DNA of 37,283 nt from a virus. A program made the position numbers and the translations under genes. The stretch is taken from IMG/VR virus record IMGVR_UViG_3300036857_000105, positions 1 to 37,283 of that record; one strand, given 5' to 3'. Of the stretch, positions 1 through 37,283 are shown piece by piece. Positions within the stretch are counted from its first letter, which is position 1; every line of letters starts with the position of its first letter. The notes below the pieces were generated by a model. The model was not told where the DNA came from and made no database searches. It saw only the letters and a program-made list of their open reading frames with translations.

Positions 1-1
1 C

Positions 2-268
2 GGCTACGCCCGACAGCTCTCAGGCGGCGACCTGCAAGCCGCGATGCGAGTCGGCTCGAGCGAGGGAGCCGACGCCGCCGACCTCGCCGTGACCGGCTGG
101 CGCAAGGCGCTCAGCCCGGAAGCGTGCGACTGGTGCGCCGACATCGCCGACAACGTCTACGACTCGCCCGAGGACATCCCGTTCCACGACGGCGATCGCT
201 GCGGCGCCGAGCCCGACCTCGGCGAGCGCGAGCCCGCACGCTTCGACGACTCCGACATCCCGTTCTAA
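2..268 (+). CDS. MuF-like minor head protein, C-terminal part (5' truncated)
   Basis: This is the last 88 codons of a head-assembly gene whose start lies outside the window; the reading frame enters at base 2. A second, full-length version is at 36464-37114 and differs by about a dozen mostly silent changes here plus one Ala/Gln change. The C-terminus has a Cys-x2-Cys pair (ACDWCAD) followed by a His-Asp-Gly-Asp-x-Cys motif, the metal-binding-like tail typical of Mu gpF-type minor capsid proteins. These join the portal and enter the prohead with the scaffold. The scaffold gene follows 9 bp downstream behind a strong AAGGAGGG site, matching the usual portal-MuF-scaffold-capsid order. Confidence 0.85.
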   Translation, partial: GYARQLSGGDLQAAMRVGSSEGADAADLAVTGWRKALSPEACDWCADIADNVYDSPEDIPFHDGDRCGAEPDLGEREPARFDDSDIPF

Positions 269-277
269 GGAGGGCCG

Positions 278-937
<660 letters not shown>

Positions 938-940
<3 letters not shown>

Positions 941-966
941 ACGCACGCCTGTCGCCGCGCTAACCT
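938..966 (+). promoter_or_regulatory. Candidate promoter for the major capsid gene
   Basis: TAGACG (938-943), a 17-bp spacer, then TAACCT (961-966) fit an actinobacterial housekeeping promoter (TTGACA / TAnnnT). It starts at the stop codon of the scaffold gene. The predicted start near 973 gives a leader of about 100 nt carrying two hairpins before the capsid ribosome site. The 12-mer CGCGCTAACCTC around the -10 recurs at the promoter candidate before 27105, which supports function. A dedicated promoter would explain how capsid protein is made in excess of its neighbours. Not experimentally supported. Confidence 0.5.
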
Positions 967-984
967 CGGCGGCGTAGGGCATCA

Positions 985-1024
985 GCGAGCCGGTGGCTCG
1001 CCGGTCATCCCGCCGGTGGCGGGA
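985..1024 (+). promoter_or_regulatory. Tandem twin hairpins in the capsid-gene leader
   Basis: Two perfect 7-bp stems with the same GGT loop lie 6 bp apart: GCGAGCC-GGT-GGCTCGC (985-1001) and TCCCGCC-GGT-GGCGGGA (1008-1024). Stem sequences differ but the central GCCGGTGGC is shared, so structure seems to be the conserved element. No T-run follows, so a classic intrinsic terminator is unlikely. Lying between the candidate start site (about 973) and the capsid ribosome site (1061), they may stabilise capsid mRNA or partly terminate upstream transcripts. Confidence 0.6.
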
Positions 1025-1072
1025 CGCCTAACCCCGAAGTCGAACCCTTCGACCTCACCAGGGAGGTGTCCC

Positions 1073-1939
1073 GTGGCAACCGATTACGACAGCCTGATTC
1101 CGCAGGCCGTCTCGAACCAGCTGCTCGACGTCGTCACCGTCGAGAGCGCCGCGCTCGCGCTCGGCACCGTCATCCGCATGCCCGAAGGGCTGCAGCAGTT
1201 CCCGGTCGTCTCGGCGCTGCCGGCGGCCGGCTGGGTCAACCCGCGCTTCGGCGGCCGCAAGCCGGCCACGAAGATCGAATGGTCGAGCCAGCAGATCGTC
1301 CCCGAGGAGCTCGCCTGCGCGCTGGCGATCCCCGCCGCCTTCGTCGACGACGCCGGCTTCCCGGTCTGGGACCAGGTCCGCCCGCTGGTCGCCTCGTCGA
1401 TGGCGCAGGTGATCGACGACGCGCTGCTGTTCGGCAACGGCGAGCCCGCCACGTTCCCGCCGAACGGCGTCAGCGGCGGCGCGATCGTCACCGGCACCGA
1501 CGCGCTCGACGCGATCGACAAGGGCATGGCACAGATCGAGGGACAGGGCCTGATCCCGAACGGGATCGCCTCGAGCACCGCGATCGGCACCGCGCTGCGC
1601 CAGGCCTACCGCGAGCTGATGGTCACGCCCGAGACGCAGCCGCAGGCCACGCTCTACGGCCTCGACGTCGAGGTCGCCCCGACCTGGGACGACACGAAGG
1701 GCGACGCGATCGTCGGCGACTGGACGAAGCTGATCATCGGGCTGCGGCAAGACATCCGCTTCGACATGTCGGACAGCGCGATCCTGCAGGACGGCGCCGG
1801 CGAGATCATCGCGAACGCGTTCCAGGACGACCTCGTGGCGATGCGCTGCTACATGCGGCTCGGCGCCGCGATCGGCTCGCCGCTGAACGCTCAGGGCGAC
1901 ACGACCGACGCGTTCGTGAACGTCGACTGGACGCCCTGA
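1073..1939 (+). CDS. Major capsid protein (HK97 fold)
   Basis: A 288-residue protein that builds the icosahedral shell. I chose GTG 1073 because GGGAGG (1061-1066) sits 6 bases upstream; the in-frame start at 1016 would fall inside the leader hairpins. The sequence follows the HK97-type pattern seen in actinobacteriophages: an N-terminal helix, a beta-rich region with [18 protein letters not shown] (about 50-70), a central helix, the A-domain segment [18 protein letters not shown], and a C-terminal beta segment ending AFVNVDWTP. It follows the scaffold, as expected. It has no visible protease domain or long delta region, so the separate scaffold must do that job. I cannot see whether the shell is cross-linked. 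Confidence 0.93.
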
Positions 1940-1944
1940 TCCTG

Positions 1945-2190
1945 ATGGCGCAGTCACACGCTGCCCGTCGAGCGCTCGCCGCAACCCGCAGGCGCGGCGG
2001 CCCCGGCGGGCCGTCGAAGCCGGCCGCGACGACGTCGTCCCCGTCGCGGCCGGCCTCCTGGCCGACGAAGATCACTCACGCCGAGCTCGACGAGCTCGCC
2101 GGCAAGCACCGAATCACGTTCGAGGACGGGCTCAGCAAGAGCGACAAGCAGACCGTGCTCGACGCCGCCGGCATCGGCCCGGAGGACTGA
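1945..2190 (+). CDS. Small head protein, unknown role
   Basis: An 81-residue protein starting at ATG 1945, 5 bp after the capsid stop. The first 45 residues are Arg/Ala/Pro/Ser-rich and look disordered. The last 36 ([15 protein letters not shown] to GIGPED) look like a short helix-extended-loop-helix module (SAP/Rho-N-like), which small proteins after actinophage capsid genes often carry. Such proteins may bind DNA or act in head completion; no function can be assigned. Its TGA stop is in the same frame as the next coding region and overlaps the next ribosome-site region, so the two genes are likely translationally coupled. Confidence 0.75.
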
Positions 2191-2193
2191 CCG

Positions 2194-2577
2194 ACGGCAA
2201 CGCTGTCGCTTGTCCCGCAGGTCGTCGGGATCGCCCTCTACGCCGGCGACGGCGCAGCGCTCCGTCTGACGGTCCGCGACACGGCGAGCCCGCCGCAGCC
2301 GCTCGACCTGAGCGGCGGCGTCGCCGCGCAGATCCGCCAGCACCGCGACGACGACGACCCGCTGCAGGTGTTCGGCGTCGACCTCACCGACGGCGCCAGC
2401 GGCGTCGTGGTGCTGCATCTGACCGGCGAACAGACCGCCGCGCTCGTCAACGGCGGCGGCGCCTTCAAGGGCGTCTACGACGTGGAGTGGACGCCGGCAG
2501 GCAGCGAGCCGGTCACGCTCGTCCAGGGCGACGTCACCTGCGAGCTCGACGTCACTCGCCTCGAGGGAACGCCGTGA
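2194..2577 (+). CDS. Beta-rich virion assembly protein with an apparent ACG start
   Basis: The open frame codes for about 127 residues of convincing protein: a two-strand start ([16 protein letters not shown]), a [20 protein letters not shown] segment and beta strands to the end. This resembles small BppU-N-like/immunoglobulin-like proteins that accompany phage fibres. There is no ATG, GTG or TTG in frame before codon 59. A perfect GGAGGA (2181-2186) lies 7 bases before ACG GCA ACG, which reads like ATG GCA ACG with one T-to-C change. I therefore place the start at ACG 2194; CTG 2203 is an alternative. It overlaps the next gene by GTGA. The role is probably to support or attach the fibre encoded next. 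Confidence 0.7.
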
Positions 2578-4667
2578 GCGGACCCGAGGCGACCGTCGAT
2601 GTCGAGCTGATCGGCGACGTCGACGTCGACGTCGACCTCGACGGGCCCGACCTCGTCACCGACCTCGCCGAGGAGCTCACGCTCACGATCGTCGCCTCGA
2701 ACGCCGGGCCGCCCGGGCCGCCCGGGCCGGAAGGCGACCCGGGGCCTCCGGGGCCCGCCGGGCCTGCCGGGGCGCAGGGTGCGCAAGGCCCGCCGGGGCC
2801 GTCGGGCGCCGACTCGACCGTGCCCGGGCCGCCGGGGCCGCCCGGAGCTCAGGGCGAGCAGGGCGACGCCGGACCCGCCGGGCCGACTGGGCCGAGCGGC
2901 CCGCCCGGCTCGGAGGGCGCGCAGGGCCCGGCCGGGATCAAGGGCGACACCGGGCCGGAAGGACCCCCAGGGCCGCCCGGCTCTCAAGGTGTGCAGGGCG
3001 TCAAGGGCGACACCGGGGCCGCCGGGCCGGAAGGCCCGCAGGGCGATCCGGGCCCGCAGGGCCCGCAGGGCGACGTCGGCCCGGCAGGCCCGCAGGGCCC
3101 GCAGGGAATCGAGGGGCCCGAGGGGCCCGCCGGGGCGGGCGCCGTCCAGTGGGCCTACATGTATTCGGCGACGACGACCGAGCCGCCGACCGGCTCGCAA
3201 CTGCGCTTCGACGCCGGGCCGGCAGCGGCGACGAAGGTGTGGGTCCGCGACCTCGACGTCGACGGCGTCGACAACCACTCGCTCTTCCTGGCAGTCAAGC
3301 CCGGCTCGCTCCTCTACGTGCAGGACCAGGACGACTCGAGCCGCTTCGCCCGCTTCGACGTCGTCGGCGACCCGATCGGAAAGTCGGGCTACGTCGAGTT
3401 CCCCGTCTCATACGTGAGCTCGGGCGGAACGATCCCCGAGCAGCGGGTCGAGCTCGTGATCGCCGCCGCCGGGATCGCCGGGCCGCAGGGGCCGCAGGGT
3501 CCGCCCGGTCCCGCAGGCCCGCAGGGCCCGGACGGTCCGCAGGGCGCCGCCGGAACGCCCGGAGCTCAGGGGCCGCCCGGGGCGACCGGCTCAGCCGGGC
3601 CGAAGGGCGACAAGGGTGACACCGGCGCGCAGGGCGCGCCCGGGGCGACCGGCTCGCAGGGGCCGCAGGGCCCGACCGGCTCGCAAGGCCCGGCAGGCGC
3701 ACCCGGCGACGAATGGATCTACGGCACCGGCGACCCGACTCCTTCGGCCGACCGGGTGGGGACGCTCTACCTCGACGGCGCGACAGGCAAGGTGTGGGAG
3801 CAGCAGGCGTCCGGGTGGGTGTTCACCGGGCTCGTGCTGCGAGGCCCGCAGGGGCCGCAGGGTCCGGCGGGAACCGCCGTAGTCGACGTGCAGGCGTTCA
3901 CCGCGTCGGGCACGTGGACGAAGCCTGCCGGTGTCACGACGGTATGGGTTGTCTGTATCGGCGGCGGCGGCGGTGGCGGCGGCGGCAGACTCGGCAGCGG
4001 CTCGACGGTGCGTGGTGGCGGCGGCGGCGGTGGTGGCGGCGGCTACACCGGGCGGATGCTTAGGGCATCGACGCTCGCCGCGACCGAGGCCGCCACTGTC
4101 GGCGGCGGCGGTGCTGGCGGCACCGCGAACGGCGGCGACGGGGGGCCGGGCCTCGCATCGTCGTTCGGCGCATGGCTCAAGGCGAGCGGCGGCGGTGGCG
4201 GCTCGGGCAGCGCGGGCAGCCCGGGTCCGCCCGGCGCTGGCGGTATCGGTGACGTCTACGGTGGCGGCGGCGGCGGTGGCACGGCAACCGGCGGGAGCTC
4301 TGGGGTCGCAGGTACAAGCTCGTCCACCGCCGGGGCTGGCGGCGGCGGCGGCGGCGGCGTCGGGACGAACAACGTCAGCGCCTCGGGCGGCGGCGGCGGA
4401 TCGTCGGGAATCGACCTACGGGCAGGCGGCGTCGGCGGTATCGGCAATGTCGGCGGCGGCGGCGCTTCGGCGGCAGCAGGCGACGCGACGGGCGGCGCAG
4501 GCGGCGGCGGCGGCGGCGGCGTCCACAGCGGCAGCGGGCTAACCCTGGACGGCGGCAACGGCGGTAACTACGGCGGCGGCGGCGGCGGCGGCGGCGGCAC
4601 GGCAGGAAGCCCCGCAGGCAGAGGCGGCGGCGGCGGCGGCGGAATAGTCGTGGTGGTGTCGTGGTGA
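2574..4667 (+). CDS. Collagen-like and glycine-rich fibre protein
   Basis: A 697-residue structural protein starting at GTG 2574 (4-bp overlap). Residues 1-43 are acidic (alternating Asp-Val). Collagen-type Gly-X-Y repeats span about 45-187. A globular beta domain ([16 protein letters not shown] onward) spans about 190-300. A second collagen tract spans about 301-380, then a short fibre module ([15 protein letters not shown]), a few more Gly-X-Y units, and the motif [18 protein letters not shown]. From about 462 to the end it is glycine-rich, mostly runs of GGC codons. This is a trimeric fibre by family knowledge. It lies between capsid and neck genes rather than after the tape measure, so a head fibre or decoration is as likely as a tail fibre. 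The GGC runs should be prone to slippage. Confidence 0.88.
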
Positions 4668-4674
4668 GAGCCGG

Positions 4675-5193
4675 ATGAACGCCGACCGCGTCTACCGCCG
4701 GGCTCGGCTGCGCGGCCCGACACCGCCAGGAGCACGCGACGACGAGCAGACCTGGGGCCAGATCGTCACGCCCGACGAGCTCGAGCGGCTGCTCGGACTC
4801 GACCCGGAGAACGCCGCCCGCGCCGCCGAGCTCGTCCAGATCACGATCGAGGCCTACATCTGGCCGAACGTGATCGAGGACCCAGTGCCGCCGCCGGTGC
4901 ACGCGGTCGGCCTCGCGCTCGCCGCCCGCTTCTCCGGCGCCACCCTGACGAAGGCCGGCAGCGTCGTAGGCGAGTCGATCGGCGCCTACAGCTACCGGCT
5001 CGCAGGCCCGCTGACCTTCGACGACGTCGTCCTGCTTCTCGGCGAGCTGGCCGACGCGCTCTACCCGTGGGCGCCACCGCGCCACGACAACGCCTACACC
5101 CTCGAGGGCTGGACGACGATCGCCTGGCCGGCCGAGTGGTGGCAGCGCGACCTGGACAACCTCGACCTCGAGAGGAGAACACCGTGGCAGTAG
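4675..5193 (+). CDS. Head-to-tail connector (adaptor)
   Basis: A 172-residue helical protein. After a basic N-terminus it has TPDELERLLGLDPENAARAAELVQ, then a helix with WPNVIEDPVPPPVHAVGLALAARF, a hydrophobic middle and an aromatic C-terminus (AWPAEWWQRDLDNLDLERR). This pattern matches gp6/gp15-type adaptors that form a 12-mer ring under the portal and start the neck. Starting at ATG 4675 and heading a row of short neck genes, it is in the usual place. Assignment rests on pattern and order, not on a single diagnostic motif. Confidence 0.75.
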   Translation: MNADRVYRRARLRGPTPPGARDDEQTWGQIVTPDELERLLGLDPENAARAAELVQITIEAYIWPNVIEDPVPPPVHAVGLALAARFSGATLTKAGSVVGESIGAYSYRLAGPLTFDDVVLLLGELADALYPWAPPRHDNAYTLEGWTTIAWPAEWWQRDLDNLDLERRTPWQ

Positions 5194-5318
5194 ACGAGAC
5201 GACCGGCAAGGCCGACGACGACCGGCAGGACGACCAGCAGGACGACCAGCAGCAGGACGGCCAGCAGGACGACGTCGACGACGACCAGCAGGACGACGAC
5301 ACGACCGGAGGCGAGTGA
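5184..5318 (+). CDS. Small Asp/Gln-rich protein
   Basis: A 44-residue, extremely acidic, low-complexity protein (repeats of QQDD and DDDQQ) starting at GTG 5184, 8 bases after AGGAG and overlapping the previous gene by 10 bp. Both ends overlap neighbours in the style of this genome, so it is probably translated. Its composition and CAG/GAC codon repeats closely match the N-terminal tract of the scaffold at 278, suggesting common origin by repeat expansion or copying. No fold or function can be assigned; a disordered assembly factor is possible. Confidence 0.6.
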   Translation: MAVDETTGKADDDRQDDQQDDQQQDGQQDDVDDDQQDDDTTGGE

Positions 5319-5698
5319 GCTCGACGATCGACCACCTGCTCACTATCCCCTGCGAGCTCCTCCAGCGGAGCTACTCGGAGGACGCCGGCGAGGACGGCCA
5401 GCAGGCCGCGACCGAGACGGTGATCGCCGCGACCCGCTGTGAGCTCCAGGGGGCCGGCAGTCGCGAGGACCCGACCGGGGCGATCCAGATCGCGACCTAC
5501 CGGCTCTGGCTCACCGCCGGCACGCCGCTGCGCGGATGGGACGCCGTCCGCCTGACCGACACCGGCGAGATCCTCGAGCTCGAGGGGGACGCCTTCGAGG
5601 CCCGCTCGCCGCTGACCGGCAACGCGCACGTCGAAGCGGTCGTCCGCCGGACCGACTATGGCGAGGGCGAGCTCGCCCTCGAGGCCGCCGATGCCTAG
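5315..5698 (+). CDS. Head-tail connector / stopper-like protein
   Basis: A 127-residue protein from GTG 5315 (GTGA overlap). The sequence is beta-rich: PCELLQRSYSEDAGEDGQQ, then TRCELQGAGSREDPTGAIQIATYRLWL, then a GWDAVRLTDTGEILELEGD strand pair and a C-terminal VEAVVRR strand. This is the pattern of the SPP1 gp16 / head-completion 'stopper' group that plugs the connector after packaging. Position second in the neck cluster supports it. Two cysteines (near 13 and 43) could be structural. Confidence in the exact role is moderate. Confidence 0.7.
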   Translation: MSSTIDHLLTIPCELLQRSYSEDAGEDGQQAATETVIAATRCELQGAGSREDPTGAIQIATYRLWLTAGTPLRGWDAVRLTDTGEILELEGDAFEARSPLTGNAHVEAVVRRTDYGEGELALEAADA

Positions 5699-5993
5699 AG
5701 GCTTCGTACCGGCACCGGACGCCGTCGAGACGACCGAGCGGCTCGGCCAGCCGAGCCTGCGGCCGACCGCCGAGGCGATCGCGCAGGCGATCCCCGCCTT
5801 CGTCCCGGTCGACGACGGCGTCATGCAGCGCAGCTACCGCCTGACCGTTCGGGCCGGGCCCGACCGCGACTACCGCGTCTACGTCGGCTCGCCGTTCTGG
5901 CACTGGATGGAGTACGGCACGCGCTTCAACCCGGCCTACCGGCCGGTGCAGACCGCCGTCACGTCGCTCGGCCTCCGCTACGAGGCGCACTGA
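5691..5993 (+). CDS. Tail completion / HK97 gp10-like neck protein
   Basis: A 100-residue protein starting at ATG 5691 and overlapping the previous gene by 8 bp. The C-terminal half has DRDYRVYVGSPFWHWMEYGT, RFNPAYRP and a final helix. 'Y-V-G-xx-x-x-W-x-E-x-G-T' followed by 'P-x-R-P' is the typical signature of HK97 gp10-type proteins that form the neck-tail junction. It is shorter than many family members (about 120-150), so the N-terminal helical part is reduced. It shares one base with the next gene. Confidence 0.75.
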   Translation: MPRGFVPAPDAVETTERLGQPSLRPTAEAIAQAIPAFVPVDDGVMQRSYRLTVRAGPDRDYRVYVGSPFWHWMEYGTRFNPAYRPVQTAVTSLGLRYEAH

Positions 5994-6436
5994 TGAGGAC
6001 GCCGCCGCTGCCCGACGTCGCGTTCCTGATCCAGCAGTACCTGCGCACCGTGCCCGAGGTCGCCGCGATCGCCGGCGGCCGGATCTACACCGCGTTCCCC
6101 AGGCAGCTCAGCAAGACGCTGCCATTCGTGCTCGTCCAGCGGATCGGCGGCATCCCGCCCGTTCCGCGACCGCTGGTCGTCGACCTGGCTGCTCTCCAGC
6201 TCGACGCCTACGGCGGCCGACAGGCCGACGCGCACCTCCTCGCCGCGACCTGCCTGTCCGCGCTCGCCGAGCTCGAGGGCGAGCAGCCGAACGGCACCGG
6301 CAACGTCTGCGGCGTCGTCGTCCTGACCAAGCGCGAGTCGGACGACGAGACATACAAGCCTCCGAGGCCGCGGTTCGTGTGCGACCTCGAGGTCACCGTC
6401 AAACCCGCCGGCGCAGCTCTCGCCGGCACAGCCTGA
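5993..6436 (+). CDS. Tail terminator
   Basis: A 147-residue protein starting at ATG 5993, which overlaps the previous stop by one base. It starts with LPDVAFLIQQYLRTVPEV and a GGRIYTAFPRQLSKTLPFVLVQRIGG segment, then has LAALQLDAYGGRQADAHLLAATCLSAL and a long C-terminal strand. This alternation of helix, strand with 'R-I-x-x-x-x-P', and 'L-x-x-D-x-x-G' fits lambda gpU-like terminators, which cap the tail tube and join it to the head. It directly precedes the tube gene, as expected. Confidence 0.78.
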   Translation: MRTPPLPDVAFLIQQYLRTVPEVAAIAGGRIYTAFPRQLSKTLPFVLVQRIGGIPPVPRPLVVDLAALQLDAYGGRQADAHLLAATCLSALAELEGEQPNGTGNVCGVVVLTKRESDDETYKPPRPRFVCDLEVTVKPAGAALAGTA

Positions 6437-6450
6437 GAGGAGGCTCCCTG

Positions 6451-7059
6451 ATGGCAGGACAGAACCCGCAGGACGTCATCGTCGCCGGCACCGGCGCCGT
6501 CTACGTCGCCCCGGACGGCACGCCGCTGCCGGCCGACCTCGCCGACCTGGCCGACCCGTGGACCGACGTCGGCTACATCAGCGAGGACGGCGCGCAGTTC
6601 ACCTTCTCGCGCGACCAGGAAGAGGTCAACGCGTGGCAGGTCTCGACGCCCGTCCGCGTGCTGGTCACGAACGAGCCGATCACGATCGCCTTCGAGCTGC
6701 TCCAGTTCGACCGCGCGACCGTGGCGCTCGCCTTCCGCGGCGGCGACTTCGCCGGCAGCACGGCGCCGTGGACGTACACGCCGCCCGACGCCGGCCAGTC
6801 CGACGTACACGCGATCACGATCGACGCGATCGACGGCGACTACCAGTTCCGCTTCGCGTTCCCGCGCGTGCAGCTCAGCGAGGACGTCGACTTCTCGCTG
6901 GTGCGCTCGGACGCCGTCCGGCTCCCGCTGACCTTCAACGTGCTCGCGGCGCAGGAGAAGTGGGAGATCATCAGCGACCATCCGGCCTTCGGCGCGGCGG
7001 CGGCGCTGGCGGCGGCCACGAACGGCGGCACGACAAGCAAGACCGCGGCGGCAGCGTGA
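6451..7059 (+). CDS. Major tail protein (tail tube)
   Basis: A 202-residue tube subunit. I chose ATG 6451 because GAGAGGAGG lies just upstream; the longer frame to 6379 would add an Arg-rich stretch that overlaps the terminator gene. The sequence starts MAGQNPQDVIVAGTGAVYVAPDG, followed by 'WTDVGYISEDGAQFTFSRDQEEV', a conserved start of actinophage tube proteins (strand, then a region contrasting 'vd' with 'qg'). A middle region with LVTNEPITIAFELLQFDR and a C-terminal Ala/Thr-rich tail complete it. Position between terminator and chaperones confirms the call. Confidence 0.92.
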   Translation: MAGQNPQDVIVAGTGAVYVAPDGTPLPADLADLADPWTDVGYISEDGAQFTFSRDQEEVNAWQVSTPVRVLVTNEPITIAFELLQFDRATVALAFRGGDFAGSTAPWTYTPPDAGQSDVHAITIDAIDGDYQFRFAFPRVQLSEDVDFSLVRSDAVRLPLTFNVLAAQEKWEIISDHPAFGAAAALAAATNGGTTSKTAAAA

Positions 7060-7060
7060 G

Positions 7061-7420
7061 ATGCCGCGCATCGACATCGCGCTCGTCTACACGGACGGGC
7101 GCAAGGAGGTCGTGACCGTCGGCCGGCCGGCCGACCTGATCGCCTTCGCCGACACATTCGAGAAGGTCGCCCCGAGCGAGCCGCACGTCATCCGCGAGGC
7201 CGCGTGGCTCGCCCACCATGCCCTGCACATCGAGCAGCCGCTCGACGAGTGGGTGCAGACACTCGACGACATCACGACCGAGGACGGCGCGATCGCCGAG
7301 ATCCGCGCCGAGCTCGACAAGCGGGACCCTCCCGGCGCCGCCGGCGAGGCGGCCAGCATGACCAGCCTGGCACCGGTCGATCCGCCGGCGACCAGCAGAG
7401 AGATCGAGTCGCACGGGTGA
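7061..7420 (+). CDS. Tail assembly chaperone, upstream protein
   Basis: A 119-residue protein starting at ATG 7061, one base after the tube stop. It opens with two strands (IDIALVYTDGRKEVVTV), then a helical core (PADLIAFADTFEKV, HVIREAAWLAHHAL) and a Pro/Ala-rich tail. Size and position between tube and tape measure are those of the G protein of the lambda G/G-T pair, which coats the tape measure before tube polymerisation. Many phages make a second product by -1 frameshifting; here no good slippery heptamer is visible near the 3' end, and the next frame has its own GTG in a GTGA overlap. Confidence 0.78.
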   Translation: MPRIDIALVYTDGRKEVVTVGRPADLIAFADTFEKVAPSEPHVIREAAWLAHHALHIEQPLDEWVQTLDDITTEDGAIAEIRAELDKRDPPGAAGEAASMTSLAPVDPPATSREIESHG

Positions 7421-7719
7421 GCGCCGCGCTCGGCCTCGATCCGACCAGCCTGCTCGAGCTCGACGGGCCGATGTTCGCCGCGCTCGAGCGGGCGGTCGAA
7501 TCCCGCTGGACGGCACACGACGAGCTCCAAGCGCTGACGCTCGAGCTCGCGCACGCGCACTTCGTCGCGTTCCTCGGCGCGCACACGAAGCCCGGCACAC
7601 GGCTGCCGACACCGATGCGTGTGCCACGCCCGACCGCCGACGGCTTCGAGCGGCCGCCGGTGCTGACCCCGGCAGCGTTCGCCGCCGAGTACGGCCCGAC
7701 CAGGAGCTCCGATGCCTGA
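7417..7719 (+). CDS. Tail assembly chaperone, downstream protein
   Basis: A 100-residue protein in the -1 frame relative to the upstream chaperone. I place the start at GTG 7417 (GTGA overlap). It contains FAALERAVESRWTAHDELQ, then ALTLELAHAHFVAFL, then a Pro/Thr-rich tail. The 'D-x-x-A-x-x-x-E-L-x-H' style helix is common in the T-part of chaperone pairs. The open frame continues upstream of 7417 but becomes Arg-rich and unlike protein, which argues for coupled re-initiation rather than a frameshift early in the first gene. Confidence 0.7.
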   Translation: MSAALGLDPTSLLELDGPMFAALERAVESRWTAHDELQALTLELAHAHFVAFLGAHTKPGTRLPTPMRVPRPTADGFERPPVLTPAAFAAEYGPTRSSDA

Positions 7720-10129
7720 CTCGATCGGCACCGCGTTCGTCGACGTCGCGTTTGACCCGAAGCAGATCGAGGGCCAGGTCGCCGGCCTCGGCGGCAAGAT
7801 CACCGGCGGCTTCGGCAAGCTCGGCAGCCTCGGCGGCGCGGCGATGGCGACCGGCATCGGCGCCGCGCTGACAGGCGCCGTGGTCGCCGGCAAGTACCTC
7901 TACGACATCGGCGAGAAGTTCGACGAGATGGCCGACTCGATCCGAGTCGCGACCGGCGCAACCGGCAAGGAGCTCGACAACCTCGTCGACACCGCCAAGC
8001 GGGTCGGCACCGACGTGCCGACCTCGTTCGAGGACGCCGGCAAGGCCGTCGGCTTCCTGAGCCGCCGGCTCGACCTGACCGGCAAGCCGCTGCGCACGAT
8101 GAGCGACCAGCTGCTCGAGGTCAGCCGCCTGACCAAGACAGACCTGCAGGGCAACATGGAGGCGGCCGCGGCGGCGCTCTCGAAGTTCGGCGTGCCAGCC
8201 CAGGACAGCGCCGCGGCGCTCGACAAGCTGTGGCGGGCCAGCCAGGCGGCGCAGGTTCCGTTCGCCGACCTCGCCAAGGAGCTCGCCCGCTTCGGCACGC
8301 CGCTGCAGGCGTTCGGCTTCGACCTCGACCAGTCGGCCGCGCTGCTCGACTCGTTCCACAAGGCTGGCGTCAACGTGCAGTCGGCGATGGGCGGCCTGAC
8401 GAAGGGCCTCGCGTCGCTGGCGAAGGCCGGCAAGGACCCGGTCAAGGGCCTCAAGGACACGGTCAAGCAGATCCAGAACGCCGGCAGCTCGGCCGAGGCG
8501 ACCGGGATCGCGGTCAAGCTGTTCGGCACTCGCGCCGGCCCCGAGCTCGCGAAGGCGATCCGCTCGGGCGCGCTCTCCTTCGACGACCTGCAAAAGACGA
8601 TCGCGGACGGCCGCGAGACGATCATCGGCGCCGGCAAGGACACCGCCGACTTCGCCGAGCAGTGGCAGCTCTTCAAGAACCGGATCGCTGTTGGCCTCGC
8701 GCCCGTCGCCGAGAAGCTGTTTACCGCGATCGGCCAGGGGATGGCCGCGCTGAACAAGGAGATGCCGAAGCTGAGCAAGGAGCTCAAGGACGAGCTCGGC
8801 CCGGCGCTCGACGACCTCGGCCCGGCCTTCGACGAGATCGGCGACGCGATCAAGGACCTCACGCCGGTCTGGAAGATCCTCGGCGAGGTCGTGCTCTCGA
8901 CGATGCGCGTGATGATCGTCTCGATCAAGGCCTTCGCCGACATCCTCGCCGGCACGATCAAGGTGATCAGCGGGCTGCTGCACGGCGACTTCGGCCAGGC
9001 CTGGGAAGGCGCCAAGCAGATCGTCAGCGGCTTCGCCGACTACTTCAAGGCGCTCCTTCAGAGCGGCGTGCTCGGGCTGCTCGGCCAGATGGTCGGCCCG
9101 ATCAAGACCGCTGCGACGAACCTCGGCAAGGCGATCTACGACGGGATCGTCGCCGGCGTCAGCGCGCTCGCCGGCTTCATCTCGACGACGACCGGCGCGA
9201 TCGCCTCCGCGCTGACCTCGGCGGTAGGTGCGGTCAGGAGCGCGGCGACCAGCGTCGGCCGGGCGATCTACGACGGAGTGGTCGCCGGCGTGACCGGGAT
9301 CGGGGCGTTCGTCGCCGGCGTCTACAACGGCTTCGTCTCGATCGCGAGCGGCGCCGCAGGAGCGGTCAAGACCGCCGCGACCGCTGTCGGCAAGGCCGTC
9401 TACGACGGCGTGGTGGCAGGGATCACCGGCATCGGGACGTTCGTCGCCAACGTGTTCCGCGGCTTCGAGTCGATCGCGACCAGCGTGGTCGGCGAGGTCA
9501 AGACGGCCGCCGGCAAGGTCGGCAAGGCGATCTACGACGGGATCAGCGGGGCGATCACCGGCATCGGCGGCGAGGTCGCGAGTGTGGTCGGCGGGCTCGC
9601 CGGCAAGATCACCGGCCTCGTAGGGAAGATCGGCGACGCCGCGCACGACATCGGCCACGCCATCTTCGCTGGCATCACCGGCGCGGTCGGCGACATCGCC
9701 GGCAATGTGTGGTCGAAGCTGAACGACGTCTACAACACGATCAAGGGCTGGCTCGACAAGCTGCGCTCGATCGCCGGCTCGGTCGGCGGCGTGCTCTCGA
9801 ACCTGAACCCGCTCAAGGCGGCGCCACTACCGCCCGAGGGCGGCGGCGAAGCGCCGGCGACGGCAGCTCGAGCTGGCCTCGGAGCCGCGCCGGCGAGCGC
9901 GAGCGCGACGACGATGGGCGCCGGAACGATGTACGGCCAGCGCTCCCCGTTCGCAGGGCTGGCAAGCGCGATCCGAACGGCGAGCGCCACCGTGCCGACG
10001 GTCGGGCCGGCGGCCACCGTCGTCCGCGTGTTCATCGGCGACCAGGAGCTCCGAGGGATCGTCCGCACCGAGGTCAGCTACTCGGACGACCAGCTCGCCC
10101 GGACGCTGCTCGCAGGAGCGACGCGATGA
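7712..10129 (+). CDS. Tape measure protein
   Basis: An 805-residue protein that sets tail length and is ejected with DNA. It starts at ATG 7712 (8-bp overlap). The N-terminus (GTAFVDVAFDPKQIEGQVAG) and Gly/Ala segment near 30-55 are typical. Residues about 70-330 are the conserved TP901-type domain with DNLVDTAKRVGTDVPTSFED, DKLWRASQAAQVPFADLAKE and GTRAGPELAKAI. Residues about 390-470 are hydrophobic helices. From about residue 472 five copies of a 44-residue unit follow (nucleotides 9125-9784). The end is Ala/Gly/Pro-rich. It is the longest virion gene, as expected; a tail of roughly 120 nm follows from the usual 1.5 Å per residue rule. Confidence 0.95.
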   Translation: MPDSIGTAFVDVAFDPKQIEGQVAGLGGKITGGFGKLGSLGGAAMATGIGAALTGAVVAGKYLYDIGEKFDEMADSIRVATGATGKELDNLVDTAKRVGTDVPTSFEDAGKAVGFLSRRLDLTGKPLRTMSDQLLEVSRLTKTDLQGNMEAAAAALSKFGVPAQDSAAALDKLWRASQAAQVPFADLAKELARFGTPLQAFGFDLDQSAALLDSFHKAGVNVQSAMGGLTKGLASLAKAGKDPVKGLKDTVKQIQNAGSSAEATGIAVKLFGTRAGPELAKAIRSGALSFDDLQKTIADGRETIIGAGKDTADFAEQWQLFKNRIAVGLAPVAEKLFTAIGQGMAALNKEMPKLSKELKDELGPALDDLGPAFDEIGDAIKDLTPVWKILGEVVLSTMRVMIVSIKAFADILAGTIKVISGLLHGDFGQAWEGAKQIVSGFADYFKALLQSGVLGLLGQMVGPIKTAATNLGKAIYDGIVAGVSALAGFISTTTGAIASALTSAVGAVRSAATSVGRAIYDGVVAGVTGIGAFVAGVYNGFVSIASGAAGAVKTAATAVGKAVYDGVVAGITGIGTFVANVFRGFESIATSVVGEVKTAAGKVGKAIYDGISGAITGIGGEVASVVGGLAGKITGLVGKIGDAAHDIGHAIFAGITGAVGDIAGNVWSKLNDVYNTIKGWLDKLRSIAGSVGGVLSNLNPLKAAPLPPEGGGEAPATAARAGLGAAPASASATTMGAGTMYGQRSPFAGLASAIRTASATVPTVGPAATVVRVFIGDQELRGIVRTEVSYSDDQLARTLLAGATR
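9125..9784 (+). repeat. Five tandem 132-bp (44-residue) repeats in the tape measure
   Basis: The codons for GKAIYDG-type starts recur at 9125, 9257, 9389, 9521 and 9653, exactly 132 bp apart. Copies 1-4 share GKAIYDGxVAGVTGIGxFVA and end in VKTAAxxV; copy 5 (GHAIFAGITGAVGDIAGNV) is more diverged. Exact spacing with diverged sequence shows repeated unit duplication followed by drift. Gain or loss of a unit would change tail length by a fixed step. Confidence 0.92.
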
Positions 10130-10953
10130 CAGACTGGCTCGCGGTCGGCCCGTTCGACTCCGTGGTCGCGACGATCGCGATCACCGACGCATCGCACCTG
10201 CACCTCGTCCGCTCGGGCCCCTCGGGCGTCGAGGCTGCGGTCCGCGGCTACGACCCGTTCGTCGTAGCGCCCGGCGCCAGCACCGTGATCGTGCGCGACT
10301 ACGAGGCGCCGATCGGCGTCGAGCTCCACTACCGCGTGTGGCTCGACGAGGGCGAGATCGTCGGGCCGACCGAGGGCGACATCAGCGTGCCGGCGAGCGC
10401 GAGCGACGACCCTTGGCTGGTCGATCTCGTCCGGCCGACGAACACGCAGCGGGTCGTCGTCCAGGCGCTGCCCGAGCTCGCGCACGACGCGCCGGCAGGC
10501 ATTCACTGGGTGCTCAACCGACGCACGCCGATCTTCGCCGGCGACGTCGCGCACACGCCGACGTGCGAGCTCACGTTCGTGACCGCCGACGAGCAGGCGC
10601 GCGAGCGGGCCCGAGCGACGCTCGGCAACGGCGTCCCCGTCCTGCTGCGCACACCGCCCGAGCAGGGCGTCGGCAACCTCTACCTCGCCGTGCCGAGCTG
10701 GCGCGAGCAGCGAGTCTCGCGGCTCAGCCTGCACGGCGACCGCCGCTTCGTCGTCGCCGCCGTCCAAGTAGCCCGGCCCGACCCGGCGCTATACGTGCCG
10801 ATCCCGCCGATGACCTACACGCGGCTGCTCGAGCTGCACGACACCTACGCCGACGTCAAGGCCGCCTATGCCAGCTATAGCGCGCTCCTCTACGACTACA
10901 GCGCCGTGCCGGGCGCAGCCGACGTCCAGCCCTGGCCGCCGAGGGACGTGTGA
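10126..10953 (+). CDS. Distal tail protein (Dit-like)
   Basis: A 275-residue beta-rich protein starting at ATG 10126 (ATGA overlap with the tape measure). The N-terminal two thirds are jelly-roll-like strands, including VVQALPELAHDAPAGIHWVL. The segment PTCELTFVTADEQARERARATLGNGVPVLLRTP resembles the 'replace part of a line by a disc' region of many actinophage minor tail proteins placed right after the tape measure. It likely forms the ring at the tail tip to which the next protein docks. The C-terminal 40 residues are Tyr-rich (YADVKAAYASYSALLYDYS). Confidence 0.7.
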   Translation: MTDWLAVGPFDSVVATIAITDASHLHLVRSGPSGVEAAVRGYDPFVVAPGASTVIVRDYEAPIGVELHYRVWLDEGEIVGPTEGDISVPASASDDPWLVDLVRPTNTQRVVVQALPELAHDAPAGIHWVLNRRTPIFAGDVAHTPTCELTFVTADEQARERARATLGNGVPVLLRTPPEQGVGNLYLAVPSWREQRVSRLSLHGDRRFVVAAVQVARPDPALYVPIPPMTYTRLLELHDTYADVKAAYASYSALLYDYSAVPGAADVQPWPPRDV

Positions 10954-12599
10954 GGCCGGTCGGCGACACCTTCCTCGCGTCGCTCCGCGACGACCACCTC
11001 GTCGCCGCCGCCGCCGAGCTGCGCTGGCCCGGCGACACCGAGTGGGTGCCCGTGCCGATCGTCGGCGGCGCGATCACGATGGACCGCACCTCGGCCGTCA
11101 TGCGCACCGGCCAGATCACGGTCCCCTGGTCGCTCGAGGCCGGGACCGACCTCGGCGTCGACCTGCGCGAGCTCCCGTTCGGCGGCTACTGCCGCCCATA
11201 CCGCGGCCTCCGCTACGGCGACGGCACGACCGAGCTCTGCCGGCTCGGCACCCTCCGCATCGAGTCGGTCGCTTGGCGCACGGACGAGACGGCGACGCTC
11301 GAGCTCGCCGACCGGATGGCGCAAGTGCGAGACGAGCCATTCCAGGCGCCCTACATGCCGACGCCGAAGCCGACGGTCACGCGCACCGGCACAGTCGCCG
11401 ACACCTCGCCGCTGCAGATCACCGGCCTCGCGACGACCAGCGACCTCACCGTCGGGATGGCGGTCGCCGGCCCGACCGTCCTGCCCGGCACGGTCATCAC
11501 GTCGATCGACAGCCCGACCGCCGTCACGGTCAACCAGGAGATCGCGCTCCGCGTGCGACGCAACGCCCACCTCGTGAAGGGCCGCGCCTACCTCGACCGC
11601 ATGGGCGACGTCAGCGGAATCACGATCGGCATGACCGTGACCTCGGACACGCCGACCGACCTCTACCCCGGCACGACCGTGACCGCGGTCTACAACCCGC
11701 CGCGCAACGGGCGCAACGTGCTGCTCAACCAGGGCGCCGCCGACACCGCGAGCCGCGCGCTCTACTTCAGCTTCGGCGGCACGACTGCCAGCTTCTCGTT
11801 CGTCTTCGGCGGCAACATCACCGTCGGCCGCGCGGCCGGTGAGATCGTGCAGGCCGTCTTCGGCGACGAGATCGCCTACCAGATCCTCTACGACCCGCCC
11901 TACGAACTGCTCAACACTGCCTACACCGACTCGCGCGTCGACGCCGTGCTCGACCTTGCCCGAGCCTCGAGCGCGTTCGCCTTCTTCGACGCGAACGGTG
12001 ACTTCGTGTTCACCGACCTCCCCTCGGTCGAGGCCGACGACTCCGTGTGGACGGTCGACGCCGGCGAGACGGGCGTGCTCGTTTCGGACGTCGAAGCGCT
12101 CGACCGCACCGGCATCTACAACGGCGTCATCGTCCAGGGGCAGGCCAGCCCCGATCTGCCGCCGCTGCAGGCGATGGTCGTCGACGACGACCCGGAGAGC
12201 CCGACCCGCTGGGGCGGGCCCTACGGGCGCGTCGTTCGGATCGAGCAGTCCAGCGTCGTGCTCACGGTCGCTCAGGCGCAGGCGGCCGCGGCCGCGCTGC
12301 TCGACGCCCGCCTCGGCCTCAGCCGATCAATCGCGCTGACCGCCGCACCGAACCCGGCGCTCGAGCCCGGCGACGTGATCACCGTCACCTTCGAGGACGG
12401 CCGCCAGGAGCGCCACGTCGTCGACGCGATCGCCGTCGGCCTCGAGGCGACGGCCGCGCAGCAGCTGACCACCCGGTCCCGCTGGAGGCCGGGCGACGAC
12501 GACTGGACGCCGCTGCCGACGCCGAGCCGCGCCGTCTACGTCGGCGACGCCGCCTGGGAGCTCGCCCGCACCGCCCGCGTCGTCAAGGCCGGCGGATGA
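10950..12599 (+). CDS. Tail tip hub (Tal / baseplate hub-like) with inserted domain
   Basis: A 549-residue protein from GTG 10950 (GTGA overlap). Its start (FLASLRDDHLVAAAAELRW, GGAITMDRTSAVMRTGQITV) matches DUF5047-like minor tail proteins. The C-terminal half contains hub-type strands (DANGDFVFTDLPSVEADD, GIYNGVIVQGQ, NPALEPGDVITVTFEDG), typical of a gp27/Tal-like ring that opens for DNA exit. Between about 139 and 290 it carries an insertion of two related beta modules, each with 'GMxV...PGTxVTxV...NQ'. The insertion separates segments that are adjacent in ordinary members and is probably surface-exposed. Confidence 0.78.
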   Translation: MRPVGDTFLASLRDDHLVAAAAELRWPGDTEWVPVPIVGGAITMDRTSAVMRTGQITVPWSLEAGTDLGVDLRELPFGGYCRPYRGLRYGDGTTELCRLGTLRIESVAWRTDETATLELADRMAQVRDEPFQAPYMPTPKPTVTRTGTVADTSPLQITGLATTSDLTVGMAVAGPTVLPGTVITSIDSPTAVTVNQEIALRVRRNAHLVKGRAYLDRMGDVSGITIGMTVTSDTPTDLYPGTTVTAVYNPPRNGRNVLLNQGAADTASRALYFSFGGTTASFSFVFGGNITVGRAAGEIVQAVFGDEIAYQILYDPPYELLNTAYTDSRVDAVLDLARASSAFAFFDANGDFVFTDLPSVEADDSVWTVDAGETGVLVSDVEALDRTGIYNGVIVQGQASPDLPPLQAMVVDDDPESPTRWGGPYGRVVRIEQSSVVLTVAQAQAAAAALLDARLGLSRSIALTAAPNPALEPGDVITVTFEDGRQERHVVDAIAVGLEATAAQQLTTRSRWRPGDDDWTPLPTPSRAVYVGDAAWELARTARVVKAGG

Positions 12600-12889
12600 G
12601 CTCGAACGGCCGGACGAGCACGCCGAACCCGCCGCCCGCCAGCCGCGACCTCATGCGCGTGCTGCGCCGGCAGGTCGGCACAGCCGGAGGCAGCGGAGGC
12701 CTCAGCCTGATTGTCGGCGAGTCGCGCGACCCGAACCCGGACGCCAGCTTCGTGGACGTGAGGATCGGCGGCGCCGACTACACGATCCCCAAGCTGCAAA
12801 GCATGGGCTCGATCAGCGCCGGCCGCCCCGTCTACATCCTCGTCGACTCGACGTTCAACACCATGCTCGCCCTCGGGTGGGTCACCTAG
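12596..12889 (+). CDS. Small tail-tip protein, unknown
   Basis: A 97-residue protein starting at ATG 12596 (ATGA overlap). The first 35 residues are Pro/Arg/Gly-rich. The rest (GLSLIVGESRDPNPDASFVDVRIGG, YTIPKLQSMGSISAGRPVYILVD, MLALGWVT) is a small beta barrel-like sequence. Such proteins sit between the hub and fibre genes in many actinophages and may be a spike or plug, but this is only positional inference. Confidence 0.7.
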   Translation: MSSNGRTSTPNPPPASRDLMRVLRRQVGTAGGSGGLSLIVGESRDPNPDASFVDVRIGGADYTIPKLQSMGSISAGRPVYILVDSTFNTMLALGWVT

Positions 12890-12909
12890 CGAAAAGGGAG
12901 GACACCGCC

Positions 12910-13599
12910 ATGCCGACCACGCCCGTCCTTCAGCTCCCGTTCCCGGGCGACACCGACCCGGCAGACGTCCCGACCGACGTGCAGGACCTCGCCGAGCGCG
13001 TCGAGGCCGTGCGCGGAGCTCCGAACGGGCTCGCCGCGCTCGACAGCAGCGGCAAGCTGCCGACCGGCCAGCGCGCCGCCGTGCCGCTGGTGGCCGCGCT
13101 GCCCGCCTCGCCAGCCGACGGCGAGGAGGTGATCCTGTGCGACAACGTCAGCGCCCCGGCCTACGCCTGGCGGCTGCGCTGGAACGCGACCGACGGCCGC
13201 TGGCAGTTCCTCGGCGGTACCGGCTACCGCAACGCCGTCGCCGCCTCAGAAACGACGACGACGATCGGCAGCTACGTCAACCTGGCGACGCTCGGCCCGC
13301 GCGTCACGATCCCTCGAGCTGGCGACTACACGGCGCGGTTCGGCTGCACCGTGATCGACTCGGCCGCCGACTCGCAGATCAACATCGGCCTCGGCATCGG
13401 CGACTGGAGCGGAGCTCCGCTCGCCGAGGCCCGAGGACATATCTCTGCGGCCAACTACCACCTGACGATCGCCGGCGAGGCGCAGCTCACCGGGCTCGCC
13501 GCCGGCGCCGAGCTCCGCGCCAAGTACCAGCACGCGATCGCCGGCACCCTGACCGTCCTCAACCGATTTCTGACCGTCTCCCCGACCCGCCTCAGCTGA
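12910..13599 (+). CDS. Tail fibre / receptor-binding candidate
   Basis: A 229-residue protein at ATG 12910, with GGGAGG upstream. Residues 1-65 (LQLPFPGDTDPADVPTDVQDLAERVEA, then LDSSGKLPTGQRA) are the standard N-terminal attachment segment of short fibres. A linker with PADGEEVILCDNVSAPAYAWRLRWN and 'GRWQFLGGTGY' follows. Residues about 110-229 form a TNF-like beta sandwich (TTIGSYVNLATLGPRVTIPRAGDYTARFG to LNRFLTVSPTRLS), a fold used by receptor-binding heads. The gene ends the tail module just before lysis, and shares one base with the endolysin start. Confidence 0.8.
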   Translation: MPTTPVLQLPFPGDTDPADVPTDVQDLAERVEAVRGAPNGLAALDSSGKLPTGQRAAVPLVAALPASPADGEEVILCDNVSAPAYAWRLRWNATDGRWQFLGGTGYRNAVAASETTTTIGSYVNLATLGPRVTIPRAGDYTARFGCTVIDSAADSQINIGLGIGDWSGAPLAEARGHISAANYHLTIAGEAQLTGLAAGAELRAKYQHAIAGTLTVLNRFLTVSPTRLS

Positions 13600-14537
13600 T
13601 GGCTACCGGCGACCAGTGGTGGGAGAAGGGCTACCCCGGCGGGCCGATGGTCAAGGTCGCCGGCTTCCCGCGGCCGCTCTACCCGCCCGACGCCGCGCAG
13701 CACGGCAAGACGCCCTCCGTCGATGGGCCCGACGTCGTCGCGTACAAGCGGACCGTCAGCCGCGCCGGCCGCTGGCCGTGGGACAAGTTCGACGACTCCT
13801 ACTCGAACGGCTTTTCACATGGCAAGAGCGGCAACGTCGGCGAGACGGGCGTCGCCGGCGTCCAGCGGCAGGGGCACATCGACGCGACCGGCTGGATCGG
13901 TCAACAGACCTTCAACCTGCTCCGCTCGATCAGGATCCCCGACGGCCTACCGCACGCCGGCGACCCCGCGATGGACGCGACCGCCGTCGAGCTCATCAAC
14001 CAGGCGTGGGGCGACTTCCACGGCTCCGAGCCTGCGCCCGACCGCGGCGGCACCGTCCGCGAGGCCGCGCTCAAGCGGGCGATCACGCAGCTCGGCACCT
14101 GCGAGTCGCCGAGCGGCTCGAACCTGCAGCAGTACGGCGCCTGGTACGGCGTCAACGGCGAGCCCTGGTGCGCGATCTTCGACACCTGGTGCTTCGAGCT
14201 CGGCGCCGCCGACATCGACAAGGACAGCCCGAGTTTCGTGCGCGGCAGCCGCTACGCCTACTGCCCCTACGTCGTCTCGGACGCCCGCGCCGGCCGCTAC
14301 GGGCTCTCGACCACCGACGACCCGATCCCCGGCGACCTCGTCGTCTACGACTGGCAGGGCGACGGCACCTACGACCACATCGGGATTTTCGAGAAGTGGC
14401 TCAGCGGCACAACCGACTTCTCCGCGATCGAGGGGAACACAAGCTACTCGAGCAATTCGAACGGCGGCGAGGTCATGCGCCGCTCGAGGAGCCGCGGCGA
14501 CCAGGGAACCGTGTTCGTGCGCGTCGCCGAGCCGTGA
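13599..14537 (+). CDS. CHAP-domain endolysin
   Basis: A 312-residue lysin starting at ATG 13599. Residues about 45-115 contain peptidoglycan-binding-like features (DGPDVVAYKRTVSRAGRWPW, VQRQGHIDATGWIGQQTFNLL). The C-terminal part is a CHAP (NlpC/P60-like) amidase/endopeptidase: Cys191 in GEPWCAIF, His260 in YDHIGIF and Glu278-Gly-Asn280 as the third catalytic element; PGDLVVYDW is the conserved strand before the His. It cleaves peptide bonds of host peptidoglycan at the end of infection. Neither an amidase_2 nor glycosidase domain is visible. The two following genes encode membrane proteins, giving a compact lysis cassette. Confidence 0.93.
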   Translation: MATGDQWWEKGYPGGPMVKVAGFPRPLYPPDAAQHGKTPSVDGPDVVAYKRTVSRAGRWPWDKFDDSYSNGFSHGKSGNVGETGVAGVQRQGHIDATGWIGQQTFNLLRSIRIPDGLPHAGDPAMDATAVELINQAWGDFHGSEPAPDRGGTVREAALKRAITQLGTCESPSGSNLQQYGAWYGVNGEPWCAIFDTWCFELGAADIDKDSPSFVRGSRYAYCPYVVSDARAGRYGLSTTDDPIPGDLVVYDWQGDGTYDHIGIFEKWLSGTTDFSAIEGNTSYSSNSNGGEVMRRSRSRGDQGTVFVRVAEP

Positions 14538-14695
14538 CCACTGCGCAGCGCCTAGTCGTCGGCGCCATTCTCGGCGCCTGGCTCGCCGGCGTGCTCGTCG
14601 CGCTCGTCGACGGCGCGACCGTGCTGCGAGTGACGACGCCGCTGATGACCACCGTGCTCGGCTTCGTGTTCACGGCGAAGGCGACGACCCGCTGA
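14534..14695 (+). CDS. Holin candidate 1
   Basis: A 53-residue membrane protein from GTG 14534, overlapping the endolysin stop by 4 bp. Residues about 5-25 (AQRLVVGAILGAWLAGVLVA) and 34-50 (LRVTTPLMTTVLGFVFTA) can form two membrane helices with a short polar link (DGAT). Size, topology and position are those of a class II holin that times lysis and releases the endolysin. It is shorter than many holins; the following membrane gene may be a partner or the true holin. Confidence 0.75.
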   Translation: MTTAQRLVVGAILGAWLAGVLVALVDGATVLRVTTPLMTTVLGFVFTAKATTR

Positions 14696-14958
14696 TGGAC
14701 TGGGCCTTCCTCGCGATCGGCGGCTTCCTCGTTGGCAGCCTGCTCTACGCCGGCTGGTACACGACCCGGTACGAGCCTGAGGCGCGGACCGCCTACGCGC
14801 TGATCGGCGCCGGCGTCCTCCTGGTCGTAGCCGTCAACACCTGGGTCGACTTCGTCCGCGACCAGTCCGACTGGTTCAGGGCGGCGACCCTGCTCGGCTA
14901 CGCGATCATCGCGGCCGGGCTCGTCCTGCTCGTCCGCGAACGACGGGCCCGCCGATGA
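14695..14958 (+). CDS. Holin candidate 2 / lysis membrane protein
   Basis: An 87-residue protein, ATG 14695 overlapping the previous stop by one base. It has three likely membrane segments (about 3-22, 33-50, 62-80) and a strongly basic C-terminal tail (VRERRARR). Paired small membrane proteins after an endolysin are common in actinophages; one usually acts as holin and the other as antiholin or second holin. Its stop is 3 bp from the stop of the leftward gene at 14962, with no clear terminator between. Confidence 0.75.
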   Translation: MDWAFLAIGGFLVGSLLYAGWYTTRYEPEARTAYALIGAGVLLVVAVNTWVDFVRDQSDWFRAATLLGYAIIAAGLVLLVRERRARR

Positions 14959-14961
14959 TCT

Positions 14962-15225
14962 TCATCGCTCGACGTCGGCTCCCCCCTGACCTCGCCGACG
15001 CGCATTCGCCGTCCACTGCTGAACGGTCGTAGAGCCGACGCCGAGCGCGTCAGCGATGCCGCGCGCGGAGCCGCCCGCATCGCGGCAGCGAAGCACGAAG
15101 TCCTCCAGCCGCTCGGCGTACATGGCGGAGTTCTGCCTTGCGCGCTGCTGGAGCTCGAGCAGGAGCCGCATGTGTTCGAGCTCCAGCGCCGTCAGCGCGC
15201 GCGCAGGTGGGCGGCCCCCTTTCAC
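14962..15225 (-). CDS. Small helix-turn-helix protein
   Basis: An 87-residue leftward gene starting at GTG 15225. The N-terminus is a long basic helix (LELEHMRLLLELQQRARQ). The C-terminal half, SARGIADALGVGSTTVQQWT, is a clear helix-turn-helix of the 'homeodomain-like/resolvase' type, followed by a basic tail. No strong ribosome site is visible. It lies against the late genes at the edge of the integration region, so it could regulate lysogeny or be a small host-takeover regulator. A full CI-type repressor has not been found in this genome, so this is one candidate for the immunity function. Confidence 0.7.
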   Translation of the reverse strand: MKGGRPPARALTALELEHMRLLLELQQRARQNSAMYAERLEDFVLRCRDAGGSARGIADALGVGSTTVQQWTANARRRGQGGADVER

Positions 15226-15262
15226 CGCGCATGGACCCTAGAAGGTCACGCCCGTGGTTTCG

Positions 15263-15292
15263 TTCTGAGGCATGCACGGAACGTGTTACAGT
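15263..15292 (+). promoter_or_regulatory. Candidate promoter upstream of the excisionase-like gene
   Basis: TTCTGA (15263-15268), 18 bp, TACAGT (15287-15292). The same TTACAGT string occurs at 33982-33988 in the other divergent control region. A start near 15299 would place the strong hairpin at 15300-15348 at the very 5' end of the transcript. Confidence 0.4.
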
Positions 15293-15299
15293 CCCACGC

Positions 15300-15348
15300 G
15301 CGCTGCGATCGGGCCGGCCTGCCTGCGGCCCCGGCCGATCAGCAGCGC
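15300..15348 (+). promoter_or_regulatory. Long stem-loop in non-coding gap
   Basis: The left arm GCGCTGC-GATCGG-(G)-CCGG pairs with the right arm CCGG-CCGATC-(A)-GCAGCGC: 17 base pairs with two single-base bulges and a 13-nt loop. It begins within a base or two of the predicted transcription start. It could protect the 5' end of the mRNA, act as a terminator for transcripts leaving the leftward HTH gene on the other strand, or bind a protein. The surrounding gap 15226-15557 has no coding sequence that I believe. Confidence 0.65.
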
Positions 15349-15400
15349 CAGGCTTCACCAAGGACGAGGGAGGGGACGACGGCCGCGGCCACTGGCAGGC

Positions 15401-15428
15401 GAAAGTTTCCGCAAACAGCGGTAGTTTC
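15401..15428. promoter_or_regulatory. AT-richer imperfect dyad (operator or attP candidate)
   Basis: GAAA-GTTT-CCGC, centre AAACA, GCGG-TAG-TTTC forms an imperfect 28-bp dyad in DNA clearly richer in A/T than its surroundings. Two 10-bp direct repeats (GGAGGCGCCT, GGAGGCACCT) follow at 15443-15462. It lies between the leftward HTH gene and the excisionase-like gene, close to the integrase. Imperfect dyads of this size are typical both of repressor operators and of serine-integrase attP sites. Confidence 0.4.
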
Positions 15429-15557
15429 GTGCGGGGCGTCACGGAGGCGCCTGGAGGCACCTGGGGGAGCAGGAGGGCTCTGGAAGGCACAGCGGGCTCG
15501 ACCACAACGCGCTACAACCAGCCGGCGATGCCGGAGCCCGCGCCACAAGGAGTCGAG

Positions 15558-15764
15558 TTGATCGAGCGGTGGCCGCGCTGGATGACCTACCGCACGGCTG
15601 CCGAGTACCTCGACACAAGCGCGGAAACGATCGAGCGGCTGGCGCGCGACGGAAAGCTCTCCAAGCACACGATCGCCGGCAAGGATCGGCTACCACGGGT
15701 GGACAAGCTCGAGCTGGATCACCTGATCGAGGACGGTGAGGACTTCGGAGACGAGGCAACGTGA
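15558..15764 (+). CDS. Excisionase-like MerR/HTH_17 DNA-binding protein
   Basis: A protein of about 68 residues. RWMTYRTAAEYLDTSAETIE, then RLARDGKL, then KDRLPRVDKLELDHLIED is the HTH_17 winged-helix pattern of phage excisionases and recombination directionality factors. I prefer TTG 15558 because AAGGAG (15547-15552) lies 5 bases upstream; ATG 15528 gives 10 extra residues but has no ribosome site. It lies near a serine integrase; true RDFs for serine integrases vary widely in sequence, so a plain regulator is also possible. It overlaps the next gene by GTGA. Confidence 0.75.
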   Translation: MIERWPRWMTYRTAAEYLDTSAETIERLARDGKLSKHTIAGKDRLPRVDKLELDHLIEDGEDFGDEAT

Positions 15765-16192
15765 GCGCCTTCTCCGACCTCGACCGCTTCTACGAGCTCG
15801 ACGAGCGCCGCCGCCGATCCCCTGAGGTCGACTACGGCGTCTGGTGGCGCTGGCATGGCTGCAACTACCGAATCACCTGGGTCGAGGCAACCGGCGAGCT
15901 GATCGCCGTCCGGCTCGGCCCGACGCAGGTACGCCGGATCGGCGGCGTCAGTCACGCCGACGGCCTGCTCGCCCTCTTCGCCGGCGAGCCGATGGATGTG
16001 TACGTGCTGGCGACGCTTGCCGACCGCGACACCGCCGAGCGCGTGCTCGAGGGCTGGGCCGACGCTTGCGGCCAGCCCGACTCGCTCGCATGGGTCGCTC
16101 GCCGTCTCGAATCCTGCGGCCAGCTCGAGCCCGGCGAGGAGCTCGAGCACCGAGCCCGTCGCCTGATACCGGCGCGGCAGGAGCCCTGGTGA
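15761..16192 (+). CDS. Hypothetical protein
   Basis: A 143-residue protein from GTG 15761, coupled to the excisionase-like gene by a GTGA overlap. The N-terminal half is a beta-rich unit (DYGVWWRWHGCNYRITWVEATGE, then LIAVRLG) that then runs through GGVSHADGLLALFAG; the C-terminal half is helical (DTAERVLEGWADACGQPDSLAWVARRL). I do not recognise the family. Co-transcription suggests a role in the same early or lysogeny programme. Confidence 0.75.
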   Translation: MSAFSDLDRFYELDERRRRSPEVDYGVWWRWHGCNYRITWVEATGELIAVRLGPTQVRRIGGVSHADGLLALFAGEPMDVYVLATLADRDTAERVLEGWADACGQPDSLAWVARRLESCGQLEPGEELEHRARRLIPARQEPW

Positions 16193-16461
16193 GCGCGCCC
16201 GAGATCGCCGGCGTCACTCGCGAGCAGGCCGCCTTCCGCACGATCGCCGACGTCGCCGACCAGCTACGCCGATTCGTCGCCGAGGGCGAAGCGCTCTGGG
16301 CGAAGTACGCCGCTGCTCAGGAGGCCTGCCGGGGCGAGCACGTCGCGGTCGACGTCGAGCTACCGCCGGGCCCGGCGGCCTGGCACGCCGAGTGGAAGCA
16401 GCGTCGCGCGACCGCCGAAGCGCGAGAGCTCGCCCGCGAGGACGAGCGGTGCTCGAGATAG
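16189..16461 (+). CDS. Hypothetical helical protein
   Basis: A 90-residue protein starting at GTG 16189 (GTGA overlap). It is almost entirely helical and charged (REQAAFRTIADVADQLRRFV, then EGEALWAKYAAAQEACRGEH, then a Pro/Gly break and WKQRRATAEARELAREDER), suggesting a coiled coil or helical bundle. No family recognised. It overlaps the following small membrane gene by 13 bp. Confidence 0.65.
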   Translation: MSAPEIAGVTREQAAFRTIADVADQLRRFVAEGEALWAKYAAAQEACRGEHVAVDVELPPGPAAWHAEWKQRRATAEARELAREDERCSR

Positions 16462-16616
16462 GCGTGATCGCTGTCACGCTCGTGGTCGTCGACTTCCTGG
16501 TCGGCTGCGCGGTCGGGTTCTGGCTGTGCCAGATCCGACTCGAGCGGCAGCGCGACAAGTTCATTCGGCAGACGCTCGCCGAGGTCGAGCTCCAAGACGA
16601 GGGCCCGCCGGCATGA
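16449..16616 (+). CDS. Small single-pass membrane protein
   Basis: A 55-residue protein from GTG 16449. Residues about 3-27 (IGVIAVTLVVVDFLVGCAVG) are one strong membrane segment, followed by a basic then acidic cytoplasmic-type tail (IRLERQRDKFIRQTLAEVE). In a lysogeny-proximal operon such proteins sometimes give superinfection exclusion, but nothing in the sequence proves that. The start overlaps the preceding gene; no better start exists. Confidence 0.6.
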   Translation: MLEIGVIAVTLVVVDFLVGCAVGFWLCQIRLERQRDKFIRQTLAEVELQDEGPPA

Positions 16617-16807
16617 CCGACGGACCCGAGATCACCGCGATGCTCGAGGAGCGCTGCCGGCAGCTACGCCGCCGCTTCCCCGGCTTCGAGTTCCGCGTCG
16701 ACCCCGCGCCGACCGCGAGACGGGCGCGGCGTCGGCGGCCCGTCGCCCCGGAACCGGAGCTCGACCTGCTGCTCGATCGGCGGCCGCGGGCCCGACGGCC
16801 GACGTGA
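16613..16807 (+). CDS. Small basic protein overlapping the integrase 3' end
   Basis: A 64-residue protein starting at ATG 16613 (ATGA overlap). The first 28 residues form a helix-strand unit (EITAMLEERCRQLRRRFPGF); the rest is Arg/Pro-rich. Its last 144 bp are antisense to the integrase C-terminus. The start context is as good as its neighbours', but the Arg-rich second half could be an effect of reading opposite an integrase coding strand. It may be shorter in function than in length. Confidence 0.5.
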   Translation: MTDGPEITAMLEERCRQLRRRFPGFEFRVDPAPTARRARRRRPVAPEPELDLLLDRRPRARRPT

Positions 16808-18145
16808 GACGATGACCGCGTCGAGGCCTGCCCTGATCATCCCGCGCCGCTCGTCCAGATCCTCGGGCCACACCTGGTCGCGATCGAGGAGCTCCGCGTC
16901 AGCCGCCGAGCCGACCGCCTCCGCGAGCTCGCCCTTCACCGCGGCGATCTCGTCGTCGATCTTCTGCAGCGCCCGCAGCGCCGCCTCGGGTCCGAGCTGG
17001 AGAGCGAAGGCCCCGTCCTCGTACATGAGCCGCTGCTCGCGCAGCGCCGCCAGCCGCGAGTGCAGCTCGACGACGTCGACCTCGACCGCGACCCGCGAGA
17101 TCCGCGACCGGGCCGACTCGAAGCGCTCGCGCGCGGCCGCCTCGACGTACTCCTCGAGCTCGCCCGCAGGGATCGACGCCGGCGCCGCACACTTCTCGGA
17201 CGACGCGCTGTGAGCCCGACACCGATAGACGCCGCCGCCGGCACCCTGCTTCGAGAGGCCATAGCCGCAGGACGCGCAGCGAGCGATCCCGCCCGCGAGG
17301 AGCGCGACCGTCGAGCGCGGCACCGCCCGCGGCTCGGGCCGCTCGAGCGCCTGCACCGTGTCGAACACCGGCAGCTCGACCAGCACCGGATGGGCGCCGG
17401 GCTTCGAATACTTCCCCTGCCGGGCCTCACCGAGGTAGACGCGGTTCCGCAGAAGCCGCTTCACCGTGTCTCTCGTCCAGCGGCCGCGACCATCGGGGCC
17501 GCCCGGCAGGAGCTCCTCGAGGAGCGCGACCACCGCGCTGACCGGCGCGCCGGTCGCGCGCAGCTCGAATGCCGACGTGACCGCCGGCGCCGCCTTCGGA
17601 TCGATCTCGAGCGGCCGGGCCGGCTCGCCCGGCTCGACGATCGGCCGGCGATAGCCGACCGGACACTTCGCCGAGATGTGGACGCCGCGAGCGATCGCCC
17701 GCCGCTTCGAATGGTCGGCGCGCCGGGCGTACTGCTTCCACTGCTCACGCGCGAGCGCCGCCCGCACCGCAAAGTTCAGCTCGTGGTCGCCGGTCGCCGT
17801 GTCGATTCCGTCAGCGACGACGACCAGCCGCACACCGGCACGCTGCAGGGCGTCGTAGACCTCAGCGGTCGCAAGGCCGTTCTCGCGCGAGAGCCGCGAG
17901 AGCTCCTCGACGACGATGCCGCCGGCAGCGCCGCGCTCGCACGCCTCGATGACGTCGCCGAGCTCGCGGTCGCGCCAGGGCTTCGAGCCCGACACGCCGG
18001 CCTCGAACACCGGCTCGAGGAGCGGCACGCCGGCAGCGGCCGCCCACCCGTCGATCGCGCCGAGCTGGCGATCGCGCGAGACGGCAGGATCCTCCTTCGC
18101 CGACTTGCGGGCGTAAGGGATCAGGGCTTCGTTCGACTTCTTCAC
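16664..18145 (-). CDS. int: Large serine integrase
   Basis: A 493-residue leftward gene starting at GTG 18145 with GGAGGT 5 bases upstream. The catalytic domain has Ser15 in LIPYARKSAKED, Arg/Gln in SRDRQL and the ELSRLSREN motif (about 81-89) that positions catalytic arginines. The recombinase domain (about 160-260) includes PVGYRR and TVKRLLRNRVYLGE. A zinc ribbon follows with Cys290, Cys293, Cys309, Cys319, then a coiled coil (about 345-405) that controls synapsis. It integrates the phage at attP/attB; reversal needs a directionality factor. Residues after about 470 (GPPTPRPSRGRR onward) are an unusual Arg/Pro tail that overlaps a convergent gene. Expression is probably controlled at the 18191 dyad. 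Confidence 0.95.
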   Translation of the reverse strand: MKKSNEALIPYARKSAKEDPAVSRDRQLGAIDGWAAAAGVPLLEPVFEAGVSGSKPWRDRELGDVIEACERGAAGGIVVEELSRLSRENGLATAEVYDALQRAGVRLVVVADGIDTATGDHELNFAVRAALAREQWKQYARRADHSKRRAIARGVHISAKCPVGYRRPIVEPGEPARPLEIDPKAAPAVTSAFELRATGAPVSAVVALLEELLPGGPDGRGRWTRDTVKRLLRNRVYLGEARQGKYSKPGAHPVLVELPVFDTVQALERPEPRAVPRSTVALLAGGIARCASCGYGLSKQGAGGGVYRCRAHSASSEKCAAPASIPAGELEEYVEAAARERFESARSRISRVAVEVDVVELHSRLAALREQRLMYEDGAFALQLGPEAALRALQKIDDEIAAVKGELAEAVGSAADAELLDRDQVWPEDLDERRGMIRAGLDAVIVSRRPSGPRPPIEQQVELRFRGDGPPTPRPSRGRRGVDAELEAGEAAA

Positions 18146-18171
18146 GGGGCACCTCCGGGGGGTCGTCGTTC

Positions 18172-18199
18172 AGTATGTCTACACGCAATCGTAGCACAA
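18172..18199 (-). promoter_or_regulatory. Candidate integrase promoter
   Basis: Reading leftward: TTGTGC (18199-18194), 16 bp, CATACT (18177-18172). The -35 element lies inside the dyad at 18191-18206, so a protein bound there would block integrase transcription. The start would fall near 18165, about 20 bases before the GTG. Confidence 0.4.
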
Positions 18200-18206
18200 G
18201 TGCTAC
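18191..18206. promoter_or_regulatory. Operator-like dyad, copy 1
   Basis: GTAGCAC-AA-GTGCTAC is a perfect 7+2+7 inverted repeat between divergent genes. Flanking GTCTACA (18177-18183), GTCTAC (18215-18220) and GTAGAC (18231-18236) add further symmetric half-sites. A site of the same build (GTAGCCG-CC-CGGCTAC, preceded by GTCTACA) is at 33950-33965. Shared form GTAGCnn-nn-nnGCTAC suggests one regulator. It could alternatively be the centre of attP. Confidence 0.6.
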
Positions 18207-18240
18207 GCGCGCAAGTCTACTTCCGCAGGAGTAGACAGCC

Positions 18241-18423
18241 GTGACCAGCCTGATCGCGCAGCTCGAGGAGCGCGCCACTGAGCTAACCGAGCGGCAGCGC
18301 GCGATCGCTGCCGACGCGATCGAGCTCGCCCGCCAGGCCGTCGACCTGCACGACGAGCTCGACTGCCTCCGCTACGAGCTCTACGCCGCCCGCCAGGACG
18401 AGCTCGAGGGCGCGCCGGCATGA
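18241..18423 (+). CDS. Small coiled-coil protein
   Basis: A 60-residue protein from GTG 18241, with AGGAG (18227-18231) 9 bases upstream. It is one continuous amphipathic helix with heptads (LIAQLEERATELTERQRAIA, then ADAIELARQAVDLHDELDC). It is the first gene of the rightward early operon and lies 35 bp after the operator dyad. No DNA-binding motif is visible; an anti-repressor or host-binding role is possible but unsupported. Confidence 0.65.
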   Translation: MTSLIAQLEERATELTERQRAIAADAIELARQAVDLHDELDCLRYELYAARQDELEGAPA

Positions 18424-18968
18424 CGCCGCACCGGCACCGCGTCCCCGAGCACGGCAGCCTGGCCGTGGCGATCGCGCTGCTCAGCGCGACGACGCTCGCG
18501 CTAGGCGCCGCCCTGGTCGTCGCCGGCGGCCGCGACGCCCACGCCGGCTCGACGACCACCCGCGGTGCCCGCACGGTCGGCTACGGCCAGATCCGCTACG
18601 CCGGCGCCGGCCCCGAGCGCTGGGCGCAACGCTGGCGGCGCGAGCACCGCAAGGTTGGCCGGCTGCAGCGGCGCCTCCAGGCGACCGGCCATGTGCTGCC
18701 GGCGCGAGGGATCGTCCGCGACTTCCTCTGCGTCTACGGCGGCGAGAACGCCGGCTACGGCTGGTCGGCGAACACCGGCAACGGCTACTACGGCGGCCTG
18801 CAGATGGACCTCGACTTCCAGCGCACCTGGGGGCTCGAGTTCTTCAAGCAGTGGGGCACCGCCGACCACTGGCCGCCCGAGGTGCAGATCGCCGTCGCGA
18901 TCCGCGCCTACTTCCACCGCGGCTGGCAGCCGTGGCCGAACACGAGCAGGGCGTGCGGTCTGCGATGA
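18420..18968 (+). CDS. Secreted Rpf-like transglycosylase
   Basis: A 182-residue protein, ATG 18420 (ATGA overlap). Residues 13-36 are a signal anchor or signal peptide; cleavage could follow the AHA region near 42. A helical linker spans about 65-95. The C-terminal domain matches resuscitation-promoting-factor / lysozyme-like transglycosylases: DFLCVYGGEN, then NTGNGYYGGLQMD, and WPPEVQIAVAIRAYFHRGW with WPNTSRACGL. Glu109 is the likely catalytic acid, shifted relative to the CESGG of classical Rpf. It would cut glycan strands outside the membrane. Encoded in the early region rather than the lysis cassette, it may modify the wall of an infected or lysogenic cell. The motif style points to Thermoleophilia. 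Confidence 0.8.
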   Translation: MTPHRHRVPEHGSLAVAIALLSATTLALGAALVVAGGRDAHAGSTTTRGARTVGYGQIRYAGAGPERWAQRWRREHRKVGRLQRRLQATGHVLPARGIVRDFLCVYGGENAGYGWSANTGNGYYGGLQMDLDFQRTWGLEFFKQWGTADHWPPEVQIAVAIRAYFHRGWQPWPNTSRACGLR

Positions 18969-19006
18969 CTAGGCCGGCCTCAGCGGGGCCAGTCCGGCCC
19001 GAGCTC

Positions 19007-19157
19007 GGCAGGGCATGGCCAGGCGCGGCGCGGAGATGCGCGGCAAGAACATGGCCAGGCTCGGCGCGGCGTGGCGGGGCTCGGCACGGCGTGGCACGGC
19101 ACGGCGGGGCACGGCGATGCTCGGCGCGGTCCGGCTTGGCGGGGCATGGCGACGCGC
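19007..19157 (+). repeat. GGCNN pentanucleotide array, left
   Basis: A run of 5-bp units of form GGCNN. From 19053 to 19157 there are 21 units in uninterrupted phase (GGCCA, GGCTC, GGCGC, GGCGT, GGCGG and so on); 9 looser units precede it, separated by one extra T at 19052. The last two bases vary freely while GGC is kept. The region 18969-19267 has no coding sequence that I support: frames through it are only translations of the repeat. Confidence 0.88.
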
Positions 19158-19208
19158 ACGCCCACGGAGGTGGTGAGGCCGTGACCTGAACCGCTCGACG
19201 AGAGAGCC

Positions 19209-19236
19209 GCGAGGGAGGCCGTCCCGCCCCCCTCGC
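19209..19236 (+). promoter_or_regulatory. Hairpin before the RAMP-like gene
   Basis: GCGAGGG (19209-19215) pairs with CCCTCGC (19230-19236) over a 14-nt loop. A short TACACACACAC stretch and the strong GGAAGGAG ribosome site (19253-19260) follow. It may shape translation or end read-through; evidence is only the symmetry. Confidence 0.4.
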
Positions 19237-19267
19237 ACCTACACACACACGCGGAAGGAGTCTAAAC

Positions 19268-20008
19268 GTGACCACCGCAAAGGCCAAGACGACGATGTGG
19301 ATGCGGCGAGTGGTGCCGCCCGGCTACCAGCGGGCGACCCTGCTCATGACCGGCACCGCACCGCTGCTGATGAACAGCGGCGAGTTCGACCGCGACAGCG
19401 AGACGTATCGCGCCTACTACCTGCTCGGCAAGAAGCGCGGCAAGAGCCTCGACGACGAGGCCCGCCTGCGCGAGCTCGAGTGGTCGCTCGGCATCTACCT
19501 CGACGACGAGGCCGGCCCGTACATCCCCGGCAAGAACGTCAAGGAGCTCCTGCGCTCAGCGGCGACGAAGTGGCGCAAGGGCGAAGAGGTGAAGCGGTCG
19601 CTGGTCGTCGTCGACTACCGAATCCCGCTGCTCTACGACGGGCCGCGCACCGCCGACGAGCTGTGGGCGGCCGGCTTCAAGTACGAGGCGATGGTCGCGC
19701 TCTCGGGCGCCGGCAGCGGCCGCGTCGTCAAGTGCCGGCCGAAGTTCGACGACTGGTCGCTGATCGCCGAGCTCGCCTACGACCCCGAGGACCTCGACTT
19801 CGACTTCCTCGAGCTCGTCGTCGAGCGCTCCAAGAAGTTCGGCCTCGGCGACTACCGGCCCGAGTTCGGCTCGTTCGAGGCCGAGCTCCAGGCGGGCGAC
19901 CTGCACAAGCTCGCCTCGAACGGCAACGCGACCAAGGGCCGGAACGCCGCGCAGCTGAAGGCGCACCTGGCGATGGTCGACCGCGTGATGGTCGGAGCCG
20001 CCGCATGA
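19268..20008 (+). CDS. RAMP/Cas7-like phage recombination-region protein (putative)
   Basis: A 246-residue protein from GTG 19268, 7 bases after GGAAGGAG. It begins with a basic tail, then ATLLMTGTAPLLMNSGEFDR, a helical insert (LLGKKRGKSLDDEARLRELE), PYIPGKNVKELLRSAATKWR, long strands in the middle, and near the end GLGDYRPEFGSFEAEL. The 'G-T-x-P-L-L-M' start, 'P-G-k-x-(h)-x-x-L-x-x-A' helix and Gly-rich 'GLGxxRPxxGxF' loop recall the ferredoxin-like RAMP fold of Cas7/Csm3 proteins. Phage proteins of this kind lie beside RecT/Exo genes. I infer a single-strand nucleic-acid binding role in recombination; no catalytic residue is evident. It stands alone between two pentamer arrays. Confidence 0.6.
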   Translation: MTTAKAKTTMWMRRVVPPGYQRATLLMTGTAPLLMNSGEFDRDSETYRAYYLLGKKRGKSLDDEARLRELEWSLGIYLDDEAGPYIPGKNVKELLRSAATKWRKGEEVKRSLVVVDYRIPLLYDGPRTADELWAAGFKYEAMVALSGAGSGRVVKCRPKFDDWSLIAELAYDPEDLDFDFLELVVERSKKFGLGDYRPEFGSFEAELQAGDLHKLASNGNATKGRNAAQLKAHLAMVDRVMVGAAA

Positions 20009-20029
20009 CGTCTCGCCGCGGCCTTGTGC

Positions 20030-20257
20030 GGCACGGCAGGGTTGGCGCGGCTGGGCGCGGCGCGGCAGCCCAGGGCTTGGCGGAGCGGGGCAGTGCAAAG
20101 CTCAGCGCGGCACAGCGCGGCCTGGCGGGGCAGTGCGGGGCTTGGCTCGGCAGAGCGTCTCCTGGCACGGCTCGGCACGGCGCGGTCGGGCCCGGCGCGG
20201 TGAGCATGGTTGGGCCGGGCGGGCCGAGGCCGGGCGAGGCTCGGCAAGGCGTGGCGA
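20030..20257 (+). repeat. GGCNN/NGCNN pentanucleotide array, right
   Basis: A second 5-bp-period array begins 22 bp after the RAMP-like gene. From 20044 to about 20203 about 32 consecutive 5-mers keep phase with G at position 2 and C at position 3 in nearly all units (GGCGC, GGCTG, GGCAG, AGCGC, TGCGG). It then becomes a looser GGGC-rich stretch and ends GGCTC-GGCAA-GGCGT-GGCGA (20238-20257). More diverged than the left array, yet the period is kept. No supported gene lies in 20009-20285. Confidence 0.86.
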
Positions 20258-20285
20258 GCTCGACGCGGCATAGAGGGGCGGCGCG

Positions 20286-21065
20286 ATGAGCGCCGCCCCG
20301 ACCCTGCCCGGCCAGCGCCGCAACCACGGCCGCGGCCACAGCTACCGGATCGACGGCGAACGCGTCCCGAGCATCACCGGCATCCTCCGCGCGATCGCGA
20401 AGCCCGGCCTCGTCAACTGGGCCAGCGGCGAGTCGGCCAAGTACGCGATCAACCACTGGGACGAGCTCGCCGAGCTCCTGCCCTCGGAGCGGCTCGATCG
20501 GATCAAGGGAGCGCCGGACGAGTACCGCGACGCCCGCGGCGCTGTCGGCAAGAACGTGCACACGCTGATCGAGCAGATGATCCGCGCCGGCGAGGCCGAC
20601 GTCGCCGACGAGCTCAAGGGCTACGCCGACGCCTGGGATCGCTTCGACGAGGACTGGCAGCCGAAGCCGCTGCTCGTCGAGGAACCGTTCTACAACCGGA
20701 CCGCCGGCTACGCCGGCACCCCCGACCTCGTCGCCGAGCTCGCCGACGGCCAACTGTGGCTGCTCGACTGGAAAACCGCGCTCAAGGGCATCTGGCCCGA
20801 GATCGCGCTCCAGCTCGCCGCCGCCCGCTTCGCCGAGTTCACGGTCGGCGACGACGGCCAGGAGCTCCCCGTACCGAAGGTCGACGCCTGCGCCGGCATC
20901 GAGATCCGCAGCGACGGCACCTACGACCTCAAGCCGGTCACCGCCGACGGCGAGGCCTTCGGGATCTTCCTCTACCTCAAGCACGTCGCCGACTTCACCG
21001 AGGACGGCCGCGACCGCTGGATCGGCGACGCGCTCCTACCACCGTCGAACGGAGGTGCACCATGA
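20286..21065 (+). CDS. Cas4/RecB-like PD-(D/E)XK exonuclease
   Basis: A 259-residue nuclease, ATG 20286. The N-terminus has the 'VPSITGILRAIAKPGLVNWA' start common in phage RecB-like nucleases. Active-site elements: His92 in GKNVHTLIEQM, Asp147 in GTPDLV, Asp161-x-Lys163 in LLDWKT, and Gln176 in ALQLAAARFAEF. Three metal ligands plus the lysine form the PD-(D/E)XK centre. It probably degrades one strand of duplex ends to feed the RecT annealase encoded at 22558. No Cys cluster for an iron-sulphur site is visible, so it is closer to RecB-type phage exonucleases than to true Cas4. Confidence 0.88.
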   Translation: MSAAPTLPGQRRNHGRGHSYRIDGERVPSITGILRAIAKPGLVNWASGESAKYAINHWDELAELLPSERLDRIKGAPDEYRDARGAVGKNVHTLIEQMIRAGEADVADELKGYADAWDRFDEDWQPKPLLVEEPFYNRTAGYAGTPDLVAELADGQLWLLDWKTALKGIWPEIALQLAAARFAEFTVGDDGQELPVPKVDACAGIEIRSDGTYDLKPVTADGEAFGIFLYLKHVADFTEDGRDRWIGDALLPPSNGGAP

Positions 21066-21742
21066 ACCTGTCCACCGTCGAGATCCCCCGCGCCGGCGCT
21101 CGAGCTCGAGCCGCCGAGTACCAGCGCGAGGCCCGCCGAACGAGCGACCCCGACCAGCGCCGCGAGCTCGAGCAGATCGCCCGCGCCTACTCGATCGCCG
21201 CCCGCGACGAGGTCGCGCTGATCGCGCTCACGCCGACGATCGCCGCCGGCGGCACCGTCACCCGCACGCGCGTGTTCGGGCGCGGCACCGACGGCGAGCG
21301 GCGCGAGCACTACGCCGTGCCGCGGCTGGCGGTCAGCCGCTGGCAGGCAGCGTTCTGCTACACGACCGGCGTCGAGCGCGACGGGGCGGTCACGTTCGCC
21401 GACTCGCTGCGCCGCCGCTTCGACTACCGCTCGGGTGTCATCCACCTCGACGCTCGGCTCGAGCTGCCCGAGGGCTTCACGCCCGGCGGCCGGAACGTCG
21501 CGCAGGGCTGGGGCGCCTGGACGGCGATGGTGCCGATCGTGCCGCCACGGCACCGGCCGCCGCGAGGCCTCGGCGACCGGCTCGTCCTGTGGGAGGCCGA
21601 CGACTGGACGTGGTCGACGGTGCCGGCGCCGCCCGGCGACCCCGCGCTGCTTCGCCACGTCGGCGGCGACCTCTACGCCGTCGAGGCGACCTGGGAGCTG
21701 ACCGAGCTCGAGCGGCTCGTGCTCTCGGGGAGGCGACCATGA
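21062..21742 (+). CDS. Hypothetical protein in the recombination operon
   Basis: A 226-residue protein, ATG 21062 (ATGA overlap). A basic N-terminal helix (RARAAEYQREARRTSDPDQR) leads into a beta-rich domain with VTRTRVFGRGTDGERREHYA, VPRLAVSRWQAAFCYTTGV, VIHLDARLELPEGFTPGG, and WTAMVPIVPPRHRP. It ends in a helix. The mix of strands and conserved-looking aromatic/proline turns suggests a compact globular domain. I cannot name the family. Tight coupling to the nuclease upstream suggests DNA metabolism. Confidence 0.75.
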   Translation: MNLSTVEIPRAGARARAAEYQREARRTSDPDQRRELEQIARAYSIAARDEVALIALTPTIAAGGTVTRTRVFGRGTDGERREHYAVPRLAVSRWQAAFCYTTGVERDGAVTFADSLRRRFDYRSGVIHLDARLELPEGFTPGGRNVAQGWGAWTAMVPIVPPRHRPPRGLGDRLVLWEADDWTWSTVPAPPGDPALLRHVGGDLYAVEATWELTELERLVLSGRRP

Positions 21743-22032
21743 GTCGCTTCCCGCGCAGGATCAAGACCGAGCGCACGAACACGATCGACCAGCACCTGCT
21801 CGCCGAGATCCGCGACGAGCTCGAGGCGCTGCCGCTCGCACGCGCATTGCACAGCGACGTCGACCTGGCGAAGGCGCTGCGCAGAGAGCTCGACGACCTG
21901 GACACGCGGCTCGGGCACATCGAGGCCGTCTGCCGGCTACTCGCCCGCGCGACCGGCGTCGCCCCGGACGCACTCGACGAGGACGAGCTCGCGCTACTCG
22001 CCGCCGCCGACGCGATCGAGGCACGACCATGA
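21739..22032 (+). CDS. Hypothetical helical protein
   Basis: A 97-residue protein, ATG 21739 (ATGA overlap). It is basic at the start (FPRRIKTERTN) and then all helical and acidic (LLAEIRDELEALPLARALHS, RRELDDLDTRLGHIEAVCRL). It resembles small accessory coiled-coil proteins in recombination operons. No function assigned. Confidence 0.7.
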   Translation: MSRFPRRIKTERTNTIDQHLLAEIRDELEALPLARALHSDVDLAKALRRELDDLDTRLGHIEAVCRLLARATGVAPDALDEDELALLAAADAIEARP

Positions 22033-22325
22033 GACTCGTCCCGCAGGCGTCGCTCTACGAGGCGACGATCGAGAACGCCGAGCTCGAGCAGGCGCTCGAG
22101 GACCGCGAGCGGCAACGCAACGCCGTCGCCGCCAGCCGAAAGAGGTTCCGCGAGATCGACGACCGCGCCAAGGTGCTGATCGGCGGCCTCGACCTCGGCG
22201 ACGACGCGCCCGTCCGCGTCGGCCGCTTCCTGATCACCCGCACCGCCGTCGCCGCTCGGTCGGTCGCCTTCGACACCGAGCCGACGACCCGGCTCACGAT
22301 CCGCACGCTCGAGGACGCGCCATGA
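22029..22325 (+). CDS. Hypothetical protein, coiled coil plus small beta domain
   Basis: A 98-residue protein, ATG 22029 (ATGA overlap). Residues 10-50 are a helix (YEATIENAELEQALEDRERQ). Residues about 50-98 (VLIGGLDLGDDAPVRVGRFLI to RLTIRTLED) form short strands; 'V-R-V-G-R-F-x-I' is common in phage proteins that pair with nucleases. Function unknown. Confidence 0.7.
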   Translation: MRLVPQASLYEATIENAELEQALEDRERQRNAVAASRKRFREIDDRAKVLIGGLDLGDDAPVRVGRFLITRTAVAARSVAFDTEPTTRLTIRTLEDAP

Positions 22326-22561
22326 GCGCCGACCCCCGCCACGGCGACCCCGTCGGTCTGAACGAGGTCGCCGGCCTCGCTGTCGCCTTCAAGGCGCTCG
22401 TGCTGCGCGCCGGCGGCCGGCTCGAGATCACGAACGCCGAGCTCGAGCACGCGACGACGCTGCACGCCTACGTCGACGCCGACCCGGACCGGATGGTCGT
22501 CGAGCTCGTCGACGGGCCGCCTCCCGACGTTCCCCGCTTCGCCCGAGAGGAGGCGCCATGA
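22322..22561 (+). CDS. Hypothetical small protein
   Basis: A 79-residue protein, ATG 22322 (ATGA overlap), ending with ATGA overlap into recT. It contains LNEVAGLAVAFKALVLRAGG followed by LEITNAELEHATTLHAYVDA and VVELVDG: a helix, then a strand pattern. Small acidic proteins in this position may modulate the annealase; this is inferred from order only. Confidence 0.7.
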   Translation: MSADPRHGDPVGLNEVAGLAVAFKALVLRAGGRLEITNAELEHATTLHAYVDADPDRMVVELVDGPPPDVPRFAREEAP

Positions 22562-23610
22562 CCGAGATCGTCCCCTACCGCCAGCAGGGCGACTACGACG
22601 CGAGCTGGCTGCTCGACCCTGCCGAGATCGCGCAGCGGATCGGCGGAACCGACTTCGTCCCCGAGGCGCTCCGCTCGAACCCAGCCGCGATCACCGCCGC
22701 GCTGCTGTACGGCGACGAGGTCGGCCTCGGCCGGATGCAGTCGCTCGCGAAGATCGCCGTGATCAACGGCCGACCCACCCTGGCCGCCGAGGCGCAGCGC
22801 GGCCTGATCCGCGCCGCCGGCCACCGCATCTGGTTCGAGGAGTCGACGACCACCCGCTGCATCGCCTGCGGCAAGCGCGCCGACGAGGACGAGATCTCCA
22901 GGGTCACCTGGACGATGGACGACGCGCAGCGCGCCAACCTCGCCGGCAAGCCGCCGTGGCGCATGTACCCGCGCCAGATGCTCAAGGCCCGCGCGAGCGC
23001 CGAGCTCGCCCGCGACCTCTTCCCCGACGTGATCGGAGGCCTCGCCGCGACCGAGGAGGCCGACGACGAGCAGGCGCCGGCGAACGGCGCCGAACCCGCC
23101 GCGGCCCGCTCGAGCGGAACGCGACGGCGCCGGCGCGCCGCGATCGCCGCCCCTGAGCCGCCGTCCGAGCCCGCCACGCCCGACAAGCCCGAGCCCGACC
23201 CTGAACCGCCAGCCGACGAGGACGACGCGCAGGGCGCCTCCCAGGAGCGCACAGCGGAACAGATCGCAGGCGACGAGGCGCACTCGCCTGGCGCCGACAG
23301 CGCCCTACCACCGCCCGGTCAGCTACCCGCCGCCGAGCAGGCGCTCGTCGACGAAGCGATCGCCGCCGGCGCCCACGAGGTCCAGCCCGACATGGTCACC
23401 GACCCGCAGCGGCGCAAGATGCACGCGCTCTTCCGCGACGTCGGGATCGCCGACCGCGCCGACCGGCTGCGCTACTGCGCCGGCGTCGTCGAGCGGCAGC
23501 TCACGACCTCGAGCGAGCTCACGAAGGACGAAGCCGGCAAGGTGATCGACCACCTCGAGAAGTACGACCCCGACGACCCGCAGACCTGGCCGTTCCCCGA
23601 GGGCTTCTAA
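22558..23610 (+). CDS. recT: RecT-family single-strand annealing protein with C-terminal extension
   Basis: A 350-residue protein, ATG 22558. Residues about 15-165 match RecT: PAAITAALLYGDEVGLGRMQ, SLAKIAVINGRPTLAAEAQR, RMYPRQMLKARASAELARDL. Inside, Cys101-x2-Cys104 (RCIACGKRADED) forms half of a zinc knuckle; no matching second pair is near. Residues about 167-265 are a Pro/Glu/Asp-rich disordered linker. Residues about 275-350 (DPQRRKMHALFRDVGIADRA to VIDHLEKYDPDD) are a separate helical module seen on some actinophage RecT proteins. It anneals complementary single strands produced by the nuclease at 20286, for replication-linked recombination. Confidence 0.87.
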   Translation: MTEIVPYRQQGDYDASWLLDPAEIAQRIGGTDFVPEALRSNPAAITAALLYGDEVGLGRMQSLAKIAVINGRPTLAAEAQRGLIRAAGHRIWFEESTTTRCIACGKRADEDEISRVTWTMDDAQRANLAGKPPWRMYPRQMLKARASAELARDLFPDVIGGLAATEEADDEQAPANGAEPAAARSSGTRRRRRAAIAAPEPPSEPATPDKPEPDPEPPADEDDAQGASQERTAEQIAGDEAHSPGADSALPPPGQLPAAEQALVDEAIAAGAHEVQPDMVTDPQRRKMHALFRDVGIADRADRLRYCAGVVERQLTTSSELTKDEAGKVIDHLEKYDPDDPQTWPFPEGF

Positions 23611-23817
23611 TTGGACGGGCCGCTGCAGGAGCTCGCCGGCAAGCGCGTGTGGCTCACGGTCGGCACCGGCTGCCAGGAGCGGCTAAGCGTCGACGTCGAG
23701 GTCGCCGAGGACGGCTGGCTGCACGCGATGACCGTGGTCGAGCCGCCGGCGACGCCGCACCGCGTGCTCGTCCAGATCGACGCGATCGCCTACGCCGAGA
23801 TCGACGACGAGCCATGA
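23611..23817 (+). CDS. Hypothetical small beta protein
   Basis: A 68-residue protein starting at TTG 23611, directly after the recT stop, with no intergenic base. The sequence GKRVWLTVGTGCQERLSVD, then EVAEDGWLHAMTVVEP and HRVLVQIDAIAYAEID is a small SH3/OB-like barrel pattern. TTG is chosen because no other in-frame start precedes the conserved part. No function known. Confidence 0.65.
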   Translation: MDGPLQELAGKRVWLTVGTGCQERLSVDVEVAEDGWLHAMTVVEPPATPHRVLVQIDAIAYAEIDDEP

Positions 23818-24062
23818 ACGAGCTCGACGAGCAAGAGCGCGTGCACCGCGCGATCGAGCACGTACTCGAGCTCCGCGAGGGCCACGTCCTGACCGGATGG
23901 GTGCTGCTCCACGAAACGCTCGGCCCCGACGGCGCGACCACCGCCGGCCACCTCTACGGACCCGCCGGCATGACCGACTGGCGCGCGCTCGGCCTCTGCG
24001 AGTGGGCCGCCCGCTACACGATCCCGCCCGACGCCGACCCCGACGACGACGAGGCGACGTGA
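23814..24062 (+). CDS. Hypothetical small protein
   Basis: An 82-residue acidic protein, ATG 23814 (ATGA overlap). It contains a helix (QERVHRAIEHVLELREGHVL) and a strand pair (TGWVLLHETLGPDG, ATTAGHLYGPAGMTDW), and ends Asp-rich. Its pattern resembles small host-interaction proteins of actinophages, but no assignment can be made. Confidence 0.7.
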   Translation: MNELDEQERVHRAIEHVLELREGHVLTGWVLLHETLGPDGATTAGHLYGPAGMTDWRALGLCEWAARYTIPPDADPDDDEAT

Positions 24063-24550
24063 GCGCGCACGTCACTCGAGCCGAGCGGCTGCAGCAGATC
24101 CTCATCGGCAAGGCCCGCGGCCTCACACAGCGCGAGATCGCCGCCGAGCTCGGGATCGGCAGGTCGGCCGTCAACAGCATCATCTGCGACCCCGCCGGCA
24201 CGAAGGCGCGCGCCCGCAAGGACCGCTACCGCGGCGTCTGCGCCGACTGCGGCGGCCCTACCGACGGCTCCAACGGCCGCGACAAGGCGGCGCTCCGCTG
24301 CCGCTGGTGCGCACGCGGCCTCCAGCCGCCGCGCCGCCGGCTCACCCTCCCCGTCCGCCTCTGCGACCTCTCGCTCGACGCGCGCCTCGCCGGCGCCCGC
24401 GAGGCCGCCCGCACCTGGCGCGACCCGAACGACCGCGCCGAGATCCTGCTCGCCGCGCTCACCCCGTCGACCACCGTCTACTGGCTCGCCGAGTCGGCCC
24501 GACCGCTGCTCGAGCAGCTTGCCCACGCGACCGATGAGGTGGCAGCGTGA
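24059..24550 (+). CDS. HTH and zinc-ribbon DNA-binding protein
   Basis: A 163-residue protein, GTG 24059 (GTGA overlap). Residues 20-42 (RGLTQREIAAELGIGRSAVN) are a clear helix-turn-helix of the sigma-region-4/HTH_23 type. A zinc ribbon follows with Cys61-x2-Cys64 and Cys81-x2-Cys84. The C-terminal 70 residues are helical. It directly precedes the putative replication initiator, so it may regulate early genes or help at the origin. Confidence 0.8.
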   Translation: MSAHVTRAERLQQILIGKARGLTQREIAAELGIGRSAVNSIICDPAGTKARARKDRYRGVCADCGGPTDGSNGRDKAALRCRWCARGLQPPRRRLTLPVRLCDLSLDARLAGAREAARTWRDPNDRAEILLAALTPSTTVYWLAESARPLLEQLAHATDEVAA

Positions 24551-25329
24551 CCGCGGGCGGCTGGTGGAAGGCGCCACGCGCGCTCGCCGCGATGCTCGCC
24601 CGGCGAGAGTTGACGTTCAACGCCTACGCACTCCTGCACTACCTCGTCGCCGCCGGCGCCGACCGCGACGACGGAGTCGTCACCTCGCACGGCGCGCTCG
24701 CCGACGTCACCGATCTCAGCACCAAGACGGTCGGCCGGGCGCTGCGCTCGCTGCGCGACGCCGGCCTGATCGACTACGACGACCACGCCCGCGTCGCCAC
24801 TTTCACGGTGCGCACTGGGGACACCCTGAGGACAGCGCTGGGGACTTTCCACAGGGGGTCTGTGTCCCCAGCAACTGAGGACACCGCTGCACCCGTGTCC
24901 CCAGGCAAACCCGCATCAGCACAGGGTTCGCTTGCGGACATGGCTACGGACACCCTCGCGCGCGCGCGCGGGACCAAGATAGAGAAGGACCCCCTTACCC
25001 CCGCGACGAGCGCGGGGGACGCCCGAGACGGCACCGCGACGACGCCCTGCCTGGTCTGCGGTGAGCGCGTCCGTCCCGGCTACCGCTGCCCCGGCTGCGG
25101 CTCGAACCCACGCGCCGCCGGCAGCAGCATCCGCGAGAGCGCCAGGCGCCGGACGACGGCGAGCGACTACGACCGCGCCCTCGCCAAGGTCCGCAACGAG
25201 GCCTGGCAGTACGACCTCGGCGCCTTCCGCGCCGAGCTCGACCGCTTCGACCTCAGCGCCGCCGAGCGCGGCCAGCTCGAGCAGCTCCGCGCCGAGCTCG
25301 TCGACGACGACGAGGCGCTCGCATGGTGA
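24547..25329 (+). CDS. Replication initiator-like winged-helix protein
   Basis: A 260-residue protein, GTG 24547. Residues about 15-85 (ELTFNAYALLHYLVAAG, SHGALADVTDLSTKTVGRAL, RSLRDAGLIDYD) are a winged helix of the phage O/RepA-like replication type. Residues about 90-160 are a low-complexity linker whose DNA carries the iteron cluster. A zinc motif follows (CLVCGERVRPGYRCPGCG: Cys-x2-Cys ... Cys-x2-Cys), then a helical C-terminus. By analogy with lambda O, it would bind iterons inside its own gene and recruit host helicase machinery. No phage helicase or primase is encoded in the window, so it must rely on the host's. Confidence 0.75.
   Translation: MTAGGWWKAPRALAAMLARRELTFNAYALLHYLVAAGADRDDGVVTSHGALADVTDLSTKTVGRALRSLRDAGLIDYDDHARVATFTVRTGDTLRTALGTFHRGSVSPATEDTAAPVSPGKPASAQGSLADMATDTLARARGTKIEKDPLTPATSAGDARDGTATTPCLVCGERVRPGYRCPGCGSNPRAAGSSIRESARRRTTASDYDRALAKVRNEAWQYDLGAFRAELDRFDLSAAERGQLEQLRAELVDDDEALAW
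24816..25018 (+). repeat. Iteron cluster and hairpin: candidate replication origin
   Basis: Eight copies of TGNGGACA or close variants: direct at 24816, 24827, 24839 (ends T), 24876, 24933 and 24945 (TACGGACA); inverted TGTCCCCA at 24863 and 24896. Spacings of 11, 12 and 12 bp put neighbours on one helix face. They are followed by a (CG)7 run (24957-24970), the A/G-rich stretch AAGATAGAGAAGGA, and a perfect 8-bp hairpin CCCCCGCG/CGCGGGGG (24998-25018). All lie in the linker-coding part of the initiator gene. Confidence 0.72.
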
Positions 25330-25445
25330 CCCGCCGGCGCCGGCGCCTGCTCGCCGCCTGCCGGTGGCGTTCCCGCGACGTCCCGATCCGCGACCACGTC
25401 CGCGCGATCGAACGCACCCTCGACCGGAGAGGACGACAGCCATGA
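25323..25445 (+). CDS. Very small Arg-rich protein
   Basis: A 40-residue protein at ATG 25323, overlapping the initiator stop by 7 bp and the next start by ATGA. It begins MVTRRRRRLL and is strongly basic (RDHVRAIERTLDRRGRQP). Overlaps at both ends support translation as part of the chain; the codons are also compatible with a simple linker. It could bind nucleic acid. No further assignment. Confidence 0.5.
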   Translation: MVTRRRRRLLAACRWRSRDVPIRDHVRAIERTLDRRGRQP

Positions 25446-25690
25446 CCCCGACGACCTGCCGCTCCTGCGGAGCGCCGATCGTCTTCTGCAGGACGACGCG
25501 CGGCAGCACGATGCCCGTCGACCTCGAGCCGAGCGCCCGAGGGAACCTGCGCATGTACGACGACCTCGTCGTCGCGCTCAGCCGCGCCGACCTCGAGCAG
25601 GCCCGCAACGCCGACGAGCCGCTGCACATCTCGCACTTCGCCACCTGCCCGAACGGGCCCGAGCACCGCAAGCGGAGCCGACGCCGGTGA
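25442..25690 (+). CDS. Small zinc-finger protein
   Basis: An 82-residue protein, ATG 25442. Cys6-x2-Cys9 near the start and His65/Cys69 near the end (ISHFATCPNGPEH) can bind one zinc. Between them is MPVDLEPSARGNLRMYDDLV, a pattern seen in small phage proteins often called 'HNH-like or zinc-binding hypothetical'. 'I-S-H-F-A-T-C-P' is a recurrent end of such actinophage proteins. It lies just before rusA and probably acts on DNA. Confidence 0.75.
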   Translation: MTPTTCRSCGAPIVFCRTTRGSTMPVDLEPSARGNLRMYDDLVVALSRADLEQARNADEPLHISHFATCPNGPEHRKRSRRR

Positions 25691-26154
25691 GCACCGGGCG
25701 CTTCGAGGACGGCCGCCGCTTCGTGCGGGTCGAGATCGCCGGCACGCCGGCGCCGCAGGGCTCCAAGACGATCGCGACCGGAGGCGGCCGCACCTGGACA
25801 CGAGAGGACAACCGCGCGACCGAGCCGTGGCGGAACGCCGTCGCGGCGGCCGCGATCGACGCGATGGACGGCGACGAGCTCCTGGCCGGGCCGCTGCTGC
25901 TCGAGGCGACGTTCCGCTTCCCGCGGCCGAAGCACCACTACGGCACCGGCCGCAACGCCGGCAAGGTCAAGGCGAGCGCGCCGACGTGGGTCGCGACCCG
26001 CCCGGACCTCGACAAGCTGGTGCGCGCCGTCGCCGACGCGCTCGCCGGCATCGCCTACCAGGACGACTCGCAGATCGCCGAGCACGAAGCGGTCAAGTGC
26101 TACGGGACGCCCGGGCTCGAGCTGACCCTCTACGAGATCGGAGGACACCGATGA
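25687..26154 (+). CDS. rusA: RusA-like Holliday junction resolvase
   Basis: A 155-residue protein, GTG 25687 (GTGA overlap). 'VRVEIAGTPAPQGSKTIA' is the family's N-terminal strand and loop. The active site is in RPDLDKLVRAVADALAGIAY followed by QDDSQI: Asp107, Asp109, Asp117, Asp126 and Asp127 bind metal, and Lys110 is conserved. It cuts four-way junctions made by annealing and replication, so that DNA can be packaged. It is slightly longer than E. coli RusA (120), with a C-terminal strand (LELTLYEIGG). Confidence 0.92.
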   Translation: MSTGRFEDGRRFVRVEIAGTPAPQGSKTIATGGGRTWTREDNRATEPWRNAVAAAAIDAMDGDELLAGPLLLEATFRFPRPKHHYGTGRNAGKVKASAPTWVATRPDLDKLVRAVADALAGIAYQDDSQIAEHEAVKCYGTPGLELTLYEIGGHR

Positions 26155-27020
26155 GCAAGATCGGATCGCAGGACGGGATCGTCGCGTTCCACAACCGGCA
26201 GCGCGACCTCGACCCCGCCGGCACGCTGCTCGTCAAAGGCAAGGACGGCAGGTGGCCCGACATGAACCAGGCGCTCGCCGGCGTCCCGGTCGATCAGTGG
26301 AAGGCGATCGACAAGCACCAGCGGACCGAGCAGATCCTCAAGGACGACCACGACACCGGCGCCTCGGGCGGCTCCGACTTCGACTACCTCGTCCCGGCGC
26401 AGGCCCGGATCTTCCTGGCGCAGGCGCCGCTCGACTGCCTGAACGCGCCGCCCTGGATGGTGCCCGTCTGCAGCGCCGACCGCGGCTACCGCGACCAGGG
26501 CGAGACGAATTACTACACGCCCGACGTGATCGCGAAGCTGCGCGAGCGCTTCGGCACCGTCGAGGCGTGGTGCGACTGCCGCGTGCCCTCGGGCTTCGTC
26601 GCCGGCGTCGGCACCGGCTACGACGTCGCCTGCCAGATGGTCGACGAGCTCGACCTCGACGGGCCCGCCTGGGGCCAGTGCGAGACGGAGCCCGAGTTCG
26701 ACAACGCCTACAACGGGGGCGCCCGTCGGATGGTCGGCCAGCTCGCCGGCCTCCGCGACGACCAGCGCGACCGGATCGGCGCGGCCGAAGTGCTGCTCGC
26801 CTTCGAGCTCTACCGCAACAAGATGCCCTGGCAGGTGCCCGACTACGGCGACGACGGCGCTGGCGTCGGCGGCACCTGCATCGGCGTCTACGCGAGCGAC
26901 AGCGAGGGCGCGACCTACTACCCGGTCAGCCGCTACAAGGACGAGGGCTACTACACGCCCGGCAGGAGCTCCGTCTACGGCGTCGGGCTGATGGTGCAGG
27001 ACTGGATCGACCTCGCGTGA
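26151..27020 (+). CDS. Protein of unknown function, possibly TIM-barrel hydrolase-like
   Basis: A 289-residue protein, ATG 26151 after GGAGG. Segments such as PPWMVPVCSADRGYRDQGETN, TVEAWCDCRVPSGFVAGVG, DLDGPAWGQCETEPEFDNAY, AAEVLLAFELYRNKMPWQVP and GVYASDSEGATYYP read as alternating strands and helices, each strand ending in acidic or polar residues. This resembles a GH25-like barrel. The first 90 residues are polar and may bind a partner. It is not in the lysis cassette and has no signal peptide. A lysin, a virion-associated wall enzyme or something else are all possible; I do not recognise the family. Confidence 0.75.
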   Translation: MSKIGSQDGIVAFHNRQRDLDPAGTLLVKGKDGRWPDMNQALAGVPVDQWKAIDKHQRTEQILKDDHDTGASGGSDFDYLVPAQARIFLAQAPLDCLNAPPWMVPVCSADRGYRDQGETNYYTPDVIAKLRERFGTVEAWCDCRVPSGFVAGVGTGYDVACQMVDELDLDGPAWGQCETEPEFDNAYNGGARRMVGQLAGLRDDQRDRIGAAEVLLAFELYRNKMPWQVPDYGDDGAGVGGTCIGVYASDSEGATYYPVSRYKDEGYYTPGRSSVYGVGLMVQDWIDLA

Positions 27021-27069
27021 CAGCGAGCCCCGCCGAGCCACGGTGCCGAGGTCAGCTAAGGGCCCGCGC

Positions 27070-27098
27070 TCGAATCGTAAGCGGCGGCGCGCTAACCT
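27070..27098 (+). promoter_or_regulatory. Candidate leaderless promoter for the gene at 27105
   Basis: TCGAAT (27070-27075, weak -35), 17 bp, TAACCT (27093-27098), then only 6 bases to GTG 27105. That spacing places the RNA start at the start codon. The 12-mer CGCGCTAACCTC around the -10 is shared with the capsid-gene promoter candidate at 961. No Shine-Dalgarno sequence precedes the GTG, which fits leaderless translation. Confidence 0.5.
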
Positions 27099-27104
27099 CC
27101 GGGC

Positions 27105-27404
27105 GTGGCGCTCACCGCCAAGCAGCGGAACGCCCTGCCCGACTCAGCGTTCGTCTACCGCAAGTCGCGCAAGTACCCGGTGCCGACGAAGGCGCAAGCG
27201 CGCAAGGCCGGGATCAGCGAGCGCCAGCGGATCGGCCTGCACCGCAACGCGCTCAGCCGGGCCGCGCAGCGGCACACGATGGGAACGCCGAGCAAGGTCC
27301 GCAGCGTCGTGCGCAAGCGGCACGGCGGCAAGGTCGCCAGCGTCACGAGGACCCGCCGCGTCCGGCCGCCGTCGATCCTCAGCCGCCGGCGCCGGCGCAA
27401 GTGA
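27105..27404 (+). CDS. Basic DUF6582-like protein
   Basis: A 99-residue, strongly basic protein from GTG 27105. It starts LTAKQRNALPDSAFVYRKSR and continues KYPVPTKAQARKAGISERQ, matching a small domain found in actinophages alone or at the end of head proteases; HRNALSRAAQ is the helix that follows. The C-terminus is Arg-rich (TRTRRVRPPSILSRRRRRK). Its role is unknown, though capsid or DNA association is often suggested. No ribosome site is visible, in agreement with a leaderless start. Confidence 0.78.
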   Translation: MALTAKQRNALPDSAFVYRKSRKYPVPTKAQARKAGISERQRIGLHRNALSRAAQRHTMGTPSKVRSVVRKRHGGKVASVTRTRRVRPPSILSRRRRRK

Positions 27405-27694
27405 CCGAGCAGACGCGCTGGCGGATCGTCGAGATCCCCGGCACCAGCCACCTCAACGTCGAGCTCGTCGTCGAGACGACCGCGCCGGCGATCGTGCACG
27501 CGATCGAGAGCGCCGCCTGGTCGAACCGCGTCGTGCTCGAGCGGATACGGGGGGAGGGGTCGAAGCCGGCACCCTTCGCCGGCGTCGAGGCAGGGGGGGT
27601 GGGCGCGCAGGAGCCCGACGCCGACGTTGAGCCAGGGGGGGTCGCCGTCGATCAGGGGGAGGGGTCTGACAGGGGGGAGGGGTCGAACCGGTGA
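27401..27694 (+). CDS. Hypothetical protein with G-run-encoded tail
   Basis: A 97-residue protein, GTG 27401 (GTGA overlap). The first 50 residues form a small strand-helix-strand unit (WRIVEIPGTSHLNVELVVET, IVHAIESAAWSNRVVLERIR). From residue 51 the sequence is low-complexity Gly/Glu/Val/Asp, encoded by DNA with several runs of 5-7 G (27549, 27594, 27634, 27655, 27672). The tail is probably dictated by these DNA repeats rather than by protein function. Confidence 0.65.
   Translation: MTEQTRWRIVEIPGTSHLNVELVVETTAPAIVHAIESAAWSNRVVLERIRGEGSKPAPFAGVEAGGVGAQEPDADVEPGGVAVDQGEGSDRGEGSNR
27655..27682 (+). other. G-quadruplex motif
   Basis: GGGGG-A-GGGG-TCTGACA-GGGGGG-A-GGGG gives four G-runs of at least four with loops of 1, 7 and 1 bases, a strong quadruplex pattern on the coding strand. 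A related block GGGGGGAGGGGTCGAAGCC occurs at 27549, and the second half here continues with TCGAACC, so the unit is repeated. It ends 8 bp before the HNH gene start. Confidence 0.7.
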
Positions 27695-28152
27695 GCCGGG
27701 CCGCCGCCGCCTGCCCGGTCCCCGGCTGCCATCGCACGACCGCACGCGGAGGACGCTGCCACGTCCATGCCCCGCAACCCTGGCAGTCCTCGCAGCAACG
27801 CCGCCAGGAGCTCGGGCTCAAGGGCGCGCGAGGCGTCGCGATCAAGCAAGCAGCTCGAGCTCGAGCACGACACCGATGCGAGAGCTGCGGCCGCGCCGTT
27901 CCACGCGGCGCCGGCGCCGTCGATCACCGCGTGCCGCTCGCCGCCGGCGGCGCGCCCGGCCACCTCGGGCCCGGCGGCCTCGACAACCTGCAGCTGCTCT
28001 GCGACGAGTGCGAGGGGACCAAAACGATCGCCGACCGCGTCGCGCGCACGGGTGGGGGAGGCTCCCCCCCGCGCGATTCGACAGACCCCGATGGGGACTG
28101 CGGCCGCGAAAAAAAGTCGCCTCGCGCGCACGCGCGTGGCGGCGGAAAGTAG
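27691..28152 (+). CDS. HNH endonuclease
   Basis: A 153-residue protein, GTG 27691 (GTGA overlap). An N-terminal Cys/His cluster (CPVPGCHRTTARGGRCHVH) can bind zinc. The HNH core is RCESCGR (Cys63, Cys66), VDHRVPLAAGG (Asp78-His79), then GLDNLQLLCDECEGTKT (Asn99, Cys104, Cys107). The usual His of the final CHxxK motif is Glu108, a known variant form. HNH nucleases encoded near terminase are often needed for packaging in long-tailed phages. The C-terminus is disordered and contains an A7 run (around 28110-28116). Confidence 0.88.
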   Translation: MSRAAAACPVPGCHRTTARGGRCHVHAPQPWQSSQQRRQELGLKGARGVAIKQAARARARHRCESCGRAVPRGAGAVDHRVPLAAGGAPGHLGPGGLDNLQLLCDECEGTKTIADRVARTGGGGSPPRDSTDPDGDCGREKKSPRAHARGGGK

Positions 28153-28164
28153 GAGGACGACGAG

Positions 28165-28389
28165 ATGATCGACGAGCGGACCTGGACATGCCACGTTTGC
28201 GAGGACGAGCGGCCCGACAGCGCGATCACGGTGCTGAGCCGCCGCTACCGGAGCCGCGAGGGCGTCGAGGTGACCGAGAACGTGCGCTACTGCCGCGACC
28301 GCGAGACGTGTGCGGCCGGCGCGCAGGGGATCCACTGGCTCGGCTCCGACTGGAGCGAGGTCACCGACGACCCGATCCTGCAGCCATGA
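28165..28389 (+). CDS. Small zinc-binding protein
   Basis: A 74-residue protein, ATG 28165, with AGGAGG about 6 bases upstream. Cys9-x2-Cys12 (WTCHVCEDERPDSAI) and a second pair in YCRDRETCAAGAQG suggest one zinc site. The ending HWLGSDWSEV is polar. Typical small nucleic-acid-associated phage protein; no specific function. Confidence 0.75.
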   Translation: MIDERTWTCHVCEDERPDSAITVLSRRYRSREGVEVTENVRYCRDRETCAAGAQGIHWLGSDWSEVTDDPILQP

Positions 28390-28697
28390 CGCCGACGACT
28401 GAGCCGAGCAACCTCGTCGAGCGCGCCTGCGCCGCGGCGATGGACGCCGCCGAGCAGGAGCTCGGCGCCGGCGGCGGACGGCTCGACTACATCTACATCG
28501 GGCTCAGCGCGAGCGACGTCCCCGCCGGCGAGCTCGACGCGTGCACGTCGGCGGCCGGCACCGACCTGCCCGAGGACATCGGCGATCGCGCCCGGGCGAT
28601 CGTCGCGTTCCTGGTGACGGAGGCGGCGTCGACCGCGAAGGCGATCGGGCTCGACGTTCGGATCGTGCCGATGCAGGGCCCGATGGGGCAGGGATGA
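28386..28697 (+). CDS. Hypothetical protein
   Basis: A 103-residue protein, ATG 28386 (ATGA overlap). A helix (NLVERACAAAMDAAEQELGA) is followed by a strand (LDYIYIGLSASDVPAG) and helices (DLPEDIGDRARAIVAFLVTE), ending in a strand (LDVRIVPMQG). Looks like a compact alpha/beta domain. Not recognised. Confidence 0.7.
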   Translation: MTPTTEPSNLVERACAAAMDAAEQELGAGGGRLDYIYIGLSASDVPAGELDACTSAAGTDLPEDIGDRARAIVAFLVTEAASTAKAIGLDVRIVPMQGPMGQG

Positions 28698-29047
28698 CCG
28701 CGCCGAGGCTCGACGAGCCGCGGCTCACGGCGGCGATCACGTTCGTGCGACGGACCGGCGCGACGTCGGTGCAGATCCGCTACTCGGACGATGAGCCGCC
28801 GGTCGTGTGGATCGCGGTCGCGAGCTACCCGGACGATCGGCATGAGGCGGCGGCGGCGCTCGAGCCGACGCGGGCGGCGCTGCGGCTCTGCGAGCAGCTC
28901 GCCGACGGCGGCCAGTGCCGGCACTGCGGGCGGCCGACTGGCCTCGAGCCCGACAGCCTGGAGACGATGCCGCTCGACGAGCTGGTCTGCTGGTACCAGT
29001 ACGACCCGGAGCTCGAGACGTTCCGCCGCGGCTGCGAGGGCGCATGA
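28694..29047 (+). CDS. Hypothetical protein with CxxC motif
   Basis: A 117-residue protein, ATG 28694 (ATGA overlap). The first half is a strand-rich unit (ATSVQIRYSDDEPPVVWIAV); the second half holds CRHCGRPTGLEPDSLETMPL, then DELVCWYQYDPELETFRRGC, in which the CxxC, Cys in DELVCW and final Cys could bind zinc. This 'CRHCGRPT ... FRRGC' pattern recurs in actinophage hypothetical proteins. Role unknown. Confidence 0.75.
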   Translation: MTAPRLDEPRLTAAITFVRRTGATSVQIRYSDDEPPVVWIAVASYPDDRHEAAAALEPTRAALRLCEQLADGGQCRHCGRPTGLEPDSLETMPLDELVCWYQYDPELETFRRGCEGA

Positions 29048-29286
29048 CCGGCGACGACCGGCTGGCAGAGATCCGCGCCGCGCTGATGGCGGACGCCGAT
29101 CTGCGGGAGAAGTCGGCTTCGCTGGTCGAGGCGATGCTGGTCGACCTCGAGGGCCTCGACGACGACGACCCGCCGCCCGAGTGGTGCGACGGCGTGGCGA
29201 ACGTGCCCGAGAACGTCGGCGAGCTCCGCGCCCGGCTGCGCCTGACGCTTGCCGAGATCGCCGCTCGGGATGGAGGGTCGGCATGA
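29044..29286 (+). CDS. Hypothetical helical protein
   Basis: An 80-residue acidic protein, ATG 29044 (ATGA overlap). Helices (LAEIRAALMADADLREKSAS, VGELRARLRLTLAEIAARD) flank a Asp/Pro-rich centre with one Trp-Cys (PPPEWCDGVANVPE). Not recognised. Confidence 0.68.
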   Translation: MTGDDRLAEIRAALMADADLREKSASLVEAMLVDLEGLDDDDPPPEWCDGVANVPENVGELRARLRLTLAEIAARDGGSA

Positions 29287-29651
29287 CGACCTGGGACGAA
29301 GCCGCCGAGGAGCTCGCCGGCACGCTCCGCGACGCGATCGACGCGCTCGAGGACGGCGGCGTCAGCGCCGACGACGACACGCCCGAGGCGCGGCTGCTCG
29401 TCGGTCTGCGCCACGCGATCGAGCAGTGGGACGCGAGCGCGCCGCACTGCCCGGACGGCCACCGCATGACTCTCCGCTCCCGGTTCAGGCTCGACCATGA
29501 GCCGGGCGACAGCCCGCGCGACACGGAGCTGCTGGCCCGGTTCGAGGCGGGCGGGCTCGAGCTCGGCGCCGACGCCGTGCTGTGGTACTGCGCCCGCTGC
29601 AACTACGCGCACGTCGACTTCGCCTACCCCGACGACGAGGCCAAGCCGTGA
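29283..29651 (+). CDS. Hypothetical protein with zinc-ribbon-like ends
   Basis: A 122-residue acidic protein, ATG 29283 (ATGA overlap). After a helical N-terminus (EAAEELAGTLRDAIDALEDG) it has HCPDGHRMTLRSRFRLDHEP and near the end VLWYCARCNYAHVDFAYPDD; the Cys/His near 60 and the CxxC near 110 could form one zinc site. It may be a small DNA-binding accessory to the methyltransferase next door, but that is only positional. Confidence 0.7.
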   Translation: MTTWDEAAEELAGTLRDAIDALEDGGVSADDDTPEARLLVGLRHAIEQWDASAPHCPDGHRMTLRSRFRLDHEPGDSPRDTELLARFEAGGLELGADAVLWYCARCNYAHVDFAYPDDEAKP

Positions 29652-30997
29652 CACGGATCCACGACTCGCTCGCCGAGCTCGCCGTGCCGATCAAGAGCCT
29701 GCGACCGTACAAGGGCAACCCGCGCGTCGGCGACATCGCCACGATCCGCGAGTCGCTCGAGACGAACGGCCAGTACCGCCCGATCGTCGTCCGCCGAGCG
29801 ACGAACGAGGTGCTCGCCGGCAACCACACCTGGCAGGCGGCGCGCGAGCTCGGCTGGCAGGAGATCGCCGCGACCTTCGTCGACGTCGACGCCGAGCAGG
29901 CGCGCAGGATCGTGCTGGTCGACAACCGGGCGAACGACCGCGCCGGCTACGACGACGAGGCGCTCGCGAAGCTGCTGCAGGCGATCCAGGATCTCGCCGG
30001 CACTGGCTGGACGTCGGGCGAGCTCGACCGGCTGCTCGACAGCCTGGCCCGATCGGGTGAGGACGCCGCCCGCGACACCGAGCCGATGGCGCCGCCGGCG
30101 AAGCCGACCGCGAAGCGCGGCGACCTCTGGCAGCTCGGAGGCCACCGGCTGATCTGCGGCGACTCGACCGACGCCGACGACGTCGCGCGGCTCTTCGGCG
30201 ACGAGCTCGCCGAGATGGTCTGGACCGACCCGCCCTACGGCGTCGACTACCACGACCGCCGCGGCGGCAAGCGCCAGGGCTACTACGGCAAGGGCGGCGT
30301 CGGAGCGACCGCCGGCGCCAGCTTCGCCGGCGACCACCTCGACCCCGAGCTCCTCTACGAGCTCGTCAAGGGCTCGCTCGGGCTCGCGCTCGAGCACACC
30401 CGCAAGGGCGGCGCCGTCTACGTCGCCCACCCCGACGGCCGCGCCCCGGTCTTCCGCCGCGCCGTCGACGACGCCGGATGGGACATCCATCAGACGCTCG
30501 TGTGGGTCAAGCAGGTCTTCGTGCTGACCCGCCAGGACTACCACTGGCAACACGAACCGATCCTCTACGGCTGGCGCCCGGGCGCCGGCCACCGCTGGAA
30601 CGGCAGCATGGGCGAGCCGACGACGATCGACGACGAGGTCGATCCCCGCACGCTCGAGAAGCGCGAGCTGCTCGCGCTGGTGCGGCGGCTCCGCAACGCG
30701 CGGAACACCGACGTCGTGCGCGCCGACCGGCCGATGGTCGCGGAGCTCCACCCGACCTCGAAGCCGGTCGAGCTCGTCGCGCACATGGTCCAGAATTCGA
30801 GCCGCCGCGGCGAGCTCGTCTACGAGCCGTTCGGCGGCTCAGGGACGACGATGATCGCAGCGGACAACCTCGGACGCCGGGCCTACCTCGTTGAGTACGA
30901 GCCGCGCTACTGCGACGTGATCGTCGACCGCTGGCAGCGACACACCGGCGAGGCCGCCGAGCTCGAGAGGAGGCGCAAGGCCCGTGCCGCCGTGTAG
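29648..30997 (+). CDS. ParB-like domain fused to a DNA methyltransferase
   Basis: A 449-residue protein, GTG 29648 (GTGA overlap). Residues 1-110 are a ParB-like nuclease/CTPase-type domain (IKSLRPYKGNPRVGDIATIR, QYRPIVVRRATNEVLAGNHT). The rest is a beta-class N6-adenine or N4-cytosine methyltransferase: motif IV DPPYGVDYH (194-197), then TSKPVELVAHMV and motif I EPFGGSGTTMIA (from 393). It uses SAM to modify phage DNA, likely protecting against host restriction; the ParB part may guide or nick DNA. No partner restriction gene is present. It overlaps the small terminase gene by 14 bp. Confidence 0.92.
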   Translation: MTRIHDSLAELAVPIKSLRPYKGNPRVGDIATIRESLETNGQYRPIVVRRATNEVLAGNHTWQAARELGWQEIAATFVDVDAEQARRIVLVDNRANDRAGYDDEALAKLLQAIQDLAGTGWTSGELDRLLDSLARSGEDAARDTEPMAPPAKPTAKRGDLWQLGGHRLICGDSTDADDVARLFGDELAEMVWTDPPYGVDYHDRRGGKRQGYYGKGGVGATAGASFAGDHLDPELLYELVKGSLGLALEHTRKGGAVYVAHPDGRAPVFRRAVDDAGWDIHQTLVWVKQVFVLTRQDYHWQHEPILYGWRPGAGHRWNGSMGEPTTIDDEVDPRTLEKRELLALVRRLRNARNTDVVRADRPMVAELHPTSKPVELVAHMVQNSSRRGELVYEPFGGSGTTMIAADNLGRRAYLVEYEPRYCDVIVDRWQRHTGEAAELERRRKARAAV

Positions 30998-31529
30998 CGC
31001 GACGACCGCGAAGGGCTCGCCCTGCAAGCACCCGGCCGCGGCCGGCAGCGACCTGTGCGCCGTCCATCAGAGCCGCCGGCTCGGCCGGCCGACGATGCTG
31101 ACCGACGAGATCGCCGGCCGCCTAGCGACGCTGCTCGCGGCCGGCAACTACGACGAGACAGCAGCTCGAGCTGCCGGCATCAGCCCGCGCACGCTCCGCG
31201 AGTGGCTGCACCGCGGCCTCTCCGGGCGCAAGCGCGACGAGCCCTACGCCCGTCTGCGCGCCGAGCTCGACGAGGCCCGAGCCACCGGCGAGGCCTCGCA
31301 CGTCGCCAGGGTCGCGAAGGCGGCCGCCGACGGCGACTGGAGAGCCTCCGCGTTCTTCCTCGAGCGCAGCTACCCCGAGCGGTGGGGCAGGACCCTGCCG
31401 CGGCCGCCGTTCGCCGGCAGAGACGAGCCGCTCGAGCCGCAGGCCGACGAGCCCGAGGCCGACGCGCCACCTGGACTGTTCGACGAGGTCGATGAGCTCG
31501 CGCGGAAACGGGCGCAGCGGCAAAGCTGA
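30984..31529 (+). CDS. terS: Terminase small subunit
   Basis: A 181-residue protein, GTG 30984. The N-terminus has a Cys/His cluster (CSATTAKGSPCKHPAAAGSD, then LCAVH) that may bind zinc. A helix-turn-helix follows (NYDETAARAAGISPRTLREW), then ASHVARVAKAAADGDWRASA, FFLERSYPERWGR: this 'D-W-x-A-x-x-x-L-E-R-x-x-P-E-x-W' ending is diagnostic of many small terminases. The C-terminus is acidic. It recognises the packaging site and hands DNA to the large subunit, whose gene overlaps it by 38 bp. Confidence 0.85.
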   Translation: MPPCSATTAKGSPCKHPAAAGSDLCAVHQSRRLGRPTMLTDEIAGRLATLLAAGNYDETAARAAGISPRTLREWLHRGLSGRKRDEPYARLRAELDEARATGEASHVARVAKAAADGDWRASAFFLERSYPERWGRTLPRPPFAGRDEPLEPQADEPEADAPPGLFDEVDELARKRAQRQS

Positions 31530-32943
31530 GCTCGCGATCTTCGAGCGCTTCTGCCGGGCGCTGACGCTCGAGCAGGGCGGCCCGCTCGAGCTCGAGCCGT
31601 TCCAGAAGGCGATGCTTGGCGACTACTTCGACGGCGCCGTCGAGACGCTCATCCTGCTGCCGAAGAAGAACGGCAAGACCACGCTCCTCGCAGCGCTCGC
31701 GCTCTACCACCTGATCGTCGAGCCCGACGCCGAGTGCGTGATCGGAGCGCGATCGCGCGACCAGGCGACGATCCTCTACGACGCCGCCTCGGGCTTCGTC
31801 CGCCGATCCCCGGAGCTGCGCGAGCGGGTCGTGCCGAAGCGCGGCTACCGCGAGATCCGATCGCTGCGCGACGCCGGCAGAGTGCGCGTGCTCGCCGCCG
31901 ACGTCGACACCGCCGACGGCGTCATCCCGACGCTCGCGCTCGTCGACGAGCTCCACCGGGCCCGCAGCGCCGAGCTCTACGGGATTTTCCGCGACGGGCT
32001 CGGACCGCGCGACGGCCGCATGCTCGCGATCAGCGCCGCCGGCGAGAACGAGCAGTCGCCGCTCGGGATCATGCGCTCGGCCGCCCGGCGGCTGCCGCAG
32101 CTCAAGCGGAAGGGCCGCTACACCTACGCCCGCTCGAGCGACGGCAGCTACGCGCTCCATGAGTGGGCGCTCGACGCCGACGACGACGTCGACGACATGC
32201 GCAAGGTCAAGCGCGCCAACCCGGCGAGCTGGCAGACGCTCGAGCTGCTCGCGCGCCGGCACGACAGCCCGAGCATGCTCCCCTGGCAGTGGCAGCGCTT
32301 CGCGTGCGGCCTATGGGTCGGCGCCGAAGCGTGGTGGCTCGACGCCGAGGACTGGCACGCCGGCGCCCGCGAGCTCGAGCTCCAGCCCGGCGACGAGATC
32401 GCGCTCGGCTTCGACGGAGCCCGCTACGGCGACGCGACCGCGCTCGTCGCCTGCCGCCTGGAGGACGGGCTGCTCCAGCCGATCGGCGTGTGGGAAGCGC
32501 CCGAGGGCGCCGACGAGTGGGAGACACCGACCGACGAGGTCGACGCGACCGTCGCCGCAGCGATGGAGCTCTACAAGGTCAAGCGCGGCTACTTCGACCC
32601 GCCGCTCTGGCAGTCGGAGATCGACCGGTGGGCGCGCGACTACGGCGACCAGGCCATCATCCGCTTCTGGACGAACCGCTCGAGGATGCGCGACGCGGTC
32701 GAGCGCTTCCGTACCGACCTCACGGCCGGCACCGTCATCCACGCCGGCGACGAGCGCCTGACCCGCCATGCGCTCAACGCGCAGATCCGCGAGACGCGCG
32801 GCGGCTACGTGCTGACGAAGTCGAGGCCCGGCTCGCCGGAGAAGATCGACGCCGCCGTCGCCGGCGTGCTCGCCTACGAGGCCCGCGCCGACCAGCTCGC
32901 CGCGCAGCGCGAGCGCGAGCCCGGCGAGCTCGTCATGTTCTGA
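31492..32943 (+). CDS. terL: Terminase large subunit
   Basis: A 483-residue packaging motor. Walker A is LPKKNGKTT (about 56-64), Walker B LALVDELHRA (Asp152-Glu153), and the coupling motif ISAAGENEQSPLG (about 181-193). The nuclease domain begins near 303 with LGFDGARYGDAT (Asp308, Asp314), then WEAPEGADEWETPTDEVDAT and FDPPLWQSEIDRW. It pumps DNA into the prohead by ATP hydrolysis and makes the cuts. Start ATG 31492 lies inside terS, suggesting coupling. Length is normal. Type of packaging (cos or headful) cannot be read from the sequence. Confidence 0.95.
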   Translation: MSSRGNGRSGKAELAIFERFCRALTLEQGGPLELEPFQKAMLGDYFDGAVETLILLPKKNGKTTLLAALALYHLIVEPDAECVIGARSRDQATILYDAASGFVRRSPELRERVVPKRGYREIRSLRDAGRVRVLAADVDTADGVIPTLALVDELHRARSAELYGIFRDGLGPRDGRMLAISAAGENEQSPLGIMRSAARRLPQLKRKGRYTYARSSDGSYALHEWALDADDDVDDMRKVKRANPASWQTLELLARRHDSPSMLPWQWQRFACGLWVGAEAWWLDAEDWHAGARELELQPGDEIALGFDGARYGDATALVACRLEDGLLQPIGVWEAPEGADEWETPTDEVDATVAAAMELYKVKRGYFDPPLWQSEIDRWARDYGDQAIIRFWTNRSRMRDAVERFRTDLTAGTVIHAGDERLTRHALNAQIRETRGGYVLTKSRPGSPEKIDAAVAGVLAYEARADQLAAQREREPGELVMF

Positions 32944-32957
32944 CCGCAGACGCACGA

Positions 32958-33011
32958 CGAGCCGCCCGCAGGCGGCTCGCCGATTCCCCCTGCGAAGGTT
33001 GCAACTTCGCA
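32958..33011. terminator. Tandem hairpins between convergent operons
   Basis: CGAGCCGCC-CGCA-GGCGGCTCG is a perfect 9-bp stem (32958-32979); TGCGAAG-GTTGCAA-CTTCGCA is a second 7-bp stem (32991-33011). They lie between the terL stop and the leftward genes, so they can serve as a bidirectional terminator. T-runs are lacking, as is common in high-GC actinobacteria. Confidence 0.7.
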
Positions 33012-33024
33012 AGAGCAGACAATC

Positions 33025-33174
33025 CTAGCCGAGCTCGAGCTCGACGCACGGCTCGCATAGCGCGATCGTCCACAGCGTCGGCCGCTCGAAGTACCGCCAG
33101 GACACCGAGACGAGCTCGCCGCAGCGCGAGCAGGAGCAGTGGCCGCCCTCGAGCCGGATCCAGCGTGGGCTCAC
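33025..33174 (-). CDS. Small zinc-binding protein
   Basis: A 49-residue leftward protein starting at GTG 33174 (GTGA overlap with the upstream gene). HCSCSRCGELVSVSWRYFER, then LWTIALCEPCVELELG has two CxxC pairs that fit one zinc ribbon. It is the last gene of a four-gene leftward unit. Small zinc-ribbon proteins like this often bind nucleic acid or host RNA polymerase; no direct evidence. Confidence 0.7.
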   Translation of the reverse strand: MSPRWIRLEGGHCSCSRCGELVSVSWRYFERPTLWTIALCEPCVELELG

Positions 33175-33368
33175 GCCGCCTCCTTCCGGGCCGTGCCGGA
33201 GGCGATCCGGCGCGTCCACTCGCGCGAGAGCCCGACCAGCGGCGCGATCTGCCGGAGCGACATGCCGGCGACCGCCGCCTCGCGGATCTCGCGTTCGAGC
33301 GCCTCGCGGGCGGCGGTTGCCTTCGACGCCGCCCGTACCAGCCGCTCCTCCCGCGACAGCGGGCTCAC
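33171..33368 (-). CDS. Small helix-turn-helix protein
   Basis: A 65-residue leftward protein, start GTG 33368 (GTGA overlap). A basic helix (REERLVRAASKATAAREALE) leads to MSLRQIAPLVGLSREWTRRI, a standard helix-turn-helix. It could regulate the divergent promoters at 33941-33988 or the dyad at 18191. Among the proteins in this window it is a reasonable immunity-regulator candidate, although it lacks an oligomerisation domain. Confidence 0.75.
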   Translation of the reverse strand: MSPLSREERLVRAASKATAAREALEREIREAAVAGMSLRQIAPLVGLSREWTRRIASGTARKEAA

Positions 33369-33682
33369 GACTGCACCTCGACCTCGAGCTCGAACGGCAG
33401 CTCGAGCTCGAGCTCCATCCACTCGCCGCCGAAGTTGCCGACCCGCACCTCGAGCCGCCAGTCGCCAAACTCGACGCGCGCCCAGGAGGGCGACGTCGCC
33501 GGCGCCGGCGACGAGATCCGGTACTGCTGCTCGAGCCCGGCCTCTTGCATGTCGACGAGGGCGATCGAGCGGCCCGAGCCGTCGGCGGCCTCGGAGATCC
33601 GCACGCCTGCGAGCAGGCCGCCGTCAGCAGCGGCGACATCCTCGGCGATAGCGGCGAGACGAGTGAGATCAGAAGCGTTCAT
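33365..33682 (-). CDS. Hypothetical beta-rich protein
   Basis: A 105-residue leftward protein, ATG 33682 with AAAGGA upstream. A helical start (SDLTRLAAIAEDVAAADGGL) is followed by strands (VRISEAADGSGRSIALVDMQ) and a C-terminal region with alternating Glu/Leu (WMELELELPFELEVEVQS). It shares an identical 20-bp start-and-leader sequence with the gene at 33904. Function unknown. Confidence 0.72.
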   Translation of the reverse strand: MNASDLTRLAAIAEDVAAADGGLLAGVRISEAADGSGRSIALVDMQEAGLEQQYRISSPAPATSPSWARVEFGDWRLEVRVGNFGGEWMELELELPFELEVEVQS

Positions 33683-33919
33683 CAGGGGGTTCCTTTCGAT
33701 AGCGGCGAGCCTGGCCTAGAAGGCCAGGCACACCTGGGGCTCGAGGTCGATGATCACCAGCAGACCGCCGAGCTCGACGACGCCGGTCATCGACCGGGCG
33801 AGCTCGAGGGCCTCGTTCAGCGACGCCGCCTCGACGGCGACGACCTGACGCGCCGACCCGAACACCGAGTCGGACACGACAGCGGAAAACTCGTAGCGCT
33901 TCATCAGGGGGTTCCTTTC
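33678..33919 (-). repeat. Duplicated 20-bp start region
   Basis: The 20-mer TTCATCAGGGGGTTCCTTTC occurs at 33678-33697 and at 33900-33919. Read leftward it supplies GAAAGGA, the spacer and the ATG start of both genes at 33682 and 33904. Identity through the spacer exceeds that of a normal ribosome site, so it was copied or is conserved for control of translation. Confidence 0.85.
33716..33904 (-). CDS. Small hypothetical protein
   Basis: A 62-residue leftward protein, ATG 33904. I use this start because of the AAAGGA site 9 bases upstream; a longer frame to 33940 has none. Sequence KRYEFSAVVSDSVFGSARQV, then VAVEAASLNEALELARSMTG and VVELGGLLVIIDLEP looks like a small ferredoxin-like (strand-helix-strand) domain. 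First gene of the leftward unit, just below the operator-like dyad. Confidence 0.7.
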   Translation of the reverse strand: MKRYEFSAVVSDSVFGSARQVVAVEAASLNEALELARSMTGVVELGGLLVIIDLEPQVCLAF

Positions 33920-33940
33920 AGTAGAGGGCGCTGCGTTCAT

Positions 33941-33988
33941 GTCTACATAGTAGCCGCCCGGCTACAAAATGGTCGCAGGGTTTACAGT
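33941..33988. promoter_or_regulatory. Divergent control region with operator-like dyad, copy 2
   Basis: GTAGCCG-CC-CGGCTAC (33950-33965) is a perfect 7+2+7 dyad, preceded by GTCTACA (33941-33947). A leftward -10 (TACTAT, 33952-33947) overlaps its left half. A rightward -10 (TACAGT, 33983-33988) has its 17-bp-spaced -35 position (33960-33965) inside the right half. A bound protein would cover both promoters. Layout and half-sites match the dyad at 18191. Confidence 0.58.
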
Positions 33989-34082
33989 TTCTTATCCGAC
34001 CCCGCTTGCTGCCCGCGAGCGGTGCGGCTACTCGTGTTGTGCGACCGGCCGACAAGCGGCCGGCACGACGAAAGGACGACCG

Positions 34083-34337
34083 ATGCCTAGCAAGACCGCG
34101 AAGCGAGTCACCGGCTCGCAAGCGATCCTCCACGTCCTCGCCGACGGCAAGCCGCGCAAGGCGAAGGACATCACCAGCGAGGCCGTCAAGCTGGTCAAGC
34201 CGGCGATGGCCGGCAAGACGCCCGAGGCGACCCTCGGCGCCTGGCTCTACACGCAGGCGAAGAAGCCGACCGGCGCGGTCGTGCGCACGAAGAACCCGGG
34301 CGAGTTCAAGCTGCGCCCGGTCAAGGCCGCATCGTGA
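34083..34337 (+). CDS. HARE-HTH-like winged-helix protein
   Basis: An 84-residue protein, ATG 34083 with AAAGGA upstream. GSQAILHVLADGKPRKAKDI, then GKTPEATLGAWLYTQAKKPT and NPGEFKLRP follow the HARE-HTH pattern (winged helix, found in RNA polymerase delta and restriction/modification-linked proteins). It is the first gene to the right of the divergent dyad, so it may regulate or couple transcription with DNA modification. The longer frame from 33969 has no ribosome site. Confidence 0.75.
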   Translation: MPSKTAKRVTGSQAILHVLADGKPRKAKDITSEAVKLVKPAMAGKTPEATLGAWLYTQAKKPTGAVVRTKNPGEFKLRPVKAAS

Positions 34338-34735
34338 AGCGCGGCCTGCTGCTCGCCGCGGCCGTCCTGGCCGCCGCCGCCGGTACGACCACGGCGGCGG
34401 CCGCCGGCGGCTGGCGCACCGTCGACCGCGCCTCCGACACCGGCCCCGACTTCACCTCCGCGCACGTCTTCTACGGCGGCACCATCGACGTCCGCCATGG
34501 CCGCGTCACCTTGCGCGCGACCAAGGGGAAGCGGGTCGAGACACGCACGCACGCGATCTGCAACGGGCCCGGGCGCACCGTCTCTCGCACGACGCGAGCG
34601 ACCTACCGCTCGACCGGCCTACCGACTCGCCGCCTGATCGGACCGACGTTCGCCCGCGCGAGAGCGTGCAGCTTCTCCGTCGACGCGACGGCGGACGGCG
34701 GCCAGCTACGGCTCACGCTCGAGGTGCGGCGATGA
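34334..34735 (+). CDS. Secreted protein, unknown
   Basis: A 133-residue protein, GTG 34334 (GTGA overlap). MKRGLLLAAAVLAAAAGTTT then AAAAGGW is a typical signal peptide with cleavage near 25. The mature part is beta-rich and basic, with two Cys (THAICNGPG, RACSFSVD) that can form a disulphide. A secreted protein between early regulators and the virion genes may be a lysogenic-conversion or exclusion factor; this is inference from location. Confidence 0.75.
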   Translation: MKRGLLLAAAVLAAAAGTTTAAAAGGWRTVDRASDTGPDFTSAHVFYGGTIDVRHGRVTLRATKGKRVETRTHAICNGPGRTVSRTTRATYRSTGLPTRRLIGPTFARARACSFSVDATADGGQLRLTLEVRR

Positions 34736-35022
34736 TCTCCGTCAGGCGCCGACACACCGCCGGCCGCGGCCGCGAGGTGATCCTCTCCGTCAGCGAGGAC
34801 GTCTACGAGGCACTGAAGGCTGCAGTGCAGGTCGCCTACGACGACCCCGAGGCGACACCGCCCGAGTACGCCGAGCCCGCGGCCGAACTGTGGGAATCCC
34901 CTGATCGGGCAGAGCGTGAAGGCACCCGTCGCCGGCGACGACTAGGCCCGACCCGGCACGATCCCTCCTGCGAGGCGCCGATTGGCGCCTCGCCTCGTTC
35001 GCCCTACACTTCACCGGAGTGA
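34732..35022 (+). CDS. Hypothetical protein whose end crosses the late promoter
   Basis: A 96-residue protein, ATG 34732 (ATGA overlap). Residues 1-60 look like real protein, with a small beta/alpha unit resembling the wHTH-like or BrnA-type 'VILSVSEDVYEALKAAVQVA'. After about 65 the sequence is Arg-rich then low-information and runs through the hairpin at 34970 and the promoter at 34982. The TGA lies at 35020-35022, overlapping the portal start. The tail is likely a by-product of the DNA elements. Confidence 0.6.
   Translation: MISVRRRHTAGRGREVILSVSEDVYEALKAAVQVAYDDPEATPPEYAEPAAELWESPDRAEREGTRRRRRLGPTRHDPSCEAPIGASPRSPYTSPE
34970..34993 (+). terminator. Strong hairpin before the late genes
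   Basis: GCGAGGCGCC-GATT-GGCGCCTCGC is a perfect 10-bp stem. It ends 25 bp before the portal start and can terminate upstream transcripts or insulate the late operon. No T-run follows. Its right side overlaps the candidate -35 element. Confidence 0.65.
34982..35010 (+). promoter_or_regulatory. Candidate late promoter (near-leaderless)
   Basis: TTGGCG (34982-34987), 17 bp, TACACT (35005-35010) is a good sigma-70-type promoter. Only 8 bases separate the -10 from GTG 35019 of the portal gene, so RNA would start at or about 2 bases before the start codon. No usable Shine-Dalgarno exists there (GGAG abuts the GTG). It would drive the whole virion and lysis operon. Confidence 0.6.
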
Positions 35023-36464
35023 GCGCGCTCGGCCTTGACCCCGCCGGCGCCGACGACACGATCGACGTCGTCGACACCGCCGACATCGTCGACGAGGACA
35101 CCCTCACCGAGCTCCGCGACGAGCTGCTCGAGAAGCTGCGCGTGCAGCGCGACGTCGCCGAGGAGTTCTACGCCTGGTACCGCTGCCGGCAGGCGCCGCC
35201 GGCGATGCCGAGCGCCGCCGACTACGCGCCCGCCTTCGAACGGATGCGCCGGCAGGCGCGCGGCGCCTGGGCCCGGCTCGTCGTCGACGCGATCGCCGAG
35301 CGGCTCGTCGTCCAGGGCGTCCAGTCGACCACCGGCGAGCAGGCCGACGCCCGCGGCTGGAAGCTGCTGCAGGACAACCGGATCGACTCGGACCAGCGCG
35401 ACGTGCACACCGAAGCGCTGATCGTCGGCGTCAGCTACGTCAGCATCGCCGGCACCGGCGAGGACGTCACGATCACGCCCGAGACGGCGCTCGAGGTCGC
35501 GCACATGACCGTGCCCGGCGACCGCCGCGTGACCGCAGCGGCGATCAAGGTGATGCCGCTCGGAGGCGGCGACTGGCTCGCCGACGTCTACACGCCCGAG
35601 CTGACCGCGACCTGGACCGCCCGCTACCGCGACCGGCGCCGCTCGCCGCTGGTCGACGGATCACGCGCCGCCTGGGACGACCTCGCCGTCGTCCCGAACG
35701 AGGCCGGCGCGGTCGGCATCGTCCCGTTCGAGAACCGGCCGACGACGGCGACCGCCGGCCTCTCGGAGCTCGACGAGCTGATCCCGATCATGGAGCGGAT
35801 CCAGGAGCTCGAGCTCGCGAAGCTGATCGGCGCCTACAGCGTGACCTTCCCGCAGAAGTGGATCACCGGCCTCGAGGTCAAGCGCGACGAGGACGGCCAG
35901 CCGATCAACCCCTTCAAGCCGGGCCCGATGCGCACCTGGGTCGTCACGAACAGCGACGCCAAGATGGGCGCCTTCCCGCAGGGCGACATCGGCCAGTACC
36001 TGCGCGCGATCGACGACGAGGTCGCCGAGCTCGCCGCGATCAGCCGCGTGCCGAGCTACTACCTCGTCCAGTCGGACCTGGCGAACCCGCCCTCGAGCGA
36101 GTCGCTGATCACCAGCGAGACGGGCCTGCTGACGAAGTGCCTCGACCGGCAGCGGAGCTACGGCGAGTCGTGGGAGAACGTTGTGCGGCTTGCCGCCCGG
36201 GCGAGCGGCGACGACGAGCTCGCCGGCGACCGCGAGCTCGAGATCCTCTGGCACACGCCCGAGCGGCGCAACCCGGCGGTGATCGCCGACGCCGCGACGA
36301 AGCTGCAGGCGGTCGGCGTGCCGACCGAGGCCGTGTGGGCGTTCCTCGGCTACTCGCCGCAGGCGATCGCCCGCATGCGAGTCGAGGCCGACGCGCAGGC
36401 GATCCGCGAGGCCGCCGCCGTCGCTGCGGCTACCGCGGCCGCGGCGCCGACGCCTCCGGCCTGA
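35019..36464 (+). CDS. Portal protein
   Basis: A 481-residue protein, GTG 35019. Features of SPP1 gp6-type portals: an acidic N-terminus, helix with AEEFYAWYRCRQAPPAMPSA, GAWARLVVDAIAERLVVQGV, DQRDVHTEALIVGVSYVSIA, GIVPFENRPTTATAGLSELD, ELIPIMERIQELELAKLIGA, YSVTFPQKWITGLEVKRDED, and AELAAISRVPSYYLVQSDLA. The C-terminus is Ala-rich, typical of the crown. It forms the 12-mer ring for DNA entry and exit. It begins the late operon and is fused end-to-start (TGATG) with the MuF gene. Confidence 0.93.
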   Translation: MSALGLDPAGADDTIDVVDTADIVDEDTLTELRDELLEKLRVQRDVAEEFYAWYRCRQAPPAMPSAADYAPAFERMRRQARGAWARLVVDAIAERLVVQGVQSTTGEQADARGWKLLQDNRIDSDQRDVHTEALIVGVSYVSIAGTGEDVTITPETALEVAHMTVPGDRRVTAAAIKVMPLGGGDWLADVYTPELTATWTARYRDRRRSPLVDGSRAAWDDLAVVPNEAGAVGIVPFENRPTTATAGLSELDELIPIMERIQELELAKLIGAYSVTFPQKWITGLEVKRDEDGQPINPFKPGPMRTWVVTNSDAKMGAFPQGDIGQYLRAIDDEVAELAAISRVPSYYLVQSDLANPPSSESLITSETGLLTKCLDRQRSYGESWENVVRLAARASGDDELAGDRELEILWHTPERRNPAVIADAATKLQAVGVPTEAVWAFLGYSPQAIARMRVEADAQAIREAAAVAAATAAAAPTPPA

Positions 36465-37114
36465 TGCCAGCGACCCGCGCGCTCGTCGACCGGCGACACC
36501 TCGCCCGGCAGTCGGCGATCCGAGTCGTGACCGGCGACCGGCTCGCGTTCATGCTCCGAGCGCTGCCCGACCTCGAGCAGGAATCGATCGACCGCTACGT
36601 CGCCGGCGCCTACCCGACCGTGCTCGGCGGCCAGCGCGTCGCCGCCGACACCGCGGCCGCCTACACGACCCTGCTCGCCGGCAGCCGCCGCCGAGTAGGA
36701 GCTCGCCCCGTCAACGTCGACCTGGCGCTCGCGCGGAGCGGCGTCCTGGTCGCCGCTGACAGCCGGTCGCTCGTCGCGCCGGTGCTCCGCGCTCGACATC
36801 TGGCCGCCGAGGGCGCGACGACGCGTGAGGCGCTCGCCGGCGCGACCGGCTACGCCCGGCAGCTCTCGGGCGGCGACTTGCAGGCGGCGATGCGGGTCGG
36901 CTCGAGCGAGGGCGCCGACGCCGCCGACCTCCAGGTGACCGGCTGGCGCAAGGCGCTCAGCCCGGAGGCGTGCGACTGGTGCGCCGACATCGCCGACAAC
37001 GTCTACGACTCGCCCGAGGACATCCCGTTTCACGACGGCGACCGCTGTGGCGCCGAGCCCGACCTCGGGGAGCGCGAGCCCGCACGCTTCGACGACTCCG
37101 ACATCCCGTTCTAA
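36464..37114 (+). CDS. MuF-like minor head protein, complete
   Basis: A 216-residue protein, ATG 36464, overlapping the portal stop by one base. Residues 1-110 are helical (RRHLARQSAIRVVTGDRLAF, QRVAADTAAAYTTLLAGSRR); REALAGATGYARQLSGGDLQ is the conserved central helix; the C-terminus has CDWCADIADNVYDSPEDIPF and HDGDRCGAEPDL, a Cys/His set typical of Mu gpF-like proteins. It enters the prohead with the scaffold and may act in ejection. It is the full version of the truncated gene at 2-268. Confidence 0.87.
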   Translation: MPATRALVDRRHLARQSAIRVVTGDRLAFMLRALPDLEQESIDRYVAGAYPTVLGGQRVAADTAAAYTTLLAGSRRRVGARPVNVDLALARSGVLVAADSRSLVAPVLRARHLAAEGATTREALAGATGYARQLSGGDLQAAMRVGSSEGADAADLQVTGWRKALSPEACDWCADIADNVYDSPEDIPFHDGDRCGAEPDLGEREPARFDDSDIPF

Positions 37115-37283
37115 GGAGGGCCGATGGCCGACGACCAGCAGCAGCAGAACGACGACCAGCAGCAGCAGCAGCAGCAGAACGACGACCAGCAGCAGGACGA
37201 CCGCGACGACCGGCGCCAGGACGATGACCAGCAGCAAGGCGACGACGAGCGCGCGATCGACGAGATCCGCAAGGACCCGGCCG
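36847..37283 (+). repeat. Imperfect terminal repeat (matches 1-446)
   Basis: Bases 36847-37283 align with 1-446. In the MuF part I count about 15 substitutions over 268 bp, nearly all at third codon positions, plus one Ala/Gln change. In the scaffold part the only change I see is 3 fewer CAG codons (9 bp). This pattern is natural divergence, not read error. Confidence 0.9.
37124..37283 (+). CDS. Scaffolding protein, N-terminal part (3' truncated by window end)
   Basis: The first 53 codons of a second scaffold copy. ATG 37124 follows the same AAGGAGGG site. Its glutamine runs are 4 and 7 rather than 5 and 9, with the rest of the overlapped segment matching 278-446. It marks where the circular map re-enters the window start. 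Confidence 0.85.
   Translation, partial: MADDQQQQNDDQQQQQQQNDDQQQDDRDDRRQDDDQQQGDDERAIDEIRKDPA

Follow-up and report, generated by a model that had tools for sequence, protein, structure and literature searches.

A probable iteron origin of replication within an O-like initiator gene of an uncultured GC-rich phage

Background

The principle of an origin of replication lying within the initiator gene has long been known from phage lambda, whose iterons are four 18-bp sites with hyphenated dyad symmetry, accompanied by a 39-bp AT-rich tract (PMC6022878). The number of these iterons varies among lambdoid phages, with four in lambda and six in Stx phages (PMC7466680). In phage SPP1, oriL comprises direct repeats located within gene 38, which are bound by gp38, the product of that same gene (PMC6316719). 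The oriL of P1 was postulated to be inside the initiator gene repL, and synonymous changes in an A/T-rich region of it inhibit replication (PMC9948254). For mycobacteriophage RepA systems the origin was suggested to lie inside repA, as in lambda O, or immediately upstream of that gene, and no repeats were identified in the regions examined (PMC7157519).

The DNA analysed here (the window) is the whole of a 37,283-bp IMG/VR virus contig with a GC content of about 72%. An earlier note, made from its sequence alone, had proposed an iteron origin in the linker-coding part of a winged-helix replication gene, with a layout mirroring that of lambda O/ori but with an unrelated iteron.

The initiator gene

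24547-25329, plus strand: putative replication initiator gene, 260 aa (PHROG/Pfam profile matches, AlphaFold model and motif)
Parts of its product: N-terminal winged helix, residues ~9-87; low-confidence linker, ~88-161; C4 zinc-ribbon-like motif, 168-184; helical C-terminus, 193-260

The 260-aa product weakly matches the replication initiation protein family phrog_270 (E=1.8e-6, residues 14-211) and also matches phrog_345, described as "replication initiation O-like" (E=5.7e-4), while its matches to phrog_1032 and phrog_186 agree in function with phrog_270. HTH domains were found just below the Pfam cut-off (HTH_Crp_2, 6.5e-6). The single-sequence AlphaFold model is weak overall (pLDDT 54); it presents a winged-helix-like pattern up to residue 86, falls below a pLDDT of 50 from residue 80 to 161 and ends in a helical C-terminus modelled with confidence, and a CxxC...CxxC motif is found at residues 168-184. 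These profile matches and the low-confidence model point to a winged HTH N-terminus followed by a flexible linker, and the gene probably encodes an O-like initiator. The repeats described below code for residues ~90-135, within the linker predicted to be disordered, which is where the earlier note had placed them.

The iteron array

In order to find clustered words, each 8-mer with one wildcard was scored and weighted by its second-order Markov expectation. In unweighted counts, GC-rich codon repeats drowned out the other words. The top clustered word of the window was TGNGGACA, with a score of 13.8, while the best word of each of 20 third-order simulations scored 3.0-4.9. The runner-up cluster (score 13.5) belongs to a poly-glutamine protein encoded at 278-940, and the next ones are in a collagen-repeat protein (2487-4667), and these lower-ranked clusters are therefore protein repeats. 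The first of these proteins has 220 aa and a poly-glutamine/aspartate start, and belongs to no Pfam family.

24816-24952, no strand assigned: iteron array of eight copies of the CTGRGGACAC type, which would form the initiator-binding half of the origin (cluster score)
24816-24823, plus strand: iteron 1, TGGGGACA, exact word
24827-24834, plus strand: iteron 2, TGAGGACA, exact word, fused with iteron 3 by a 12-bp deletion in a close contig (L007)
24839-24846, plus strand: iteron 3, TGGGGACT, one mismatch
24863-24870, minus strand: iteron 4, TGGGGACA, inverted, exact word
24876-24883, plus strand: iteron 5, TGAGGACA, exact word
24896-24903, minus strand: iteron 6, TGGGGACA, inverted, exact word
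24933-24940, plus strand: iteron 7, TGCGGACA, exact word
24945-24952, plus strand: iteron 8, TACGGACA, one mismatch

The exact word occurs six times in the 37,283 bp, where about two occurrences are expected by chance, and all six fall within 24816-24940. With the one-mismatch copies at 24839 and 24945 the array reaches eight copies, two of them on the minus strand (24863 and 24896), as the earlier note had counted; a ninth, poor copy, TGTGGAAA, is at 24846 on the minus strand. The start-to-start steps are 11, 12, 24, 13, 20, 37 and 12 bp, so that the 11-12 bp spacing claimed for several repeats is indeed present, and alignment of the copies gives the extended repeat unit CTGRGGACAC. The earlier note had also suggested counting the word in the remaining sequence. 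The window holds no exact copy outside the initiator gene, and intergenic iterons of a plasmid-type origin were not found; one-mismatch words are not enriched over the whole window (52 found, 69 expected), which confines the dense occurrence of the word family to the array.

Two codon phases and both strands are represented among the eight copies, which encode TGDT, LRTA, LGTF, VSPA, TEDT, VSPG, LADM and ATDT. A peptide repeat would hold one phase and one strand; the repeat is therefore in the DNA and not in the peptide, which supports the view that DNA function drives the sequence of this linker.

A close relative

The protein search for relatives of the initiator returned one close contig (L007/L026) and none in phages, plasmids or genome contigs, and a RecT-based search of viral contigs gave no loci. 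This contig is 99.6% identical to the window over 3,641 bp, and every difference falls within 24813-24907, in or beside the array. These comprise two SNPs, at 24813 and 24907, neither of which touches a core word, and one deletion:

24830-24841, plus strand: 12 bp missing in-frame in L007/L026, one repeat unit lost (contig alignment)

The deletion joins repeats 2 and 3 into TGAGGACT, and the only close relative found thus retains the array less one copy. Iteron number also varies between relatives among the lambdoid phages (four and six), as it does here between the two contigs (eight and seven).

Elements flanking the array

24957-24970, no strand assigned: (CG)7 alternating run adjoining the array, longest in the window
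24973-24997, plus strand: candidate unwinding stretch, A/G-rich, locally the AT-richest 25 bp of the gene (52% AT); weak, with AT-richer stretches elsewhere in the window
24998-25018, plus strand: perfect 8-bp inverted repeat with a 5-nt loop, at chance level

The three elements reported earlier beside the repeats are all present, with different weight. No run as long as the (CG)7 appeared in any of 10 simulations. The A/G-rich stretch proper covers 24973-24988. The hairpin is real and ordinary, given that the window has 35 such 8-bp hairpins and the simulations have 17-53, and it was dropped as an origin element. No strong AT-rich unwinding element was found in the gene, whose best 50-bp segment reaches 40% AT with AT-richer stretches elsewhere in the contig. 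Of the lambda-type origin anatomy, then, the array and its position hold up, while the unwinding element is poor and the hairpin is at chance level. The GC-skew plot that had been proposed as a check was uninformative on the origin, as the skew does not switch sign at the array.

Comparison with known origins and actinophage initiators

As a positive control the same cluster finder was run on positions 34000-45000 of lambda, where the known origin array ranked first (score 6.7) and the OR operators second. As in the window, the array of lambda is mid-gene, in the linker-coding part of the gene of an HTH initiator, and the relative positions nearly coincide (0.434 in gene O, 0.431 in the window). 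The lambda-like layout therefore stands, whereas the unrelated iteron is no novelty because iteron words differ between phages. Unlike lambda, the window has eight sites of about 10 bp whose orientation is mixed, and its initiator has a zinc-ribbon-like motif following the linker; neither a strong AT-rich tract nor a lambda P-like gene was recognised. It shares with SPP1 oriL the direct repeats inside the initiator's own gene, and with P1 oriL the postulated placement of the origin within the initiator gene. The AT-rich unwinding elements, helicase loader gp39, helicase gp40 and second origin of SPP1 have no recognised counterparts in the window.

We surveyed 20 actinophage initiator loci that had been picked by protein similarity or annotation and not by repeats. 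The strongest repeat cluster of the locus was inside the initiator gene in 11 of them, at 0.40-0.59 of gene length. The chance of this is about 0.085 per locus and the nominal binomial P is 1.4e-7, an optimistic value, as five of the 11 positive loci are Wizardvirus relatives, leaving about seven that are independent. Mid-gene arrays with recurrent steps of 11, 12, 23 and 24 bp are found in the initiator genes of Gordonia phages Wizard, TillyBobJoe and JuJu, Rhodococcus phage Whack and the mycobacterial prophages prophiT49-1 and prophiT36-2a, the last having a weaker GGGGACA array in a RepA-like initiator. Several named actinophages have RecE/RecT upstream and a resolvase downstream of the initiator, a gene neighbourhood that counts in favour of the origin reading. 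The protein of the window has no significant pairwise similarity to the named actinophage initiators.

The cluster words of the survey differ (AACCCTTC-type, ACCCNCCC, TTTCNGAA), and most actinophage initiator arrays use another word, of the AACCCTTC-type, than the window does. Clusters of this type, with steps of 11, 12 and 22-24 bp, were seen in Gordonia and Rhodococcus phages, where they lie in initiator genes, and in Thermobifida phage P1312, where the gene is long and unannotated (L224:9519-9625, L226:5539-5645, L227:5439-5560, L228:5488-5606, L232:5437-5482, L234:4824-4927 and L222:12237-12315). The words also cluster where the proteins have different N-terminal parts. Judging from their sequence, these clusters are probably unannotated origins.

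Among the 20 loci, no clear array was found in the initiator gene of Kukla, VWB, SF3 or GMA1. Arthrobacter phage Kukla has a cluster of the word TNACTTGT before an early HTH gene (L225:3023-3144), probably repressor operators. In Arthrobacter phage StevieBAY the cluster (L235:5614-5738) lies in the gap that directly follows the annotated RepA-like initiator (5007-5543), a gene that may have been called too short. Propionibacterium phage Anatole has a strong GGGNCGCT cluster (L240:1187, score 12.7) that is upstream of RecE and does not fall in the annotated initiator gene.

Clusters in many viral initiator genes had prompted the idea of a universal shared iteron word, TGTCCCCA, which was rejected after comparison with the reversed control word ACCCCTGT. 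Triple clusters were found in 86 viral stretches for TGTCCCCA and in 109 for the control, and among the ORFs covering the clusters phrog_270 was matched by 10 of 113 and 17 of 102, respectively. The mixed-orientation pattern was seen 20 times for TGTCCCCA (several being near-duplicates) and four times for the control. Since the control word recovers initiator genes as often, TGNGGACA is not special; in-gene arrays are a general property of the initiator family, with a variable word.

Alternative explanations

The array could instead be a cluster of operators regulating the replication operon through the initiator or another phage DNA-binding protein, for example the product of the second HTH gene just upstream of the initiator gene. 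Operators also carry repeated half-sites in both orientations, which is how the OR operators came second in the lambda control, and the strong clusters of Kukla and StevieBAY are outside the annotated initiator gene. We nevertheless regard this explanation as unlikely, as the array is mid-gene, about 270 bp into the coding frame and not at a promoter, and such mid-gene arrays recur in related initiators. Another thought is a centromere-like (parS) or packaging site, given that parS arrays are direct repeats and that the window encodes a protein that might recognise them, a ParB_N domain fused to an N6/N4 DNA methyltransferase (29582-30997). Similar ParB_N-methyltransferase proteins are however common in actinophages, no ParA was seen in the scanned proteins, and the array is inside an initiator gene as in other phages, all of which makes a parS role very improbable.

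The other dense clusters of the window are coding repeats, and the array might by that token be the by-product of a low-complexity peptide; with the same word in two codon phases, on both strands and encoding different peptides, this reading is refuted and hardly deserves credit. As for chance, a single word of this length is indeed expected about twice in the window, but the simulations never exceeded 4.9 and the second contig keeps the array save one copy, which reduces its likelihood to practically nothing.

Proposed mechanism

We consider that the locus is a lambda-O-type intragenic iteron origin, an O-like initiator gene carrying its own origin in the linker-coding segment, with a probability of roughly 0.82. 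The array is confined to this gene, is the top cluster of the window, accompanies matches to initiator families and has a layout that recurs in many actinophage initiators, all in agreement with the earlier proposal; from this we infer that it is bound by the initiator and active as an origin. The winged-helix domain would bind the CTGRGGACAC iterons, spaced by about one helical turn, and several initiator monomers would stack into an O-some-like complex. The adjacent DNA would then open, most likely at the locally AT-richer A/G stretch (24973-24997), and the C-terminal domain would bring in the helicase of the host or of the phage. Binding, opening and helicase recruitment are proposed by analogy with lambda O and SPP1 gp38 (PMC7466680, PMC6316719).

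PHROG and Pfam scans of neighbouring genes recognised no helicase or helicase loader, and some of these genes have no family. Among the latter is the gene at 26151-27020, downstream of RusA, encoding a 289-aa protein without Pfam or PHROG family; with such neighbours an unrecognised loader is possible, and this product could be the missing one or something else. A neighbouring helicase loader or helicase goes with the model systems (lambda P, SPP1 gp39/gp40) and is not strictly defining for an intragenic origin. We would also mention, as a doubtful though conceivable variant, that an origin in a genome of about 72% GC dispenses with a classical AT-rich element: the iteron-bound initiator together with the (CG)7 run or the A/G stretch would open the DNA, and the zinc-ribbon domain would recruit the host helicase directly, with no phage loader.

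Conclusions

The array is best read as a further intragenic iteron origin of the kind known from lambda, and a probable origin has thereby been located in an uncultured GC-rich phage. The interest of this is modest and comes chiefly from a simple rule that generalises over many actinophages: where the top cluster of short words falls mid-way along an O-like initiator gene, it marks candidate origins in many actinophages that have no annotated origin in the records examined. This rule gives origins and mini-replicons that can be tested.
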